Source of the DNA: Marinobacter alexandrii
Lineage (GTDB): Bacteria; Bacteroidota; Bacteroidia; Cytophagales; Cyclobacteriaceae
NCBI GenBank assembly: GCA_039984955.1
Contig: JBDWTN010000007.1
Coordinates: 1,558,501-1,622,500, forward strand
DNA: 64,000 nt
Direction: 5' to 3'
Shown in pieces: positions 1 to 64,000 of the stretch. The translations under genes and the position numbers were made by a program. Numbering within the stretch: the first letter of the stretch is position 1; every line of letters starts with the position of its first letter. The notes beneath the pieces are model-generated. The model was not told the DNA's origin, ran no database searches, and worked only from the letters and a program-made list of their open reading frames with translations.

Positions 1-145
1 TTTCATTTATCTCATCGCCGATTTCCGATAGCCAATGTTCTCGTGAGATATCAAGTGCCCACTGCATGTATACAAGATTGTTTACATGATTATTGAAATC
101 TAGATGAGATTCTAAAACTAAGATACTTTTTTGGAAGATTTTCAT
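1..145 (-). CDS. Acyl-CoA thioesterase, hotdog fold (partial, N-terminal part)
   Basis: Only the first 48 codons are in the window; the rest lies beyond the left edge. The protein begins MKIFQKSILVLESHLDFNNH and continues VNNLVYMQWALDISREHW. The D-x-N-N-H-V-N-N-x-x-Y-x-x-W pattern is the active-site stretch of the 4-hydroxybenzoyl-CoA thioesterase/YbgC family, in which the Asp helps hydrolyse acyl-CoA thioesters in the cytosol. The ATG overlaps the TAA of the preceding TPR-LuxR gene by one base, so the two are probably co-transcribed and translationally coupled. The substrate cannot be told from this fragment. Confidence 0.8.
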   Translation of the reverse strand, partial: MKIFQKSILVLESHLDFNNHVNNLVYMQWALDISREHWLSEIGDEINE

Positions 146-2202
146 TAAGCATATTTCAGTATAAAATCTCTGACACTATCATCTGCATTGAGCTCAAGCT
201 TTTTCTTGAGACGATTGATTTTACTTTTTACTGATCCAAGCGTGAGGTGCGTAACATTGGCAATCTCTTTGTTAGACATACCGATCTTTAGGTAGGCACT
301 CAGTTTAAGGTCTTCAACCGTCAGACTCGTATTATCGGATTTAAGTTTGTCAAAAAATTGCGGGTGTACGTCTTCAAAGCGATGAATAAAACTATCCCAA
401 CTCTTATCCAAGGAGTAGCTATCTGATATCGCTTTTCGCATTTCTTTCAAGCTTGGCTTAAGGTCATCCGTCATGCGATTCTCTATAAAACTTACCTTTT
501 GCTCTAGATCATTAAGTAAGTTGTTCTTTTCTAAGGTGGCCATCGCCATCGTGGCAAGTTCTCGTTCTCTGGCTGAAAGGGCCTCTTCTGATAGCTCCTG
601 TTCTCGTTCCCTCAGTTCTTTCAACCTTTTATTCTTTTCCGTTAGTTGCACATTGGAGTTTCGCTTGATTTGGTAGGCTCTGTAGATCGATATTGCGATA
701 AATAATATGAATATCGAAAAGCCCGTTATCCCAAACTTAATCCATCGCTCTCTCGCCAATTTCTGTTCGTATACTAGCTGCTGTCGTCGTTTCTCTTCCT
801 CTGATCGACTCCTCTCTTTGTCTAATTCATATTGATATTCAGCCCTTGCTACTTCCATGGCCTTCTCTTCTGTATATATACTATCTCTTAGCTGAAGAAA
901 TTTAGCCAAGTACGCATATGCCTTTTTGTCATTTCCTATTGATTGATAGACTCTATGAGCAATATGATAAATATCTTTTTGATGGCGTATATTCTGTGTT
1001 TCTTCGGACATTTTCAGCAACCAATCAGTAACTTCAATAGCCTCATCCAATCGACCTATTTTTAATGCACATTCAGCTCTTACCACACTTAATAGCAATC
1101 GCTCTTTAGGCAAATCGTACTCTTGCACAATCGCAAGACCTTTGTTTTCAAATTCTAGTGCCTCAGAGCAAGCCCCTACTTCAGATTTTAATCCTGCCAA
1201 TCTTTCCAGTACATAAGCTACATCATCCATGTTGCCCATTTCTTCATGAAGGTTGAGGCTCTTTTCATAGTACCAAATAGCAGAATCCATTAGGTTCAGC
1301 TCCTTATAATAATCTCCCACATCCGCTGCAGTATATGCAGTGCTGAATTTATCTTCCAATGATTCATGAAGACGATATGCTTTCATAGAAAAATTTAGAG
1401 CCTCTTCATAATCTTGCATTGAATAAAAAACCTGACCGATAGCACCTATTACAGAAGCAGTCAATGAGGCATACTCATGCTCTTCCGCTAATCGTTGTGC
1501 TCTTTTCAAGACATTTATAGCATCAATCAATCGCCCTTTATCTTTGTAAAGCGTTCCTAAATTCAAATACGTAACTGCTGCATTGTAGAACTTGCCAACA
1601 GCCTCGCTTTCTGCGGCACCTTCTTCAAACATTTCAATTGCTCGATCTATTTCTCCTCTGACGGAATAAATATTTCCTCGAAGCATCTTCGCCGTACGCT
1701 TGCTATTGAGATAACGTTCCTGGCCAAAATCCTTCCCCTTAAAAAATTGATCCTGAATAGAATCAGATAATAGCGTATTGGCCAGCGCTTCATTATAGTT
1801 TCCTTTGTAATAGGAAATAACCGCTAAGTCATAATAAGATACTCCATAAGTTCGCCACACCATAATTTGGTAATCTTCAGAAATGAGGTCGAGCTTTTCT
1901 TGAATAAAAGAGAGATTACTGGTGAGGATTGATGCAGCAGAATCATAATTGCCGAGCTTTCGTTGATACTTTGCCTTCATTAAACTACTGCTAATAACCC
2001 CTTCTATGAACGCTTCCCTCTCTGAAGCTCTCAACAAACTATCAGCCAATAATCCTGCAGCTTCAACATCCTTCTTCAAAAGCACTCCAAACTTCACATT
2101 AAGTGAATCTATGTTCTCTTTGATATTTTGACCTGAAATAGAGGAAAAAACACTAAATAGTACTAGCAGAGCAATGAGATGATTTTTTTGAATGGTGCCC
2201 AT
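145..2202 (-). CDS. TPR-repeat membrane regulator with C-terminal LuxR-type HTH
   Basis: The 685-residue product starts with a signal peptide (cleavage plausible after SSISG near residue 24). Tandem TPR-like helical repeats fill about residues 60-440. One transmembrane helix follows at about 488-507 (FGITGFSIFILFIAISIYRA), then a charged coiled coil, then a LuxR/GerE-type helix-turn-helix (LSAYLKIGMSNKEIANVTHL) near the C-terminus. This is the common Bacteroidota TPR-LuxR design: a periplasmic TPR sensor, a membrane anchor and a cytoplasmic DNA-binding head. Ligand and targets are unknown. It lies 107 bases downstream of a paralogue on the same strand and shares almost identical DNA with it over the last 380 bases. 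The downstream thioesterase start overlaps its stop. Confidence 0.85.
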   Translation of the reverse strand: MGTIQKNHLIALLVLFSVFSSISGQNIKENIDSLNVKFGVLLKKDVEAAGLLADSLLRASEREAFIEGVISSSLMKAKYQRKLGNYDSAASILTSNLSFIQEKLDLISEDYQIMVWRTYGVSYYDLAVISYYKGNYNEALANTLLSDSIQDQFFKGKDFGQERYLNSKRTAKMLRGNIYSVRGEIDRAIEMFEEGAAESEAVGKFYNAAVTYLNLGTLYKDKGRLIDAINVLKRAQRLAEEHEYASLTASVIGAIGQVFYSMQDYEEALNFSMKAYRLHESLEDKFSTAYTAADVGDYYKELNLMDSAIWYYEKSLNLHEEMGNMDDVAYVLERLAGLKSEVGACSEALEFENKGLAIVQEYDLPKERLLLSVVRAECALKIGRLDEAIEVTDWLLKMSEETQNIRHQKDIYHIAHRVYQSIGNDKKAYAYLAKFLQLRDSIYTEEKAMEVARAEYQYELDKERSRSEEEKRRQQLVYEQKLARERWIKFGITGFSIFILFIAISIYRAYQIKRNSNVQLTEKNKRLKELREREQELSEEALSARERELATMAMATLEKNNLLNDLEQKVSFIENRMTDDLKPSLKEMRKAISDSYSLDKSWDSFIHRFEDVHPQFFDKLKSDNTSLTVEDLKLSAYLKIGMSNKEIANVTHLTLGSVKSKINRLKKKLELNADDSVRDFILKYA
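284..525. repeat. Gene-conversion tract, copy 1 (3' end of TPR-LuxR gene)
   Basis: Bases 284-399 (116 bases) and 431-525 (95 bases) are identical to bases 2449-2564 and 2596-2690, a constant offset of 2165. Only a few differences lie in between. Synonymous positions are included in the identity, while the genes diverge strongly beyond base 526. The tract encodes the cytoplasmic coiled coil and the segment leading into the HTH domain. Confidence 0.9.
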
Positions 2203-2309
2203 AAAATATAGCTGATCTCTATTGTCTAAGATAGCCTAAACTGTACTATTTATTTTTTGCCTTTTTTTAATAAAAGTATTGAATCGCACAAAAAGGTACT
2301 GCAATAGAT

Positions 2310-4232
2310 CTAGGCATACTGAAGTATGAAATCCCTAACACTATCATCCGCACTTAGCTCAAGCTTTTTCTTGAGGCGATTGATTTTACTCTTTATTGAT
2401 CCAAGTGTGAGGTGAGTAACATTGGCAATCTCTTTGTTAGACATACCTATCTTTAGGTAGGCACTCAGTTTAAGGTCTTCAACCGTCAGACTCGTATTAT
2501 CGGATTTAAGTTTGTCAAAAAATTGCGGGTGTACGTCTTCAAAGCGATGAATAAAACTATCCCAGCTCTTATCTAAGGAATAGCTATCTGATATTGCTTT
2601 TCGCATTTCTTTCAAGCTTGGCTTAAGGTCATCCGTCATGCGATTCTCTATAAAACTTACCTTTTGCTCTAGATCATTAAGTAAGTTGTTTTTCTCTAAT
2701 GAAGCCATTGCCATGGTGGCAAGTTCTCTTTCTTTAGCAGATAAAGCTTCTCCAGAAAGTTTCTTCTCTCTCTCTCGTAGTTCTTTTAAATGTTGATTTT
2801 TTTCAGTTAACTGCGTATTAGCTGCTCGCTTTATTCGATAGCTTCGGTAAGCTAGAACAGCTATGAGTGCTATTAAAATAATAAGTCCAATCGCTCCCGT
2901 TTTGTACAATCGCTCTCTGGTAAGCTCTTGTTGATAGGCCAATTCTCTTTTTTCCTGCTCCGCTTCGAGTAATTGTTTTTCTTTTTCAAACTCATATTCG
3001 GCTTCCAAACGAGTTATTTGCTCAGTGCTTTCTTTATTAAACAGGTCATTCTGTAGGTCATTCGCAATTTTCAGATATTTGTAGGCTTCCACATAATCAC
3101 CTCTTCTTTCATATAGTTTATAAAGTGAGTTCGCGAGCTCTTCCATTTTAGGTTTAATCTCATTTCTTGCTGCTACATTGTAGCCTTCTAAAAGTACTTT
3201 TTGGGCCTCTCCGAAATTATTCTGAATTGTATAGTATTCTCCCAAATCAAGATACACACTAGCAAGGTCACGCTCACTCTCACACTTTTTTGCTATAGTT
3301 AGCGCTTGTGTTATGTAATGATAGGCTGAGTCGTATGAACCCTCAGACAGGTACAGATCGCCGAGTTGTGTTAATGGCAAACTTGAGGTGCATTCAGAAC
3401 CACTAGATGTGGCTAGATAGATAGAATATCTATAATTTTCTTTTGCTTCTTCATTACGATTTAAATGCACCAACACATTACCTATGTTTAGCAATGTATG
3501 AGCTCTTCCAGATTTGTTCCCGGTGATACTATCATATTTTGAAGTTTTAGAGTAGTATTCATAGGCTTTATCAAACTCCTCTCTCTCCAAATAGATATTC
3601 GCGATATTATTATACAGATTGGCGGTCATGTTTATATTCTCACCTTTTTCAAAGTAGAGTAAGGCCTCCTGATACATTTCCAGAGCTTTTGAATACTTTC
3701 CTTGTTCGCTGTAAGACACAGCAATGCTTGCATTCGAAATTGCTACGCTCTCTTCATTATCAATACTACTGAATAGCTGAAGTGACTTTTGAAAAGCTTC
3801 TCTAGCCGAATCATATTGTGATTTTCTGAAATATGTATTTCCAATTGTGTTAAATGCATCCGCTTCAATTTGTACAAAACTGGAAGCGCTCGCCAGATCT
3901 GCCGCTCGCCGACAGTAATAAAGTGCTGAATCTAAACCACCCACATATGTATAGCCTAAGCCTATATTTCTTAACGCTTGAGCCTCTCCCTTTGGAAAGG
4001 AAATTGAATCCGCTAATCGATACGCCTCTCGAGCAAACACAATGACGGAATCAGCATCAGTATATCGCATCTCAAAAGCTAAAGCAATCAAGGTATTTAC
4101 CCTATTCGTATCTGAGGCTTGGTCTATTAATTCATTTTTTAGACTATCTCTTTTAACCTCTTGAGCTAACACTTTTGAGTTAAGTGCTATGAGTAATAAA
4201 AAAAAAGACCCTTTGAAGAAAATTGCTTTCAT
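2310..4232 (-). CDS. TPR-repeat membrane regulator with C-terminal LuxR-type HTH (paralogue)
   Basis: The product is about 640 residues. The start chosen at 4232 puts the signal peptide MKAIFFKGSFFLLLIALNSK first; an in-frame ATG at 4256 would add eight unlikely residues (MVDTAISS). TPR repeats fill about residues 50-410. A transmembrane helix (TGAIGLIILIALIAVLAYRS) follows, then a coiled coil and a LuxR-type HTH. Domain order matches the downstream paralogue, and the last 130 residues are almost identical to it, while the periplasmic TPR part is only distantly similar. That suggests different inputs feeding a DNA-binding head with the same or similar targets. The two genes are probably one transcription unit. 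Confidence 0.85.
   Translation of the reverse strand: MKAIFFKGSFFLLLIALNSKVLAQEVKRDSLKNELIDQASDTNRVNTLIALAFEMRYTDADSVIVFAREAYRLADSISFPKGEAQALRNIGLGYTYVGGLDSALYYCRRAADLASASSFVQIEADAFNTIGNTYFRKSQYDSAREAFQKSLQLFSSIDNEESVAISNASIAVSYSEQGKYSKALEMYQEALLYFEKGENINMTANLYNNIANIYLEREEFDKAYEYYSKTSKYDSITGNKSGRAHTLLNIGNVLVHLNRNEEAKENYRYSIYLATSSGSECTSSLPLTQLGDLYLSEGSYDSAYHYITQALTIAKKCESERDLASVYLDLGEYYTIQNNFGEAQKVLLEGYNVAARNEIKPKMEELANSLYKLYERRGDYVEAYKYLKIANDLQNDLFNKESTEQITRLEAEYEFEKEKQLLEAEQEKRELAYQQELTRERLYKTGAIGLIILIALIAVLAYRSYRIKRAANTQLTEKNQHLKELREREKKLSGEALSAKERELATMAMASLEKNNLLNDLEQKVSFIENRMTDDLKPSLKEMRKAISDSYSLDKSWDSFIHRFEDVHPQFFDKLKSDNTSLTVEDLKLSAYLKIGMSNKEIANVTHLTLGSIKSKINRLKKKLELSADDSVRDFILQYA
2449..2690. 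repeat. Gene-conversion tract, copy 2 (3' end of upstream TPR-LuxR gene)
   Basis: Partner of the tract at 284-525, offset 2165 bases, same orientation. It includes unbroken identical runs of 116 and 95 bases. The same alignment continues to the stop codons at 145 and 2310 with scattered, mostly synonymous differences. Confidence 0.9.
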
Positions 4233-4351
4233 CGAAGATATAGCTGTATCAACCATTGGATTCTTATTTAATATTCAATTTCAGTCAAAAAAAGCAGATT
4301 GAATAGAATTTGTGAAAGAAAAAAAACAATCATGCTAACCATTTGCTATCC

Positions 4352-4408
4352 CTAAATATTTAAATCCGTCCCACAAGTATTGCAGTTTTGTGACATCTAA
4401 ATATTTAG
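4352..4408. promoter_or_regulatory. Pair of CTAAATATTTAG palindromes, possible operator
   Basis: A perfect 12-base palindrome CTAAATATTTAG lies at 4397-4408. A copy with one end base changed (CTAAATATTTAA) lies at 4352-4363. They are 45 bases apart, about four helical turns. Both sit between the divergent TPR-LuxR gene (start 4232) and the hairpin element at 4423, where a regulator controlling either direction could bind. AT-rich palindromes arise readily in such DNA, so the call is tentative. Confidence 0.4.
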
Positions 4409-4422
4409 TTTCATATGGTAGT

Positions 4423-4494
4423 GATACTAAGGCGGAGCATCCGTAGATAGCGGATGTGAATAGAGCGGCTCGTTGGTGGGGCCGCTTTCTTTTA
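4423..4494 (+). ncRNA. Structured RNA / hairpin element, copy A
   Basis: An 18-base block GATACTAAGGCGGAGCAT (4423-4440) is followed by hairpin 1 (CATCCG 4438-4443 with CGGATG 4451-4456) and hairpin 2 (GCGGCTC 4465-4471 with GGGCCGC 4479-4485), then a T-rich run TTTCTTTT. The same block and the same two-hairpin plan recur at 6650-6719, with different stem sequences that still pair. Hairpin 2 plus the T run looks like an intrinsic terminator. It lies about 60 bases before the ATG at 4555, so it could be a leader attenuator, a free-standing small RNA or the end of a short upstream transcript. I do not recognise it as a named RNA family. Confidence 0.5.
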
Positions 4495-4554
4495 CAAAAG
4501 AAACGCAATTATTTTAAATGCTTAACATCTAATAAGAAACACAAACTATCCGCC

Positions 4555-5028
4555 ATGAAAAAAATCTTTAGCCTCTTACTTGTCGGTATCTCCTCTATTA
4601 GCTACAGTCATGATATTCGAATGGCCATTTTTGAGATCACCGAAAATGATTCCGGTTTACAGATGAATATATCTGTTGATCGATATTATTTCTATGAATC
4701 ATTGAAAAATGAATTTGAAGATCATGCTACTAGAGATTTTGAAAACATGGCGTGGGAATATCTCCAGAGTAGGGTAGCGATTGAAGTTGACGGAAATTGC
4801 ACTGCTTTTGAAATCACTGAGATAGAATATGGAGAAGAAAATATCTATTTAAAAGGCTCTTTGAATCTTCAGCTTGAAGATATCAAAGAAGTAAAGATGA
4901 CCAATACATGCATGGTTGACTTAGTAGAAGGCCATGACAACATTATGAAATTAAAATTGAATGATCGAACCCGATCATTCAGACTCAACAGCAAGCGTAC
5001 TTCCACCATTGCTTCTTACAACGACTAA
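4555..5028 (+). CDS. Secreted DUF6702-like protein
   Basis: The 157-residue product begins with a clear signal peptide (MKKIFSLLLVGISSISYS, cleavage before HDIRM). The reading frame stays open upstream to 4456, but that extension runs through the hairpin element, so the ATG at 4555 is the better start. The mature part begins SHDIRMAIFEI and is a small beta-rich domain with two cysteines (DGNC, TNTC) that could form a disulfide. It resembles the short exported DUF6702 proteins of Bacteroidota, but the match is by eye. The stop lies 10 bases before the ATG of the YHYH lipoprotein, so the two form one unit. Function unknown. Confidence 0.65.
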   Translation: MKKIFSLLLVGISSISYSHDIRMAIFEITENDSGLQMNISVDRYYFYESLKNEFEDHATRDFENMAWEYLQSRVAIEVDGNCTAFEITEIEYGEENIYLKGSLNLQLEDIKEVKMTNTCMVDLVEGHDNIMKLKLNDRTRSFRLNSKRTSTIASYND

Positions 5029-5038
5029 ACCATTAATT

Positions 5039-6643
5039 ATGAATAAGAATACTCAATTACGACTACTCATTGTATTTGCTACAATGATATTCCTCCCCGG
5101 TTGTGGAGAAGACTCAAAAGAAGATGTCATGGATGAATTTTCTGCTACTGTTACAGTTTCTGCATCTCAATCATCTGTTACAGAAGCTGCAGGAACTGCA
5201 AGTTTCACCATCGCTATAAGCGAACAGAATACATCGGGTACTGCGATAAACATTCCGTTTTCTATCACTGGAACAGCAACTGCAAACAGTGATTATGAAA
5301 TAAATGAAACAACTGCAATCATTGCAAATAATGAATCTTCTGCGACTGTGCAAGTAACAATTACTGACGACACGGAGATGGAAGAAAATGAAACAATTAT
5401 ACTTTCTCTTGGAAGTCTTCCTAGCATCATCTCTTCTGGAAGTACTACGGAAGCTATGATTATCATTTCTGACAATGATGCGCCTGTGTCTGTGGAAGAA
5501 GTTGTCGTAACCGTTGATAATACCACAAGCAATAGTGTCTCTGTTGGTCAATGGGCCGATAATGGAGCTGACAGTTACATTGTTGTGATTAACACTGAAA
5601 ATTCCTTTACTAATCTTTCTAATCAAAGTAGCCTGCTACCGAGTACTTCATATTTGGGCTTTGGGCAGCAAGTTGTTTATAACAATGCCTCCATTGCCTC
5701 ATTTGAGCTCTCTCTACTGTCGTCAAATTCTACTTACTATTTGAAGGTTGTGCCTGTTTCAGCAGGATCTTACGATAACGATCAAGAAGCAACAAGTGTC
5801 ACTACTTCTGAAACATGCGAAACTTCTAGCACAACAGAAAGTCAGGTTTGTTTTGATATTGGATCTGATACAAGAACCATAAGTTCAAATCAATATCCAA
5901 GTCATGCAGTAGGCAACTTTCCAAACGGAACTCCCACGGCTATAGAGGTAACACGCGAATTGGATCTTACTCCTCAATATACAAATCAGGCAATCTATAT
6001 CTATAACGAAACAGGTCCTCCAACTCCAATGAATGATAATTTCTGGCAATTTGGCATGGCAGTAAATGGAGTTGAGTTTCACCCAATGGGGTTGAAAGCT
6101 TGGACGGTTCCTGATGGCAATTCAAATGCTGGAGAAGAAAACTGGGAGTGGCAAGCCAAAGTAACAGAAGAAGGAGAAACAGACTTGGATGCTTTTGGGG
6201 CTCATGTAACTTCTCAAGGCAATTACCACTATCATGGTGACATTGTTGGCTTAGCCGATGAAGAAGACGGAACGACGCATTCTTTGATTTATGGATTCGC
6301 AGCAGATGGATTCCCTATCTATTATAAGTACGGATACTCAGATGCTAATGATCCAACTAGCTCAATTGTAGAATTAGAAACAAGCTACCAATTGAAAAGT
6401 GGAGCTCGTACAGGAACTGGCACTGCTGGTGTTGACTATCCTGACGGTAACCACGATGGGTCATACATTCAAGATTATGAATATGTAGCGGCATTAAGTG
6501 ATTTGGACGAGTGTAACGGGCGGACTGGAGTTACACCAGAGTATCCCAATGGTACTTACTACTATGTTATTACCTCTAAATTCCCTGTAGTGCCTAATTG
6601 TTTCTATGGCACACCTGCAGATGATTGGAAAATAGGGAAATAA
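5039..6643 (+). CDS. Lipoprotein with Calx-beta domain and C-terminal YHYH domain
   Basis: The start at 5039 gives a lipoprotein signal peptide ending in the lipobox LPGC (Cys near residue 22). The in-frame ATG at 4961 would overlap the upstream gene and hide the signal. The 534-residue product has a Calx-beta-like domain (about residues 35-150, with ATVQVTITDDTEMEENETI and a final ISDNDA), a fibronectin-III-like stretch (about 155-250), and a C-terminal YHYH domain carrying the name-giving motif GNYHYHGDI followed by SLIYGFAADGFPIYYKYGY. Calx-beta repeats bind calcium in other proteins; the YHYH domain has no firm function known to me. It is probably displayed at the cell surface. A terminator-like hairpin of copy B starts six bases after the stop. 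Confidence 0.8.
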   Translation: MNKNTQLRLLIVFATMIFLPGCGEDSKEDVMDEFSATVTVSASQSSVTEAAGTASFTIAISEQNTSGTAINIPFSITGTATANSDYEINETTAIIANNESSATVQVTITDDTEMEENETIILSLGSLPSIISSGSTTEAMIIISDNDAPVSVEEVVVTVDNTTSNSVSVGQWADNGADSYIVVINTENSFTNLSNQSSLLPSTSYLGFGQQVVYNNASIASFELSLLSSNSTYYLKVVPVSAGSYDNDQEATSVTTSETCETSSTTESQVCFDIGSDTRTISSNQYPSHAVGNFPNGTPTAIEVTRELDLTPQYTNQAIYIYNETGPPTPMNDNFWQFGMAVNGVEFHPMGLKAWTVPDGNSNAGEENWEWQAKVTEEGETDLDAFGAHVTSQGNYHYHGDIVGLADEEDGTTHSLIYGFAADGFPIYYKYGYSDANDPTSSIVELETSYQLKSGARTGTGTAGVDYPDGNHDGSYIQDYEYVAALSDLDECNGRTGVTPEYPNGTYYYVITSKFPVVPNCFYGTPADDWKIGK

Positions 6644-6649
6644 GAAATA

Positions 6650-6719
6650 GATACTAAGGCGGAGCATTTGCCAACTGGTGAATGCCAACGAGCGACTCAA
6701 AAGTGAGTCGCTTTTTTTA
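6650..6719 (+). ncRNA. Structured RNA / hairpin element, copy B (also a terminator)
   Basis: It repeats the block GATACTAAGGCGGAGCAT (6650-6667). Hairpin 1 pairs GCATTTGCC (6664-6672) with GGTGAATGC (6677-6685), using two G-T pairs. Hairpin 2 pairs AGCGACTC (6691-6698) with GAGTCGCT (6705-6712), followed by TTTTTTT. Compared with copy A the stems differ but still pair, which points to a conserved structure. It starts six bases after the YHYH stop and ends in the stop codon of the convergent SOD-like gene, so here it very probably terminates the YHYH transcript. Confidence 0.6.
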
Positions 6720-7364
6720 TTTACAGATTAAAAAATCCGGCATTTGTTCTTGCTTAACAAATGACTGGATATTGCGAGCTACATCAGACACTAGTGTAAT
6801 CTTGCCACCTCCAATTTTCGGATTTGCATGTCCATGTGTGTGATCATGAGCTGGATCACATTCCTCTACAAAATCCTGAGCATTTTCATGAACGATTATT
6901 GGTCGATCTAGTAGATCACTTTCATCGCCACTATTTAATTTCCAAAGATCTGTTTGTAAGGTAAATCTTCCATTTCCTTCTCTATCAATTATCACATTTC
7001 CTACGTCCCCTATGAATGGTCGTGCCCATACATTTCCTAAACTTCGATCATTGCACGCAGCGACAAACTTGCCAGCATTCCAGTGACGACCAGGGAGTTC
7101 CACAGATCCTTCGTGAATATGAATAGCTTTTGAGGTATTGGGAGTCATGCCTGAGAGGGATATCTCAATAGTTACTACATCTCCTGTTTGAAAAAACTCT
7201 GCTTTCCCAACAACAGTTTCATTCATTTCATATTCTCTGTCACCAACCTCATTTAGTGAGTAAATTTCTGCTTCTGCTACTATTTCAGGTTCTGATACCT
7301 CTTCTGTCTCAGAAGGTCCACAAGCAATAATGATTAAAAGCGGAAGTACGAAAAGCTTTTTCAT
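6717..7364 (-). CDS. Cu/Zn-superoxide-dismutase-like lipoprotein lacking two zinc ligands
   Basis: The 215-residue product has a lipoprotein signal (lipobox IIAC, Cys15). Its SOD_Cu-type domain shows the copper ligands H82 and H84 (AIHIHE), the bridging H94 (GRHWN) and H159 (IVHE). It also has D120 in FIGDVGN, matching the zinc-ligand Asp. The two other zinc-ligand positions (the KHGG and RHVGDLGN histidines of human SOD1) are replaced, by the LGNVWAR region and by Ile118. The active-site Arg of the classical GSRLACGVI motif also appears to be lost (GHANPKIGGGKI). A His-rich patch (HDHTHGH, 173-179) lies near the C-terminus. It is likely an envelope copper-binding or copper-only SOD-like protein; activity is not assured. 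It converges with the YHYH gene. Confidence 0.75.
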   Translation of the reverse strand: MKKLFVLPLLIIIACGPSETEEVSEPEIVAEAEIYSLNEVGDREYEMNETVVGKAEFFQTGDVVTIEISLSGMTPNTSKAIHIHEGSVELPGRHWNAGKFVAACNDRSLGNVWARPFIGDVGNVIIDREGNGRFTLQTDLWKLNSGDESDLLDRPIIVHENAQDFVEECDPAHDHTHGHANPKIGGGKITLVSDVARNIQSFVKQEQMPDFLICK

Positions 7365-7391
7365 GTGTATAGTCTATTTAAATTGGCCACC

Positions 7392-7428
7392 AGTTCGCCG
7401 GAGCGATCCGTCCGCCGAAGCGGGAACT
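7392..7428. repeat. GC-rich short repeat with inverted ends
   Basis: A 37-base GC-rich island in the 374-base gap between the SOD-like gene (7364) and the Crp-type gene (7739). It starts AGTTC and ends GAACT, and it contains CCGCCGAAGCG-like units. Its core GTTCGCCGGAGCGATC (7393-7408) matches GTTCGCCGCAGCGATC at 19636-19651 in 15 of 16 bases. I see nothing else clear in the gap. Confidence 0.45.
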
Positions 7429-7738
7429 CGCATGAGATTATCACCATCTGTTGTCCGTTGGCTGAAGCCGTTCAAACGTGATTTTTGTTATAATCATGCT
7501 CATTTCATAGCATAAAGATAATTCACAGATACAACAATAGTAAACGAGAGTTCCCCAATAAAAGTGCAAGACTGCATGTAAAACAGTCTACACTTCATTC
7601 CGTTTTTAGAATGCATATTGCCAACCTAGGGTCAGCAAATTACTTGTTTTCAGTAGCAGTAGAGAAACAATAATATTTCGAGTCCAGATCATTTGATAGC
7701 AAATATCATTTTGATTCGGTTAATTAGCTACTCAATCA

Positions 7739-8335
7739 ATGTATTTTCTATTGAAATCAGAGATAAAATCAGTCATCGATTCAAATTTCGGAAAGCATAT
7801 ATCCATCAGTGAAGCAGCCTACGAATTTCTGAATGAGAATTTTCACGAAAGAGAATATGCTCAAAGATCATTTTTGGTTGAAAGTGGGGTGACTGCAAAG
7901 TATTTTTATTTTGCTCTGTCTGGTGTACAGGCAGGGTATCTCTTAAATAGTAAAGGAGAAAAAGTCATTTTCGGATTTTCATATCAGGGATCTCCATCAG
8001 GTATTTATGATTCTTTCGTAATGCAAACTCCATCAAACTATTTTATGGAGGCAATCACACCTTCCAGACTTATTGCAATCAGTAAAGAAAAGTATGACCA
8101 GCTTTTCAAATTATTTCCAGAATTCTACCAGTGGAGAACTCATTTTATGGAAGGAATTTTATTTGGGAGAGGAAGTAGAGAAGTAGAGATGCTTACACTC
8201 ACGGCAAAAGAACGTTTTGATGCGTTTATAAAAAGATGTCCTCAAGAATTGATGCAGATTCCCCAAAAATATCTGGCCAGTTATCTAAATATGAAACCCG
8301 AAACATTTAGTCGGTTGCGAGCTCTTCGTGATTAA
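7739..8335 (+). CDS. Crp/Fnr-type transcriptional regulator, short Bacteroidota form
   Basis: The 198-residue product has an N-terminal cyclic-nucleotide-binding-like beta-roll (about residues 20-125, including FLVESGVTAKYFYFALSG). A short C-terminal helix-turn-helix follows (IPQKYLASYLNMKPETFSRL), after which the protein stops almost at once. Such short Crp-like proteins are common in Bacteroidota; the usual cAMP phosphate-binding motif is not visible, so the ligand is unknown. The next gene, a DinB-like protein 67 bases downstream on the same strand, is likely co-transcribed and may be its target or partner. Confidence 0.85.
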   Translation: MYFLLKSEIKSVIDSNFGKHISISEAAYEFLNENFHEREYAQRSFLVESGVTAKYFYFALSGVQAGYLLNSKGEKVIFGFSYQGSPSGIYDSFVMQTPSNYFMEAITPSRLIAISKEKYDQLFKLFPEFYQWRTHFMEGILFGRGSREVEMLTLTAKERFDAFIKRCPQELMQIPQKYLASYLNMKPETFSRLRALRD

Positions 8336-8402
8336 TTGATCTATATCAATCTTTTTGTTGTTTAGATACAAGAGCTTTGACTTGTCACAAAAACAACAAA
8401 AG

Positions 8403-8963
8403 ATGGAAGTAAATTTCGAACAGATACTACAACAATCGAATAAGGTTAAGAACTACATAAAATCTGATATTGCTGAACTGCCCAGTGATAGACTGAATTG
8501 GAAAATCTCTGATAAAAAGTGGTCTGCTATTGAAGTAGTCAGTCACTTAAACAGGGTTTATGAAAAGTATCTTGACAACTTTGAAATTGCCATATCTGGA
8601 GCTCCCAAACTACCAAACGGGCAGTTTTTAGAAAGCCAGCATACAATTATTGGAAGGATGTCTATCTACGCCATGAAGCCTAAGGGCAAAAAACGTAGGT
8701 TTAAAATGAAAACGTTCGACTTCTTTAACCCAATAACTGAACCAGATAAGATGCATGAGACTCTTGATCTATTTCTTAAGAACAAGGAGACATTCAATGA
8801 ATTAATCAAACGTGCCAGAAGTAAGAACCTAAAAGACATTAAGATACCCACGGCTCTTGGACAAAAAGTGAGATTTTATGTGCCGGAATGCTTTCAGTTC
8901 ATACTCGCACATGAAGATCGTCACTTAGTTCAAATAGCTGAAGCAGTAGAAAAAGCTCATTAA
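8403..8963 (+). CDS. DinB-like four-helix protein
   Basis: The 186-residue product is read from the ATG at 8403; a TTG at 8355 in frame would add 16 residues with no domain sense. The helical layout, with KWSAIEVVSHLNRVYEKY near the N-terminus and FILAHEDRHLVQIAEAV at the end, fits the DinB_2/YfiT-like metal-binding fold. The conserved His residues (VVSH, AHEDRH) are the likely metal ligands. Members are often thiol-dependent or damage-induced hydrolases or transferases, but many have no known activity. It follows a Crp-type regulator, and its stop lies 3 bases from the stop of the convergent DUF3667 gene. Confidence 0.75.
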   Translation: MEVNFEQILQQSNKVKNYIKSDIAELPSDRLNWKISDKKWSAIEVVSHLNRVYEKYLDNFEIAISGAPKLPNGQFLESQHTIIGRMSIYAMKPKGKKRRFKMKTFDFFNPITEPDKMHETLDLFLKNKETFNELIKRARSKNLKDIKIPTALGQKVRFYVPECFQFILAHEDRHLVQIAEAVEKAH

Positions 8964-8966
8964 GCC

Positions 8967-9707
8967 TTACCAAACTCTCAAAAGAGAAAAACCAAACCCA
9001 AGAATGACGTAGAGAAGTATTGAGAATAGACTTAAGAGCAAATACTTGATAATCGCCAAAAATGATTTTTGCCGATGAAAGGAAAACGAGATATATACTA
9101 TGTACAAAAAAAGAAAAACCATATTCAGCTGAGGAGGAATAAAGATCACGTACACACTAAATAGCATATAGATAATTCCAATAAGTATGTAAATACCTGA
9201 AACATAAAATCCAACTGTCAGATACTCCGCCAGATTATATTTCTTGCTAAAGAAAAGTTTATTCGAAATGCCAATAGAAAATACTAGAAAAAACATGATA
9301 TGATTAATATGAGCAACCATGTATTTTCCTGCATTAATGAACACTCTAGCTAGTTCATGAACGTTTTCACCTTCCATTTGAGGTTGTCCCTCAAATGGAT
9401 CATAGCCAATAACAGATCTTAGAATCAAATAAATAGCTGTCAAGAGCACAAAAAAGGATACCGGCTTATAATACGACTTTCTCTTACCCTCAATGAAGGA
9501 TCTCAATAGTTTCCCAGGGTCAACCATTAGAAATTTGATGGTCGAAAGAAGGGGTCCTTGCAACGCAAATGTTGAGCTGAAAAAGTCGTCCAGTGTGTCA
9601 CGAAATGTGATTCGTTGAATAGAAGCCGATTGACTGCAGTTATTACAATAATTCCCTTCAGTTTTCGATCCGCAATTCAGGCAATTAGATGGGTTGGGCT
9701 TACTCAT
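8967..9707 (-). CDS. DUF3667 membrane protein with N-terminal zinc ribbon
   Basis: The 246-residue product opens with a CxxC...CxxC zinc ribbon (CLNCGSKTEGNYCNNC, residues 9-24). It is followed by ITFRDTLDDFFSSTFALQGP and the motif DPGKLLRSFIEGKRKSYYKP, which are typical of DUF3667. About four hydrophobic helices come next (about residues 83-99, 133-150, 162-190, 215-240). It is a predicted inner-membrane protein of unknown role, widespread in Bacteroidota. It is transcribed divergently from the small membrane protein at 9831. Confidence 0.8.
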   Translation of the reverse strand: MSKPNPSNCLNCGSKTEGNYCNNCSQSASIQRITFRDTLDDFFSSTFALQGPLLSTIKFLMVDPGKLLRSFIEGKRKSYYKPVSFFVLLTAIYLILRSVIGYDPFEGQPQMEGENVHELARVFINAGKYMVAHINHIMFFLVFSIGISNKLFFSKKYNLAEYLTVGFYVSGIYILIGIIYMLFSVYVIFIPPQLNMVFLFLYIVYISFSFHRQKSFLAIIKYLLLSLFSILLYVILGFGFSLLRVW

Positions 9708-9830
9708 GGTTATCCATGAATTTAACTCTTTTTGGAATAAAGGGAAATGCTTAACAAATCATCTAAAGAAGAGTTGCATGAAAATTGCTTGATTTTATCT
9801 AGAGTAGTTCATATACAAAGAAATCATATA

Positions 9831-10088
9831 ATGAGATCCAATCAATCATCTATGAATCATAAAAAATCAATCAAGGAAATTTATGATGAAAATAGATATC
9901 TATATGCCAAAAGGACATCCGTCGAAACTAAAGTGTATGATCCCACGGTAACAAAGGTTTTCTTAGATCAATTTCATGCTAAAAGAAAAACACAAAAGAA
10001 AATAAGAGTTTACCTCTTTATGCTGAGCTGCTTTCTTACAATGCTTATCGTTTTTGGTATTGCAGAAGGAATTAACAAGCTTGTTTAA
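9831..10088 (+). CDS. Small single-pass membrane protein, unknown
   Basis: I do not recognise this protein. From the ATG at 9831 it has 85 residues: a polar, basic N-terminal part (KKSIKEIYDENRYLYAKR), a Lys-rich stretch (HAKRKTQKKIR) and one C-terminal transmembrane helix (VYLFMLSCFLTMLIVFGIAE). In-frame ATGs at 9747 and 9852 are also possible starts. The charge pattern suggests the N-terminus stays in the cytoplasm. A strong hairpin follows ten bases after the stop. It is divergent from the DUF3667 gene. Confidence 0.55.
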   Translation: MRSNQSSMNHKKSIKEIYDENRYLYAKRTSVETKVYDPTVTKVFLDQFHAKRKTQKKIRVYLFMLSCFLTMLIVFGIAEGINKLV

Positions 10089-10097
10089 TAAGAAAAA

Positions 10098-10120
10098 AAG
10101 CGGCTCATATTGAGCCGCTT
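10098..10120 (+). terminator. Hairpin after small membrane-protein gene
   Basis: AAGCGGCTCA pairs with TGAGCCGCTT around a 3-base loop. It is preceded by AAAAAAA but followed only by AATCG, so on the + strand it is a hairpin without a good U tract. A second perfect hairpin (GCAAAACC-tta-GGTTTTGC, 10125-10143) follows directly. Confidence 0.55.
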
Positions 10121-10243
10121 AATCGCAAAACCTTAGGTTTTGCTTAATATTTTCTATGAACTATCGAAGAAATTAGAAATTTGGAGTGAGTGGTAATATT
10201 TACAATAAATAATCAGTGCTTACCATTACCTCATTGGCGAAAC

Positions 10244-10274
10244 AAAAAAGGCCTGCAAATGCAGGCCTTTTTTT
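10244..10274. terminator. Bidirectional intrinsic terminator
   Basis: GGCCTGC (10250-10256) pairs with GCAGGCC (10261-10267). The stem is flanked by AAAAAA on the left and TTTTTTT on the right, so it can work in both directions. It separates the + strand gene ending at 10088 from the - strand beta-barrel gene ending at 10324. The remaining gap (10144-10243) contains only a weak inverted repeat (GGTAAT 10192-10197, ATTACC 10225-10230). Confidence 0.8.
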
Positions 10275-10323
10275 AATTGTCATCATCTTTTGAGTTCGGT
10301 GAATGATCAGTTCAAAGCATTAT

Positions 10324-11061
10324 TTAGAGCCTGATACCAAAACCAAGATCAATGTTCCAGGCGTTGGCCTCTTTAAATATGGATTCTGCATCTGGATCAT
10401 CATATACACTTGATAAGGCATAATTAAATCCAAAATCGATGAAGTAATCAACCTTATCACCAATAAAGAAATAATTCATTCCACCGTTGAGAAACATAAC
10501 TACCCCTCTGGCATCAACCGGATTATCGTCTTTCTCCCACTTCTGCTTCACTTTATCTCCGTCTTCTTCAAAATAATTGATTTTCACGATATTGCCCACA
10601 TTAATAGAAGGGGTAACTCCTCCATAAATTCCAATTTTCTTGCTTAAGGACTTTCCCATGTTCAATGGAATCGATAAGTAACTCAATCGCTGACGAAATT
10701 TGTATTTCTCATCAGTCTCACTTCCAGAAGAAGATTGTAGCACAACATCATCAGTCTTAAAGAAGTAGCTGTCCCCCGTGTTCATATACTTAAGACCAGA
10801 TCTAATAAATACAGATTCATTTAAAGGAATATCCGCCAGAGCTGCTAAGTAAAAACCAATCCTAACAGAATTTTTCACCTCTGATGTGGCACTTCCACCT
10901 GCATCTATGTAAGCTTCCCTGAAAGTATCAAATCCATATTGAGTCACCAGATCCTCTGTTAGATTAGAGACATTCATTCCTGTAGAGAAAGAAATCTTTA
11001 TTTGACTATAAGATATTAATGAACACAACACAAGGGTCCAAACAATGAAACTCTTTTTCAT
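10324..11061 (-). CDS. Outer-membrane beta-barrel (porin-family) protein
   Basis: The 245-residue product starts with a signal peptide (MKKSFIVWTLVLCSLISYSQ). Alternating polar and hydrophobic strands follow (for example VRIGFYLAALADIPL, LSYLSIPLNMG, VDYFIDFGFNYALS), ending in an aromatic/charged terminal strand (IDLGFGIRL) of the kind recognised by the BAM machinery. It fits the PorT-like outer-membrane beta-barrel family of Bacteroidota, probably 8-10 strands. Function unknown. The stop lies 50 bases from the bidirectional terminator, and the start is 11 bases downstream of the ALDH7 gene, suggesting co-transcription with it. Confidence 0.75.
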   Translation of the reverse strand: MKKSFIVWTLVLCSLISYSQIKISFSTGMNVSNLTEDLVTQYGFDTFREAYIDAGGSATSEVKNSVRIGFYLAALADIPLNESVFIRSGLKYMNTGDSYFFKTDDVVLQSSSGSETDEKYKFRQRLSYLSIPLNMGKSLSKKIGIYGGVTPSINVGNIVKINYFEEDGDKVKQKWEKDDNPVDARGVVMFLNGGMNYFFIGDKVDYFIDFGFNYALSSVYDDPDAESIFKEANAWNIDLGFGIRL

Positions 11062-11072
11062 CTTCTAATTTT

Positions 11073-12611
11073 TTAAAGCTCAAATTTAATTCCCTGCGCT
11101 AAAGGAAGTTCAGTAGAATAATTGATCGTGTTTGTTTGACGTCTCATGTATGCTTTCCAAGCATCCGAACCTGACTCTCGTCCTCCCCCTGTTTCCTTTT
11201 CACCACCGAATGCTCCTCCAATTTCAGCGCCAGATGTTCCAATGTTCACATTTGCTATGCCACAATCAGAACCCGCTTGTGATAGAAACAACTCAGCTTC
11301 TCGAATATTAGTAGTCATGATCGCAGAAGATAGTCCTTGAGGTACTGCATTTTGAATTTCAATTGCTTCTTCCAGATCTGAATACTTGATCAAGTACAAG
11401 ATCGGAGCAAAAGTCTCATTACAAACAATCTCATAGTCTGCTTGCGCCTCATACATTGCCGGCTTTACATAGCACCCAGACTCATATCCCGATCCTGAAA
11501 GCACTTCACCTTCAACAACAGTAGTTCCCCCTTCTGATTTCACTTTTGAAATGGCCGCTTGATACATTTTTACTGCATCTGTATCGATCAGCGGTCCTAC
11601 ATGATTGTTTTCATCCAAAGGATCACCAATACGTAACTGACCATATGCTTTGACTAATCGTTCTTTTACTTCTTCGTAGATACTATCATGAATGATTAAC
11701 CTTCTTGTCGAAGTACATCTTTGTCCCGCTGTTCCTACAGCTCCAAATACAGCTCCAGGAATCACAATATTCAGATCGGCATGCTGAGAAATGATCATTG
11801 CATTATTCCCGCCTAACTCCAAAATATGTTTGCCCAATCTGGCTCCTACTACTTCACCTACTGCCTTACCCATTCGCGTTGAGCCTGTAGCCGATATCAA
11901 AGGTACTCGTGTATCTGCGGCAAGTTTTTTACCGATCTCTACGTCTCCAATGACAAGTCCACATACACCTGGGTGTATTCCATTTTTTTCGAATACTCGC
12001 TGTGCGATTTTCTGACACGCTATAGCAGAAATAGGGGCTTTCTCCGATGGCTTCCATACACATACATCTCCACATACCCATGCAAGTGCTGCATTCCAAG
12101 ACCAAACAGCTACGGGAAAGTTGAAGGCAGAAATGATTCCGACAATTCCTAATGGATGCCACTGTTCATACATTCTATGCGATGGTCGCTCCGAATGCAT
12201 AGTCAACCCATATAACTGTCTAGAAAGACCAACTGCAAAGTCGCATATGTCTATCATTTCTTGTACTTCACCCAATCCCTCTTGTAGAGATTTACCCATT
12301 TCATAAGAAACTAAAGACCCTAGTTCCTGCTTATACTCCCTGAGTTCATTTCCAAGCTGGCGTACTATTTCCCCTCGTTGAGGAGCGGGGAGGAGTCTCC
12401 ATTCTTTAAATGCTTCTTGCGCCTCCTTAATTACTTGATCATATGCACTGTCATCCGCAAGCGTGACACTTGCTATCTCATTTCCATTAACGGGTGAATA
12501 TGAAGTAAGCTTAGCTCCAGATGAATTCAGCCACTTATGGCCAATAGCAGCTCCTTTATTGTCTGCTTCTACCTGAAGTCTCTTCAAAATCTCTTGGATA
12601 TCCTGGGTCAT
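11073..12611 (-). CDS. ALDH7-type aldehyde dehydrogenase (aminoadipate semialdehyde dehydrogenase-like)
   Basis: The 512-residue product is a full-length NAD-dependent aldehyde dehydrogenase. It has the Rossmann-part motif SAFNFPVAVWSWNAALAWVC, the general-base Glu in LELGGNNAMI and the catalytic Cys in GTAGQRCTSTRR. These motifs and the N-terminal layout match ALDH7A1/antiquitin, which oxidises alpha-aminoadipic semialdehyde in lysine breakdown. Related bacterial enzymes also oxidise other aldehydes, and no lysine-degradation partner lies next to it. It probably shares a transcript with the beta-barrel gene downstream. Confidence 0.85.
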   Translation of the reverse strand: MTQDIQEILKRLQVEADNKGAAIGHKWLNSSGAKLTSYSPVNGNEIASVTLADDSAYDQVIKEAQEAFKEWRLLPAPQRGEIVRQLGNELREYKQELGSLVSYEMGKSLQEGLGEVQEMIDICDFAVGLSRQLYGLTMHSERPSHRMYEQWHPLGIVGIISAFNFPVAVWSWNAALAWVCGDVCVWKPSEKAPISAIACQKIAQRVFEKNGIHPGVCGLVIGDVEIGKKLAADTRVPLISATGSTRMGKAVGEVVGARLGKHILELGGNNAMIISQHADLNIVIPGAVFGAVGTAGQRCTSTRRLIIHDSIYEEVKERLVKAYGQLRIGDPLDENNHVGPLIDTDAVKMYQAAISKVKSEGGTTVVEGEVLSGSGYESGCYVKPAMYEAQADYEIVCNETFAPILYLIKYSDLEEAIEIQNAVPQGLSSAIMTTNIREAELFLSQAGSDCGIANVNIGTSGAEIGGAFGGEKETGGGRESGSDAWKAYMRRQTNTINYSTELPLAQGIKFEL

Positions 12612-12696
12612 TATTAAATAGTTGTTATGAATTGGAGTGCAAAGCTAAGAAATGCGTGGAAGGGTAGAAATTATTTCGTAAATTGAAATTCGAAAC

Positions 12697-13290
12697 ATGG
12701 GGAGCCCTACCACCACACGCACTATTGGCCCCCGGTCTGTTTTCTCTGAAACACAAAAAAGAAAGGTACATCACCTTTTTAATGTATTGGATATAGACCG
12801 GAACGGGCAGCTTCAGCCGAACGATTTTGTAAACGTTGGGAAAAAGATTGTTGCGCAATTACAGCTCAGTGAAAATTCGAGAAGCGCTCGTCTTATTCTA
12901 TTGAAGTCGCATCGTTTATTTGTACAACTATTGACTGATCTGAATAATCCTGAGCTTACGCTTACTTTATGGGATTGGATAGCCTTTTTCCGCGATCAAA
13001 TTGAGTCAGGAGATTGTACCATTCTTGATCATTACATACAACGAACTTCAAGGCATGTATTTGATCTATTTGATATGAATCGTGATAAGTTGATCTCACG
13101 CGAAGAATATGCGAACATGTTATTTATTTACAATATTCCACAAAGTCTAGCTATCCAAGGATTTGAAGAATTGGACTCAAATCAAGACCATTTCATTTCT
13201 GCTGACGAAATGGTTGCGGGATTAGACAATTTCTTTAAGTCAAGTGACCCAGAAGCTAAGGGGAACTTGATTTTTGGTGACTGGACGTAA
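12697..13290 (+). CDS. EF-hand calcium-binding protein, calerythrin/SCP-like
   Basis: The 197-residue product has no signal peptide, so it is probably cytosolic. Three good EF-hand loops are visible: DIDRNGQLQPND (32-43), DMNRDKLISREE (126-137) and DSNQDHFISADE (160-171). A degenerate second loop (DLNNPELTLTLW, about 81-92) fits a four-EF-hand layout with an inactive site 2. That layout, plus the C-terminal GNLIFGDW, is that of calerythrin and invertebrate sarcoplasmic calcium-binding proteins. It is likely a calcium buffer or sensor. Its stop codon abuts the stop of the convergent methyltransferase gene. Confidence 0.8.
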   Translation: MGSPTTTRTIGPRSVFSETQKRKVHHLFNVLDIDRNGQLQPNDFVNVGKKIVAQLQLSENSRSARLILLKSHRLFVQLLTDLNNPELTLTLWDWIAFFRDQIESGDCTILDHYIQRTSRHVFDLFDMNRDKLISREEYANMLFIYNIPQSLAIQGFEELDSNQDHFISADEMVAGLDNFFKSSDPEAKGNLIFGDWT

Positions 13291-13977
13291 CTAAAAAATT
13301 AACTTCCAACGGAAGGCCCACTTCCACCTTAATTTATAATCCTTTATACCAGCGCTGTTCAAGATTTCTTTCAATTCATGTTTCTTGAATCCTCGAGCTA
13401 CCGAAACAGCTGCATCGTTTTTTACCATCGTCGATTTAGAAAACAAAGAGGTGAGTAATGAAATACTCCAGTAGGCTAAAGGATGCCTATGTAAATCATT
13501 TATAATCACTCCAGTTCTGGCCTGCTGTCTAAATTGTCTAAACAGCGTAGCTAATTCTTGATTTGTAAAGTGATGAGTAAACAGACAGCAATGAATGATA
13601 TCAAACACCTGCTTTTTAAATTCCTCACTGAAAATATTAATTGGTTGATAAGAGATTTCAGAAAACCTCATGGTATTGGATTCTGCGTACTCTACAATAT
13701 GATGATTAGCATCAATACCTATGAAAGAGGATTTCACAGAATTTTTCCTACTCCACTTGGCCATCTCTACCATGATATCTCCTCCTCCACATCCGAGATC
13801 GGCTAAAATCACCTCCGACTTATTATTAACCATGTTCTTGAAAGCATTCACACTTATTTGGTTGCCTCCCAACCTTCGATTTATGGTATTTAGCTCTCTT
13901 AGTGTCTGACCTACTACCTCACCTGAGATATTCAGATCGTCCATTATTTCAATCTCATTGGAACGAGACTCAAGCAT
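13291..13977 (-). CDS. SAM-dependent methyltransferase of the type III PKS cluster
   Basis: The 228-residue class I methyltransferase has SAM-binding motif I ILADLGCGGGDIMVEM (57-72), the acidic residue of motif II in IGIDANHH, and a DIIHCCLFTHHF motif IV region. The start overlaps the end of the type III PKS gene by 8 bases, so the two are translationally coupled. In known clusters such as srsABC of Streptomyces griseus and bpsAB of Bacillus, the coupled methyltransferase O-methylates the phenolic or pyrone product; that is the inferred role here. Its C-terminus is rich in Trp/Lys/Phe and may touch the membrane. Confidence 0.8.
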   Translation of the reverse strand: MLESRSNEIEIMDDLNISGEVVGQTLRELNTINRRLGGNQISVNAFKNMVNNKSEVILADLGCGGGDIMVEMAKWSRKNSVKSSFIGIDANHHIVEYAESNTMRFSEISYQPINIFSEEFKKQVFDIIHCCLFTHHFTNQELATLFRQFRQQARTGVIINDLHRHPLAYWSISLLTSLFSKSTMVKNDAAVSVARGFKKHELKEILNSAGIKDYKLRWKWAFRWKLIF

Positions 13978-15067
13978 CGATATGAGATTTCAATACAGCA
14001 CTTTCCATTGTGAGCCCTGGTCCAAAAGCAAAGCTTAACATGTGTTTTTGATCATCTTTAGATGTCATCGAATCAAAAATTGACTTTATGACAAAAAGAA
14101 CGGTAGGAGAAGACATATTACCATGGGTTCTTAATATTTCTCTTGCCGGATTATTTTGATCCTCCGATAAGTTCAGTTCCTCTTCAATCACGTCTAAGAT
14201 TTTCCTTCCTCCTGGGTGAATTGCATAATAGTCAATCTCATCAATCTTCATTTCTATTTCAGAGAGCAGCCTATTCGTAAGCTTACCGATTCCTTGTTTA
14301 ATAACATCCGGCACTTTGCTACTTAGCCTCATCTCAAATCCATGATCTCCGATATACCAACCCATTTCGCTTTTTCCTTGCAGAGCTAAATCGCTGTAGA
14401 ATTTTTTTATTTCCAATGATCTAGAAGAAGGTTTTGATGAAATCATCATTGCAGCAGCGCCATCTCCGAAAATTGCATTTGAAACAAGGCTCTCATCATC
14501 TGTTTTTTCTTGCAGATGAATACTGCACAATTCTACGCAAACCATCAAAACATGCGCATTCTCCTCAGCTTTCACAATATTTTGAGCGACTTTCATCGCA
14601 TTAAAAGCGGCATAGCATCCCATAAAGTTTATTGAGGTGCGTTCTGTTTGAGTGGATAATTTTAGTTGATCAATAAGTTCAATATCTAGGCCAGGAGCAT
14701 ACATACCTGTACAACTAACCGCAATAAGGTGTGTGATTTCGTTTGGCTCAATAGGTGAATCTAAAATGGCTTTTTCACAAGCTTCCCTAGCTAGATTTAT
14801 TGCATGGTCCTGGTACAAAAGCATGCGTGGTTTAGCAGAAGGGAAAGCTGCATCCTCTTTAAAAAAACTCTTCCCATTAAGGTTTTCTGCAAAGTCACGA
14901 AGTACAGAGTAGCGTTGTTCAATCCCACTGGCCCGATACAACATCCGCAATTTCCTTTCTTCTCTCCTCTCTAGTTTAAGATGACTAACCATAAAGTCAG
15001 CGATCTGATTTTGATCTGCTAGATTAGCGGGTAATGCGGTTCCAATACTATGAATATATGCTGACAT
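13970..15067 (-). CDS. Type III polyketide synthase (chalcone synthase-like)
   Basis: The 365-residue thiolase-fold enzyme carries the type III PKS triad: Cys151 (NFMGCYAA), His284 (YAIHPGGRKIL) and Asn317 (HGNMSSPTV). FGDGAAAMM (200-208) and the C-terminal FGPGLTME motif also fit. Such enzymes condense an acyl starter with malonyl-CoA extenders to give alkylpyrones, alkylresorcinols or phloroglucinols; the product cannot be read from sequence. It is the first gene of a coupled pair with the methyltransferase and is divergent from the UbiA gene, with 54 bases between starts. Confidence 0.9.
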   Translation of the reverse strand: MSAYIHSIGTALPANLADQNQIADFMVSHLKLERREERKLRMLYRASGIEQRYSVLRDFAENLNGKSFFKEDAAFPSAKPRMLLYQDHAINLAREACEKAILDSPIEPNEITHLIAVSCTGMYAPGLDIELIDQLKLSTQTERTSINFMGCYAAFNAMKVAQNIVKAEENAHVLMVCVELCSIHLQEKTDDESLVSNAIFGDGAAAMMISSKPSSRSLEIKKFYSDLALQGKSEMGWYIGDHGFEMRLSSKVPDVIKQGIGKLTNRLLSEIEMKIDEIDYYAIHPGGRKILDVIEEELNLSEDQNNPAREILRTHGNMSSPTVLFVIKSIFDSMTSKDDQKHMLSFAFGPGLTMESAVLKSHIDA

Positions 15068-15121
15068 CTAAGAGTTGTTCATTAATATTAACCAACTTTT
15101 GACCGAGAAGATTACTTTCAT

Positions 15122-15982
15122 TTGAAAAAATCAACACTACTTCATCTTCGGATACCATTTTCTTTTTTCCTAATGCCTGTTTTCTTGCTTGCAGTGGCAG
15201 TTTCGGAACACATTAGCTATGAAAATCTTTTTTTATCATTTCTAATTCTTCATCTCCTTGTATATCCAGCAAGCAATGGATACAACTCCTATTTCGATAA
15301 GGATGAAGGAAGTATTGGAGGACTTAAAGTTCCACCAAAAGTGACCAAAGAACTTTATTGGGTATCACTCATTTTTGATTTGATTGGTTTGATTCTAGCC
15401 CTTTTAATTTCATGGGAATTTATGGTCATGATTTTCATTTATGGGCTTATTTCAAAAGCGTATAGTCATCCGAATTATCGACTAAAAAGTAGACCAATCA
15501 TTGGTTGGTTAGCTGCTGGTGTATTCCAGGGGTACTTTACTTTCATCCTTAGTTACATTGCCATTACTGATACTTCTTTGATTCAATCATGGACATGGGA
15601 TATTCAAATACCTGGAATCCTTAGTAGCATTTTATTATTGGGTTCTTATCCCATGACTCAAGTATATCAGCATGAAGAGGACTCGAAAAGGGGAGATATC
15701 ACAATCAGCCTAAAACTGGGAGTATTAGGCACATTCCATTTTACTTCAATTGCTTTCTTTCTAGCGAGTTTAGGTTTCGTAGGGTATTTCATTGTCTATC
15801 ATTCCCTAAGTGACGCAATAGTTTTTCTAAGCTCTATGACTCCCATCTTAGCGTATTTCGGCGTATGGTACTTAAAAGTAAGAAAGGACAGAAGTAAAGC
15901 AGACTTCACCTCCACTATGAGGCTTAATTTTCTATCCTCTATTATGCTAAATGCTTTCTTTATTTACCTCTGGCTCAGCTAA
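15122..15982 (+). CDS. UbiA-family prenyltransferase
   Basis: The 286-residue protein has seven to nine transmembrane helices and the two Asp-rich motifs of aromatic prenyltransferases: N55-SYFDKDEG in the first and QVYQHEEDSKRGD (180-192) in the second. They bind Mg-prenyl diphosphate. The only reasonable start is TTG at 15122, because the first membrane segment (LRIPFSFFLMPVFLLAVAV) begins within ten residues. UbiA enzymes attach isoprenoid chains to aromatic or other acceptors in the membrane. The gene is divergent from the type III PKS and overlaps the 3' end of the flavoprotein gene by 8 bases, so it is probably part of the same pathway. Confidence 0.85.
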   Translation: MKKSTLLHLRIPFSFFLMPVFLLAVAVSEHISYENLFLSFLILHLLVYPASNGYNSYFDKDEGSIGGLKVPPKVTKELYWVSLIFDLIGLILALLISWEFMVMIFIYGLISKAYSHPNYRLKSRPIIGWLAAGVFQGYFTFILSYIAITDTSLIQSWTWDIQIPGILSSILLLGSYPMTQVYQHEEDSKRGDITISLKLGVLGTFHFTSIAFFLASLGFVGYFIVYHSLSDAIVFLSSMTPILAYFGVWYLKVRKDRSKADFTSTMRLNFLSSIMLNAFFIYLWLS

Positions 15983-17087
15983 AAGGAGTTCCGTGAGTTT
16001 GTTTCATTAAATATTTGGTAACTGGAGAAACAGATCTAGCGATTGCTACTGCAACTTCTGAGGTAATTGGGGATCCAAATAATTTTTGAATATTTCTTCC
16101 TGCCCATAATCTCTTAGCGAAGAGGTTATTCCATTGATCTGTGTAGTTTCTTTCTAATGCTTGTCGATCAATACCATGATCAAAGAAATCGATAATCGAC
16201 TCACTCAAAATCTTTGACGAATGAATAGCCATTGCCATCCCATTTCCACACAAGGGAGTGATCATTCCGGCTGAATCACCAGACATCAGTATATGATCAT
16301 AAACTGGCTCTTTTTTCTCAAATGTGATTTCATTGATCACTTCAGGTTTTTCAAACAAAAAATCTGACTGATTGAAAATGCGTTTTAAGTATGGATTTTT
16401 CTTTAATACTTCTTCTTCCATTGCATCAATGGAACCAAATTTTTTAAGATTACTCCTGTGAGATAAATAGCAAAGATTAAATGTCCCGTTTTCTATTTTA
16501 CTCACTCCACAATAGCCCTTATTAAAGTTGTGTAGCTCCACTACATTATCGGCAACTTCATCTGTTTTGATGTGGTATTTTACTCCAATATATGGATACC
16601 TCTTATGGATAAATGGCCTTTCTAGTGACTTATCAATCTTACTCCTTTTCCCAAATGCTCCAATGACAATTTTGGCTTCATGATTTTCGCCCTCCTTATC
16701 CTTGATAAGGAAGCGGTCATCTTTGAAACTTGAAGAGACAACTCTGGTATGAACAATGTCAAGTGAATCCAATGCTTTCTTAGCAAGCCACTGATCATAT
16801 GACTTTCTGCTTATACCAAATCCTCCAAGATCTAATGCCATTTTTAAGCTCTTACCGGATGAAGAACTTAAGTGAAATCGAGAAATTTTTGCAGGCTTAA
16901 GTTCTGATGGGAAAAGTTCATTTTTTTCTAAAAAAGGAATGACTTCATTCGATATATACTCACCACATACTCTGTGAAAGGGATATTTCTTTTCTTCAAA
17001 CAGCAGGACATTAAGTCCCTTTCTACTTAAAAGTATTGCATTGATTAGTCCGGCTAATCCACCACCTATCACTATTACATCTTTCAC
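15975..17087 (-). CDS. FAD-dependent oxidoreductase, geranylgeranyl-reductase/hydroxylase type
   Basis: The 370-residue flavoprotein has the N-terminal FAD-binding fold VIVIGGGLAGLINAILLSRK (5-24), the HRVCGEYIS motif near residue 40 typical of the geranylgeranyl-reductase/PHBH-like group, and a GDSAGMITPLCGNGMAMAI motif near 280-300. Two roles fit its neighbours: hydroxylating the polyketide aromatic ring, as SrsC does in srsABC, or reducing a prenyl chain added by the UbiA enzyme. It is convergent with the UbiA gene (8-base overlap). A terminator separates its promoter region from the upstream protease gene. Confidence 0.8.
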   Translation of the reverse strand: MKDVIVIGGGLAGLINAILLSRKGLNVLLFEEKKYPFHRVCGEYISNEVIPFLEKNELFPSELKPAKISRFHLSSSSGKSLKMALDLGGFGISRKSYDQWLAKKALDSLDIVHTRVVSSSFKDDRFLIKDKEGENHEAKIVIGAFGKRSKIDKSLERPFIHKRYPYIGVKYHIKTDEVADNVVELHNFNKGYCGVSKIENGTFNLCYLSHRSNLKKFGSIDAMEEEVLKKNPYLKRIFNQSDFLFEKPEVINEITFEKKEPVYDHILMSGDSAGMITPLCGNGMAMAIHSSKILSESIIDFFDHGIDRQALERNYTDQWNNLFAKRLWAGRNIQKLFGSPITSEVAVAIARSVSPVTKYLMKQTHGTPFS

Positions 17088-17110
17088 TTCTCGAAATTAT
17101 GGAATAAAAA

Positions 17111-17140
17111 AAGCCTGTCTTTCAAAGACAGGCTTTTTTT
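17111..17140. terminator. Intrinsic terminator, downstream of the HtrA gene
   Basis: AAGCCTGTCTT pairs with AAGACAGGCTT (17111-17134), with A and T runs on both sides, so it can act in both directions. On the - strand it ends the Do/HtrA protease transcript before the flavoprotein gene. Confidence 0.85.
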
Positions 17141-17156
17141 ATTGCGATATATCTAT

Positions 17157-18623
17157 TTAAAGACCTAGCCCGTAATGTGCCTTACTGCCATCAGGATAGA
17201 TTCCTTCAATTAGAATCCCATCCGTTCTAGGACGTTTAAAATAGTTTTGAAGATCTTGAATGTTCCTAATCTCTTCATTATCAATGCCTGTAATAATAAA
17301 CCCTTCTTTCATACGAACTTCTTTCCATTTGCCATTTCCCAACTCCCTGACTTGAACCCCACCATCAATATCCAATTCTTCTTTTAGCGCATCAGTCAAA
17401 TCGACAAAAGTCGCGCCCTCAACTTTAAAATCAGAAGCAAGCTCCACTACCTCCAATGTACCTTCTGCATTTCTTAGTTCAGCCAATACTATTTTCTCTT
17501 TTCCATTTCTGATAAACTTTACCTCAACTTGGTCTCCAGGTCTCTTTACAGCTACTTGTTCCTGAAGCTGGGCTACACTATTTACCGGCTTATCATCTAT
17601 AGCTACAATTACATCTCCTCTCTCCATACCCGCTCTATCAGCAGCTTTTCCAGCCATTACTCCATTCACGTAAATCCCTTTTAATACATTGAGATCATAT
17701 TCTTCCGCAAGCCCGGCATCCACATCCCTAATCGAAATCCCCAATAATGCTCTCTGCACCATCCCATACTCTACTAAATCACTAACTACCTTTTTTACAA
17801 GTGAAACAGGAACGGCAAATGAATATCCCGCAAATGCCCCTGAAGGGGATGCAATAGCTGTATTTATTCCTACCAATTCTCCATTGAGGTTTACCAGTGC
17901 TCCACCACTATTTCCAGGGTTTACCGCCGCATCAGTTTGGATAAAAGATTCTATTCTATAGTCTCCATTTAAGATATTTATATTTCGCCCCTTTGCACTT
18001 ATTATCCCAGCTGTGACTGTCGACCTAAATTCATACGGGTTACCAATTGCGAGCACCCATTCTCCTATATTAATATTGTCTGAATCACCGTAATTAATTG
18101 ATGTAAGATTGTTCTCATTCACTTTTAAAACGGCTAAATCAGTGCTCGCATCTGTACCTATCACCTTAGCTTGATAACTTCTATTGTCATTTAAGACAAT
18201 CTCGATCTCATCTGCATTCTCAATAACATGATTATTTGTGACGATATATCCATCAGAAGATATAATCACTCCAGATCCGGCTCCTCGTGCAGGACCTCCT
18301 CTTCGTTCGTATCGTTCACCAAAGTAGTCCTTGAAGAAATCGTTAAAAGGACTATTCGCACGCATCCCTTCTTTATAAGTAGTCCTTATATGCACAACTG
18401 AAGGTGTGGCATTTTTAGCTGCAAAAACGAAGTTTAAACCTTCCGGCACTACAAAGTCTGATGAGTCAAAGACATAGTTTGTTAAACTCACAGGGCTTGA
18501 AGTATTTCCTGTTGTTTGAATTATCCTATGGTTAGGCGCAATCAGCGAAAATCCTACGACCGCCACAATACCTCCAAAGAGTGACGAAAAAACCATGGCC
18601 ATGATAAAACTTCTCTTACTCAT
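17157..18623 (-). CDS. degQ: Do/HtrA-family serine protease with two PDZ domains
   Basis: The 488-residue envelope protease has an N-terminal signal or anchor (IMAMVFSSLFGGIVAVVGFS). Its chymotrypsin-like domain contains His132 (VTNNHVIE), Asp162 (TDLAVLKV) and Ser239 (NPGNSGGALV). Two PDZ domains follow (about residues 285-375 and 390-480). It degrades or refolds misfolded proteins in the periplasm, and its length is normal for DegP/DegQ/MucD. The next gene upstream is hsp20, so this is a small protein-quality-control neighbourhood, though a terminator lies between them. Whether it is closer to DegP or DegQ is not decidable here. Confidence 0.9.
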   Translation of the reverse strand: MSKRSFIMAMVFSSLFGGIVAVVGFSLIAPNHRIIQTTGNTSSPVSLTNYVFDSSDFVVPEGLNFVFAAKNATPSVVHIRTTYKEGMRANSPFNDFFKDYFGERYERRGGPARGAGSGVIISSDGYIVTNNHVIENADEIEIVLNDNRSYQAKVIGTDASTDLAVLKVNENNLTSINYGDSDNINIGEWVLAIGNPYEFRSTVTAGIISAKGRNINILNGDYRIESFIQTDAAVNPGNSGGALVNLNGELVGINTAIASPSGAFAGYSFAVPVSLVKKVVSDLVEYGMVQRALLGISIRDVDAGLAEEYDLNVLKGIYVNGVMAGKAADRAGMERGDVIVAIDDKPVNSVAQLQEQVAVKRPGDQVEVKFIRNGKEKIVLAELRNAEGTLEVVELASDFKVEGATFVDLTDALKEELDIDGGVQVRELGNGKWKEVRMKEGFIITGIDNEEIRNIQDLQNYFKRPRTDGILIEGIYPDGSKAHYGLGL

Positions 18624-18754
18624 ATCTTCTTCAATTTTTTACTTATGATTTATACTCCATAAAGACACTTTTAGTTTTCATTCTGTGGAAAAACACTAAA
18701 AGGATTAACTATTCTTAACAAAAGATAGGTGCTGATTAAACTCCTTCCATTTTC

Positions 18755-18788
18755 AAAAAAAAGGGCATCCGCCTACTGGCGGACACCC
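18755..18788 (-). terminator. Intrinsic terminator of hsp20
   Basis: On the - strand GGGTGTCCGCC pairs with GGCGGATGCCC around the loop AGTA (18763-18788), followed by eight Ts (18755-18762 as A on the + strand). It lies 20 bases after the hsp20 stop. Confidence 0.85.
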
Positions 18789-18808
18789 CAAATCACCTAC
18801 TCAAAACA

Positions 18809-19237
18809 CTACTTAACTACTATCTGTTTTTTTGCTGACTTCTTTTCATCCTTTGGTAAAAGAATGGTCAAAATTCCATCTTGATATGAAGCATCTACTT
18901 TTTCTTTGTCTACCAAATCTGGTAAATAGAACGTTCTATTAAATGATCCATAGTAACTCTCCACACTGTGGAAGTTTTTTTCCTTCTTCTCGTTCTCAAA
19001 TTTTCTTTCTCCACTTATTGTAATTTGATCTTTATTAAGATCAATATTGAAATCACCCTTCTTCATTCCTGGCACATGCAACTGAATCTCAAATTCTTTT
19101 TCAGATTCAGCAATATCCACCTTAGGTGAAAACTTAGGTACAGTGCCTCCTACTAATTCATCAGTAAAAAAATCATCAACAAGACTTTTAAAACTTGTCG
19201 GTCTGTAGTCGTTTCTATTGTACTTTATAAGTCCCAT
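18809..19237 (-). CDS. Hsp20 / alpha-crystallin small heat-shock protein
   Basis: The 142-residue cytosolic chaperone has an alpha-crystallin domain from about residue 38 to 130 (PKVDIAESEKEFEIQLHVPG, ITISGERKFE, SFNRTFYLPDLVDKEKVDAS, YQDGILTILLPK). It ends in a short tail that lacks a clear IxI motif; the end is KKQIVVK. It holds unfolding proteins as oligomers during stress. Two 21-base direct repeats upstream (19317-19379) are candidates for its control. Length and layout are normal. Confidence 0.9.
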   Translation of the reverse strand: MGLIKYNRNDYRPTSFKSLVDDFFTDELVGGTVPKFSPKVDIAESEKEFEIQLHVPGMKKGDFNIDLNKDQITISGERKFENEKKEKNFHSVESYYGSFNRTFYLPDLVDKEKVDASYQDGILTILLPKDEKKSAKKQIVVK

Positions 19238-19316
19238 GTTCTATAGTTTTTAATTAAAAATAATTTATTGAGTAATGATCGAATTCTGTACCAACTGATG
19301 CAATGAATAAAAAATC

Positions 19317-19379
19317 ATGTCATTATGTCTTAATTATGAAAATAGATGATGAAAAATAATGACATTGTGTCTTATTTAT
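19317..19379 (-). promoter_or_regulatory. Two direct repeats upstream of hsp20
   Basis: ATGTCATTATGTCTTAATTAT (19317-19337; 21 bases, shown as one unit) recurs with 18 of 21 bases as the segment at 19359-19379, 42 bases or four helical turns apart. On the hsp20 strand the core reads AGACAyAATGwCAT. The spacing and position 80-140 bases before the ATG suggest a binding site for a stress regulator or two stacked promoter elements. No known consensus was matched. Confidence 0.45.
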
Positions 19380-19418
19380 AAAAAAAAGTATTACTTGAAA
19401 ATTTTTTAATGTCTTGCA

Positions 19419-19449
19419 TTGAGAATTGTAAATTGGATGCTTACATTTG
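19419..19449 (+). promoter_or_regulatory. Bacteroidota-type promoter of tRNA-Asn
   Basis: The -7 element TACATTTG (19442-19449) matches TAnnTTTG exactly. A TTG (19419-19421) lies 20 bases upstream, at the -33 position. The tRNA begins 20 bases after the -7 element, so a short leader is expected. Confidence 0.65.
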
Positions 19450-19469
19450 CACTCCTTTTTAAGGAAAAT

Positions 19470-19543
19470 TCTCCCTTAGCTCAGCTGGTTAGAGCATCTG
19501 ACTGTTAATCAGAGGGTCCTTGGTTCGAGTCCAAGAGGGAGAG
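19470..19543 (+). tRNA. tRNA-Asn (anticodon GTT)
   Basis: The 74-base sequence folds as a full cloverleaf. The acceptor stem TCTCCCT pairs with AGGGAGA, the D stem is GCTC/GAGC, and the anticodon stem TCTGA/TCAGA holds the loop CTGTTAA. The T stem CTTGG/CCAAG holds TTCGAGT, and the discriminator is G. CCA is not encoded. Confidence 0.95.
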
Positions 19544-19546
19544 CTT

Positions 19547-19577
19547 AAGCTTAGCAGAAATGCCGGGCTTTTTTTAT
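19547..19577 (+). terminator. Terminator after tRNA-Asn
   Basis: AAGCTTAGCA pairs with TGCCGGGCTT around the loop GAAA (19547-19570, one mismatch and two G-T pairs), followed by a T run. A diverged copy of the same hairpin lies at about 19671-19697. Confidence 0.7.
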
Positions 19578-19604
19578 TTTCAGGCTTTCAAGAAACAGTA
19601 CTCT

Positions 19605-19700
19605 CAGAGTCCTTGGGTGGAACGCCACTCCGACGGTTCGCCGCAGCGATCGAGCCCAAGAGAGAGAGCTTAAGCTCAGCAGAAATGTTGGGTTTTTTAT
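19605..19700 (+). pseudogene. Broken duplicate of the tRNA-Asn 3' half with terminator
   Basis: CAGAGTCCTTGG (19605-19616) repeats the variable/T-stem part of the tRNA. After a GC-rich interruption of about 33 bases, CGAGCCCAAGAGAGAGAGC (from 19651) repeats the rest of the T arm and the acceptor end, followed by a copy of the terminator hairpin and T run. In the terminator copy all stem pairs are kept, partly as G-T pairs. The interruption contains GTTCGCCGCAGCGATC, related to the repeat at 7393-7408. The copy has no 5' half and cannot make a tRNA. From 19701 to 19870 I see nothing clear. Confidence 0.65.
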
Positions 19701-19870
19701 TGTTCCCAAAATTCTTGAATTTAATAGCCTACATACTGGAAGTCGCAAAAAAGAGTATCGCTAGTTTATTCGTTCAGTCATTCTTATCCACTGGATTGAA
19801 AGTTCTATTGATCGAATTTTAACAAAATTTGATCTGATTGAAATCACATTTATAAATCGCTTTCTTACCT

Positions 19871-20287
19871 TTGGATCATAAACCACTACAACTCTTGGGA
19901 ACTTTTCAAAAGGTACTACTTGTCGACGATGATGATATCGTCAATTCTATAAACTCAGTTATCATCAAGCATGCAAAGTTTGCTACTGAAGTAGAATCAA
20001 TTAATAATGTGCAAACAGCCATTGATTTTTTGAAAACCACAGGGGATACTCCTGACGTGATTTTCTTGGATTTAAATATGCCTGGTTTAGATGGTTGGGA
20101 TTTTATGGAAGAGTATGAAAAGTTAAATATCACGGACGGCACTAAAGTTATTATGTTGACATCCTCCATATCTGCTAAAGATGAAGAACGGGCTTCCTCT
20201 TCCAAGCAAATTGCCGCTTTTATTTCTAAACCGCTTTCCCCAGAGTTGTTAGAAAAAATTTACAGTAGTCATCTGATAAGTTCCTAG
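19871..20287 (+). CDS. Stand-alone response-regulator receiver protein
   Basis: The 138-residue protein is a single CheY-like receiver domain with no output domain. The acidic pocket is VDDDD (18-22), the phospho-acceptor is Asp67 (VIFLDLNMPGLDGWDF), the switch residue is Thr97 (IMLTSS) and the conserved Lys is Lys120 (FISKPL). TTG at 19871 is the only sensible start. It overlaps the 3' end of the kinase-like gene by four bases (shared CTAG), tail to tail. It probably receives phosphate from the neighbouring signalling pair or passes it on to another His protein. Confidence 0.85.
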   Translation: MDHKPLQLLGTFQKVLLVDDDDIVNSINSVIIKHAKFATEVESINNVQTAIDFLKTTGDTPDVIFLDLNMPGLDGWDFMEEYEKLNITDGTKVIMLTSSISAKDEERASSSKQIAAFISKPLSPELLEKIYSSHLISS

Positions 20288-21810
20288 TTCAGACGTAAAG
20301 CAAATGTGGCTCCTTTCCGAGGCTCGCTCTCTACCCTAATTCCGCCTCGGTGATAATCCATGATTGTTTTAATGATGTAAAGGCCTAGGCCAGCTCCTTC
20401 CACATGTGAGTGTAATCGTGAATAAGGCCTGAATATTTCTTCTTTAAACTTGATCGAATCAAAACCTAAACCATTGTCTTTAATAATTAGTGTAGTATGC
20501 GAATTGACTTCTTTGGTCTTGATTTTTATTTGAAGAGGTTTTTCAGGGTCTCTGTAAGACAGGGCATTTGATATTAAATGCTTTAATACCACTTTCAACT
20601 GTGCTTTTGGATAGGCAATAGTGGGGCATTCTGAAAAATCTTTTTTTATAATGGCATTTGCACTTTTAATCTTACTTAAAGAATTGGAAACTACCTCTTT
20701 AAGAACCTCATCAATATCTAGAAGCTCTTTATCTGCACCAAGTTCTTCTCGCACTTTGTTTACCTCAACAAGCGCATGTACAATCTTTTCTAATTGTTGA
20801 TTTGTCTTCCTAGCGTTGTTAAGTATTGCTTTAAAGTTAGAAGGGTTCACGTTTTCTTTCCCTAGCATCTCTAATAGAGATCCAAGGTTAGTTATAGGAG
20901 CTTTCAGGTCATCCGCAGTGCTGTACGAAAAATGAATAAACCTATCTATCTCTTCTTGTGAGTATCGCAAGCGATCTGCCATTTCATTAAAGGAGTTAAC
21001 AATGTCACTTGTTATGCTGTTTGAACTCAGCTTTATTCTTGCATCCAGATTGCCATCACCAATTCTTTCTGCACCCGATCTTATATCCTCCAACGGGCGC
21101 CATATTTTATAGCTAAAAGTGTAAACGGCAAGCAAGGAAAGAATGATGAAAAGAAGAGTGAGTGTTACAATCCACTTCATTGAAAGCACTTCTTCTTGCT
21201 CGACAATCTTCACCAGAGCTTCGGTAAACATTTCATGACGCATCAAAACACCTTCTACTTGTTTATTAAACTGATCCTCTTCTTGTTCTACTCTTTCTGA
21301 CACAAAAACTGCTTCTTCCAGCCGACCTTCCTCCAGAAGATTTACAACTTCTATTGCATGGTTTTCATAGCTAGTATGATCACTTGCAAGCTTCTTAATT
21401 GATAATAACAAGCCTTTCAATTTGATTCTCTGAGCCTCTTGATTTGTCCGCTTTAATGCTTCTGAAACTTCGTTTTCTGCCTCCAGTAAGTCGATATCCA
21501 CAAGCTGCGCTAAATATCTAAAAGTACTATCTGCCAAAGCAAACCCTCTTAGAGCTGCATCATTCCCTGGAGCCATTTCTTCTGAATAACGAATAGCACG
21601 CTCAAAATTGATCGCCTGCTCAAGTTGGTTTGTCTCTATTTGGGTAAGTATCTCGATTATTGGTAAATCGATATTAGCTACATCATCAATATCTTTATGT
21701 GTAGCTACGATTCGAAGCAACCCAAATGCCCCAAGAATCAAAATAAGGAAAATAATAAATGTACTTCTCCGAAGGATTACTTCTTTAATCCTGTTAGGTC
21801 TTCGAGTCAT
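20284..21810 (-). CDS. Membrane histidine-kinase-like protein with Asp in place of the acceptor His
   Basis: The 508-residue protein has two transmembrane helices (about 16-34 and 213-232) around a helical periplasmic sensor. A HAMP domain (about 235-285) and a DHp-like helix follow, and then a complete HATPase_c domain. The ATPase domain is intact: N-box HLISNALSY (411-419), G1 DNGLGFD (445-451), F-box EEIFRPY and G2 EGAGLGLYI (471-479). The H-box reads YSTADDLKAPI instead of the usual SHDLKAP, so position 300 is Asp (GAT) where His is expected. It should bind ATP but cannot phosphorylate itself at the usual place. It starts 18 bases after the GAF/H-box gene, and the two form an operon. Confidence 0.85.
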   Translation of the reverse strand: MTRRPNRIKEVILRRSTFIIFLILILGAFGLLRIVATHKDIDDVANIDLPIIEILTQIETNQLEQAINFERAIRYSEEMAPGNDAALRGFALADSTFRYLAQLVDIDLLEAENEVSEALKRTNQEAQRIKLKGLLLSIKKLASDHTSYENHAIEVVNLLEEGRLEEAVFVSERVEQEEDQFNKQVEGVLMRHEMFTEALVKIVEQEEVLSMKWIVTLTLLFIILSLLAVYTFSYKIWRPLEDIRSGAERIGDGNLDARIKLSSNSITSDIVNSFNEMADRLRYSQEEIDRFIHFSYSTADDLKAPITNLGSLLEMLGKENVNPSNFKAILNNARKTNQQLEKIVHALVEVNKVREELGADKELLDIDEVLKEVVSNSLSKIKSANAIIKKDFSECPTIAYPKAQLKVVLKHLISNALSYRDPEKPLQIKIKTKEVNSHTTLIIKDNGLGFDSIKFKEEIFRPYSRLHSHVEGAGLGLYIIKTIMDYHRGGIRVESEPRKGATFALRLN

Positions 21811-21828
21811 GGTAGGTAGGTAAAAGCC

Positions 21829-22617
21829 CTAATCTAATTCAATTTTGGCGGTCATCACACGAATTGCATCATCTAAATTCATTGTTTCTAATTTCAATTG
21901 CTGCAGAAGCTCTTCGTATGTCTCCCGACTTTCCCAATTTAATTTAATCAAATCTATCAATGCCAAAATAGTAGACAGAGGATGCCTGATGGTATGTGAT
22001 GTATAAAAAGCATGATCAGATAGTTTTTTGGCAAGTTTTTCTTTCTCTTTTTCCTCAATCTTCAAAGTACTTAACTCGTTTCTGTGTAGAAAGTCTTCCT
22101 TGAGGCGCAACAATGCGTCGTAACATTGACTAATCATTGAAGCTGATGTCAACAAAACAAATTGATCTCGTTCAATAAAATCCTTCTTTGTTTTCCACTC
22201 TACCGTAATGACTCCAAAAAGTCTGTTATCATTCCACACTTGAAAACTCGCCCATGAGGTGAGTCGATTCTTAATTAAGTGGTCAAGTGTTAGTTCTTCT
22301 AACGCTGGATTATCATCAGTACTGTCAACGTGTATTGATTGCTCAGCCTTCAAGAGTTTTATGAAGTTTGGAAATGTTGATGCATCCAGTGCTTTACCAG
22401 AAGAAGACTCCTCCGTTTCTGCATTGAAACTTTGAATGCTTTCAAATTCATCCTTTTCATTTCTATAAAGCCAAAAAGATGTCTTATAAGCACTTAGCGA
22501 TCTACAAACAGTCGGAATGAGCTCTGAAATAAAATCTTTGAATTTCCCACTCAGCAATGGTTCAGACATTGCCATTTTCATAAAAGATTCGATTCTATTG
22601 TCTTTAGTTTCACTCAT
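21829..22617 (-). CDS. GAF-domain protein with an H-box helix but no ATPase domain
   Basis: The 262-residue cytosolic protein has a GAF-like domain (about residues 20-170; FWLYRNEKDEFESIQSFNAE, WASFQVWNDNRLFGVITVEW). A coiled coil follows (173-200), then a DHp-like pair of helices containing SHTIRHPLSTILALIDLIKL. His208 sits exactly where a histidine-kinase acceptor would be. The protein ends at residue 262, just after the second DHp helix, so there is no catalytic ATPase domain. It is the first gene of an operon with the kinase-like gene, which has the ATPase but lacks the His. Bacteroidota carry other sensor proteins that end after an H-box, so this one may also act as a phosphotransfer or dimer partner. 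Confidence 0.8.
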   Translation of the reverse strand: MSETKDNRIESFMKMAMSEPLLSGKFKDFISELIPTVCRSLSAYKTSFWLYRNEKDEFESIQSFNAETEESSSGKALDASTFPNFIKLLKAEQSIHVDSTDDNPALEELTLDHLIKNRLTSWASFQVWNDNRLFGVITVEWKTKKDFIERDQFVLLTSASMISQCYDALLRLKEDFLHRNELSTLKIEEKEKEKLAKKLSDHAFYTSHTIRHPLSTILALIDLIKLNWESRETYEELLQQLKLETMNLDDAIRVMTAKIELD

Positions 22618-22667
22618 TTAATATAGAAGAGGAAATGTAAAGAGGTTTTTCCAGAAATCATCTAAAT

Positions 22668-23087
22668 CTATTTTGCGAAAATCTGAGCATCATCCTTAAA
22701 AGATTTAAACTCTAGCGCATTTCCAGAAGGATCCATAAAAAACATGGTTGCTTGCTCACCCACCTCGTCTTCAAATCTGACATATGGTTCAATAATGAAC
22801 TCTATTCCTGCATCTTTAAGTTTTTCCGCAAGATCATCCCAATCACTTCTGCTTAAAACCACACCAAAATGAGGCACAGGAACTGCCTTGCCGTCAACAG
22901 GATTAGTTTCCGCATCTCGCTTATTTTCAACCATATGGATTACAAATTGATGTCCATATAAATTGAAGTCTACCCAGCAATCAGAAGATCTACCCTCTTC
23001 AAGGCCCATTATATCCCGGTAAAAACTTCTTGTCTGATCCAATTCTTTTACAGGAACAGCTAAATGAAAAGGTCTTAAATTATTCAT
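22668..23087 (-). CDS. VOC-family (glyoxalase-like) protein
   Basis: The 139-residue protein has two beta-alpha-beta-beta-beta units of the vicinal oxygen chelate fold. Likely metal ligands are His8 (RPFHLAVPV), His in VPHFGVVLS and Glu in GNALEFKSF. The motif [13 protein letters not shown] is typical of the family. Substrate unknown; relatives include glyoxalases, dioxygenases and resistance proteins. It lies 16 bases before the pruA stop on the same strand, so it is probably co-transcribed as the downstream gene of pruA. Confidence 0.8.
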
Positions 23088-23103
23088 GAGGAAAGCGTTT
23101 TAA

Positions 23104-24729
23104 TTAACCAAGAAAAGGATATCTGTAATCAGTAGGGGAAACAAAAGTTTCTTTAATGGTTCTTGCACTAACCCAACGCATGAGGTTCATCATTGCTCCC
23201 GCTTTATCGTTTGTGCCAGAACCTCGCGCACCACCAAATGGCTGTTGGCCTACTACAGCCCCTGTAGGTTTATCGTTGATGTAAAAATTACCTGCTGCGT
23301 TTCTTAGTTTTTTAGTAGCAACGTCCACTGCGTATCTATCCTTACTGAAAATAGCTCCGGTTAGTGCATAAGGAGATGTCTCGTCCACGATACTTAAGAT
23401 TTCCTCAAACTTATCTGCATCATATACATGAATGGTAAGCACTGGTCCAAAAATCTCCTCACACATTGTTGTGTACTTAGGGTCTTTCGCTACAAAAACT
23501 GTCGGCTCAACGAACCATCCTTTAGTGTCATCATAATTGCCTCCAGCAACTAATTCTACATCTTTATCGGTTTTTGCTTGCTCTATGTAACCCGAGATCT
23601 TTTTGAACGCAACACCATCTATCACAGCATTTACAAAGTTTGACGGATCTTCAGGAGAGCCCATTTTGATTGATTTTAAATCTTCAATCATGTATTTCTT
23701 AACATCTTCCCAAATGTTTGATGGAATATATGCTCTAGATGCTGCACTGCATTTCTGACCCTGAAACTCAAATGATCCTCTTACTAAGCCAGTAGCCACT
23801 TCTTTTGCATCCGCAGATCTATGAGCTACTACAAAGTCTTTTCCTCCTGTTTCTCCTACTATTCTTGGATACGTTCTATATGAATCAAGATTAGCTCCAA
23901 TGGTTTTCCAAAGTGTTTTAAAAACCCCTGTACTTCCTGTGAAATGAAGTCCTGCAAAATCTCTGTGGTTAAATACGACATCTCCTGCTACAGGACCATC
24001 CACATAGATCAGATTGATTACTCCATCAGGGAGTCCTGCCTTTTTGAAGACTTCCATTATTACTTGTGCCGAATATACTTGTGTATAGCTCGGTTTCCAC
24101 ACAACAGTGTTTCCTAACATTGCTGGAGCCGCTGGGAGGTTTCCCGCAATGGCTGTAAAGTTGAATGGAGTGATGGCGAAAATAAAGCCCTCTAATGGTC
24201 TATACTCCAACCTATTCCATATCCCTTCTGATGATATAGGTTGCTGCATATACAATTCTTGCATAAAAGAAACATTGAACCGAAGGAAGTCAATGAATTC
24301 GCAAGCAGCATCAATCTCTGCCTGATGTACATTTTTTCCTTGACCAAGCATTGTCGCAGCATTCATTTTAGCTCTGTATGGCCCAGCTAATAAGTCAGCC
24401 GCCTTAAGAAAAATGCTAGCACGATTTTCCCAAGACATATTTTCCCAATCTTCTTTGGCAGATAAAGCTGCATCAATGGCCTCTGTGACATGTGAAGCAT
24501 CTCCTTCTGAAAAATGTCCTAAAACATGCTTATGATCATGAGGGCAGGTCATTGCAACCTTATTGTCTGTATGCACCTCTTTGTCACCAATAAACATCGG
24601 AGCATTAACCTGGCTTGCATACATTTCTTTGTATTTAGCCAATAATTCTTCTCGAGCAGGAGTGCCCGGGGCATAGCTCAATATAGGCTCATTGATTGGG
24701 TCTGGTATGAAAAAATTTCCTTTAGGCAT
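23104..24729 (-). CDS. pruA: L-glutamate gamma-semialdehyde dehydrogenase (P5C dehydrogenase)
   Basis: The 541-residue enzyme is a full-length aldehyde dehydrogenase of the P5CDH group. It has IFAITPFNFTAIAGNLPAAP in the NAD-binding domain, VGETGGKDFV with the general-base Glu, and the catalytic Cys in FQGQKCSAASRAYIP. The C-terminal GQQPFGGARGSGTNDKAG loop is typical of the family. It oxidises glutamate semialdehyde to glutamate, the second step of proline breakdown. No proline dehydrogenase domain or gene is attached, so that step is encoded elsewhere. Confidence 0.92.
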   Translation of the reverse strand: MPKGNFFIPDPINEPILSYAPGTPAREELLAKYKEMYASQVNAPMFIGDKEVHTDNKVAMTCPHDHKHVLGHFSEGDASHVTEAIDAALSAKEDWENMSWENRASIFLKAADLLAGPYRAKMNAATMLGQGKNVHQAEIDAACEFIDFLRFNVSFMQELYMQQPISSEGIWNRLEYRPLEGFIFAITPFNFTAIAGNLPAAPAMLGNTVVWKPSYTQVYSAQVIMEVFKKAGLPDGVINLIYVDGPVAGDVVFNHRDFAGLHFTGSTGVFKTLWKTIGANLDSYRTYPRIVGETGGKDFVVAHRSADAKEVATGLVRGSFEFQGQKCSAASRAYIPSNIWEDVKKYMIEDLKSIKMGSPEDPSNFVNAVIDGVAFKKISGYIEQAKTDKDVELVAGGNYDDTKGWFVEPTVFVAKDPKYTTMCEEIFGPVLTIHVYDADKFEEILSIVDETSPYALTGAIFSKDRYAVDVATKKLRNAAGNFYINDKPTGAVVGQQPFGGARGSGTNDKAGAMMNLMRWVSARTIKETFVSPTDYRYPFLG

Positions 24730-24817
24730 GTTGTATACATTTATTTGTTAGGTAAGACAAAACTAAGGTGAATGGTTCAAAATACTAGAGGTAACTAATT
24801 CAATAATCTAGAGGTAA

Positions 24818-25504
24818 CTAGAAAATTTTTAAAAGCTCCATATGGGATTGAATAGTGTAATCTGCTAGTGATTTCTTTCTCCCACTTGGATCGTAGAAGA
24901 CTGTCTTAATACCAAATTCTTGAGCTCCATGAATATCCGTTCTGGGATTATCTCCAATCATCACACTATTTGTTTTGGAGGAACCCGCTTTGCTAAGGGA
25001 GTACTCAAAGATTTCCGGGCTTGGTTTTCTTGAATCTGCACACTCTGATGTCACCATTATGTTAAAGTATTTAGCTATTCCTGAACTACTTAACTTTCTA
25101 TTCTGAGCATCTAGGAATCCATTGGTAATTATGTGTAATTCGTATTTACCTGTTAGGTAATTCAAAGCCGTCAAAGCATCAGGCATGAGATAAGATTTTG
25201 ACGAACAATTTTTCATGAAATAAGCCGAAGCATCTTTAGAATGCTGAGCATCTATCCCAATACTTGAAAAAATTTCATTGAATCTCTCATTCTTGATGTA
25301 CTCGCGATCTATCAGCCCGTCATTGTACTTACCCCACAATTTATCATTCACTTCATAAAACTTGTTGAAAAGTTTTTTCTTCGTTAATCCAGACTTGGAT
25401 AACTCTAGCTGAATGAATATTTCCGATAATGTTTCTTGTGCACTTCGATCATAGTCCCAAAGTGTGTGGTCCAGATCGAAGAAAATGTGCTTCATTCCCT
25501 TCAC
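24818..25504 (-). CDS. YjjG-type HAD nucleotidase
   Basis: The 228-residue HAD phosphatase has motif I FFDLDHTLWDYD, motif II IITNGF, the Lys of motif III in RKPSPEIFEYSL and motif IV MIGDNPRTDIHGA. The DHTLWDYD form of motif I and the C1-type cap (residues about 18-90) match YjjG/YfnB, which hydrolyse pyrimidine nucleoside monophosphates, including non-canonical ones. The start overlaps the stop of the ArsR-type gene by four bases (ATGA), so the two are translationally coupled. Confidence 0.85.
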   Translation of the reverse strand: MKGMKHIFFDLDHTLWDYDRSAQETLSEIFIQLELSKSGLTKKKLFNKFYEVNDKLWGKYNDGLIDREYIKNERFNEIFSSIGIDAQHSKDASAYFMKNCSSKSYLMPDALTALNYLTGKYELHIITNGFLDAQNRKLSSSGIAKYFNIMVTSECADSRKPSPEIFEYSLSKAGSSKTNSVMIGDNPRTDIHGAQEFGIKTVFYDPSGRKKSLADYTIQSHMELLKIF

Positions 25505-25884
25505 CTAATATAATTTTTCGCTTCTATCTTGTTCTTAGCTAAAGCAAGATTTGCGTTCATTGTTTTGTAAACTTCTAAATCCTTTCTCAAAATGAGATCT
25601 TTACTTAGAAATTCAAAAATCTGGCTAACCATATCATAGCCTTCCTCTTTAATACTATAAAACACCCACTGATCATATTTTCTAAAAGTTACCAAACCAG
25701 CATTTTTCAAATACGTTATATGACGGGAAGTTTTTGTTTGTGTAAAGTCAAGTATAGATTCGAGATCAGATATGCAAAGTTCCTCTTGACGATATAAAAG
25801 ATGAATGATGCGTGTACGAGACTCATCTGAGAATGACTTGAAAATCTGGGTGCCATAAGACAAATTGAAATTCTTGAGCCTCAT
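25501..25884 (-). CDS. ArsR-type winged-helix regulator
   Basis: The 127-residue protein has the ArsR winged helix: SDESRTRIIHLLYRQEELCI, recognition region TQTKTSRHITYLKNAGLV and wing FRKYDQWVFYSI. No cysteine or histidine metal-binding pattern like ELCVCDL is complete; ELCISDL has only one Cys, so metal sensing is unlikely. It heads an operon with the YjjG-type nucleotidase and is divergent from the gene at 25954. It is followed by the overlapping ATGA. Confidence 0.85.
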   Translation of the reverse strand: MRLKNFNLSYGTQIFKSFSDESRTRIIHLLYRQEELCISDLESILDFTQTKTSRHITYLKNAGLVTFRKYDQWVFYSIKEEGYDMVSQIFEFLSKDLILRKDLEVYKTMNANLALAKNKIEAKNYIR

Positions 25885-25953
25885 TTTTTAACTACTTTTA
25901 CCGAAGTTAAACTTTTATTGAATAAAACACTTTATTAGTATAAAGAACTTGAT

Positions 25954-26574
25954 TTGAGATATATACTGACATTATCTTTTTTATTTTTTTTAGTTTCGCA
26001 GCTATGCGCCCAAGAGCCGCATGAGAAAGTAATTCAGTTTACAGGAGTTGTATTTGGATCAGATAGTATCTCCGTTGTTCCAGGCACTCATGTGTACATT
26101 CCTAAATCTGGAAGAGGTACAACAACCAATCCCTACGGCTTTTTCTCTCTTCCGGTCCTAGAAGGTGATAGCGTTCTTTTCAGCGCTGTTGGATTTAAAA
26201 GAGCTTATTTCATTGTCCCAAAACATGAAAAGGAAAGTAGTTTTAGAATTATTATCGCTTTAGAGGATGATATCCAGTTTTTAGAAGAAGTGGAAATCAG
26301 ACCTTATCCTTCTGAAAGTATGTTTAAGGAAGCATTGATAACAATGGAACTTCCAGATCAGAAAGAATATGCAAATATCTATCAATGGCTGAATAGCCAG
26401 GTGATGACGGAGGCATATCTAAATTTGCCTGCGTCACCAAATGCTAATCATCAGTATACTATGCAACTGCAAAGACAGTCATATATCAATCGCTACTCAC
26501 CACCTCAAAATCAATTACTTAATCCTTTCGCTTGGTCAAGTTTTATAAACTCTCTCAAGCGAAAGAAAAATTGA
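25954..26574 (+). CDS. Exported protein with carboxypeptidase-like regulatory domain
   Basis: The 206-residue product begins at TTG (25954) with a signal peptide (MRYILTLSFLFFLVSQLCAQ); no ATG is available near the signal. The mature N-terminal half is a CarboxypepD_reg-like beta-sandwich (FTGVVFGSDSISVVPGTHVY, GTTTNPYGFFSLPVLEGDSV, FSAVGFKRAYF). This module is common at the front of TonB-dependent receptors and as short periplasmic proteins. The C-terminal half is helical and uncharacterised. Function unknown. Confidence 0.7.
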   Translation: MRYILTLSFLFFLVSQLCAQEPHEKVIQFTGVVFGSDSISVVPGTHVYIPKSGRGTTTNPYGFFSLPVLEGDSVLFSAVGFKRAYFIVPKHEKESSFRIIIALEDDIQFLEEVEIRPYPSESMFKEALITMELPDQKEYANIYQWLNSQVMTEAYLNLPASPNANHQYTMQLQRQSYINRYSPPQNQLLNPFAWSSFINSLKRKKN

Positions 26575-26590
26575 CTTCTTAGGCATCAGA

Positions 26591-27850
26591 TCATTGTAGT
26601 CCTTGAGCCACCTCTTGCACTTTTCTCCATACTCGGAAAGTATTCTTGTAACAGATTTTCTCAATTTCCTTTGGTGTATAACCTCTTTTGAGCAACTCAT
26701 TTAGTAGGTTAGGGTAGGTTGAGACATCTTTCAGTCCTTTGGGCAATGAATCACCAACACCATCATAATCTGATCCAAATGCTACATAATCAATTCCAAC
26801 TAGGCTAACTACATGATCAATGTGGTCAGCAACTTTCTGAACGTCTTCATATACATCATTATCTATTGCATATTGATTTGCATAGGCAGTATAAACCGAA
26901 TCATCTGAAGATAATCCATTCTCAGCGCGATAATTTGTTAAATCTTCTCGCATTTTATCAAACTTATCCCTGGACTCCTTTGATAAGAAAGTAGATCCAA
27001 AATTGATATGAATCACACCTCCATTTTCAGCTAAAGCATAGATAAGCGTATCTGGCATATTTCGTTCGAATTCTGGTGTGAATCTTCTACAAGAGGAATG
27101 AGAAGCAATGACTGGTGCCTTTGTTAATCTCAAAGCATCAAAAGCAGCACTGTCTGTTACGTGAGAAATATCCACCATAATTCCCCATTTGTTCATCTCA
27201 GCAATTACTTGCTCACCAAAAGGGCTGATCCCATTCCAAGTGTTAAGTGTATCATATGAAGAATCACTTATTTGATTATCCTTTGAATGTGTTAAGGTGA
27301 TATACCGTATTCCTCGATCGAAAAAGTACTTCACATTATTTATATCGTCTTCTATTGGCGCTCCATTTTCCATTCCCATAGGTAGAGAAATCAACCCTTG
27401 ATCAAAATTTACCTCGATATCTGCTGGTGTGTTGGCCATTGCAAACATTGTAGGAAATGTTACTGGAAGTCTAGATACCATATCAATAAGGGAATCAGCA
27501 AAATTCTTAGCTCCGCCTGTTTCTTGATACCCTGCAGGGATATAAATTGACATAAAAGGTGCATCCAACCCCCCTCGTTTTGATTTAGGAAAATCAAAAT
27601 TACCAGTTGTTTCAACTGAAACGTCTTCTACCGTCTTGGTGATCATGAATCCTTTTATATTCATTCTATATGGAAGGTCAACGTGACCATCCACCATGAT
27701 AAAAGTTTTAGCAAGCGAATCAGCAATAGCCATTACCTCCTGATCGGACTTCCCTTCAATACTCCAAGGTTCTTCTGTTGATGTTGAGCATGAAGCGAAT
27801 ATTCCAAGGATGATTGTAAAGGTGAGTGATCTTTTAAGTGAAAAATTCAT
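26591..27850 (-). CDS. Membrane dipeptidase (peptidase M19) lipoprotein
   Basis: The 419-residue product has a lipoprotein signal (lipobox FASC, Cys near residue 21) and a TIM-barrel M19 dipeptidase domain. Zinc-site motifs are MVDGHVDLPYRM (HxD), the Glu in MGMENGAPI, and the His residues in VDISHV and VIASHSSCR. FGSDYDGVGDSLP near the end is the conserved C-terminal motif. The enzyme cleaves dipeptides, sometimes containing D-residues, at the cell envelope. It converges with the gene ending at 26574. Confidence 0.88.
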   Translation of the reverse strand: MNFSLKRSLTFTIILGIFASCSTSTEEPWSIEGKSDQEVMAIADSLAKTFIMVDGHVDLPYRMNIKGFMITKTVEDVSVETTGNFDFPKSKRGGLDAPFMSIYIPAGYQETGGAKNFADSLIDMVSRLPVTFPTMFAMANTPADIEVNFDQGLISLPMGMENGAPIEDDINNVKYFFDRGIRYITLTHSKDNQISDSSYDTLNTWNGISPFGEQVIAEMNKWGIMVDISHVTDSAAFDALRLTKAPVIASHSSCRRFTPEFERNMPDTLIYALAENGGVIHINFGSTFLSKESRDKFDKMREDLTNYRAENGLSSDDSVYTAYANQYAIDNDVYEDVQKVADHIDHVVSLVGIDYVAFGSDYDGVGDSLPKGLKDVSTYPNLLNELLKRGYTPKEIEKICYKNTFRVWRKVQEVAQGLQ

Positions 27851-28004
27851 ATTGTATTTATCCTGTTGATTGATTTCAACAAAAATACCGAATAGGAACT
27901 ACACGGGCAGTCCAACAACAATTCGATTGCCACTGTTACATTTTTTTTTGATATTTTACAACAAATTTGAAGAGCTCACCTACTTCTTATTTGCTTTATA
28001 TTCG

Positions 28005-28034
28005 TTGATTTTTTAAAAAAATGTGGCATTTTTG
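28005..28034 (+). promoter_or_regulatory. Possible Bacteroidota-type promoter
   Basis: TTG (28005-28007), 19 bases, then CATTTTTG (28027-28034), which matches TAnnTTTG in seven of eight positions. It lies 36 bases before the ATG at 28070. Confidence 0.45.
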
Positions 28035-28069
28035 TACTAGGAGTTTTTTCCGACTAATAAATAGACGCT

Positions 28070-28804
28070 ATGACTGACCCTATTTCACCTGAACTACTTA
28101 GCAACTGGAACACCTACGGAGGATACCTAGCCATGGCCGTGGCTGGTGTTGGTTTATTAATTCTGTTAGGCCATTATTTAAAGTTGCTGGCTACCAGTGA
28201 TTATAAAACAAGATATGACTACATCAATATGCATGAAATAAACATGCTATGGAATGGAGCATTATTAATTATAATCGGAGGCACACTCTTTTTCAATACT
28301 CTTTTTGCTGAGTCTACTTGGTTATGGTTTTTCGTGAGACTCTTTATGAGTTCCATGTTTGCAGTAATCCTTGGAGTAATTATTCAAAACGTTTTGAAAT
28401 TTTACTATCCATTCTTTATCGAAAAGCGTCTTAAGAAATTAAGATTCACGCCAAGAACTTCTCCTGATGGAAAGAAAATGAAGCTTCTCAGTGAGGAAGA
28501 GGAAGATGTTTACCTCGATGAAGGTATGCAAGCTGAAGAAGATGCATTCTCAGTAGATTATGATGTTTGGATTGACGAAGAGTCAGGATTCACAAAAATC
28601 GAAAAATACAACGGTAGACTGCATGCACTTCAGTGTAATAACTGTAACTACCAGACTTTAAAAGTTGATAGAGAAGAAATTATTCAAACTGCTTCTGAAG
28701 CTGAAGAAGGAGAGTTGATGAAATATTATGCTTGTGGGTATTGTGGGCATAAAGAAAGAAAGTCTTTCAAGATTGCAAGATTGAAAGAAGGAGAATCGGT
28801 TTAG
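28070..28804 (+). CDS. Membrane protein with C-terminal zinc ribbon, unknown
   Basis: I do not recognise a family. The 244-residue protein has three predicted transmembrane helices: YLAMAVAGVGLLILLGHYL, LWNGALLIIIGGTLFFNTLF and WLWFFVRLFMSSMFAVILGV. An acidic linker follows (LLSEEEEDVYLDEGMQAEED), then a cytoplasmic C-terminal domain with paired cysteines (QCNNCNYQTLKV and YACGYCGHKERKSF) that should bind zinc. The ribbon may contact nucleic acid or protein. It is a single-gene unit with its own promoter candidate and a terminator. Confidence 0.7.
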   Translation: MTDPISPELLSNWNTYGGYLAMAVAGVGLLILLGHYLKLLATSDYKTRYDYINMHEINMLWNGALLIIIGGTLFFNTLFAESTWLWFFVRLFMSSMFAVILGVIIQNVLKFYYPFFIEKRLKKLRFTPRTSPDGKKMKLLSEEEEDVYLDEGMQAEEDAFSVDYDVWIDEESGFTKIEKYNGRLHALQCNNCNYQTLKVDREEIIQTASEAEEGELMKYYACGYCGHKERKSFKIARLKEGESV

Positions 28805-28830
28805 TTGCGGATTCACAAATAATAAAAACA

Positions 28831-28858
28831 AAAAACCTGGCTTAGTCAGGTTTTTTTT
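28831..28858. terminator. Bidirectional terminator between convergent genes
   Basis: AAAACCTG pairs with CAGGTTTT around GCTTAGT. The stem is flanked by A-rich DNA on the left and eight Ts on the right. It can serve the + gene ending at 28804 and the - gene ending at 28862. Confidence 0.8.
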
Positions 28859-28861
28859 GTT

Positions 28862-30289
28862 TTAAAGCTTAATGCAAACATTCTGAGGTTCAGAAAAAAA
28901 CCTGAGTGCTTCGTTCCCTCCCTCTCTTCCAATTCCGGAATCCTTCATTCCACCAAAAGGAGTTCTTAAATCACGCACTAACCAGCAGTTGACCCAGATA
29001 ATGCCCGATTGAACTGCATGCGATACTCGATGGGCTCTTTTGAGATCAGAAGTCCAAATAGTACATGAAAGTCCATATCGCGTAGAATTTGCTATATCAA
29101 TTGCCTCTTCTTCATTTTTAAATTTATTCAAGGTCACAACAGGCCCAAAAATCTCTTCTTGATTTGTTCTGCAGTTTTTATCTAATCCTTCAATAACTGT
29201 TGGCTCATAATAAAATCCTTCTCGAGCGATTCTATTTCCACCATGCAAGACCTTACCTCCTTCTTCTTTGGCCAATAGAACATACGAGTCTACTTTATTT
29301 AGATGATCTTCTGAAACGAGTGCACCCATGATAGATTTAGCATTCATAGGATCACCGACAACTATTTTTTCACACTCTTTCAAGAACCTGGCTTTAAACT
29401 CATCATAAATTGAATCCTCGACAAGGATACGTGACCCACAGAGACATATTTCTCCTTGATTAGTAAAAGAGCTTTTTACACTTGTTTTTACGGCTTCATC
29501 CAGATCACAATCCGCAAAAATGATGTTCGGATTTTTTCCTCCAAGTTCCAGTGATACTTTCTTGAATTGTTGAGATGCCGTGGCACCAACTATTCTTCCG
29601 GTAGCTGTACCTCCTGTAAATGAAATTGCCTTTGTCACTTCATGTTCAACAATTGCCTGGCCAATACTTTTACCTTCTCCATGCAAAATGTTCAATACTC
29701 CGTTTGGCATTCCAGCATCTTTGCTAAGTTTTCCAAGCAAAAAGGCAGTCATTGGTGTGAGTTCTGAAGGTTTTGCAATAACACAATTTCCCATGGCCAA
29801 AGCAGGGGCAATCTTCCAAGAAAAAAGATATAACGGCAAATTCCACGGTGATATACAACCAACGATACCGACGGGTGACCTTCTAGTATAATTCACCATG
29901 AAACCCTCTGAAACCTGCGCCTCCGAAGAAAAATTGACAATTGCTGAAGCATAAAATCTAAAATTCGCGCTCGCTCTGGGTATATCCACGGCCTTTGCTA
30001 ACCATAAAGGTTTCCCATTATCACGACTCTCCATGAGTGCTAAATCATCAAGATTATAATCAATTAGATCTGCAAGCTTGTGGAGAATTCTACTTCTCTT
30101 ATCAACAGCCATGCGACTCCAGACAGGAAAGGCTTCTTTACTAGCTTCAACAGCTAGATCCAGATCCTCTTGTGTTGAATTTGGAACCTGGGCAAAGACT
30201 TTTCCAGTGCCTGGTTCTATGTTTTCAATATAATCACCTTTGATAGGATCTCTATATTCCCCATTTACGAAGTTTTGAATCTTTTGCAT
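28862..30289 (-). CDS. 2-aminomuconate/2-hydroxymuconate semialdehyde dehydrogenase
   Basis: The 475-residue aldehyde dehydrogenase has SPWNLPLYLFSWKIAPALAM, the general-base Glu in SLELGGKNPN, and the catalytic Cys in NQGEICLCGSR. The C-terminal VNCWLVRDLRTPFGGMKDSG signature is that of the ALDH8/AMSDH group. I chose ATG 30289, four bases after the SDR stop; a longer start at 30322 would overlap the SDR gene. It oxidises the ring-opened 2-aminomuconate semialdehyde in the kynurenine route, which fits the divergent HAAO-KynU-KMO genes. Confidence 0.88.
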   Translation of the reverse strand: MQKIQNFVNGEYRDPIKGDYIENIEPGTGKVFAQVPNSTQEDLDLAVEASKEAFPVWSRMAVDKRSRILHKLADLIDYNLDDLALMESRDNGKPLWLAKAVDIPRASANFRFYASAIVNFSSEAQVSEGFMVNYTRRSPVGIVGCISPWNLPLYLFSWKIAPALAMGNCVIAKPSELTPMTAFLLGKLSKDAGMPNGVLNILHGEGKSIGQAIVEHEVTKAISFTGGTATGRIVGATASQQFKKVSLELGGKNPNIIFADCDLDEAVKTSVKSSFTNQGEICLCGSRILVEDSIYDEFKARFLKECEKIVVGDPMNAKSIMGALVSEDHLNKVDSYVLLAKEEGGKVLHGGNRIAREGFYYEPTVIEGLDKNCRTNQEEIFGPVVTLNKFKNEEEAIDIANSTRYGLSCTIWTSDLKRAHRVSHAVQSGIIWVNCWLVRDLRTPFGGMKDSGIGREGGNEALRFFSEPQNVCIKL

Positions 30290-30293
30290 TTTA

Positions 30294-31070
30294 TTATATT
30301 GATCCTGTTCTACCTCCGTCAATTCTTAAGCTAGTCCCGTTAATATATGCGCCGCTAGGACTACATAGTAAGGCTGCATAAGCTGCAATTTCAGAAGCTT
30401 CTCCAAATCTACCTGCAGGTATCATTTTCTTCATACCTTCTTCGATTTCCATTTCGGTCTTACCCAAATTCTTAGATTTTCCGGCAATAAGGCTTTCAAT
30501 GCGAGCCGTATTGATAAAGCCTGGAAGAATATTATTAACCGTAATACCATATTGACCAAGCTCACTCGCCAGGGTTTTGGACCATGAAGCCATAGCTCCT
30601 CTCACTGTATTACTAACTCCTAACCCAACAATCGGAATTTTCACTGATGTGGAGATTATATTAACTACTCTACCGTAATTAGTTTTTTTCATTCCAGGTA
30701 GCAGGGCTTGGACAAGTAAATGGCTTACGTTCAAATGTCTATTCATTGCCACCTCAAAATCCAATAAATCAGCTTCCGCCAGAAGGCCAGGTGCTGGTCC
30801 CCCAGAATTATTCACCAAAATATGATAATCGCCATTCTTAAGCCCTTCTTTCACCTTCGTCTTTACAGCATCCAGGTCATCAAAATCTGCTACCAAGTAG
30901 TCATGGTCTCCTGGCGCTAGTTCTTGAAGAGCCTCTTTCAAAGAATCTTCATTCCGTGCAAAAAGAGTAACTCGCGACCCTAATGAGCTCAATTCCTTTG
31001 CTATCGCCAATCCCATTCCTTGAGAGCTTCCACAAACCAAAGCTCTTTTACCTTTAAGGTCTAAATCCAT
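30294..31070 (-). CDS. SDR-family oxidoreductase with altered catalytic Tyr/Lys
   Basis: The 258-residue Rossmann-fold protein has the NAD(P)-binding GSSQGMGLAIAKEL motif, the structural NNSGG and the catalytic-Ser region NIISTSVKIP. Where classical SDRs have YxxxK it reads SNTVR (GLGVSNTVRGAMASWSK), so the catalytic Tyr and Lys are replaced by Ser and Arg. A subgroup of bacterial SDRs shares this. Activity may be altered or use another mechanism. It is first in an operon with the aminomuconate-semialdehyde dehydrogenase and divergent (41 bases) from the HAAO gene, so it probably belongs to tryptophan/kynurenine breakdown. Confidence 0.85.
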   Translation of the reverse strand: MDLDLKGKRALVCGSSQGMGLAIAKELSSLGSRVTLFARNEDSLKEALQELAPGDHDYLVADFDDLDAVKTKVKEGLKNGDYHILVNNSGGPAPGLLAEADLLDFEVAMNRHLNVSHLLVQALLPGMKKTNYGRVVNIISTSVKIPIVGLGVSNTVRGAMASWSKTLASELGQYGITVNNILPGFINTARIESLIAGKSKNLGKTEMEIEEGMKKMIPAGRFGEASEIAAYAALLCSPSGAYINGTSLRIDGGRTGSI

Positions 31071-31111
31071 AAATTCTTTCTAACTTTTCTTCAAAAATAA
31101 ACATCTCTAAC

Positions 31112-31642
31112 ATGGCGATACAAAGACCTTTCAATCTACAAAAATGGATTGAAGAAAATCGTAACCTCTTAAAGCCCCCTGTTGGCAATAAGAATCTATA
31201 TACGGAAGCTGGAGATTACATCGTAATGATTGTAGGTGGCCCTAATGCTAGAAAAGATTATCACTACAACGAAACAGAGGAGCTATTTTATCAACTCGAA
31301 GGTGATATCGAAGTTACTATTCAGGAAGATGGTAAGGCAGTCAAGATTCCAATAAAAGAAGGGGAAATGTATTTACACCCTGCAAAAGTTCCTCACTCTC
31401 CCGCCAGACCTGAAAATACGGTTGGACTAGTCATCGAAAGAAAACGTGAATCGGGTCACACCGACGGTCTTATGTGGTTTTGTGATAACTGTAATAACAA
31501 ATTACATGACACTTATTTCAATCTTGAAGATGTTGAAAAAGATTTTCAGCCAAGATTTCGAGAATTTTTCAATTCTGAAGAGTTAAGAACTTGCGATAAT
31601 TGCGGAGAAACCATGGAAACAGATCCAAGATTCACAGACTAA
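31112..31642 (+). CDS. nbaC: 3-hydroxyanthranilate 3,4-dioxygenase
   Basis: The 176-residue cupin enzyme has iron-ligand motifs in YHYNETEELFYQLEGDIEV and GEMYLHPAKVPHSPARP. A C-terminal rubredoxin-like pair of CxxC knuckles (WFCDNCNNKL and RTCDNCGETM) is typical of the bacterial form. It opens the ring of 3-hydroxyanthranilate. Length matches the bacterial family (about 175). The kynureninase gene starts 9 bases after its stop, so it leads a three-gene catabolic operon. Confidence 0.93.
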   Translation: MAIQRPFNLQKWIEENRNLLKPPVGNKNLYTEAGDYIVMIVGGPNARKDYHYNETEELFYQLEGDIEVTIQEDGKAVKIPIKEGEMYLHPAKVPHSPARPENTVGLVIERKRESGHTDGLMWFCDNCNNKLHDTYFNLEDVEKDFQPRFREFFNSEELRTCDNCGETMETDPRFTD

Positions 31643-31651
31643 ACTTACATT

Positions 31652-32923
31652 TTGAAGGAAGCATTACAAAAAGCTAAAGAATTAGATGATTCTGATTCTC
31701 TATCTCATTATAAATCTCAATTCCACTTTCCTCAACGTAATGGAAAGGATTGTATCTACTTATGTGGAAACTCTCTAGGCCTACAACCTAAGATTACAGA
31801 AAACTACGTTGTAGAAGAATTAAAAAATTGGCAACAAAAAGGTGTAGAGGGCCATTTTACTGGCTCAAAACCATGGGTCTCCTATCATAAAAACTCAAAA
31901 GCTTCTTTAGCCAGAATTGTAGGTGCTCTAGAAGAGGAAGTAGTCGCAATGAATAACCTGACTACAAACCTACATTTAGCCCTTGCTTCATTTTATCACC
32001 CTAAAGGCAAAAAGTCTAAGATTCTAATAGAACGTGGTGCATTCCCATCAGATTTTTATGCGGTCCATTCGAGGATTTCTTTAAGCGGATACGACCCTTA
32101 TGAAAATTTGATTGAACTTCAACCACCTAAAGGCTCTGATTGTCTCAAGACAGAAGAAGTTATTGAAAAAATTAATGAGCTTGGAGATGAGCTTGCATTG
32201 GTAATGTTTCCAGGAATACAATACTATACCGGCCAGCTATTCGATATTAAGCGTATCACTGAAGCAGCACATAAGGTGGAAGCTAAGGTTGGATTTGATT
32301 TGGCGCATACTGCCGGGAATATTCCATTAAATCTCCATCATGATCAAGTTGACTTTGCCGTATGGTGCACTTATAAATATTTAAATTCTGGTCCTGGAGG
32401 AGTAGGAGGTTTATTCATTCATGAAAAGCATGCAAAGAATCAATCAATCCCTCGTTTGTCTGGATGGTGGGGTCATAATTCAGAAGATCGGTTTAAAATG
32501 AACAACACAATCAACCCAATACCATCTGTGGATGGATGGCAGCTAAGCAACATCAATATCATTTCACATGCTTCGCATTTAGCTTCATTGAGTCTATTTG
32601 ATGAGGCCGGGATGGATAATCTAAGATCCAAGAGTATCAAGCTGACTGACTTCATGGAACATTTGATTCTTGATTCTGATATACTAAAAAACCAAGTCAA
32701 GATCATTACTCCGGGGAATCATGAGGAGCGCGGAGCACAATTATCAATCTTTCTATTGAATCATGGTAAGAGCGTATTTAATTATATCATTGACAAAGGA
32801 GTCATGCTTGACTGGAGGGAACCAAATGTGATTAGAGTTGCACCAGTCCCTTTGTATAATTCATTTGAGGATGCTGTGAATTTTGTAACTATTTTGGAAA
32901 ACGCCCTAGCGAATGAAGGATAA
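31652..32923 (+). CDS. kynU: Kynureninase
   Basis: The 423-residue PLP enzyme contains YLCGNSLGLQP near the start, FDLAHTAGNIPL in the middle, and the cofactor Lys in VWCTYKYLNSGPGGVGGLF. It cleaves kynurenine or 3-hydroxykynurenine to (3-hydroxy)anthranilate plus alanine. The start appears to be TTG at 31652; no ATG lies nearby and the N-terminus is then of normal length. Its end overlaps the KMO start by 11 bases, so translation is coupled. Confidence 0.93.
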   Translation: MKEALQKAKELDDSDSLSHYKSQFHFPQRNGKDCIYLCGNSLGLQPKITENYVVEELKNWQQKGVEGHFTGSKPWVSYHKNSKASLARIVGALEEEVVAMNNLTTNLHLALASFYHPKGKKSKILIERGAFPSDFYAVHSRISLSGYDPYENLIELQPPKGSDCLKTEEVIEKINELGDELALVMFPGIQYYTGQLFDIKRITEAAHKVEAKVGFDLAHTAGNIPLNLHHDQVDFAVWCTYKYLNSGPGGVGGLFIHEKHAKNQSIPRLSGWWGHNSEDRFKMNNTINPIPSVDGWQLSNINIISHASHLASLSLFDEAGMDNLRSKSIKLTDFMEHLILDSDILKNQVKIITPGNHEERGAQLSIFLLNHGKSVFNYIIDKGVMLDWREPNVIRVAPVPLYNSFEDAVNFVTILENALANEG

Positions 32924-34229
32924 AATTAGCATAGTAGGAGCTGGGCTTGTCGGCTCTTTAATAGCTGTAATGCTTAAGAAAAAGGGATTTTCCGTTCAAG
33001 TGTTTGAAAAAAGAGAAGATCCTAGAAATTCATTAGTAGCTCAAGGAAGGTCTATCAATCTTGCATTAAGTCATAGAGGAATTCAGCCTTTAAAATTAGC
33101 TGGGGTTTATGATACCATCGCTCCTTTTTTGATTCCGATGAATGGCAGAATGATGCACGATCAATCTGGAGCTCTCACGTATCAATCCTATGGCAAAGAG
33201 GGACAATTTATTAACTCGGTTTCAAGAGCCCAACTGAACGAACTGCTCATCAACTCAGCGGAAGAATCCGGTGTTGAAGTGTACTTTAATCATAAATGTA
33301 CTGATATCGATTTCGAAAAAAACAATATTAGTTTTGAAAACGGGGTAAGCGTAGAATCTGATCTTATCATTGGCACTGATGGGGCCTTCTCCGCTTTAAG
33401 AAAAAAATTGCAATTCACTGATCGTTTTAATTTCTCTCAACATTACATCGAACATGGCTATAAAGAATTATCTATCAAGCCAATTAATGGAGAATTCGGA
33501 TTAGAGCAGAATTACCTTCATATCTGGCCAAGAGGTAATTTCATGCTTATAGCTCTTCCGAATAATGATAAAACTTTTACTTGCACACTATTTTTCCCTT
33601 TTGAGGGGTCTCCTTCCTTTGCACAATTGAGCAGTAAAACGGAAGTTGATTCTTTCTTTGATCAATTTTTTGCTGATGCTAAGGCATTGATACCAGACCT
33701 TTCTGATCAATTTTTTGAAAATCCTACCTCTTCGTTAATCACTACAAAATGTGAGCCTTGGAATAAAGGCAGGAGTATTCTATTAGGAGATGCAGCTCAT
33801 GCAATTGTCCCTTTTTATGGACAGGGGATGAATTCAGGATTTGAAGATGTTCGATTGTTTATCGAAATGAGTGAAAAAATGAATTGGGACTGGGATAGCA
33901 TATTACCTTCCTATTCACAACAAAGAAAAAAGGATGCTGATGCCATTTCTGAGCTTGCTCTTATGAATTTCATCGAAATGAGAGATCATGTTGGTGATCC
34001 AATTTTTTTAAAAAGAAAGAAACTAGAAGCTAAAATTCAAGAACAATTTCCAAATGAATGGATACCACTTTACAGCATGGTAACATTTTCAGATATTCCC
34101 TATTCAGAAGCTTTACGTCTTGGGAAAATCCAAAAACAAGTCATGGATGAGGTTCTTCAATCGGAAACCGAAGAAATAGATTACAATAAAATAATTGAAC
34201 GATTTAATGCTCTAAAGAAAGTCGGCTAG
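32913..34229 (+). CDS. kmo: Kynurenine 3-monooxygenase
   Basis: The 438-residue FAD monooxygenase has the N-terminal GAGLVGSLIAVMLKKKG, the NLALSHRG motif near residue 50 and the GDAAHAIVPFYGQGMNSGFED motif near 290 that is diagnostic for KMO. It hydroxylates kynurenine to 3-hydroxykynurenine using NADPH and oxygen. It is the last gene of the nbaC-kynU-kmo operon and overlaps the convergent gene at its 3' end by 26 bases. Confidence 0.93.
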   Translation: MKDKISIVGAGLVGSLIAVMLKKKGFSVQVFEKREDPRNSLVAQGRSINLALSHRGIQPLKLAGVYDTIAPFLIPMNGRMMHDQSGALTYQSYGKEGQFINSVSRAQLNELLINSAEESGVEVYFNHKCTDIDFEKNNISFENGVSVESDLIIGTDGAFSALRKKLQFTDRFNFSQHYIEHGYKELSIKPINGEFGLEQNYLHIWPRGNFMLIALPNNDKTFTCTLFFPFEGSPSFAQLSSKTEVDSFFDQFFADAKALIPDLSDQFFENPTSSLITTKCEPWNKGRSILLGDAAHAIVPFYGQGMNSGFEDVRLFIEMSEKMNWDWDSILPSYSQQRKKDADAISELALMNFIEMRDHVGDPIFLKRKKLEAKIQEQFPNEWIPLYSMVTFSDIPYSEALRLGKIQKQVMDEVLQSETEEIDYNKIIERFNALKKVG

Positions 34230-34650
34230 ATAATTTATCAATGGCACGTTGTTCCTCGTGAGCTATGCCATCTGCTGCATTTGCGAACAAATACATTGCT
34301 TCATAAACAAATTCTTTCTCGTCAGGATGCTCCTCCAAATAGCTTTTCAGTGTATTGAGAAACTTCTTTTCCCACTTATCAATGTTTTCAAGTAAATAAC
34401 GAAACTCAGTCCGAAAAAGAGTCTCCACTCGATCCGCGTTTGTATTTGGCATTTGGTCCAAGTATAACAATGCCAGGCCTTTTGAAATATTCAATACTCC
34501 ATCCCACTCCTCCTTATCCAGCTTACCATCACTCATACAGACCAATAATGAAGGGTATATTTTGAGGATGTATGTGAACTGATCAATTGAAAGATCAGAT
34601 TTTCTAATCTTGTGGTACTCTTCCAGTAGTATTTCGTGCTGGTTTTTCAT
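34204..34650 (-). CDS. Small acidic helical protein, TerB-like
   Basis: The protein is about 148 residues from ATG 34650 (MKNQHEILLEEYHKI). An in-frame ATG at 34701 would add MSYLETILSLKLIPVLA and lies inside an inverted repeat, so I prefer the shorter form. It is all-helical, with MSDGKLDKEEWDGVLNI and ANAADGIAHEEQRAIDKL, a layout like the TerB/DjlA-N fold that often carries acidic metal-binding motifs. Function unknown. It overlaps the end of kmo by 26 bases, tail to tail. Confidence 0.6.
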   Translation of the reverse strand: MKNQHEILLEEYHKIRKSDLSIDQFTYILKIYPSLLVCMSDGKLDKEEWDGVLNISKGLALLYLDQMPNTNADRVETLFRTEFRYLLENIDKWEKKFLNTLKSYLEEHPDEKEFVYEAMYLFANAADGIAHEEQRAIDKLSSRLSLEH

Positions 34651-34693
34651 GGCTAAGACGGGTATTAACTTCAAAGATAAGATTGTTTCCAGA

Positions 34694-34731
34694 TATGACA
34701 TACATCATTGATATATGTCATAGCTTTTTTT
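34694..34731. repeat. Inverted repeat, possible operator or terminator
   Basis: TATGACATA (34694-34702) pairs with TATGTCATA (34714-34722), with 11 bases between them and TTTTTTT following on the + strand. It covers the distal ATG (34701) of the TerB-like gene. No + strand gene ends nearby, so an operator for the - strand gene is as likely as a terminator. Confidence 0.45.
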
Positions 34732-34743
34732 ACGCAATAACCT

Positions 34744-36225
34744 CTACTGAGCGATTGTCTGAAGCTGACTTTGCTGTTGCAGGATTTCTTTATAGTTCTG
34801 ATAAACATCTAATATCTTGGATACATAATCTATAGGTTCAGACCCTCTACAGTATCCAAATTCTACAACTGGGTCATTAAAGAATTTTGATTGAGATTTT
34901 TTTAGGAGGAATTCGCTTACATCGTCCCATTTTTTAGTATTACCGCCATATTTTTCTGTCAAACGAATGGCGTCTTGTAAATGACCTAATCCGACATTGT
35001 ATGAGGCCAAAACAAACTTTAATCTTTCATCTTCGTCTTCTATCACCTTCTCCCATTGCCTTTGAAGCCAAAGTAGATGCTTCATCCCAGCATAAATATT
35101 ATCCTCAGGGTCATACAAACTCAATACTCCATATTCTCTACCTGTACGTGGCATGACTTGCAATAGACCTATTGCACCGGCCCAAGATTCTGCATTCGCA
35201 TCAAATTTTGACTCCCTAAAAACCTGAGCAGCCAACAATAACCAATCCCATTCAAGCTCATTTGCTGCATTTTTTATAAGTGAATCGTAAGGAGAAATTG
35301 CTTCAGACCCACCTATAGAAGAATACTTACTTCTAGATCTTCTTAGTGCAGACTTAGAACTCTTAAAGTACTTATCATAAATAACATAGTAATCTGTTGT
35401 CTTTCTCATTTTAATGATCCACTCATTGAGTGACGCTAACAGTTGACTTGAATTTTTTCTCACGCCCCATGCAATTTGCGTAGGGAAGCTGACAGGTGTT
35501 TTTATATCAATATTGGAATAATAGGTAGAATTTACCAAAGCAACATCTTCCTCTGCAACTGTATAATCTATAGTTCCTTCAGCTACTCTTTTGATTAACT
35601 GCTCAGTTTCCACATTCGAATCTCCGGCAACTATTAGAATATCACCGCCAATTTCATCTGATAGATTCACCATTCTATCATAGTAAGATGAATGCGGTCT
35701 AACCACTACTTGCTTTCCAATTAGATCGACCGGATTTCTTATCAGCTGAGCTTCAATTTCGTGTAGTTTAATTTTTCTCCAATTTTCAGGTTTTCTTTGA
35801 ATCAAGACCTGACGTTGAAGGTTGTGATAATGAGTAAATGAAATTCGCTTTTTGCGCTCTTTAGTTACTGTAAGATTATAAGCTAAAATATCTCCTTCCC
35901 CAGTGTTTAGTTTATTAAAGCCTTCTCCTATATTCTGTGTTATATTAATTCGAAGCTGTAAACCATGTTCTGCACAAAAACGTTTTAGAAGTTCATATTC
36001 ATACCCCATAGTCTTCCCTTTGTATACAAAAAGACCCGTTGAACTATTATCCATAATAGCGGTGAGATAACCTCGCTCTTTGATCACTTCAAGATCAAGG
36101 TCTATAATAAATTCTTCGCGTTCTGGATAATCTGAATTGGCTTGACTTGACGTAGACTTCTTACATGAAGTGGTCAATGAAAAAAGTAAAACAATGAGAA
36201 TAATGGTTTTTAATCGAACCTTCAT
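34744..36225 (-). CDS. mltF: MltF-like lytic transglycosylase lipoprotein
   Basis: The 493-residue product has a lipoprotein signal (lipobox TTSC, Cys near 21). A periplasmic solute-binding domain follows (about residues 45-300; GYLTAIMDNSSTGLFVYKGK), then an SLT transglycosylase domain (about 320-470) with the catalytic Glu in VFRESKFDANAESWAGAIGL and the LQVMPRTG and VGLGHL motifs. This two-domain design is that of MltF, which cleaves peptidoglycan glycan strands and is modulated by muropeptides. It would be attached to an envelope membrane. Confidence 0.88.
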   Translation of the reverse strand: MKVRLKTIILIVLLFSLTTSCKKSTSSQANSDYPEREEFIIDLDLEVIKERGYLTAIMDNSSTGLFVYKGKTMGYEYELLKRFCAEHGLQLRINITQNIGEGFNKLNTGEGDILAYNLTVTKERKKRISFTHYHNLQRQVLIQRKPENWRKIKLHEIEAQLIRNPVDLIGKQVVVRPHSSYYDRMVNLSDEIGGDILIVAGDSNVETEQLIKRVAEGTIDYTVAEEDVALVNSTYYSNIDIKTPVSFPTQIAWGVRKNSSQLLASLNEWIIKMRKTTDYYVIYDKYFKSSKSALRRSRSKYSSIGGSEAISPYDSLIKNAANELEWDWLLLAAQVFRESKFDANAESWAGAIGLLQVMPRTGREYGVLSLYDPEDNIYAGMKHLLWLQRQWEKVIEDEDERLKFVLASYNVGLGHLQDAIRLTEKYGGNTKKWDDVSEFLLKKSQSKFFNDPVVEFGYCRGSEPIDYVSKILDVYQNYKEILQQQSQLQTIAQ

Positions 36226-36285
36226 ATTGTTTTAAAATAGTAAAAAAAACTTAGACCAGCTCTCTACCAGGGCATTCTAATTACT

Positions 36286-38202
36286 TCAGACTAGTGTTTC
36301 TTTTTTTGAAAGCACCTGAAAAACTGCTTGCTTAATCGCATTAACATCATAGCCACATTCATTATGCAGCTGCGACTGCTCTCCATGCTCGATGATTTTG
36401 TCTGGAATTCCCAATCTCTTCACACTAGAGTGGTAATTATTATCTGCCGCAAATTCAAGGATAGCTGAGCCAAATCCTCCCATGATACATCCATCCTCTA
36501 AAGTAATTAAGTGTCGGTGCGACTTGAAGATTTCGTGAAGCAGCTCTTCATCTAGAGGCTTGACAAACCTCATATCATACACTGATGGACTCAACCCTTC
36601 TTTCTGAAGCTCTTCAGCAGCATTCAAGGCGTAATTCCCTACTTGACCGATTGATAGTATAGCTATGTCTTTACCTTCAATTAATCTTCTTCCTTTTCCT
36701 ATCTCAATCTTTTTCATAGCTGTTCTCCACTCAGGCATTGTTCCAGCTCCGCGTGGATATCTAATAGATATTGGTCCATCGTGCTCGCTGGCCGTAAACA
36801 TCAAATTGCGAAGCTCTTCCTCATTCATAGGAGCAGATACTACCATATTGGGAATACATCTCATATAAGCTATATCATAAGCCCCGTGATGCGTTGGACC
36901 GTCAGCACCTGCAACTCCTGCTCTATCCATGCAAAAAACTACATGAAGATTTTGGATACACACATCGTGTATAACTTGATCATATGCTCTTTGCATGAAG
37001 GTGCTATAAATGTTGCAAAAAGGCACCATTCCTTGTGTAGATAACCCAGCAGAAAATGTAACAGCATGCTGCTCTGCAATTCCCACATCGTAAGCCCTAT
37101 CTGGAATTTCTTCCATCATTATTTTCATAGATGAACCAGAAGGCATAGCCGGCGTGATACCAACAATCTTTTTATTTTCTTTGGCTAATTCAACTAATGT
37201 GTGACCAAATACATCTTGAAATTTTGGAGGTTGAGGAGTTTCATAGGTTTTTTTATTTATCGCTCCGGTAATTTTATCAAATGTGCCTGGGGCGTGCCAT
37301 TTAGTTTGATCTTTCTCTGCTAATTCGTAACCCTTTCCTTTAACTGTAAGACAATGTAAAATCTTTGGGCCTGGAATTTTTCTCAAATCCTCCATAACAT
37401 CAACAAGATGATTTACATCGTGTCCATCAATAGGACCAAAATATCTTAAGTTGAGTGATTCAAATAGATTGCTTTGCTTAAGTAATAGGCTTTTCATTGA
37501 GTTTTCAACCTTCGCCGCAATTTCCTGAGCATTGGGACCAAATTTGCTTACTTTCCCCAATAACTTCCAGATTTCATCTCTGAACTTATTATAAGTTTGA
37601 CTAGTGGTTATATCTGTTAAGTAATCCTTCAATGCTCCTACATTCGGATCAATTGACATACAATTGTCATTTAAAACAATGAGAAGATTTGAATTTGAAA
37701 CACCACCATGATTCATTGCCTCAAAAGCCAGACCTCCAGTCATCGCACCATCACCAATTACTGCAATATGTTGCTTCTCTTTTTCATTTTTCAACCTTGA
37801 AGCTTCTGCCATACCTAAGGCAGCCGAAATGGATGTAGAAGAGTGTCCAACACCAAAAGTGTCATATTCACTTTCACTTCTTTTAGGAAAACCTGAAATC
37901 CCTTTGTATTTACGGTTTGTGTGAAATGAATTCTTTCTTCCTGTAAGTATCTTGTGACCGTAAGCCTGGTGGCCTACATCCCATACTAATTGATCAACTG
38001 GTGTGTTAAAAACATAATGAAGAGCTACAGAAAGCTCCGTTACTCCAAGGCTAGCACCAAAATGTCCTCCATATACGGAGACATTATCAATAATAAAATC
38101 TCTTAATTCCTGACATACTTGAGCTAGTTGTCTAACATCTAACTTTTTAAGATCGTCGGGTGAGTCAATTTCCGCTAAAAGAGGTCCAGGTATTATCTCC
38201 AT
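36286..38202 (-). CDS. dxs: 1-deoxy-D-xylulose-5-phosphate synthase
   Basis: The 638-residue ThDP enzyme has VGHQAYGHKILTGRK, the ThDP/Mg motif GDGAMTGGLAFEAMNH...ND, and the transketolase-like central and C-terminal domains (DRAGVAGADGPTHHGAYDIA, TLEDGCIMGGFGSAI). It makes DXP from pyruvate and glyceraldehyde 3-phosphate, the first step of the MEP isoprenoid pathway. Start 38202 (MEIIPGPLLAEIDSP) matches usual DXS N-termini; an ATG at 38223 adds seven residues. It supplies precursors for quinones and any UbiA substrates. Confidence 0.95.
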   Translation of the reverse strand: MEIIPGPLLAEIDSPDDLKKLDVRQLAQVCQELRDFIIDNVSVYGGHFGASLGVTELSVALHYVFNTPVDQLVWDVGHQAYGHKILTGRKNSFHTNRKYKGISGFPKRSESEYDTFGVGHSSTSISAALGMAEASRLKNEKEKQHIAVIGDGAMTGGLAFEAMNHGGVSNSNLLIVLNDNCMSIDPNVGALKDYLTDITTSQTYNKFRDEIWKLLGKVSKFGPNAQEIAAKVENSMKSLLLKQSNLFESLNLRYFGPIDGHDVNHLVDVMEDLRKIPGPKILHCLTVKGKGYELAEKDQTKWHAPGTFDKITGAINKKTYETPQPPKFQDVFGHTLVELAKENKKIVGITPAMPSGSSMKIMMEEIPDRAYDVGIAEQHAVTFSAGLSTQGMVPFCNIYSTFMQRAYDQVIHDVCIQNLHVVFCMDRAGVAGADGPTHHGAYDIAYMRCIPNMVVSAPMNEEELRNLMFTASEHDGPISIRYPRGAGTMPEWRTAMKKIEIGKGRRLIEGKDIAILSIGQVGNYALNAAEELQKEGLSPSVYDMRFVKPLDEELLHEIFKSHRHLITLEDGCIMGGFGSAILEFAADNNYHSSVKRLGIPDKIIEHGEQSQLHNECGYDVNAIKQAVFQVLSKKETLV

Positions 38203-38344
38203 TTTATTCCTTATTTCTTCCAAACACCATCAAGTTCAGATTGTTTGAAAAGCTGTTCTATCTAGCTAAACAGTCTGCAAAACTAAACATTCGATAGAAA
38301 GGTAAATTAATCAAAACGAAATTCCATAGAGTCCTTAATTTTGA

Positions 38345-39118
38345 ATGGTGGTAAGTGATCAAACATTTGAAATAAAGCTAGAGCTATTTGAAGGACCCTT
38401 CGACCTTCTCTTATTCTTTATAGAACGTGACGAGCTGGATATATATGATATTCCTATAGCTAAAATCACCAACGACTTTTTGGAATACCTTGAGCATCTT
38501 GAAAAATTAAATGTAGAGGTAGCTAGTGAATTCATTTTAGTTGCAGCTACTTTGATGAGAATAAAAGCTAAAATGCTATTGCCAAGACCCGTGATCGATG
38601 AAGAAGGGAATGAGATTGACCCTAGGGAAGAACTGATAAAACACCTATTAGAGTATAAGAAATATAAGTCTGTAGTAGCTACGCTTTCAAAAATGGAAGC
38701 TGATAGATTGGATCGAGAAAAACGAGGGAATCTTAAAAAAGAAATTAAGCGCCTTTCCGAGACTATCAACGTTGAAGCTGAGATGCAAGACCTTGATCTA
38801 TACAAGATGATGAAGGTATTTCAGAAGGTAATGACACGCTATGAATTTGAAAAAAATAAGCCAATTCATAAAGTAGTCCAATACCCATATACAATCGAAA
38901 AACAAAAAGCCAAGCTCATGGAACGCTTAGTTTATGGTAAGAAACTTTCTTTTACTGATATGATTGATGAGAAACCAGAAAAAATTCTTATCATTTTTAA
39001 TTTCCTGTCTATTCTAGAGCTGCTGCAATTAAAACAAATAGTCATTTCATTAGGTGAGGGATTTAATAATTTCTGGATTGAGAGAAGAGATGAATCAGCT
39101 TTAGCTGAGACAAAATAA
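38345..39118 (+). CDS. scpA: Segregation and condensation protein A
   Basis: The 257-residue kleisin-type protein has the characteristic N-terminus FEIKLELFEGPFDLLLFFIE and YDIPIAKITNDFLEYL. VASEFILVAATLMRIKAKML follows, and the C-terminal winged-helix ends with IIFNFLSILELLQLKQIVIS. It joins ScpB and SMC in chromosome condensation and segregation in the cytosol. scpB is not adjacent. It is a single gene, convergent with ndk. Confidence 0.93.
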   Translation: MVVSDQTFEIKLELFEGPFDLLLFFIERDELDIYDIPIAKITNDFLEYLEHLEKLNVEVASEFILVAATLMRIKAKMLLPRPVIDEEGNEIDPREELIKHLLEYKKYKSVVATLSKMEADRLDREKRGNLKKEIKRLSETINVEAEMQDLDLYKMMKVFQKVMTRYEFEKNKPIHKVVQYPYTIEKQKAKLMERLVYGKKLSFTDMIDEKPEKILIIFNFLSILELLQLKQIVISLGEGFNNFWIERRDESALAETK

Positions 39119-39120
39119 AA

Positions 39121-39143
39121 CCCACGATAATTTCTATCGTGGG
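39121..39143 (-). terminator. Terminator of ndk
   Basis: CCCACGATA pairs with TATCGTGGG around ATTTC. On the - strand it is followed by TTTTATTTTG, giving a U tract for the ndk transcript. On the + strand there is no T run. Confidence 0.65.
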
Positions 39144-39187
39144 CTCAAATTATTCCAAAAGTCTTTGTTTACTCTAAACCTTAAGTC

Positions 39188-39607
39188 TTAGAATCTCTCC
39201 GTCATTGAGAAAAAGAAGCTTGCCTCAATAGCAGCATTCTCGTCGGAATCAGATCCATGTATAGCATTTGCTTCTATAGATTTTGCAAATTGCTTTCTAA
39301 TTGTACCTTCGGCAGCCTCAGCAGGATTCGTCGCACCAATAAGATTTCTAAAATCTTCAACAGCATTTTCTTTTTCAAGTACCATCGCTATAATGGCCCC
39401 TGAAGACATATAAGAAACAAGGTCATTATAAAATGGTCTCTCTTTATGAACTTCATAAAACTGCCCTGCACGTTCTGCAGAAAGTTTAGTCAATTTTGCA
39501 GCCTCTACTTTAAAACCTGCTTCTTCAATAATTTTGATGATCGCACCTGAATTACCAGCTTCATAAGCATCTGGTTTGATCATTGTGAAAGTCTTTTTTC
39601 CAGCCAT
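39188..39607 (-). CDS. ndk: Nucleoside diphosphate kinase
   Basis: The 139-residue enzyme has [20 protein letters not shown], the Arg/Thr phosphate-site region [20 protein letters not shown] and the phosphorylated His in [15 protein letters not shown]. It balances NTP pools by moving the gamma phosphate between nucleotides. Length and motifs are normal. A perfect -7 box lies 33 bases upstream, and a terminator follows. Confidence 0.95.
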
Positions 39608-39639
39608 TATTCGTTTTGTTTACGCTTCTAAAATCGCCG

Positions 39640-39647
39640 CAAAAATA
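39640..39647 (-). promoter_or_regulatory. -7 promoter element of ndk
   Basis: On the - strand TATTTTTG matches TAnnTTTG exactly, 33 bases before the ndk ATG. No clear TTTG is seen at -33. On the + strand CACATTTG (39712-39719) is a similar element, one base off, just before nrnA; it favours the ATG at 39738 over the in-frame TTG at 39717. Confidence 0.4.
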
Positions 39648-39737
39648 ACGGAATAGCAGAGAGTTTTAATGGCTAATAGAAGGTTTTATAAATGTTACTA
39701 ATTTTGCCGTTCACATTTGCCCGTCAGGGCATTTTTT

Positions 39738-40748
39738 ATGCAGGATATACAGGCGTTAAAGGATTATCTAAATACTCCTAAAAAAATTGTGATCACGACT
39801 CATGCCAATCCCGATGCTGATGCACTGGGCTCATCCTTAGGATTGCATCATTTCTTAGTTCAATTCGGTCATAAGGTCACTACAATCGTTCCGAATAGTT
39901 ATCCGGACTTCCTAGAATGGATGCCTGGAAATCATCTGGTAGTTAATTATGAAAAATCTCAAGATGTTGCCGACGCATTAATCAATGATGCTGATTTGCT
40001 TTTTTGTTTAGATTTTTCCGGATTTGGTAGAATCAAACGAATGAAGGAAGTTGCTTCGAATACTCCAGCTAAAATTGCCCTTGTAGACCACCACCTTAAT
40101 CCTGAAATTATTCCTGATTTTAATTTCTGGAATGATAAATCGGCAGCTACAGCAGAGTTAATCTATGATTTGATCAATAATTATTCTGGAAAGGATTCGA
40201 TTAATCAAGATATTGCAGAGTGTTTATATGCAGGCATAATGACCGATACCGGGTCGTTTAAACATCCTTCTACCACTTCAAAAATTCACAGGACGGTAGC
40301 GGAATTAATTGACTTAGGAGCTGATGTTAATAAGGTTAGTCGATTTATTTACGACACGAATTCTTTAGAACGGCTTAGATTTTTGGGACATGCTCTTGCA
40401 CAAAAACTTGAAGTAGATGAGATTGCCAGGGTTGCTTATTTTATCATCGAAGAGGGTGATTTTAAAGATTTTAGATTAAAACAAGGGGATACCGAAGGGT
40501 TAGTCAATTATGCATTATCCATAAAAGGTATTGCAGTAGCAGCAATAATTATTGAGAGAGAAAAAGAAATTAAGCTTTCCTTTAGGAGCATTGGGGACTT
40601 TGCAGTGAATAAATTCGCGGAAGAATACTTTAACGGAGGCGGGCACAAAAATGCAGCCGGAGGATCTTCAGATCTATCGCTAAAAGAAACTGAACAAAAA
40701 TTTAAAGATTTAATAGAAAAAGACATTTTAAATACACGCATAAAATGA
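39738..40748 (+). CDS. nrnA: DHH/DHHA1 oligoribonuclease / PAP phosphatase
   Basis: The 336-residue phosphoesterase has the DHH-domain metal motifs THANPDADALGSSLGL, LLFCLDFSGFGRI and LVDHHLNPE, then MTDTGSFKHPST. The C-terminal DHHA1 domain has the substrate motif GGGHKNAAGGSS. NrnA-type enzymes degrade nano-RNA and dephosphorylate pAp in the cytosol. The start at 39738 (MQDIQALKDYL) is preferred because the in-frame TTG at 39717 lies in a -7-like promoter box. Its stop overlaps the next ATG (ATGA), so it is coupled to the FKBP gene. Confidence 0.9.
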   Translation: MQDIQALKDYLNTPKKIVITTHANPDADALGSSLGLHHFLVQFGHKVTTIVPNSYPDFLEWMPGNHLVVNYEKSQDVADALINDADLLFCLDFSGFGRIKRMKEVASNTPAKIALVDHHLNPEIIPDFNFWNDKSAATAELIYDLINNYSGKDSINQDIAECLYAGIMTDTGSFKHPSTTSKIHRTVAELIDLGADVNKVSRFIYDTNSLERLRFLGHALAQKLEVDEIARVAYFIIEEGDFKDFRLKQGDTEGLVNYALSIKGIAVAAIIIEREKEIKLSFRSIGDFAVNKFAEEYFNGGGHKNAAGGSSDLSLKETEQKFKDLIEKDILNTRIK

Positions 40749-41641
40749 GAAAAATAGGATATATCGTAATAGCTGTGCTTTTTGCTGCATGTGGGACGAG
40801 TTCATTTGAAACAGAGAGTGGGGTCACAGTAACCTACCTTAAAAAAGGAAATGGAGATCAACCTGTTGACAGTCTGGTTTCAATGTTTATCATTAAATCT
40901 ACAACTGAAGATGGTAAGGTGGTCATGGATAATGCCGATCCAATACCTTTAAAAATTGATCCAACCAATGCTCAAGATCAGGGTGAGCTTTTCCAAATAT
41001 TACCACTTCTGAAAACAGGGGATAGCGTAAGCTTCGACTTGGCAGCATCAGAGTTCTTTCAAAAAACGTTCAGGGCTCCATTACCTGATTCTATTGCCCC
41101 TGAAAGCAAAATTAATTTCCAAGTCAAGTATGTAGATCAATTAACTGAAGAAGGTTATTTCGATATGGTGGCTAAGAAAGCTGAAGAGGCTGCTTCTAAA
41201 CAAATTGTTATCGACAATCAGATAATAGATGACTATTTAATTGAAAATGGAATAGACGCTGCTAAAACAGAAAGTGGCTTGAGATTTGTAATGACTGAAG
41301 AAGGCACAGGCTCAAAACCCACACCAGGACAACAAGTCAGTGTAAACTACACCGGATGGGTTTTAAATGGCGATTATTTTGATTCTAGTAATAAGGAAGT
41401 TGCGATGGAGAATGGCATCTACAACGAAAGAAGAGAACCATATGTACCCTACTCATTCCCTCTTGGACAAGGAGAAGTGATCAAAGGGTGGGATGAAGGA
41501 ATTGCGTTGTTAAATGAAGGTGGGAAAGCAAGACTATATATTCCAAGTACATTAGGATATGGCAGTAGTAACAGAAGTGCTGTTATCAAAGCAAACTCAA
41601 TCTTAGTCTTTGACGTTGAATTAGTTGAAGTTAAAGACTAA
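40745..41641 (+). CDS. FKBP-type peptidyl-prolyl isomerase lipoprotein
   Basis: The 298-residue product has a lipoprotein signal (lipobox FAAC, Cys near 16). The first half is an FKBP-like beta domain (about 25-140). The C-terminal FKBP domain (about 185-298) shows VSVNYTGWVLNGDYFDSS, FPLGQGEVIKGWDEGIALL and LYIPSTLGYGSS, with key active-site residues (Tyr, Phe/Asp, Val-Ile, Trp) present. It should catalyse prolyl isomerisation in the periplasm. It is overlapped by nrnA and followed after 6 bases by a second FKBP-like gene, all on one transcript. Confidence 0.9.
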   Translation: MRKIGYIVIAVLFAACGTSSFETESGVTVTYLKKGNGDQPVDSLVSMFIIKSTTEDGKVVMDNADPIPLKIDPTNAQDQGELFQILPLLKTGDSVSFDLAASEFFQKTFRAPLPDSIAPESKINFQVKYVDQLTEEGYFDMVAKKAEEAASKQIVIDNQIIDDYLIENGIDAAKTESGLRFVMTEEGTGSKPTPGQQVSVNYTGWVLNGDYFDSSNKEVAMENGIYNERREPYVPYSFPLGQGEVIKGWDEGIALLNEGGKARLYIPSTLGYGSSNRSAVIKANSILVFDVELVEVKD

Positions 41642-41647
41642 AAACGG

Positions 41648-42280
41648 ATGAAAGAAATAGTATTAGGTGTTGTATTAGCATTGGTGATTGCATCTTGCGG
41701 TGAAGGGGACGTGGCTATTATTACAGATCCTAGCATACAAGCTGAAAAGGATAGTGTTGCAATTGCAGAGTATCTAGAGATAAATGGATTTTTAGAAAAT
41801 CAAATTGGTACTGCTACAAATGGTGTTAGATATGTAATTCTTGATTCTGGTTCGGTGAATGCCGCTGATAGAATTGACGAAAGCGATCAAGTAAATTTCA
41901 ACTACATAGGTAAAACACTAGGCGATACAATTTTTGATACCTCAATAGAAGTTATTGGAGATTCTTTGCAAGCCTACTACGAAGAAAACCCATTCGTAAT
42001 CGATAACGATACAATAAGTGTTTTTACTGGTCTAAATTATGAGCCACTTTTCATTACATATTCGAGTTCAGCTTGGACAATTCCGACAGGAGATGGAGGA
42101 TTTGTAGCAGGCTTTGCAAATGGTATAGCAGGAACCTTCAAGCACTTAGGGATAGGAGGAAAAGCGATCATCCTAATTCCTTCTGGTCAAGCTTACGGTG
42201 AAAGAGGTATAGGTGTATTCATAGGGTCTAATGCTCCGATTCTATTTGAATTACAACCTGTTTCAGTCACAAAACAATAG
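41648..42280 (+). CDS. Second FKBP-like lipoprotein
   Basis: The 210-residue product has a lipoprotein signal (lipobox IASC, Cys near 17) and one FKBP-like domain (VNFNYIGKTLGDTIFDTS, FVAGFANGIAGTFKHLGI, IILIPSGQAYGERG). The Trp of the V-I-x-G-W motif in the upstream paralogue is replaced (GFVAGFANGI), so catalysis may be weak and the role may be chaperone-like. It sits directly between the active-looking FKBP gene and rdgB in the same operon. Confidence 0.8.
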   Translation: MKEIVLGVVLALVIASCGEGDVAIITDPSIQAEKDSVAIAEYLEINGFLENQIGTATNGVRYVILDSGSVNAADRIDESDQVNFNYIGKTLGDTIFDTSIEVIGDSLQAYYEENPFVIDNDTISVFTGLNYEPLFITYSSSAWTIPTGDGGFVAGFANGIAGTFKHLGIGGKAIILIPSGQAYGERGIGVFIGSNAPILFELQPVSVTKQ

Positions 42281-42283
42281 AGC

Positions 42284-42868
42284 ATGAAGATTTGCTTTGC
42301 CTCCCACAATCCAAATAAGGTAAAGGAAATGGCTCAAATAATGTCGGATCACTTCTCCATTGTTGGGTTAAATGAGCTTGGAATTTCGGAGGACATTGAA
42401 GAAACTGGAGACACCTTTGAGGAAAATTCGAGAATCAAAGCCAGATATGTTTACGAAAAACATGGAATCCCCACATTCGCAGACGATAGTGGGCTTTCTG
42501 TATCTTCTTTGGATGGAGAGCCAGGTGTTTACTCTGCCAGATATGCCGGAAAGCATAAAAACGATGATGATAATATCGACCTCCTCCTTGAGAATCTAAA
42601 AGACATATCTGACAGGTCTGCGAAATTTCAAACGGTAGTCACCTTTATTGACGATAAAGGAAATGAAAAGCAGTTTTCCGGAGAAGTAAAAGGAAAGATC
42701 ATCGAGGCAAGACTAGGTACAAATGGTTTTGGATATGATCCCATTTTTCAACCTGAGGAATATGAGGAAACTTTTGCACAGCTATCTATCGAAGTGAAAA
42801 ATAGAATTTCTCATAGAGCAAAGGCTGTTCAAAAACTTTTAGAACACCTCAATCAAACCTATGTCTAA
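42284..42868 (+). CDS. rdgB: Non-canonical purine NTP pyrophosphatase (RdgB/HAM1)
   Basis: The 194-residue house-cleaning enzyme has FASHNPNKVKEMAQIM, the catalytic-metal segment TFADDSGLSVSSLDGEPGVY, SARYAGKH and GTNGFGYDPIF. The final SHRAKAVQKL is also typical. It hydrolyses dITP/XTP to monophosphates to keep them out of DNA. It starts 4 bases after the second FKBP gene and overlaps the uridine kinase start by 8 bases. Confidence 0.95.
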   Translation: MKICFASHNPNKVKEMAQIMSDHFSIVGLNELGISEDIEETGDTFEENSRIKARYVYEKHGIPTFADDSGLSVSSLDGEPGVYSARYAGKHKNDDDNIDLLLENLKDISDRSAKFQTVVTFIDDKGNEKQFSGEVKGKIIEARLGTNGFGYDPIFQPEEYEETFAQLSIEVKNRISHRAKAVQKLLEHLNQTYV

Positions 42869-43463
42869 ACCAATAATAGTAGGAATCACAGGCGGGAGTG
42901 GATCAGGGAAAACCCTTTTCATGAATAGCCTGATTTCTCAAATCAAATCAGCATCTCTTCTTTCCATGGATAATTACTATGTTGAGATATCAAAGCAAAA
43001 GAAGGATGAAGAGGGTATAGAAGATTTTGATCGCTTAGAGTCAATTGATCATCAACAATATATTGAGGATCTAAAGAAACTTATCAAAGGAGAATCTATC
43101 TCATATAAAGAATACACTTTCAACAATAGTAATTCAAAATCAAAGATTGTTACCATTGAGAGTCAGCCCGTGATCTTGGTGGAGGGTATTTTTATTCTAT
43201 ATATACACGAAATTCGAGAGCTGCTTGACTTAAAGCTTTATATAGAAGCCCCAGATTATTTAATGATGAAAAGACGTATTATTCGAGATGCTAATGAAAG
43301 AGGATATGACCTAAATGATGTTCTATATCGATATGAGCACCATGTTACACCTTCATACACAAAGTATATTGAGCCATCAAAAAAATGGGCAGATCTTATT
43401 ATTCCGAATCATGAGAATTTTAACACCGCGTTAAAGGTCGTATCTACCTACCTTAATCATTGA
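42861..43463 (+). CDS. udk: Uridine kinase family protein
   Basis: The 200-residue P-loop kinase has Walker A GITGGSGSGKT (8-18), SMDNYYVEIS with the catalytic Asp, and the lid region RRIIRDANERGYDLNDVLYR. It phosphorylates uridine/cytidine in pyrimidine salvage. The family also includes enzymes with other small substrates, but the motifs fit uridine kinase. It is the last gene of the nrnA-FKBP-FKBP-rdgB-udk run. Confidence 0.85.
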   Translation: MSKPIIVGITGGSGSGKTLFMNSLISQIKSASLLSMDNYYVEISKQKKDEEGIEDFDRLESIDHQQYIEDLKKLIKGESISYKEYTFNNSNSKSKIVTIESQPVILVEGIFILYIHEIRELLDLKLYIEAPDYLMMKRRIIRDANERGYDLNDVLYRYEHHVTPSYTKYIEPSKKWADLIIPNHENFNTALKVVSTYLNH

Positions 43464-43468
43464 TTTAG

Positions 43469-43476
43469 TACATTTG
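43469..43476 (+). promoter_or_regulatory. -7 promoter element
   Basis: TACATTTG matches TAnnTTTG exactly, just after the udk stop. It lies nine bases before the TTG of the small gene at 43485, so that message would be nearly leaderless, or the promoter may serve secDF. No clear TTTG is seen at -33. Confidence 0.4.
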
Positions 43477-43484
43477 CCTCCGCT

Positions 43485-43829
43485 TTGAAATACTTCAACA
43501 AAATATCGACAAAATTTTCGCAAACAGTTTTTGGTTTTGTGATAGCCCTTTTTGTGCTCACACAAGCTGTAATCGTAACTGAAGAAAACAAAGAAAATCC
43601 AGAACAAGAACAATCAGACAAAACTGAAAATCAACAAGTTGGAGAAGCCATAGCAATACCTGCATCTTCTTTACAACTAAATTTAGATTACCAATCTTAT
43701 CTAGTTGAGGAAGTTTTTTTTCAAAATGAAAATGAAGAAAACGCTCCTATTGTAAAATCAATTTTGCCATCCGCGCAAAAAGCTCTGAAGATTCTTTTTA
43801 GAAGAATTATCTCTCCTAACGCCCCCTAG
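43485..43829 (+). CDS. Small single-pass membrane protein, unknown
   Basis: I do not recognise it. The 114-residue protein starts at TTG (43485; no ATG occurs in the frame). It has one N-terminal transmembrane helix (TVFGFVIALFVLTQAVIV), an acidic low-complexity stretch (ENKENPEQEQSDKTENQ) and a basic C-terminal end (LKILFRRIISPNAP). It sits between udk and secDF on the same strand. It may be a periplasmic anchored protein; coding potential is moderate, supported by the hydrophobic helix and the preceding -7 box. Confidence 0.5.
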   Translation: MKYFNKISTKFSQTVFGFVIALFVLTQAVIVTEENKENPEQEQSDKTENQQVGEAIAIPASSLQLNLDYQSYLVEEVFFQNENEENAPIVKSILPSAQKALKILFRRIISPNAP

Positions 43830-43919
43830 TTCTTACGAGCTATCAAGTACTTACAAAAAAATTCTAAACAATTAACTTAAATGCTGACAGGTTAATACGT
43901 CAGTTCAATTCTTATTACA

Positions 43920-46904
43920 ATGAAAAATAAAGGATTTATAGTCTTTTTAACGATACTCATCTCATTGCTGTGTATCTATTACTTATCGTTTACCTACATC
44001 TCTCAGAATGTGCAACAGCAGGCTGTAGAAGCAACTCAGGATAGCGATGGCGCCACGGATGTGGTTGAAAAACAACGATACCTTGACTCTATATGGAATG
44101 AGCCTGTATACGATCTTTTTGGGATTGGTTATACATATAAGGAAATAAAAGAAACAGAGTTAAATCTTGGACTTGATCTTCAAGGAGGAATGCACGTAAC
44201 TCTCGAGGTTTCTCCTGTAGATATTATTAAAGGATTAACTGGAAATAGTGGAGACTCAGACTTTACTGCATCTTTGACCGCTGCAAAGACAAGTGTCAGA
44301 GGAACTCAGCTCGATTTCGTGGATGAATTTTATAATGAATTCAAAGAAAGGGCTCCTGAAAAAGAACTTGCTCAAATTTTTGCTACAGCCGCCAATAGAG
44401 GTAGAATAAGTTTACAAAGCACAGATTCTGAAATTCTTGATATTATCAATACAGAAGTAGAAAGTGCTATTGATCGTTCTTTTAACATTCTAAGAACAAG
44501 AATTGATCGATTCGGAACTTCACAGCCTAACATCCAAAGATTGCAGGGAACAGGTAGAATTCAGATAGAACTTCCAGGAGTTGATAATCCTCAAAGGGTA
44601 CGAAAGCTTCTTCAAGGGGTAGCTAAGCTTGAGTTTTGGGAAGTTCATCAGCAGCAAGAAGTTGGACAAGTATTGCTCCAAATTAACTCACTGATAGTTG
44701 AGGAGATGAAGAAGAATCCTGTAAGTCAAGAGCTAGCAGAAGACGGTCAACAAATAAAAGATGATATTACGGCCTTGCTTAGCAGTGATGACGAAGCAGA
44801 TTCTCTAGCGACTAATGAAGAAGATTCTGTAACCAATGATCAGCTTGATTCGCTGATCAATACCCAAAACTCTCCTCTACTTGATTTGATGATAAATACT
44901 GGTCAAGGAGGCTTTGTTTACAATGCAAGGGATACAGCAAAAATTAATCGAATTCTTGAAAGAGAGGATGTTCAAGCTATCATTCCATCTACCATGAAGT
45001 TTCTCTGGGATGTTCAGCCAAAAGATAAAGGTGATGATCTTACAGGACCCGACCTTCTCGAATTATATCCTATCAGAACAAACAGAAGTGGGAAAGCTTC
45101 TTTGACAGGTGAAGTTATCTCTAATGCATCTGCTTCTTTGAATGAAAGAGCCGAACCTGAAGTAAGTATGCAAATGAATGCATCAGGTTCCAGAACCTGG
45201 GCAAAAATGACGCGTGAAAATGTAGGTCAACGCATAGCAATTGTATTAGATAACTACGTTTTTTCAGCTCCAAATGTAATAGGCGAGATTCCAAACGGTA
45301 GCTCACAGATTTCTGGAGGTTTTCAAACCATTGACGAAGCGAAGGATTTGGCCAACATCCTGAAAGCTGGTTCGCTCCCGGCTCCTACCACTATTGTTGA
45401 AGATGTAGTTGTAGGACCAACTTTAGGGAAGGTGGCTCAAGATCAAGGGTTAAATTCAATACTCATTGGTCTGATAATCGTAATTGTGTTCATGGTCATC
45501 TACTATGCGAAAGGGGGGCTGATAGCCAATCTAGCGCTATTCTTTAATGTATTCTTCATCATGGGTATTCTTGCCCAGTTTGGCACATCACTGACTTTAC
45601 CTGGTATTGCAGGTATAGTACTAACCATTGGTATGGCTATTGATGCAAACGTGCTAATATTTGAAAGAATCAAAGAAGAACTACGAAATGGTGCTGGACT
45701 TAAGGCAGCAATATCTTCTGGTTATTCAAAAGCTTACTGGTCAATTTTTGATGCAAACGTTACTACATTAATTGTTGGTTTCATACTATTTACATTAGGT
45801 CAGGGCCCTGTAAAAGGATTTGCAATTACCTTGATGATTGGTATCGTATGTTCATTCTTCAGTGCAGTATTTATTACACGTGTTGTTGTAGAAGCATTCT
45901 CTAAAAAAGGAGATAATTCAAAGTTATCTTTTGCCAATGCTTTCTCAAGAAATGCACTTACCAAATTGAATTTCGACTTCCTCAGCAAGCGCAAACTTGC
46001 TTATGTATTCAGTTCAATTTTTATTGGTGTTGGCATAATTGCCATGATTGTGAAATCATTAGCCCTTGGAGTAGATTTCAAAGGAGGTAGGGCTTATGTT
46101 ATCACTTTTGATGAAGATAGAGATCCTACGGAAATTAAAACCTCATTAGGCAGCTACTTTGATAATGCAAGTACGGAAGTGAAAACTTTTGGTGCTGACA
46201 ATATCTTAAAAATTACTACATCATTTAAAATCGACGATGAAACTGATGTAGCTGATGCTGAAGTTAGGGACAAATTAATTGAAGGTCTGACTGCCTCCAC
46301 AGGCCTAGCTTATATTGAAGATGGGGCTATACTTAGTGATGGTAACTTTACCATATCCAGTTCTTCAAAGGTAGGAGCTACAATAGCTGACGACATTAAG
46401 AATTCATCTTACAAGTCTGCGATTTTTGCACTCGTATGTATTTTCATCTATATCGTATTTAGATTTAGAAAGTGGCAATTTGGACTTGGGGCAATCATAG
46501 CCTTATTTCATGATACAATGTTCGTATTGTCTGCTTTTGCTATAGCTAATTTGCTAGGCATTTCATTCGAAATAGATCAGGTCTTTGTAGCAGCAATTCT
46601 CACAATTATTGGATATTCTATCAATGATACAGTGGTAGTATTTGATAGAATTCGTGAAAATATGGGTATCAAATCAGGATCAGAACTGATTCCTGTTTTC
46701 AATGAATCATTAAACAGTACGATAAGCAGAACATTCATCACCTCTGTTACTACTTTAATTGTGGTAATTGTTCTATTCTTATTTGGTGGTGCGGTGCTAC
46801 AAGGCTTCTCTTTTGCCTTACTTGTAGGTATTATCGTAGGTACGTATTCATCTATATTTATTGCAACACCTATTGTAATTGACCTAAATAAGAAAAAAGA
46901 TTAG
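43920..46904 (+). CDS. secDF: Fused protein translocase subunit SecDF
   Basis: The 994-residue protein fuses SecD and SecF, as is usual in Bacteroidota. The SecD half has an N-terminal transmembrane helix, NLGLDLQGGMHVTLEVSPVD, a large periplasmic P1 domain and a five-helix bundle with GMAIDANVLIFERIKEEL. The SecF half starts at about residue 690 with LGVDFKGGRAYVITFDE and contains GYSINDTVVVFDRIRENM. It uses the proton gradient to pull proteins through SecYEG. A strong terminator follows. Confidence 0.95.
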   Translation: MKNKGFIVFLTILISLLCIYYLSFTYISQNVQQQAVEATQDSDGATDVVEKQRYLDSIWNEPVYDLFGIGYTYKEIKETELNLGLDLQGGMHVTLEVSPVDIIKGLTGNSGDSDFTASLTAAKTSVRGTQLDFVDEFYNEFKERAPEKELAQIFATAANRGRISLQSTDSEILDIINTEVESAIDRSFNILRTRIDRFGTSQPNIQRLQGTGRIQIELPGVDNPQRVRKLLQGVAKLEFWEVHQQQEVGQVLLQINSLIVEEMKKNPVSQELAEDGQQIKDDITALLSSDDEADSLATNEEDSVTNDQLDSLINTQNSPLLDLMINTGQGGFVYNARDTAKINRILEREDVQAIIPSTMKFLWDVQPKDKGDDLTGPDLLELYPIRTNRSGKASLTGEVISNASASLNERAEPEVSMQMNASGSRTWAKMTRENVGQRIAIVLDNYVFSAPNVIGEIPNGSSQISGGFQTIDEAKDLANILKAGSLPAPTTIVEDVVVGPTLGKVAQDQGLNSILIGLIIVIVFMVIYYAKGGLIANLALFFNVFFIMGILAQFGTSLTLPGIAGIVLTIGMAIDANVLIFERIKEELRNGAGLKAAISSGYSKAYWSIFDANVTTLIVGFILFTLGQGPVKGFAITLMIGIVCSFFSAVFITRVVVEAFSKKGDNSKLSFANAFSRNALTKLNFDFLSKRKLAYVFSSIFIGVGIIAMIVKSLALGVDFKGGRAYVITFDEDRDPTEIKTSLGSYFDNASTEVKTFGADNILKITTSFKIDDETDVADAEVRDKLIEGLTASTGLAYIEDGAILSDGNFTISSSSKVGATIADDIKNSSYKSAIFALVCIFIYIVFRFRKWQFGLGAIIALFHDTMFVLSAFAIANLLGISFEIDQVFVAAILTIIGYSINDTVVVFDRIRENMGIKSGSELIPVFNESLNSTISRTFITSVTTLIVVIVLFLFGGAVLQGFSFALLVGIIVGTYSSIFIATPIVIDLNKKKD

Positions 46905-46924
46905 TCCATCTTATCTGATATTAC

Positions 46925-46959
46925 GCCCTCATTTGCTTTGTGCAAATGAGGGCTTTTTT
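46925..46959 (+). terminator. Intrinsic terminator of secDF
   Basis: GCCCTCATTTGC (46925-46936) pairs perfectly with GCAAATGAGGGC (46942-46953) around TTTGT, followed by TTTTTT. Confidence 0.92.
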
Positions 46960-47015
46960 GTGCACATGAGTATTTTGGTTAAATTCAGGGTGCCAACAAA
47001 AATCACTGCAAACCA

Positions 47016-47738
47016 ATGGGCAGATATCCAATCTATGCCATAATGGCTATTATCTTCATCGGGCTGATCAAACTCTTACAGGTTTCTGCCTTTGATGCTG
47101 ATAAATACACCAAAAATAGAAAAGCTAGTTTTTCCGAACCTATTGAACAGCCTAAAGCTGGCAAAAATCAAAACAATAAAGAAATCAAAAAAGAGGCATC
47201 CACTGAACTTCAGACTCCAAACGAAAAGGAGGCATCTTTCCAAACTAATCAACAAGAGACTGACTCCACTTTTCAGGTGGACACAGAAAGTGTTGCCTTT
47301 AAAGAGGTTGAAACAACCGAAGTTGAGACTGCAAGAACTTATAGTTCTTTTTCCGATTTGAAAAATAATTATTTAGCTCCTAAAATGGCAAGCTTACCAG
47401 CAGGTCAGCTAAGAGAAGATATTGTTGTTAGGTATTATAGACATGAACAAGATGGTGATAAAGTTTATGCTTTAAAGGATCAAGGCTACTACATACATGA
47501 AAAGGAAGCTACTGAGACCATGGGTCTTGGAAGCAATATCCTTTACTATGGAGATGATGTAAATATTGAAGACATTCAATTAATCGCCTACATTCTGTTA
47601 GAAGAAAACCTGCCATTAAAAGCAATTGAGCCTACTCAATTTGGATGGAAATCCACTTCTGTAGAAATTGGTACCGACACACTTATGTTAGAGGAACAAA
47701 CATTGTCTATTGACGATATCAAGAATTTTAGAAAATAG
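47016..47738 (+). CDS. Membrane-anchored protein with disordered linker, unknown
   Basis: I do not recognise it. The 240-residue protein has an N-terminal transmembrane helix (PIYAIMAIIFIGLIKLLQVS). A long Glu/Gln/Lys-rich low-complexity linker (about 30-105) follows, then a folded C-terminal domain (about 108-240) with AGQLREDIVVRYYRHEQDGD, YALKDQGYYIHEKEA and LIAYILLEENLPLKAIEPTQ. The C-terminal domain looks like a small periplasmic or cytosolic binding domain. The stop is four bases from the stop of the convergent nfu gene. Confidence 0.65.
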   Translation: MGRYPIYAIMAIIFIGLIKLLQVSAFDADKYTKNRKASFSEPIEQPKAGKNQNNKEIKKEASTELQTPNEKEASFQTNQQETDSTFQVDTESVAFKEVETTEVETARTYSSFSDLKNNYLAPKMASLPAGQLREDIVVRYYRHEQDGDKVYALKDQGYYIHEKEATETMGLGSNILYYGDDVNIEDIQLIAYILLEENLPLKAIEPTQFGWKSTSVEIGTDTLMLEEQTLSIDDIKNFRK

Positions 47739-47742
47739 ACTG

Positions 47743-48330
47743 TTAGCCTTCTTCTGCCACTACTTCTTTTACTTCAGGTACCATTCGCTTCAATAGATTC
47801 TCAATACCATTTTTTAAAGTAATGGTTGACGATGGACAACCACTGCACGACCCTTGAAGCGTAACGGTCACTACGCCATCTTTGTACGAAGCTAACTTAA
47901 TGGCTCCTCCGTCCATCTCGACCGCAGGTTTTATATATTCTTCTAGTACTCCCTTGATCTTCGCTTCTGCGTCATCTCCAGTGAGTTCTTCATCAATATT
48001 ATCTATGATTTTTTCTGTGATGATATCTTTTCCTTCGGTTAGAAAGTCTTTGATGTATTGCTGAATTTTAGCTTTTACCTCGAACCACTCAGTTTCTTCA
48101 TTTTTTGTGATGGTAATGAAATTACTCATATAGAATACTCCTTCTATAAAATCAAACTCATTGAACAGTGACTTAGCCAAAGGAGCCTCTACTGTACTTT
48201 CATTATTAGGGTAGTCCCTGCTTACACCTTCAGGCATCAACATAAAGTTGGCAACAAACTTTAAAGAGTTAGGGTTAGGGTTAGATTCTGTATAAATATT
48301 CACTGCTCGTGATTCTTCTGTGGCTTGCAT
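47743..48330 (-). CDS. NifU-family Fe-S scaffold/carrier (Nfu type)
   Basis: The 195-residue protein has an N-terminal Nfu domain (IYTESNPNPNSLKFVANFML, FNEFDFIEGVFYMSNFITI). The C-terminal NifU domain has the cluster-binding CxxC in VTLQGSCSGCPSSTITLK. Start 48330 (MQATEESRAVNIYTESNPN) fits family N-termini; an ATG at 48393 adds 21 residues. It carries Fe-S clusters to target proteins. Confidence 0.9.
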   Translation of the reverse strand: MQATEESRAVNIYTESNPNPNSLKFVANFMLMPEGVSRDYPNNESTVEAPLAKSLFNEFDFIEGVFYMSNFITITKNEETEWFEVKAKIQQYIKDFLTEGKDIITEKIIDNIDEELTGDDAEAKIKGVLEEYIKPAVEMDGGAIKLASYKDGVVTVTLQGSCSGCPSSTITLKNGIENLLKRMVPEVKEVVAEEG

Positions 48331-48652
48331 AGTTTCTGCGTTTAGCAATACAATGGTAAAGTTCGTAGAAAAGTTCGAAAGCAACCTAGACATATCTGTT
48401 TAGTTAAATAGATATCAATAAATCGCTTAACCTCTCTAGGTTTAGTAAATACGAAATAGCCCTAGCTTGTTAAGAATAGCAACAAGCATACGCTCTCAAA
48501 TTGCATACTTCAAAGTCTGCTATTGCACTTGAATAGACCTCATAAGTTGAAATATAAGCGGTTAGCCCTCTATTTAGAGCATGTTATCGAAATAATATAG
48601 CATTATTCCTAGGAGTGGCTATTATTGTTAGCAAATAACCAAAAGTGAATTT

Positions 48653-48748
48653 ATGTATACTAAGAAAAATCTATTGACAATACTCACAATGGTATTCTTT
48701 GCCTCTATTTTTGGGCTTGTAGCATTGCTAAAGGCCATAGCACTTTAG
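48653..48748 (+). CDS. Short hydrophobic protein (31 codons)
   Basis: An ATG at 48653 opens a 31-codon frame: a basic start MYTKKN, then a transmembrane stretch LLTILTMVFFASIFGLVALL, then KAIAL and TAG. It lies in the 360-base gap between nfu and the symporter gene, both on the opposite strand, so it is not a shadow of either. Positive-inside charge placement and a single helix are typical of real small membrane proteins. I see no clear promoter. The rest of the gap (48394-48652) shows nothing clear. Confidence 0.4.
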   Translation: MYTKKNLLTILTMVFFASIFGLVALLKAIAL

Positions 48749-48753
48749 TATAA

Positions 48754-50166
48754 TTAGGTTTCTGGTTTCAGTTCTCCTTCGGATTTTGAAATCAGCGTGG
48801 CTACAGTAGCATCTCCAGTTACGTTGACTACCGTTCTACACATATCTAAGAATCTGTCTACAGGGAAAATAATAGCAACCCATGCTGGATTCAACCCGAC
48901 AGATTGTAATACAACAATCATCATAATCAGCCCTGCACTTGGTACCGCTGCTGCACCTATTGATGCAAGAGAAGCAGTTAAAACGATCGTGAGTTGCTGA
49001 GCAATAGTTAAATCGATAAAATGAAGTTGTGCCATAAAAATCACAGCTACTGCCTGATGAAGGCTTGTTCCATCCATATTGACTGTAGCTCCGATAGGTA
49101 ATACAAAGCTTGAAATCTTTTTGGGTACACCTAATCCTTTTTCCACACACTCCATCGTCACAGGAAGCGTAGCAGCACTGGAACTTGTAGAGAATGCAAG
49201 GAATTGAGCAGGGCTCATTTTCTTGAAAAAATCTTTGTAGGAGAACCCTGAAACGAAGATTTTTAAAATTAATGGGTACAGAATAAATACTACAAAGAAC
49301 AATCCACCCAGCAAAGTGAGCGAGTATGAACCTAAGCCAAGAAATATCTCAAAAACTTCTGCAGGTGTATCGGCCATCTTGGCCACCACACCTGAAAGTA
49401 ATGCGAAAACAAAAAATGGAGCAGCTTTCATAACAATATCCACCATCTTGAGAAAGACAGAATTGACACTTTCTACAAATGAAACCACAGGGGCTACAGT
49501 GTCCTTAGGTAGTAGTACAATCGTTACTCCAAAGAAGATAGCAAAGAAAATCACCTGAAGCATTAGTTGATTGTTGGAGATGGATAGAATGATATTTTCA
49601 GGTACCATATCCACTACAAATTGAAGGGGAGAGCTTTCCTTTGTTTTCTCCGCCTTTTCCATTTTATCCTCCAGATCCTTCCGCTCTTTTTCAGACATCT
49701 CACGCTCTGCTTGAGCATCAGTAAGGTATTTATTGTATGTAGGATCAGACAAGAAAGACTGACCATCCTGTGAAAGTCCCATGTTATTGTCTTGCAACCA
49801 TATCTCATAGGAAAGCCTATTCTTTATTCGTTGTGTCTCATCGACATGTGATCCTGGCTTAACTACATTAACGAACAGTAACCCAACACCAATGGCCAGA
49901 AATGTCGTAATCATATAAGCAGTCACCGTTTTTGCACCCAACCTACCAAGGCTGGAAACATCGCTCAATCCAGAGATTCCATTGATAATGGAAAAAAGAA
50001 CTAATGGAACTGCAATAAACTTTAACAATCGAATAAAGATGGTTCCAAATGGATTGATCCAATCAATGGTGAATTCATTCCACCCTAGGTAACTAGAGGC
50101 AAATGCCCAAATAGTTCCGAGCACTAATCCAATTACAATCTTGGTATGTAGAGGTAATTTTTTCAT
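48754..50166 (-). CDS. Dicarboxylate/amino acid:cation symporter (DAACS family)
   Basis: The 470-residue transporter has the DAACS features GTIFIRLLKFIAVPLVLFSI, the Ser-rich loop AFSTSSSAATLPVTM, and GATVNMDGTSLHQAVAVIFMA with the Asn-Met-Asp-Gly-Thr motif. PVDRFLDMCRTVVNVTGDAT near the end holds the substrate-binding Asp/Arg. It takes up glutamate, aspartate or C4-dicarboxylates with cations. A charged insertion of about 35 residues (roughly 125-178, rich in Glu/Lys) separates the early helices and is absent from the neighbouring paralogue. It is the downstream member of a tandem pair. Confidence 0.9.
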   Translation of the reverse strand: MKKLPLHTKIVIGLVLGTIWAFASSYLGWNEFTIDWINPFGTIFIRLLKFIAVPLVLFSIINGISGLSDVSSLGRLGAKTVTAYMITTFLAIGVGLLFVNVVKPGSHVDETQRIKNRLSYEIWLQDNNMGLSQDGQSFLSDPTYNKYLTDAQAEREMSEKERKDLEDKMEKAEKTKESSPLQFVVDMVPENIILSISNNQLMLQVIFFAIFFGVTIVLLPKDTVAPVVSFVESVNSVFLKMVDIVMKAAPFFVFALLSGVVAKMADTPAEVFEIFLGLGSYSLTLLGGLFFVVFILYPLILKIFVSGFSYKDFFKKMSPAQFLAFSTSSSAATLPVTMECVEKGLGVPKKISSFVLPIGATVNMDGTSLHQAVAVIFMAQLHFIDLTIAQQLTIVLTASLASIGAAAVPSAGLIMMIVVLQSVGLNPAWVAIIFPVDRFLDMCRTVVNVTGDATVATLISKSEGELKPET

Positions 50167-50173
50167 TGATTCA

Positions 50174-51490
50174 TTAATCGTTTACGTGCTCTTTCAATAC
50201 TTCTTTATCGATAGCATTCTCCGTTGATGCCACAACGACGGATACAGCAGCATCTCCACTGATGTTGATCATGGTCCGCACCATGTCAAGAATTCTTTCT
50301 GGTGCCATGATAAGTGCAATACCTGCAGCAGGTATACCCACAGCCTCCAATACAATCACAAGCATGACAAGGCCTGCCCCAGGCACACCAGCTGTTCCTA
50401 CAGCTGCCAGAGTTGCGGTGAGTACGATCATTAGTTGCGAACTGAGTGATAATTCCAAACCTAAGGCTTGTGCAATGAATATTGCCGAAACGCCCTGATA
50501 CAAACTTGTCCCATTCATATTAATGGTAGCTCCCAAGGGGAGGACAAAACTGCTAACCTCTTCCGAAACACCTAAATGTTTCTCTACACGCTCCATGGTA
50601 ACGGGCAGTGTGGCTGTACTAGAGCTGGTGCTGAAACCCAATAACATAGCAGGTCGCATTCCTTTGAAAAAGTCAAGTACGTTAATCTTCGTGAATGTTC
50701 TTAGCAATAAGGGATAAATAACCAGCATCATAATCAACATCCCTCCAATAACAGTCATTGAGTACCATAGAAGAGCATATAAGAGTTCCCAAGCTTTGGA
50801 CGGATCATTGCCAGCTATTTCAATCATTAAGGAAGCAATAAGGGCAAAAACTCCGTAAGGAGCAATGAGCATAATAAACTCCACCACTTTAATAATTATA
50901 TCATTGAATCCATTGAAAAAAGCAACAACAGGTGCACTCTTTTCTTTTGGAACTTTGAGCATGGCTATACCTATGATGATCGCAAAGAAAACAACTTGAA
51001 GCATGGCACTATTGCTGGTAGCGGCCATAAAAATGTTATCAGGTACCATATCAACCAAAGGCTGTAATGGCCCTCTTGACTTCACCTTTTCTGCAAAATC
51101 TATTTTGCCAGCTGCGTTTGAGTTATAAAGTTCCATCAAATTGGTCCTGGTCTCTTCTGGCAACTTATGACCCGGTTTAACTATCGCAACAATAGATAAA
51201 CCTATTGTAATGGATATCACCGTCGTGACAATGAAGATTAGCAATGTCTTGCCCCCCATCCTGGTGAGCTTAGAGATATCACCAATATTGGCAACACCTA
51301 TTATTAAGGAAGCCAATACCAATGGCACAGCTATCATTTTCAAACCTCGAATGAATATCGTCCCAATTGGCTTAACATAATCAATGGTAAATCCGGACAT
51401 GGATGGAAACTGTATGCAAAGCATGCCAAATCCAAGTCCTAGCGCCATGCCTATTAAGATTTTGGTGTGGAGGGGTAGCCTTTTAATCAT
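50174..51490 (-). CDS. Dicarboxylate/amino acid:cation symporter (DAACS family), paralogue
   Basis: The 438-residue transporter shows the same core motifs as its neighbour: GTIFIRGLKMIAVPLVLASL, GFSTSSSTATLPVTM, GATINMNGTSLYQGVSAIFI and APERILDMVRTMINISGDAA. Here the motif is NMNGT rather than NMDGT, which may change substrate or coupling. It lies seven bases upstream of the second symporter, so one promoter probably drives both. Confidence 0.9.
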   Translation of the reverse strand: MIKRLPLHTKILIGMALGLGFGMLCIQFPSMSGFTIDYVKPIGTIFIRGLKMIAVPLVLASLIIGVANIGDISKLTRMGGKTLLIFIVTTVISITIGLSIVAIVKPGHKLPEETRTNLMELYNSNAAGKIDFAEKVKSRGPLQPLVDMVPDNIFMAATSNSAMLQVVFFAIIIGIAMLKVPKEKSAPVVAFFNGFNDIIIKVVEFIMLIAPYGVFALIASLMIEIAGNDPSKAWELLYALLWYSMTVIGGMLIMMLVIYPLLLRTFTKINVLDFFKGMRPAMLLGFSTSSSTATLPVTMERVEKHLGVSEEVSSFVLPLGATINMNGTSLYQGVSAIFIAQALGLELSLSSQLMIVLTATLAAVGTAGVPGAGLVMLVIVLEAVGIPAAGIALIMAPERILDMVRTMINISGDAAVSVVVASTENAIDKEVLKEHVND

Positions 51491-51527
51491 TGAGAAATGT
51501 TAGGTTAAATGAATTTTGAATGTCATG

Positions 51528-52610
51528 TTAGCCTCGCAATTTATTCGTTTGAGCCAATAAATAGAAATCTGCCATGACGATTGCCGACATTGCTTCAACT
51601 ATTGGGACTGCACGAGGTACTACGCAAGGATCATGACGTCCTTTACCCTCGACAGTCGCAAAGTTTCCTTCTTTATCTACCGAGGGTTGATCTTGCATAA
51701 TAGTAGCTACCGGTTTGAAGGCAACATTGAAATAAATATCTTCTCCATTCGAAATTCCTCCTTGAATTCCTCCCGAATGATTGGTGACGGTATGAATCTT
51801 CCCCTCTTTATTCTCAAATGAATCGTTGTGATTTGAGCCTTTCATTTCCACTCCTTTGAAACCACTTCCTAGCTCAAAACCTTTCACAGCATTGATGGAA
51901 AGCATTGCATGACCTAATGCAGCATTTAGCTTATCAAAAAGCGGTTCTCCTAGACCTACAGGAACATTAGAAATTACTCCTGTAACAACTCCTCCAATGG
52001 TATCACGATCTTTTCTAATTGTATCTATTAAATCAAACATTTGTTGAGCCATAGCATCATCTGGGCATCTTACATCATTTGATTCTGTTTTTGCCAAGTC
52101 TAAATCACTGTAATCTTTATCCAATTTCAAGTCACCTACTTGTGATACGTATGCTTGGCATTTAACTCCGACATCTTCTAAAATCAATTTAGCTATCGCA
52201 CCAGCTGCCACCCATCCCGCTGTTATACGAGCAGAGCTTCTTCCCCCTCCTCTATAATCCCGTATTCCATACTTTTCCTGATAGGTAAAATCCGCATGGG
52301 ATGGCCTGTAAACATCTTTGATATGATTGTAATCCTTGCTTTTCTGATCTTGATTCCTAATAAGGATTGTAATCGGAGAGCCTGTAGATATTCCCTCGAA
52401 AACTCCTGAGAAGAATTCAAATTCATCGGCTTCCTTTCGTTGTGTTGTAATTCTAGATTGGCCAGGTTTTCTTCGATTCAGTTCTGCTTGAATAGAAGTA
52501 TTGTCCAGTTTTATGCCTGCTGGACAGCCGTCAATAACTACTCCAACACCAGAACCATGAGATTCTCCAAAAGAAGTAATTTTTAAAATGTTTCCGAAAG
52601 TATTACTCAT
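51528..52610 (-). CDS. aroC: Chorismate synthase
   Basis: The 360-residue enzyme has [20 protein letters not shown], the [17 protein letters not shown] loop, [33 protein letters not shown] and the C-terminal [18 protein letters not shown]. It makes chorismate from EPSP using reduced FMN, feeding aromatic amino acids, folate and menaquinone. It starts five bases after the BatD gene, with which it probably shares a transcript. Confidence 0.96.
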
Positions 52611-52615
52611 CTAAA

Positions 52616-54067
52616 TTATGCTGTCTTCTTGAACAGCATGTAAGCTGTAAGAGCCAATGTTAAGACAATAAAGATATTAACTATGATAGTAAACCAGTCA
52701 TTTCCACTAATGGTATTAAGTTCATTATCTGCTGTGTTAATTTGATCATAAAAGTCACCTAAATCATTGGAAGCTATAGAGAGGTTTTTTCTACTTTCTC
52801 CTGTCACTGTTAAATTATAGTCTGACTTTAATGTATCATATGATTTCGTTGCAGGATTGAAGTATATCCATTTAAAAAAATCTGAAAGAGCATATGTGCC
52901 CGGCTCATTAGGGATACCGTAGTAATCATAACTTTTGATCCCACGCACCTTACCACCGGATCTATTGACTTGCTGAGTAACGTTTGGTGCATAAAAATCA
53001 AACACATCTTTTCCATCCGGATTTGGTGCTTCAATAGCACTGATATTTCCTTCACCTACAATGTCAAAAGAGTAATTGAGGCTTTGACCTGTTACTAATA
53101 TTTCACTGCCAATTTTCTCATCTAACCGATAGTTACCTACTGCAACCTGATCTCTGAGGGGATGTGGGGGTAGCTCCTTTACCTTCACTTTCTTTTCTCT
53201 TGAATAAAAAGTTTGGAAATCCTCTTGCCTGTTTCTTCCAAAGAAGGAAGGATTTTTTGCAACCTTATATTTAATCATTTTTAGACCAACAGAAGGGAAA
53301 TCAATATCCTGTTGTGTCAAGGGATAGTAGGCGGTTTGATAAATTTTATAGCGGGTATATTTTCTTCCACCTATGGTGACCGGATCTCCTGATATTTGAT
53401 CAATACTGAAATTTTCCTCCCAGCAGTTTCCTGGCTTAACTGTTTTAACTATTTCAGTGATCTGGTTTGCCAAATCATAGAATCTCATTTCAGCTCTGTT
53501 CGCTTCAGCTACATAGAATGCCAAGGTGGCTGTGAATCCCTCGCCGACATAAACCTCATCTTTATCCAGTGATAATGCGACAAACGCATCAGCTTTGATA
53601 TCAACAAATTCTTCAGGCTCTGATCTACCACCAAAAAGATCTTCAAAAGGATCTCTCCCAACTCGATTTTGTCTTGCTTGGCGCTGCACAGCTTCTCCTA
53701 CCACAATTTGGATACCCTCAGATTTCACCTCCGTACCATTGATCGTTATGAAGAAGGGCTCTAACAAAAAGGTGCCTTTTTCAGTAGCTTGATAGTTTTG
53801 AGTAAGGCTTTGGGTGGACGACATCCTACCATTTACATAGTTAGTAGTGGTCGATGAAGAAGTACCCCTTTTTATAAAACCTTCAATACTAGGAAATTCA
53901 CTGTACTGCTTGAGTCTGTCATTTTCAACTTGTAATGTGATAGTGAAATATTGATTAATCCCAATCTCATTTTTTCCCAACTTGATGGAAACATCTTGGC
54001 TGAAAACATTTGTAACAAATAGTAATATACCAGCACAACCTATCAAGAACTTGTTCGTTAGTTTCAT
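52616..54067 (-). CDS. batD: BatD-family exported membrane protein
   Basis: The 483-residue product, read from ATG 54067, has a signal peptide (MKLTNKFLIGCAGILLFVTN). It has BatD-type beta domains (VSIKLGKNEIGINQYFTITL, GRMSSTQSLTQNYQATEKGT, DDVYVGEGFTATLAFYVAEA-like region) and one C-terminal transmembrane helix (WFTIIVNIFIVLTLALTAYM). BatD is linked to MoxR-BatA/B systems for stress or aerotolerance. No batA, batB or batC flanks it here, so it may be a solo copy; a MoxR-VWA pair lies 6 kb away. Confidence 0.85.
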   Translation of the reverse strand: MKLTNKFLIGCAGILLFVTNVFSQDVSIKLGKNEIGINQYFTITLQVENDRLKQYSEFPSIEGFIKRGTSSSTTTNYVNGRMSSTQSLTQNYQATEKGTFLLEPFFITINGTEVKSEGIQIVVGEAVQRQARQNRVGRDPFEDLFGGRSEPEEFVDIKADAFVALSLDKDEVYVGEGFTATLAFYVAEANRAEMRFYDLANQITEIVKTVKPGNCWEENFSIDQISGDPVTIGGRKYTRYKIYQTAYYPLTQQDIDFPSVGLKMIKYKVAKNPSFFGRNRQEDFQTFYSREKKVKVKELPPHPLRDQVAVGNYRLDEKIGSEILVTGQSLNYSFDIVGEGNISAIEAPNPDGKDVFDFYAPNVTQQVNRSGGKVRGIKSYDYYGIPNEPGTYALSDFFKWIYFNPATKSYDTLKSDYNLTVTGESRKNLSIASNDLGDFYDQINTADNELNTISGNDWFTIIVNIFIVLTLALTAYMLFKKTA

Positions 54068-54232
54068 GTGTATTGTTTGTTTCAATGCGAGATGAAATTA
54101 GTCTCAAAGATTTTCAAAACTAATTTTCATAGCACCGCAAATTTTTTACTCAAATTAAATGTTGTAATTAATCACTAGTCAAATCAGAACGCCAAATTTA
54201 AGGTGTGGGTTTGATCATTAACAATTATTCAC

Positions 54233-54412
54233 ATGCTAGAGTACTTCAAAACTATTTTATCGAAAGTAAGCTTTGATAAACGGCTATTTGAGAAAGAGCT
54301 GAAGAAAGCAATTAAAACCCTGGTAAACGACGAAATAGATCAGCTAAAAGAATGGTGTTATCAAAAATTCGGGATGCAGTATCAACCAATACTCGCCGAC
54401 TGTTTTAGCTAA
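54233..54412 (+). CDS. Small conserved-looking helical protein (59 codons)
   Basis: An ATG at 54233 opens 59 codons: MLEYFKTILSKVSFDKRLFE, then KELKKAIKTLVNDEIDQLKE, then WCYQKFGMQYQPILADCFS. The composition is a balanced amphipathic helix pattern rather than random DNA. The F-E-K-E-L-x-K-A-I and L-x-x-W-C-Y-x-K-F pattern recalls short uncharacterised proteins I associate with Cytophagales, but that is memory, not a search. It sits alone in the gap between batD and the mechanosensitive-channel gene, both on the other strand. Function unknown. Confidence 0.65.
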   Translation: MLEYFKTILSKVSFDKRLFEKELKKAIKTLVNDEIDQLKEWCYQKFGMQYQPILADCFS

Positions 54413-54421
54413 AAATAAAAA

Positions 54422-54450
54422 TCCCAACTCAAAATGTGCTGGGACTTCTT
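54422..54450. terminator. Weak hairpin between convergent genes
   Basis: TCCCA (from 54422) pairs with TGGGA around a partly paired loop, with A-rich DNA before it and CTTCTTT after. It is a modest candidate for ending the 59-codon gene or the convergent mechanosensitive-channel gene. Confidence 0.35.
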
Positions 54451-54456
54451 TATCGA

Positions 54457-55632
54457 TTACTTTTTCTTCCCCTGAAATTTCTTTAGAATCTGCTCCATGT
54501 GCTTGCCTGCGGCTTCACGACCTCCAAGTCCGTACGAAAGTGCTACAGCTATAGCGATAGCCCCAAGGGTAAGCCCAAAGGCTAGCTCTACAATACTGTT
54601 TGCAATGCCCATTGTTCTGAGTGCAATAGCTAAGAATAGGCCGACAATGGCTACTCTCGCTATTCCCGCAACAAAGGAATTCTCTCCTGAGCTATCCATT
54701 GATTTAAAGATGACAGACCCAAGAAAATTACCCATCACTAAAATTATTAGGCCGAAGAGCACATTTCCCGATAGATTCAAGATTGTATGCAAAACTTCAG
54801 CTAGCCTGTCTAATCCAAGCATTTCTACTCCTGAGATAACTCCGAAGAAGACCATGAAAAAGAAGATGATATTCGCAACAATGCTGGAAAGTTTTTGATC
54901 TCCCAGCACTGATTTTAATTGTAATCTTTCGATCAGCCTGTCGATTCCAATATTTGCCAGAAGATCCTTGACAAAGGACGTAATGAATCGTCCCCCAACA
55001 ACAAAGATTGCAATTATTAGCACTGCACCTATAATATTAGGAACTGAATCCAGCATCTGGTGGAGAACATTGTTTGCCGGATTAGTTATAGCCTCTAAAT
55101 GAAGTGCATTTAAACCCTGAATGATGAAAGGAATAAATATGACAATAAAGACAACTTGCTGGATAAAATGGACCAGTTTGTCTGTCTCTTTAAAGCCCAT
55201 ATTGTTGGCCAGTCGATCAAAGAAACTACCCGCCATTTTCACCAAATTCGAAATGAATTTCGCGATTATATAACCGATGAATATGATGGCTGATCCTGCC
55301 AGTATGTTTGGAATGAATCCTAAGAACTCATTCAACATATTTCTGATTGGATCCAAGACATAGCTAACGCCAAGCATCTCTAACACAATCAGTAAAATGA
55401 TCAACATGAGTATATAATACACCAAGTTTGCAATAAACTTGTTTGTATCCAGGATTGTATTACCTAATAGTCGCTCATCCCACTCTGTCTTTTTCATGAG
55501 GCTATGGACAACTTTTCGAACAAGGATTGCAAAAAGCCATCCTACGATTAACACGAGAACTGCGCCTACTACTCCTGGGAGAGAGTCACTAATAGTATGA
55601 ATTAATCGCTCTAGGTAATCAGGCATATTCAT
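54457..55632 (-). CDS. Mechanosensitive-channel-like protein with TM-helix repeats (CmpX-like)
   Basis: The 391-residue membrane protein has three repeated modules of the conserved TM_helix type: LPGVVGAVLVLIVGWLFAIL near the start, IPNILAGSAIIFIGYIIAKF in the middle and VPNIIGAVLIIAIFVVGGRF later. A final hydrophobic unit ends in FGLTLGAIAIAVALSYGLGG. The GWLFA-x-x-x-R pattern and the GLGGREAAGKH end fit CmpX-like members of the MscS family. It probably forms a gated or structural pore in the inner membrane. Confidence 0.85.
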   Translation of the reverse strand: MNMPDYLERLIHTISDSLPGVVGAVLVLIVGWLFAILVRKVVHSLMKKTEWDERLLGNTILDTNKFIANLVYYILMLIILLIVLEMLGVSYVLDPIRNMLNEFLGFIPNILAGSAIIFIGYIIAKFISNLVKMAGSFFDRLANNMGFKETDKLVHFIQQVVFIVIFIPFIIQGLNALHLEAITNPANNVLHQMLDSVPNIIGAVLIIAIFVVGGRFITSFVKDLLANIGIDRLIERLQLKSVLGDQKLSSIVANIIFFFMVFFGVISGVEMLGLDRLAEVLHTILNLSGNVLFGLIILVMGNFLGSVIFKSMDSSGENSFVAGIARVAIVGLFLAIALRTMGIANSIVELAFGLTLGAIAIAVALSYGLGGREAAGKHMEQILKKFQGKKK

Positions 55633-55720
55633 GGTAAGATTGGTTTAGTTAAAAATATTCTTCTCTTAATCCAAAGATAGACATTTTAGTAACCTCCTAT
55701 CAAACCTTGAAATTTTCGTA

Positions 55721-56383
55721 CTAGCTCATCACACGACCATCCTCTAATTGGATAACACGAGAACCATACTCGGCAAATTTTTCATTGTGTGTAACCTGAA
55801 TAATGGTCATACCTTCTTTATGAAGCTGTTTTAAGACATCCATCACTTCCTCACCTTGAGACGAATGAAGGTTTCCCGTAGGCTCATCTGCTAAAAGCAA
55901 CTGCGGTTTACCAATGATCGCCCTTACAACACCAACTAGCTGCTGCTGTCCACCGGAGAGTTGTTCAGGGAAAAGATCCTTCTTGGCAACCATGTTAAAT
56001 CGATCTAGCATTTCTGCTATCATACTTGCTCTTTCTTTCCCTTTGATTCCTCTATAGATCAATGGTGTTTCAATGTTTTCATAAACGGTGAGTTCATCAA
56101 TCAGGTGGTATGCCTGAAATATAAACCCAATGTGTTCTTTATGAATTCTAGAAATTCTTTTTTCGCGAAGCTTATGAACCGGTTCATCCATGAAGTAGTA
56201 TTCCCCTTCTGATGGCTTATCCAGCATTCCTATGATATTAAGTAAGGTGGACTTTCCTGAACCAGATGGCCCCATTATGCTAGCAAACTCTCCTTCTTTT
56301 ATTTCTAAATCGACTCCTTTCAAAATGAAAGTTCTTTGGTATTTAGATTCAATGAATTTGCTTACGTCTTTTAGGTTGATCAT
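55721..56383 (-). CDS. ABC transporter ATP-binding protein, MacB/LolD type
   Basis: The 220-residue ATPase has Walker A GPSGSGKST, the Q-loop FIFQAYHL, signature LSGGQQQLVGVVRA, Walker B QLLLADEPTG and the switch His in QVTHNEKF. The signature is LSGGQQQLV rather than LSGGQQQRV, a small deviation. The length and motifs match the MacB/LolD/FtsE group acting on envelope substrates. No permease gene flanks it, so the membrane partner is elsewhere. Confidence 0.88.
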   Translation of the reverse strand: MINLKDVSKFIESKYQRTFILKGVDLEIKEGEFASIMGPSGSGKSTLLNIIGMLDKPSEGEYYFMDEPVHKLREKRISRIHKEHIGFIFQAYHLIDELTVYENIETPLIYRGIKGKERASMIAEMLDRFNMVAKKDLFPEQLSGGQQQLVGVVRAIIGKPQLLLADEPTGNLHSSQGEEVMDVLKQLHKEGMTIIQVTHNEKFAEYGSRVIQLEDGRVMS

Positions 56384-56436
56384 GTATTTTGAGTTTTACA
56401 AACTAAACCTAACGAAATGATTTGAATTTGGATGCA

Positions 56437-56997
56437 TTAATCGTACTTATAGCCGCCAGGATTATTTTCAAGTTCAACACCAAGGCCTAGTACAATTCTA
56501 TTCACGAAATTAAAATAGGCGACAACAAGAGTTGCGTCTAAAATTTCTCTATCAGATAAGCCTATTTCCTTTAATGGATTTACTAGCCCAGCATCATTTG
56601 ATTTTTCAGGATTCTTGGTCAGATCCTTAGCAAAATGGCAAAGTGCTTTTTCTTTTTCATCCAATCCTGCATTTTCAAAATCTCGTTGAAATGAGTCGAG
56701 TTTGGAATCGTCTCTCCAAAAATTCTTTACGGCTTCCAGATGATGAGTTTGGCAATACTCACACTTATTTTCAATAGATACTACAACAGCCATCATTTCT
56801 CGATCTACTCTCTTGAGTGGAGACTTCCCAAACATGATAGTCATGTATAAATCCATATGATTCACAATAGAAGCTGGATTTAGCGACTGGATTTTATGTA
56901 CTTCAGCAATCTTTCCCCTGCTCTCAATCAGTCCATCATAAATGTCTTTTAGGTCACCGTCTGCTTGATCAGGCTGTATTGTCTCGATGTATGGCAT
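56437..56997 (-). CDS. Peroxidase-related AhpD-like protein
   Basis: The 186-residue all-helical protein has the AhpD/carboxymuconolactone-decarboxylase core with the redox CxxC and following His in NKCEYCQTHHLEAV. The later helix ILDATLVVAYFNFVNRIVLG is characteristic of peroxidase-related members. It is likely a cytosolic alkylhydroperoxide-type or related redox enzyme. It is separated by 53 bases from the ABC gene on the same strand. Confidence 0.85.
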   Translation of the reverse strand: MPYIETIQPDQADGDLKDIYDGLIESRGKIAEVHKIQSLNPASIVNHMDLYMTIMFGKSPLKRVDREMMAVVVSIENKCEYCQTHHLEAVKNFWRDDSKLDSFQRDFENAGLDEKEKALCHFAKDLTKNPEKSNDAGLVNPLKEIGLSDREILDATLVVAYFNFVNRIVLGLGVELENNPGGYKYD

Positions 56998-57105
56998 AGA
57001 CCAAATATAAAACCTATACTAATCCTTATCAAAATGACAAAAGCATTGAGCTTATTAAGCGATTGAATCATGTTTCATATGTTAGATAGCTGACAGTCAT
57101 TGAAG

Positions 57106-57885
57106 CTAATTTTTCGTATGCTCCTTGAAGCGGATCTGAAACCCATCAGCTGCTCTTTGATCAATCACTAATTCATCATTGATTATGTACGCACTACCTA
57201 GATCTTGAGCGCTTACCAATAAAGTTTTCTCACCATTGGTCTCTTTGATGGAATAATCATACGAACCAGAATCGAACCCGTCATAAACCATTTCATCATT
57301 TGGATTATTGTTGACCACTTTCACTTTTGATTCATCAAATTCCCAAGTGATAGATCCTGCAGGAAAATCAGTATCTACTCCTAGTAGACCTCCATTGACA
57401 TTCATGAGGTCCCATTTAGCTTGGATTTGGGTTTCCAAAACTGAATCCTTTCTGTATTGATAGAGCAACGGCTCATCATATCCATCTAAATTTAATATAA
57501 CAGATGAATAATTTTCTGTCTGTACTGGTGTTAAATCAAAACTCACCGTTTTTGTAAAAATCGCAGCACACGCTTCTTCATTTTTAAGGAGCATTCTGAG
57601 TTTTCTTTGGATTGGGAATGATTCTAAAATTTCTTCTGAATCAATCATCTCTTCTTCCCAGCTTTCTCCATCACATCCTGATGAAGAATATTCGATTTCC
57701 AGGCAATCCCCAGCAATTGACACAGAAACTATTGAGAATTGAGAGCTGGCACCATTTTGATATTTCTCAGCATCTAATGTAATGAGTGAATCACAGTCTG
57801 AACTGATGATATCATCCTCTTCACATGCATTAAGCATCACGAGTAAGGAAACAAGTATAAACGTCTTTAGATAAGTAGATGTCAT
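57106..57885 (-). CDS. Lipoprotein of unknown function
   Basis: The 259-residue product has a lipoprotein signal with lipobox LNAC (Cys near residue 21) followed by acidic EEDD. The mature part is beta-rich and has several cysteines (SSDCDSL, AGDCLEIEYSSSGCDGE, EEACAAIF) that could form disulfides. The C-terminal half (about 140-255) resembles a lipocalin-like or META-type small domain (WDLMNVNGGLLGVDTDF, GSITWEFDES), but the match is weak. I do not name a family. Confidence 0.6.
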   Translation of the reverse strand: MTSTYLKTFILVSLLVMLNACEEDDIISSDCDSLITLDAEKYQNGASSQFSIVSVSIAGDCLEIEYSSSGCDGESWEEEMIDSEEILESFPIQRKLRMLLKNEEACAAIFTKTVSFDLTPVQTENYSSVILNLDGYDEPLLYQYRKDSVLETQIQAKWDLMNVNGGLLGVDTDFPAGSITWEFDESKVKVVNNNPNDEMVYDGFDSGSYDYSIKETNGEKTLLVSAQDLGSAYIINDELVIDQRAADGFQIRFKEHTKN

Positions 57886-57935
57886 AGATTAATTCATTGG
57901 TTACATCTACTACAGCTCATTTAAAGTTTACCCTA

Positions 57936-59273
57936 CTAAAGCAGCTCGTTTGCAAGATTTGCCAGTTCGGATCTCTCTCCTTTTTCGAGCGTGACATGTG
58001 CGAACATTGGATGGTCTTTGATCCGATCAATTAAATATGACAATCCATTTGACTGTGAATCAAGGTAAGGTGTATCAATCTGATAAATGTCTCCTGTGAA
58101 AATGATTTTGGTATTTTCTCCTGCTCGAGTAATGATTGTCTTCACCTCATGAGGCGTTAGGTTTTGAGCTTCATCCACAATGAAAAAGATATTAGACAAA
58201 CTTCTACCACGAATATATGCCAATGGTGTGATCATCAGTTTCTCCTGATTGACCATATCCGTAATGCGAGTAAATTCTTTGTCATTTTCTCGGAACTGAT
58301 GCTGGATAAACTTGAGATTATCCCAAAGAGGCTCCATATAGGGATTAAGCTTGGACTTTATATCACCGGGCAAATAGCCAATATCCTTATTGCTTAGCGG
58401 TACAATGGGGCGAGCTAAGTAAATCTGCTTGAAATTTCTTCTTTGCTCTAAAGCCGAAGCTAATGCTAATAACGTTTTTCCAGTTCCTGCTACCCCATTG
58501 ATACTGACCAGTTTAATTTCAGGATTAAGCATGGCATGCATGGCAAAAGTTTGCTCTGCGTTCTTTGGTTTTATGCCGTAAACGGTCTGCTTCTCTACTT
58601 TCTCTACAGTATCATTAATAGGATTGTAATAACCTAAAACAGAATTCTTTTCACTCTTGAGAATGAAGTAATTATTCGCTGGAAACTTTTTTCGCATCAA
58701 CACTTTCTTGCGATCAATCACATTCCTTTTAAACAACTCATCGATGTGCTCTGAATTAATATCTTCAAGTTCTGATTTCCCGGTAGTCAACGTATTGACA
58801 TTTTTTATTTTGCCAGTCTCATAATCTTCTGATGTCAATTCAAGTGACTTTGCTTTAAGTCTCAAATTGATATCCTTAGATACCAGAATCACTTTTCGCT
58901 TCGGCTCTTGCTCCTGAATGGTGAGCGCTGCATTTAAGATTCTATGATCATTCTTCCCATCATTGAATATCTGAGTCGCGTCTAATGTGCTTTCAGAATC
59001 CATGATCACCTTGAAGCATCCTTTTGTTTTTCCATTTAATGGAATCCAGTCTTTCAGGCTATGATCTTTAGCCAACTTGTCTAATAATCGGATAAACTCA
59101 CGTGCCTCAAAATTTTTGGTATCGTTACCCTTTTTGAACTGATCTAACTCCTCCAAAACGGTAATTGGCAAGCCTACATCATGCTCGGCAAAATTGAGAA
59201 TGGAATCGTGTGAAAAAAGAATAACAGAGGTGTCTAGAACGAAAATTTTTTTTTTCTTAGTGGATTTCGCCAT
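57936..59273 (-). CDS. PhoH-family ATPase with N-terminal PIN domain
   Basis: The 445-residue protein joins a PIN nuclease domain to a PhoH ATPase. The PIN part (about 8-150) has KIFVLDTSVILFSHDSIL, LEELDQFKKG and NDHRILNAAL with acidic active-site residues. The PhoH part (about 240-440) has Walker A GVAGTGKTLLALA and Walker B IFFIVDEAQNLTPHEVK. PhoH2-type proteins of this design are RNA helicase/nucleases in other bacteria. It starts 96 bases after the AlbA_2 gene on the same strand. Confidence 0.9.
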   Translation of the reverse strand: MAKSTKKKKIFVLDTSVILFSHDSILNFAEHDVGLPITVLEELDQFKKGNDTKNFEAREFIRLLDKLAKDHSLKDWIPLNGKTKGCFKVIMDSESTLDATQIFNDGKNDHRILNAALTIQEQEPKRKVILVSKDINLRLKAKSLELTSEDYETGKIKNVNTLTTGKSELEDINSEHIDELFKRNVIDRKKVLMRKKFPANNYFILKSEKNSVLGYYNPINDTVEKVEKQTVYGIKPKNAEQTFAMHAMLNPEIKLVSINGVAGTGKTLLALASALEQRRNFKQIYLARPIVPLSNKDIGYLPGDIKSKLNPYMEPLWDNLKFIQHQFRENDKEFTRITDMVNQEKLMITPLAYIRGRSLSNIFFIVDEAQNLTPHEVKTIITRAGENTKIIFTGDIYQIDTPYLDSQSNGLSYLIDRIKDHPMFAHVTLEKGERSELANLANELL

Positions 59274-59369
59274 GCGGTGTGTGTGGTTTTACTTTCCAAT
59301 AATCGAACGACTGTAATATTGGAGTTTCACCTGAAAAAAAGAAGGGAATTATCAGGAATTTGAGGATTT

Positions 59370-60065
59370 TTATTTGACTGGCATAAAAATATCTCCCCCT
59401 TCTTTGGGCTCAATTTTTAAAGCACCAGATAAAGCCAAGTGAATTAACTTATTAGAGGCTAGCTTTTTATTCAGCCCACTTAACTGCCTATATTGTGCGA
59501 GTGTGATTCCTGAATGAGATTCAAAATATTTGAATAGCTCGCGTGTTTTATCTTCAAACTCAATCGCACGATGTGGTTTATCGCTTTGCTTTAAGATTTG
59601 CCTAACCTCATAACTTGCCTGAATAGAATGATCTGCCGAGCGAACAAATGCTTTTCCGTATCGGTGACGTTTTTCTAAAAAAGCAAAGTGAGGTTTGAGG
59701 TTGCTCTCTTCAATATGATAGTGGAGAATTTCAACATCTTCTCTCACCTGAACCAAATCAACTTTAAATTGAATGGCTGGTCTGCACAATTCATTTATGG
59801 CTTTTGTAAGAACAAACTCCTCATCTTCAGGATGTTTTAATCCCGCCAATGTGCCATCATCATTTACTCCAATAAACAGGTGGCCTCCTTTGGAATTGGC
59901 AAAAGCCACCACTTCTCGTATAATTTTCTCCGGGTGAGCTGCCTTCTTCTTAAATTCTACAAATTGACTTTCTCCTCCTCGAATTAACTTAAGAAGCTCG
60001 ATAACGTTTTCTTGCGTATCGCTTTTTTTTAAAGGCCACATCGAATGCTCGTAATTCTTGTTCAT
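59370..60065 (-). CDS. AlbA_2 (Schlafen-like) ATP/nucleic-acid-binding protein
   Basis: The 231-residue protein has an AlbA_2 domain (about 22-150): QFVEFKKKAAHPEKIIREVV, AFANSKGGHLFIGVNDDGTL and RYGKAFVRSADHS. The C-terminal part (about 165-231) is a winged-helix-like region (YRQLSGLNKKLASNKLIHLA). Such proteins are often annotated as ATP-binding or transcriptional regulators. Substrate unknown. It lies 32 bases downstream of the AAA gene, so it is probably in that transcript. Confidence 0.8.
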   Translation of the reverse strand: MNKNYEHSMWPLKKSDTQENVIELLKLIRGGESQFVEFKKKAAHPEKIIREVVAFANSKGGHLFIGVNDDGTLAGLKHPEDEEFVLTKAINELCRPAIQFKVDLVQVREDVEILHYHIEESNLKPHFAFLEKRHRYGKAFVRSADHSIQASYEVRQILKQSDKPHRAIEFEDKTRELFKYFESHSGITLAQYRQLSGLNKKLASNKLIHLALSGALKIEPKEGGDIFMPVK

Positions 60066-60097
60066 CCTTCCTTCGCGCTTTTGGAGTTAGACTTATT

Positions 60098-61606
60098 TCA
60101 TTCTTCATCCCCCATTTCCGGCATAGAAAACATGCTCGTAAATAAATCCTTGAATTGCATGCCTTGCTCAAGTTGGTGCTTACTAAGCATACTATATTCA
60201 GCTAATCCAAACAAAGCAAATTCCATTAAGAAGTATTTAAATCCTTCGTGGGATGTCTTCTGATACTTATCTACCAGTGCTTCGAGACCTGGAATACTCT
60301 TAAGTTCTTCTTGATAGTCGCTTTCTTTTGCATCGAACATTAGGTCTATCATGTTTCCCTTTTCGAACCATTCTTTGATAGATTCATAAGGGTTATCCGA
60401 TTCCTTTTTTCTCTCCTTCTCAGGATCAGGGAAATAGTTGATGAATTGTGATCTTATTGCTTTTCCCACCAAATTATTAGCTACTATGCCTGGTCCTTCT
60501 TGTTCTCCTTCGTAAACTAATTCCACTTTTCCTGTGATTGCCGGAATTACCCCAACGAAATCAGTCACTCTCACGTTTGTCTTATCTTCTTCGCTAACTA
60601 GCATACGTCTCTCGCAAGCACTTACCAGATTCTCAAAAGCTGAGATTGTCAGTCGGGCTGAGACACCACTCTTCGCATCTACATATTCACTATCTCTTGC
60701 CTCCATAGCAATTTGTTCTATGAGGTCTTTGGCTAAATCAAAAACTTCTACTCCTTCTTCTTGCTCTTTGGCTAGTGCTGCTTCCTGCAATGTGATCTTC
60801 TTCCCAATTTCAATGGATGACGGATAGTGCGTAATAATCTGGCTATCAATTCTATCTTTTAGCGGTGTTACGATGGAGCCTCTATTGGTATAGTCTTCAG
60901 GATTAGCTGTAAAGACAAATTGAACATCTAAAGGCATTCTTAATTTAAATCCACGTATTTGGATATCTCCTTCTTGCAGAATATTAAAAAGTGCAACTTG
61001 AATACGAGCTTGCAAATCCGGCAGTTCATTTATTACAAAAATTCCTCGATGAGATCTTGGAACTAATCCGAAATGAATGACTCGTTCATCTGAATATGGA
61101 AGTTTCAAGCTAGCAGCTTTTATGGGGTCTACATCACCTATCAAGTCTGCGATCGTTACATCAGGAGTAGCTAGTTTCTCAGTATATCGTTCATCTCGAT
61201 GCATCCACCCCATGGGTGTAGCATCTCCTAGTTCATTTATTTTATCGATAGCAAATTTTGATATCGGATTTAGTGGATCATCATTCAATGGAGACCCTTT
61301 TATAACAGGAATATATTCATCAAGGAGTCGTGTCATCATCCTGGCCATACGTGTTTTTGCCTGACCTCTGAGTCCTAGGAAATTGATATTATGTCTTGAT
61401 AGAATGGCTCGTTCAACATCTGGAATAACTGTGTCTTCATATCCCCAGATTCCTTCAAAAATATTTTCGCCCGCCTTTCTGGTCTTGACTAGATTAGCTC
61501 TCAACTCTTCTTTAATGGATACCGATTCATATCCTGAATTCTTTAACTCGCCCAGCGTATTGATCTTCAGTTTTTTCTCAGCACTCAAATCTTGGTATTT
61601 CATCAA
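60098..61606 (-). CDS. MoxR/ChlI-like AAA+ ATPase
   Basis: The 502-residue ATPase has a Walker A region ILxxxNINFLGLRGQAKTRMA in which the usual G-K-T/S is A-K-T (GQAKT). The Walker B region is IFVINELPDLQARIQVALFN, followed by the sensor-1 VQFVFTANPEDYTNRGSIVT and a C-terminal lid with SARLTISAFENLV. The layout is that of magnesium-chelatase ChlI/MoxR proteins. It pairs with the VWA protein just upstream (51 bases apart), as MoxR or ChlI proteins pair with VWA/ChlD partners to remodel metal- or cofactor-containing targets. The target is unknown. Confidence 0.85.
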   Translation of the reverse strand: MMKYQDLSAEKKLKINTLGELKNSGYESVSIKEELRANLVKTRKAGENIFEGIWGYEDTVIPDVERAILSRHNINFLGLRGQAKTRMARMMTRLLDEYIPVIKGSPLNDDPLNPISKFAIDKINELGDATPMGWMHRDERYTEKLATPDVTIADLIGDVDPIKAASLKLPYSDERVIHFGLVPRSHRGIFVINELPDLQARIQVALFNILQEGDIQIRGFKLRMPLDVQFVFTANPEDYTNRGSIVTPLKDRIDSQIITHYPSSIEIGKKITLQEAALAKEQEEGVEVFDLAKDLIEQIAMEARDSEYVDAKSGVSARLTISAFENLVSACERRMLVSEEDKTNVRVTDFVGVIPAITGKVELVYEGEQEGPGIVANNLVGKAIRSQFINYFPDPEKERKKESDNPYESIKEWFEKGNMIDLMFDAKESDYQEELKSIPGLEALVDKYQKTSHEGFKYFLMEFALFGLAEYSMLSKHQLEQGMQFKDLFTSMFSMPEMGDEE

Positions 61607-61657
61607 TTATATTTTTCCGTGTATTAGCACTTTAGTTTCAAAAGCAATGTGATCGAA

Positions 61658-62755
61658 TTATAGATTTTTTCTTCTATTTCTTCTATAGTCTTCGAAAATC
61701 AGGTTTCCTAAGCCTTGTAGACTACTGTAGTATGCATTGCCTTTATTAACCTCAGTAAATTCTCTCACAAACTCTTTTAGGTATGGATCTGAAGCAATCA
61801 TAAATGTAGTAATTGGGACATTTATTCTCCGACACTGAGCAGCTAAGTTCATTGTCTTGTTTAAAATTTTAGGATCCAGACCAAAGCTATTTTTGTAATA
61901 TTTCAATCCCTCTTTCAGGCAAGTAGGCTTACCATCCGTGATCATAAATATTTGTTTGTTCTTATTTTTTCTCCTTCTCAATAAGTCCATCGCCAATTCT
62001 AACCCCGCTACTGTATTGGTATGGTATGGTCCCACATTCAAATAGGGTAGATCTTTTACCTCTATCTGCCATGCATCATTGCCAAATACAATTACATCTA
62101 AAGTGTCCTTCGGATACTTTCGTTTCACTAATTCAGCCAACGCCATTGCTACCTTTTTCGCAGGAGTAATCCGGTCTTCTCCATAGAGAATCATTGAGTG
62201 ACTTATATCTATCATCAAAACAGTGGAAGTCTGCGTTTTATACTCTCGTTCCCTTATCTCCAGGTCATTTTCAGTAAGCATCAGATCATTGAGTCCATGA
62301 TTGATTTGTGCATTGCGCAAACTTTCCGTCATCTCGATTTGCTCTATTGAATCTCCAAATTGAAATTCTCTGTAGTCTGATGTGATCTCATCCCCTGAGC
62401 CTGTATGATTTGTTTTGTGATTTCCCTTTCCAGACTTTTTTAGTTTTCCAAAAATTTCTTCTAATGCACTTCTACGAATTTCCTGTTCACTTTTTGAGGT
62501 AATTCTAAGTTCACCCTTTTCATTTTTATCATCGATATAGCCTTTGTTTTTCAAGTCATCAATGAAATCACCAATCCCATAATCTGCAGTAGAAAGCCTA
62601 TGTTCACGATCAAGGTTTGTAAGCCAGCTCAATGCCTCACTCACATCACCAGATGTAATGACCATAAGTTGGAGGAAAATATTCAGCAGATTGTCAAACG
62701 CATTCTGTTCTGGGTTTTTCTCTGGAATAAATTCTGTAAATCGATATCCGATCAT
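61658..62755 (-). CDS. VWA-domain protein, partner of the AAA+ ATPase
   Basis: The 365-residue cytosolic protein has a helical N-terminal part and a C-terminal von Willebrand A domain (about 175-350). The MIDAS metal site is MIDISHSM (DxSxS) with the Asp in IFMITDGKPT. The PKDTLDVIVFGNDA strand and VAGLELAMDLLRRR helix fit. It is the first gene of a run leading into the MoxR-like ATPase, the AlbA_2 protein and possibly PhoH. In MoxR-VWA pairs the VWA protein presents the substrate to the ATPase. Confidence 0.88.
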   Translation of the reverse strand: MIGYRFTEFIPEKNPEQNAFDNLLNIFLQLMVITSGDVSEALSWLTNLDREHRLSTADYGIGDFIDDLKNKGYIDDKNEKGELRITSKSEQEIRRSALEEIFGKLKKSGKGNHKTNHTGSGDEITSDYREFQFGDSIEQIEMTESLRNAQINHGLNDLMLTENDLEIREREYKTQTSTVLMIDISHSMILYGEDRITPAKKVAMALAELVKRKYPKDTLDVIVFGNDAWQIEVKDLPYLNVGPYHTNTVAGLELAMDLLRRRKNKNKQIFMITDGKPTCLKEGLKYYKNSFGLDPKILNKTMNLAAQCRRINVPITTFMIASDPYLKEFVREFTEVNKGNAYYSSLQGLGNLIFEDYRRNRRKNL

Positions 62756-62861
62756 AATAATTACTTTAACTAAAAAGATACAGGAATGATTTCTTCTGGA
62801 TTAAAAAGAATAATGAAATCAGAATATTTCTGACTAAATTAACATACCAATACATTTAAAA

Positions 62862-63017
62862 ATGCCTGGTAGACGACCCATATTCGTATCATTGGTTTCC
62901 AATCTTTTTTGGGGCACAAGGGACTTCATTTTCAAAGCCACGCTAGAGCCTGCCTCACCAGAAAAGAGAAAAAGGAAAGAGGCTGCTAAAAAAGCAAAAG
63001 AAGATAGAAATAAATAA
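62862..63017 (+). CDS. Small basic protein (51 codons)
   Basis: An ATG at 62862 opens 51 codons: MPGRRPIFVSLVSNLFWGTR, DFIFKATLEPASPEKRKRKE, AAKKAKEDRNK. The second half is strongly basic and helical. The gap between the VWA gene (62755) and the hydroxylase (63021, opposite strand) holds nothing else, and the stop is three bases from the hydroxylase stop. A frame of the same DNA on the - strand (62834-63043) is less credible because it runs into the hydroxylase gene. No promoter is clear. Confidence 0.45.
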   Translation: MPGRRPIFVSLVSNLFWGTRDFIFKATLEPASPEKRKRKEAAKKAKEDRNK

Positions 63018-63020
63018 ATT

Positions 63021-63653
63021 CTATTTCTTAGGCATTGTTCCAAATATCATATCCCAAAAAGGAGATGATACGCCAAAGGCATTTCCAGGATCTTTATAAT
63101 GGTGTATCCCATGATGAACCCAAAGAACTTTCCAGAAATTCTTAGGAGGTTGGAACGCATGTACCATATAGTGTACCCATAAGTATGACGCGTATCCTAT
63201 TAGAAAGCCAGGAAGAAATGCAAATACATAAATTCCCATAATCAACTTAAAAAAGAAAAAGAAACCAGTAGAAAGAAGTAGACTTAAAGGAATCGGCATA
63301 GCAAGGCGATCTCTATCTTTCGGATAGTCATGATGAATCCCATGCACTGTATAGGCAAATTTTTCTTGTTTTTCAGTCTTAGGATGTAGGTGAAAAAGAA
63401 ACCTATGCATCACATATTCTACCAATGTAAATGCTAGGAATCCAGCGAAGAACAAAAGAGGAGCGCTTAAGGCAGTAAGATATGTGCGATTAAATCCGAA
63501 GATCATTAATCCGGTTGAAATAGCTGTAAAAAGGATCAAAGGCATGGCTATGTGTGTTCTCGTCAATCGCTCCATAAATCGGTTATTGAAGAGCGCTTTT
63601 GTTCCCTTGGTATGTGGCTTATTCTTCAGTTCCATAGCTTTTTTTGAATTCAC
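63021..63653 (-). CDS. Fatty-acid hydroxylase / sterol-desaturase family membrane protein
   Basis: The 210-residue membrane enzyme has the di-iron His boxes HRFLFHLH, HGIHHDYP, HYMVHAFQ and HHGIHHYKDP between hydrophobic helices. They match the FA_hydroxylase family. In Bacteroidota, which make sphingolipids and hydroxy fatty acids, such enzymes hydroxylate acyl chains; the exact substrate is not decided by sequence. It starts 31 bases after the bshA stop on the same strand. Confidence 0.88.
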   Translation of the reverse strand: MNSKKAMELKNKPHTKGTKALFNNRFMERLTRTHIAMPLILFTAISTGLMIFGFNRTYLTALSAPLLFFAGFLAFTLVEYVMHRFLFHLHPKTEKQEKFAYTVHGIHHDYPKDRDRLAMPIPLSLLLSTGFFFFFKLIMGIYVFAFLPGFLIGYASYLWVHYMVHAFQPPKNFWKVLWVHHGIHHYKDPGNAFGVSSPFWDMIFGTMPKK

Positions 63654-63684
63654 GGCAAAATTAGGAAAAAGAAACCCTAATTTT

Positions 63685-64000
63685 TCACAAACTCTCTGAT
63701 AATGATTTTTTATGTTTTTCTAAAACGGATTCATAGTATGACTCGTATTTCGGTAGGATATTATTAACATCAAACTCCTTGGCTCTGGCGAGAGCTCCTC
63801 TTTTAAATGATTCTAAATTTTTCTCATCCAAAATATGAATCGCTCGCTTAACCATGGTGTCAACATCACCTACTTCACATACGTATCCTGATTTACCTTC
63901 ATCATTTAATTCCGGCAACCCTCCTGCATTAGAAGAAATAACCGGCACTTCACATGCCATCGCCTCAAGTGCTGCCAGACCAAAACTTTCTTTTTCTGAA
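63685..64000 (-). CDS. bshA: N-acetylglucosaminyl L-malate synthase BshA (partial, C-terminal part)
   Basis: Only the last 104 codons are in the window. The frame stays open past 63960 to the right edge, reading SEKESFGLAALEAMACEVPV and ISSNAGGLPELNDEGKSGYV. This is the donor-nucleotide motif (E-x7-E) of GT4 glycosyltransferases, and the SEKESFGLAALEAMA form is typical of BshA. BshA makes GlcNAc-malate, the first step to bacillithiol, a low-molecular-weight thiol used by Bacteroidota. Confidence 0.85.
   Translation of the reverse strand, partial: SEKESFGLAALEAMACEVPVISSNAGGLPELNDEGKSGYVCEVGDVDTMVKRAIHILDEKNLESFKRGALARAKEFDVNNILPKYESYYESVLEKHKKSLSESL

Follow-up and report, generated by a model that had tools for sequence, protein, structure and literature searches.

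A candidate split histidine kinase with its ATPase domain and acceptor histidine on adjacent genes

The three genes and the domains they encode

Three adjacent genes of a marine bacterium, which we refer to as G, K and R, lie in the window, the whole stretch of 64,000 nucleotides that was analysed. G and K are both on the minus strand, 18 bases apart, and R runs convergently towards K from the plus strand. An earlier note had described the genes as a histidine kinase divided over two proteins with a stand-alone receiver, and on re-reading the locus we found its open reading frames, strands, lengths and G-K gap all as claimed, with Asp300 (GAT) in K, His208 in G and Asp67 in R at those residues of the translations and K and R meeting tail to tail in a common CTAG. 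Its account of K as HAMP, DHp-like and intact HATPase_c domains with Asp for the acceptor histidine is borne out by Pfam and the alignments, and that of G as a GAF domain plus an H-box helix without an ATPase by the GAF fold of an AlphaFold2 model and by Pfam, which found no ATPase match. The features are as follows.

21829..22617, minus strand: gene G, 262 aa; predicted GAF domain and C-terminal DHp hairpin, without an ATPase; upstream of K (open reading frame, Pfam, AlphaFold2, Foldseek)
22123..22542, minus strand: predicted GAF domain of G, residues 26-165 (bounds from the AlphaFold2 model)
21832..22065, minus strand: predicted DHp hairpin of G, residues 185-262, the best-conserved part of G (alignment, model)
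21994..21996, minus strand: codon 208 of G, His, the sole H-box histidine of the K-G pair (sequence, alignment)
20284..21810, minus strand: gene K, 508 aa; N-terminal helical region, HAMP, DHp-like, HATPase_c (open reading frame, Pfam)
20965..21111, minus strand: HAMP of K, residues 234-282 (Pfam)
20731..20952, minus strand: DHp-like helices of K, residues 287-360 (alignment)
20911..20913, minus strand: codon 300 of K, GAT (Asp), where an acceptor histidine would be expected (sequence, phmmer alignments)
20290..20601, minus strand: HATPase_c of K, residues 404-507 (Pfam, alignment)
20284..20287, both strands: CTAG common to the stop codons of K (minus) and R (plus) (sequence)
19871..20287, plus strand: gene R, stand-alone receiver with Asp67; TTG start as called (open reading frame, Pfam)

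K scored 62.7 bits for HATPase_c (Pfam cut-off 26.4), 36.1 bits for HAMP (cut-off 25) and 21.0 bits for HisKA, under the cut-off of 26.9, and two hydrophobic stretches can be seen by eye in its N-terminal helical region. The motifs of HATPase_c that are required of a HisKA histidine kinase, named N, G1 and G2, are present in K, where N415, D445, G447, G449, G472, G474 and G476 are invariant in all 16 rows of the HATPase_c alignment. The phosphorylatable H-box histidine that such a kinase also requires is absent from K: Asp300 stands in its place, aligned with the acceptor histidine in the three printed phmmer alignments to solved kinases, and none of D301, K303, A304 and P305 beside it varies among the 16 rows of the DHp alignment. 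The genome has 87 HATPase places, and the best 60 of these comprise one that is gyrase B-like, one that is CheA-like (by eye), K, and 57 others of the DHp type. An H-box histidine was found in all 57 (52 by pattern, four by eye and one in a separate check), and K is the sole His-less kinase among the 58 DHp-type kinases examined. By its sequence, then, K appears to hold one half of what a split kinase requires: it has an ATPase domain and lacks an acceptor histidine that could be used.

The other half, an acceptor histidine on a second protein that has no ATPase, is found in G. Pfam left the N-terminal part of G open, with 20.8 bits for GAF_2 (cut-off 28.6), and likewise scored its HisKA match, at 17.6 bits, under the cut-off of 26.9. 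The AlphaFold2 model, built from a 23-row alignment (mean pLDDT 86.2, pTM 0.63), shows a GAF-like domain together with two helices, the first of them long (149-226) and bearing His208, the second spanning residues 231-261; the model's best PDB matches in Foldseek are GAF and phytochrome structures. The model supports a GAF fold, and its two helices are predicted to be a complete DHp hairpin, right after which the protein ends, 54 residues past His208. His208, Arg211 and Pro213 are kept in all 12 G proteins, as they are in 23 of 23 rows once 11 other ATPase-less DHp proteins, selected among those fetched, are added. In HisKA kinases the acceptor histidine is usually followed by Glu or Asp, which acts as the general base; in G this position is Thr, Ser or Asn (12/12), which would speak against the usual HisKA chemistry, and phosphorylation could be slower. 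Neither K nor G matched the Hpt (P1) or CheW-like (P5) domains by which a CheA-type split kinase would be recognised (Pfam, E up to 1), and R scored 67.3 bits for Response_reg.

Linkage of the genes and history of the acceptor position

K served as query against 390 family genomes, a number that includes the window's own. Thirteen matched at E <= 1e-50, and 12 of these have a full-length orthologue (at least 56% identity), among them Ekhidna lutea (L037; 83% identity); in the thirteenth, G063, the match is confined to the kinase core. A contig scan with K gave 40 loci, of which the E. lutea locus is the one orthologue and the other 39 are partial matches of 21-38% identity. In an order-level profile search that scored the best five candidates per genome, the window's own row was the only one, among the matches listed, to extend upstream of model position 174, the part that holds most of the N-terminal sensor of K.

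At all 12 orthologous loci the gene immediately upstream of K is G, with a gap of -26 to 39 bases. In the reverse search, over 196 genomes, the seven strongest matches to the G-DHp profile (at least 143 bits) were all in K-bearing genomes, and the next match scored 57 bits. The eight K-bearing loci of the window's genus have the order HAD, PruA, VOC, G, K and then convergent R, the window's neighbours having been named by eye. For the other four loci, which come from two other genera (G072 and three g68 genomes), fetched stretches of 11-13 kb were compared by blastp (E 1e-8): HAD, PruA, VOC, R, Hsp20 and HtrA were not found near K in any of them, and G and K stay adjacent. Their linkage is therefore more than mere synteny, and no other observation speaks as strongly for joint action of G and K as this retained adjacency. 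A chance neighbourhood of G and K is ruled out by the 12 of 12 linkage.

R is less tightly bound to the pair than G is to K. The conservation of all three genes as neighbours, which the earlier note had put forward as a check, holds for G and K at every locus and for R in just eight of the 12, where it is convergent with K and which all belong to the window's genus. Two small genomes of that genus (G035, G203) have neither K nor R, G072 has an unlinked relative of R (53% identity), and in the three K-bearing g68 genomes R matches reach 36-38% at best, none above background.

The acceptor residue of K differs among the 12 orthologues. It is Asp in four (ADDLKAP; the window, E. lutea, G106 and G230), Asn in one (ANDLKAP; G072) and His in seven, which read AHDLKAP as do three g68 paralogues of K, a small sample near which no G was found. 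The codons (GAT/GAC for Asp, AAC for Asn, CAT/CAC for His) differ in their first base. That a residue other than His is fixed at position 300, which the earlier note had wished to see checked, proved correct for the window's own clade (4/4) but not for the orthologues at large (His in 7/12) or the paralogues (3/3). The note had named mostly His-bearing homologues as grounds for rejecting its model, and in part this is what the alignment shows, which counts against the simple form of that model. The occurrence of Asp in four genomes, with both GAT and GAC codons, rules out chance, a sequencing or assembly error or a recent mutation as the source of Asp300.

Four of the six pairs within the Asp clade (tree support 100/100) were compared; their synonymous sites are saturated, and dN/dS was therefore replaced by pN/pS. 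Identity in K ranges over 68-89% from region to region in these four pairs, and its pN/pS over 0.09-0.23. Because these ratios are low at saturated synonymous sites, Asp300 looks kept rather than drifting; the DHp of G is 87-96% identical and its GAF domain 48-65%. Forcing the Asp and Asn rows of the tree together cost 2.3 log units (p-AU 0.31 for K, 0.30 for K plus G), which suggests that the histidine of K was lost once or twice, a single loss common to the Asp and Asn lineages not being rejected. On either view a His-bearing K very probably came first. Given that His is found in seven of the 12 orthologues and in all three paralogues, K and G were probably already paired when the acceptor was lost. 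Since those seven orthologues keep their His, G does not everywhere act as a mere stand-in for a missing acceptor, and the K of His-bearing relatives could phosphorylate itself as well.

Proteins resembling G and the possible working of the pair

Searches with a DHp profile derived from G brought up DHp proteins without an ATPase in many relatives. At 22 of 23 other loci in the family, and at 27 of 30 fetched loci phylum-wide (42 of 247 genomes had a match), the protein ends no more than 31 residues after the DHp; these loci are the top matches to profiles built from such proteins and the fractions are not unbiased frequencies, L262 is counted as ATPase-less by length alone (the H-box pattern was not found there), and L235 (phylum set) and L158 (this genome) are one gene. 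Scans of the part before the DHp recognised TPR in three family proteins, GAF in two (one with PAS) and nothing in two, and the eight proteins scanned from the phylum set are REC-PAS-HisKA in seven cases and REC only in L245 (Pfam). In the phylum set (n=27) a receiver lies immediately downstream at 10 loci, counting that of L240, whose longest reading starts inside the preceding gene and which was left out of the receiver tree; a receiver lies upstream at seven and an HATPase ORF within 1.5 kb at five. None of these was found at any of the 22 family loci. Most ATPase-less DHp proteins are thus without an adjoining kinase, which sets the K-G pair apart and means that such proteins need not have one. 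G belongs to a Bacteroidota class of ATPase-less DHp proteins that is worth a study of its own, and the K-G pair may help to explain the presence of such proteins in Bacteroidota.

Histidine kinases are, for the most part, self-phosphorylating homodimers. In K, the ATPase motifs persist after the loss of the histidine. The ATPase of K needs a histidine, its own is gone, and its neighbour G has an invariant one and no ATPase; phosphorylation in trans is therefore the simplest reading. We accordingly favour, at a probability of roughly 0.58, a split histidine kinase in which phosphate would pass from the ATPase domain of K to His208 of G and on to Asp67 of R, a reading by which the earlier note is partly supported. 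K would sense at the membrane and supply the ATPase domain, and G would contribute the phosphoacceptor DHp and use its GAF domain for sensing in the cytoplasm. The DHp regions of the two proteins would most likely form one mixed bundle; the single model with both proteins, a read-through of the two genes, was of low confidence (pTM 0.38, with the DHp of G mostly under 50 in pLDDT). Because K is without an acceptor of its own, both proteins, and hence both inputs, would be needed for output, and K and G probably act as one split switch. His-bearing relatives would form the same complex with two possible acceptors.

Several other explanations bear on this arrangement. G could be a phosphorelay intermediate of the Spo0B, ChpT or PhyT kind, its His208 fed by a receiver, with K acting elsewhere. 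Degenerate kinases are known as phosphotransferases (PMC5898713), and the receivers directly downstream of ATPase-less DHp proteins at 10 phylum loci would suit such a role, as would the separate receiver gene that six of the seven REC-PAS-DHp proteins (Pfam) also have upstream. G itself, however, has no receiver domain in Pfam and the locus a single receiver gene, adjacent receivers are missing from all 22 family-level loci, and the conserved ATPase of K would be left without a substrate. In a 29-row tree, moreover, R groups with receivers behind full-length kinases (support 85/73), and its membership of the clade of receivers that follow ATPase-less DHp proteins is rejected. We consider this explanation unlikely. 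We are slightly more doubtful that K is a pseudokinase or allosteric partner, which would bind ATP and G and transfer nothing, another kinase phosphorylating G. DivL, which has Tyr in place of the acceptor histidine, is such a partner of CckA. Asp or Asn at the acceptor site of K would fit this role, and K matches DivL (4q20) in phmmer, as one of 38 solved sequences and far from the best of them; Tyr, however, does not occur at the acceptor place of K, where the losses are to Asp or Asn. Conservation of the ATPase motifs speaks against it, as does the fact that the majority of orthologues are ordinary kinases with His; and blastp at 1e-4 turned up no further K-like kinase in the stretches fetched from E. 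lutea, G106 and G230.

That K serves mainly as a phosphatase, for phosphorylated R or phosphorylated G, we regard as improbable. The acceptor histidine is dispensable for phosphatase activity in some kinases, NarX being an example (PMC5231405), yet the HE/DxxT/N motif was not found in K, which has Ala304 at the Thr/Asn place in 16 of 16 rows, nor on G, which reads H-T/S/N-x-x-H/S/R in 12 of 12. Least credible of all is that Asp300 marks the recent decay of a dispensable gene. Among four regions of K that were compared within the Asp clade, HATPase does show the lowest identity (68-82%), but Asp is fixed in four species with saturated synonymous sites, the regions compared are under purifying selection and the trio is intact in all four, and decay of K is largely refuted by this conservation.

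For the split kinase that we favour, a fuller history can be sketched, to which we lend rather less than even credence. G may have joined K first, after which the acceptor of K was lost in one event or two, His giving way to Asn or Asp; the pair would now form an AND gate for membrane and cytoplasmic signals, and G would be one of a large class of sensor-DHp proteins in Bacteroidota whose phosphorylation falls to kinases from other loci. With natural before-and-after versions of one system (His, Asn and Asp), the evolution of split kinases becomes directly testable.

Comparison with known systems

A HisKA-type kinase split over two adjacent genes is found in Rv0600c/Rv0601c, in which the membrane protein bears the histidine and its partner the ATPase. 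The K-G arrangement is the reverse, the membrane protein K having the ATPase and G the histidine. Spo0B and ChpT keep a degenerate ATPase domain. Published accounts describe the Rv0600c and Rv0601c kinases as cooperating with TcrA (PMC9274095), and Spo0B, ChpT and PhyT as degenerate kinases that serve as histidine carriers, a role that G would share; these receive phosphate from a receiver, and PhyT too has kept a degenerate ATPase domain (PMC5898713). G, by contrast, carries a GAF sensor and nothing beyond its DHp.

The earlier note had drawn a parallel with CheA4/CheA3 of Rhodobacter sphaeroides. The principle would be the same, in that CheA3/CheA4-CheY6 places kinase and phosphoacceptor on separate polypeptides that act with a response regulator (PMC3591291). 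Its proteins have the CheA architecture (P1 acceptor, P3/P4), whereas K and G combine HAMP and GAF with DHp, and CheA3 is also a phosphatase, whereas K and G both lack the HE/DxxN/T motif (PMC3591291); by the motif rule given in the same text for bifunctional split kinases, the K-G pair would not be one. That paper also gives a SMART count of HisKA proteins, 3.66% of which are without HATPase (PMC3591291). Hik36/Hik43-Rre6 of Synechocystis, a split kinase backed by two-hybrid data and mutants, is likewise of the CheA type, unlike K-G (PMC7656254).

Nearer than CheA3/CheA4, and apparently the closest known system by analogy, is FasB/FasC of group A Streptococcus, a DHp-based, non-CheA case already in print. 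FasB and FasC form a heterodimer by two-hybrid analysis, the ATPase of one is proposed to phosphorylate the histidine of the other, with phosphate then passing to the response regulator FasA, and the partner's kinase domain is dispensable (PMC12675982). Both systems have two DHp-type sensor proteins and a regulator, a likeness drawn from published function. FasC retains a kinase-like domain and FasB keeps its DHp histidine residues, whereas G is without an ATPase and K has Asp or Asn; FasA has a DNA-binding output, and R is a receiver alone. Our literature search, which covered few subscription journals, returned no paper on the K/G/R trio or on Bacteroidota ATPase-less DHp proteins. What distinguishes the K-G pair from known split kinases is a DHp partner without any ATPase, a kinase with Asp or Asn at its acceptor position, and the existence of natural intermediates.

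Genes on either side of the three signalling genes

Upstream of G, the ATPase-less GAF protein whose DHp hairpin carries His208, and beyond the stand-alone receiver R lie further genes, named by eye:

22668-24729, same strand as G: PruA-like dehydrogenase and VOC-like protein
17157-19237, beyond R and transcribed away from it: Hsp20-like and HtrA-like genes

The PruA-like and VOC-like genes are directly upstream of G, with spacings of 16 and 50 bases, and the PruA-like/VOC-like/G order is conserved in all eight loci of the window's genus (8/8). Perhaps these genes and G form one operon, linked to proline use. On the other side, the Hsp20-like/HtrA-like arrangement recurs beyond R in Ekhidna lutea (L037) and in genome G230 (L094) and was not found in the remaining fetched loci; a connection of R with folding stress is possible.

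The G-K pair and the receiver in relatives

Genome G072 has the same pair of G and K, the membrane sensor kinase that carries Asp300 in the window, in different gene surroundings:

L095:7920-12589: near the pair, two receivers resembling CheY and a protein of 871 aa (named by eye)

Two relatives whose K orthologue keeps the acceptor His have an additional His-bearing kinase-like gene beside R, on R's strand:

L096:3630-4535: kinase-like gene with His, directly upstream of R
L098:7000-7869: kinase-like gene with His, directly upstream of R

Given this position, R may receive two kinase inputs in these relatives.

ATPase-less DHp proteins elsewhere

The window's own genome encodes further ATPase-less DHp proteins outside the window:

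L157:601-1776: GAF-PAS-DHp protein, 391 aa
L158:1474-3021: TPR-DHp protein, 515 aa

In other Bacteroidota, compact operons (L252:28-2140, L245, L246, L243, L253 and L254) run from a receiver through a REC-PAS-DHp protein of ~340 aa, without ATPase, to a second receiver; in L245 the reading frame of the DHp protein was taken short, and Pfam detected the receiver alone. A HATPase kinase immediately precedes the operon on the same strand in L245 and L252; L244 and L250 likewise have one ahead of their DHp gene. These receiver/REC-PAS-DHp/receiver operons look like a phosphorelay divided among several genes.
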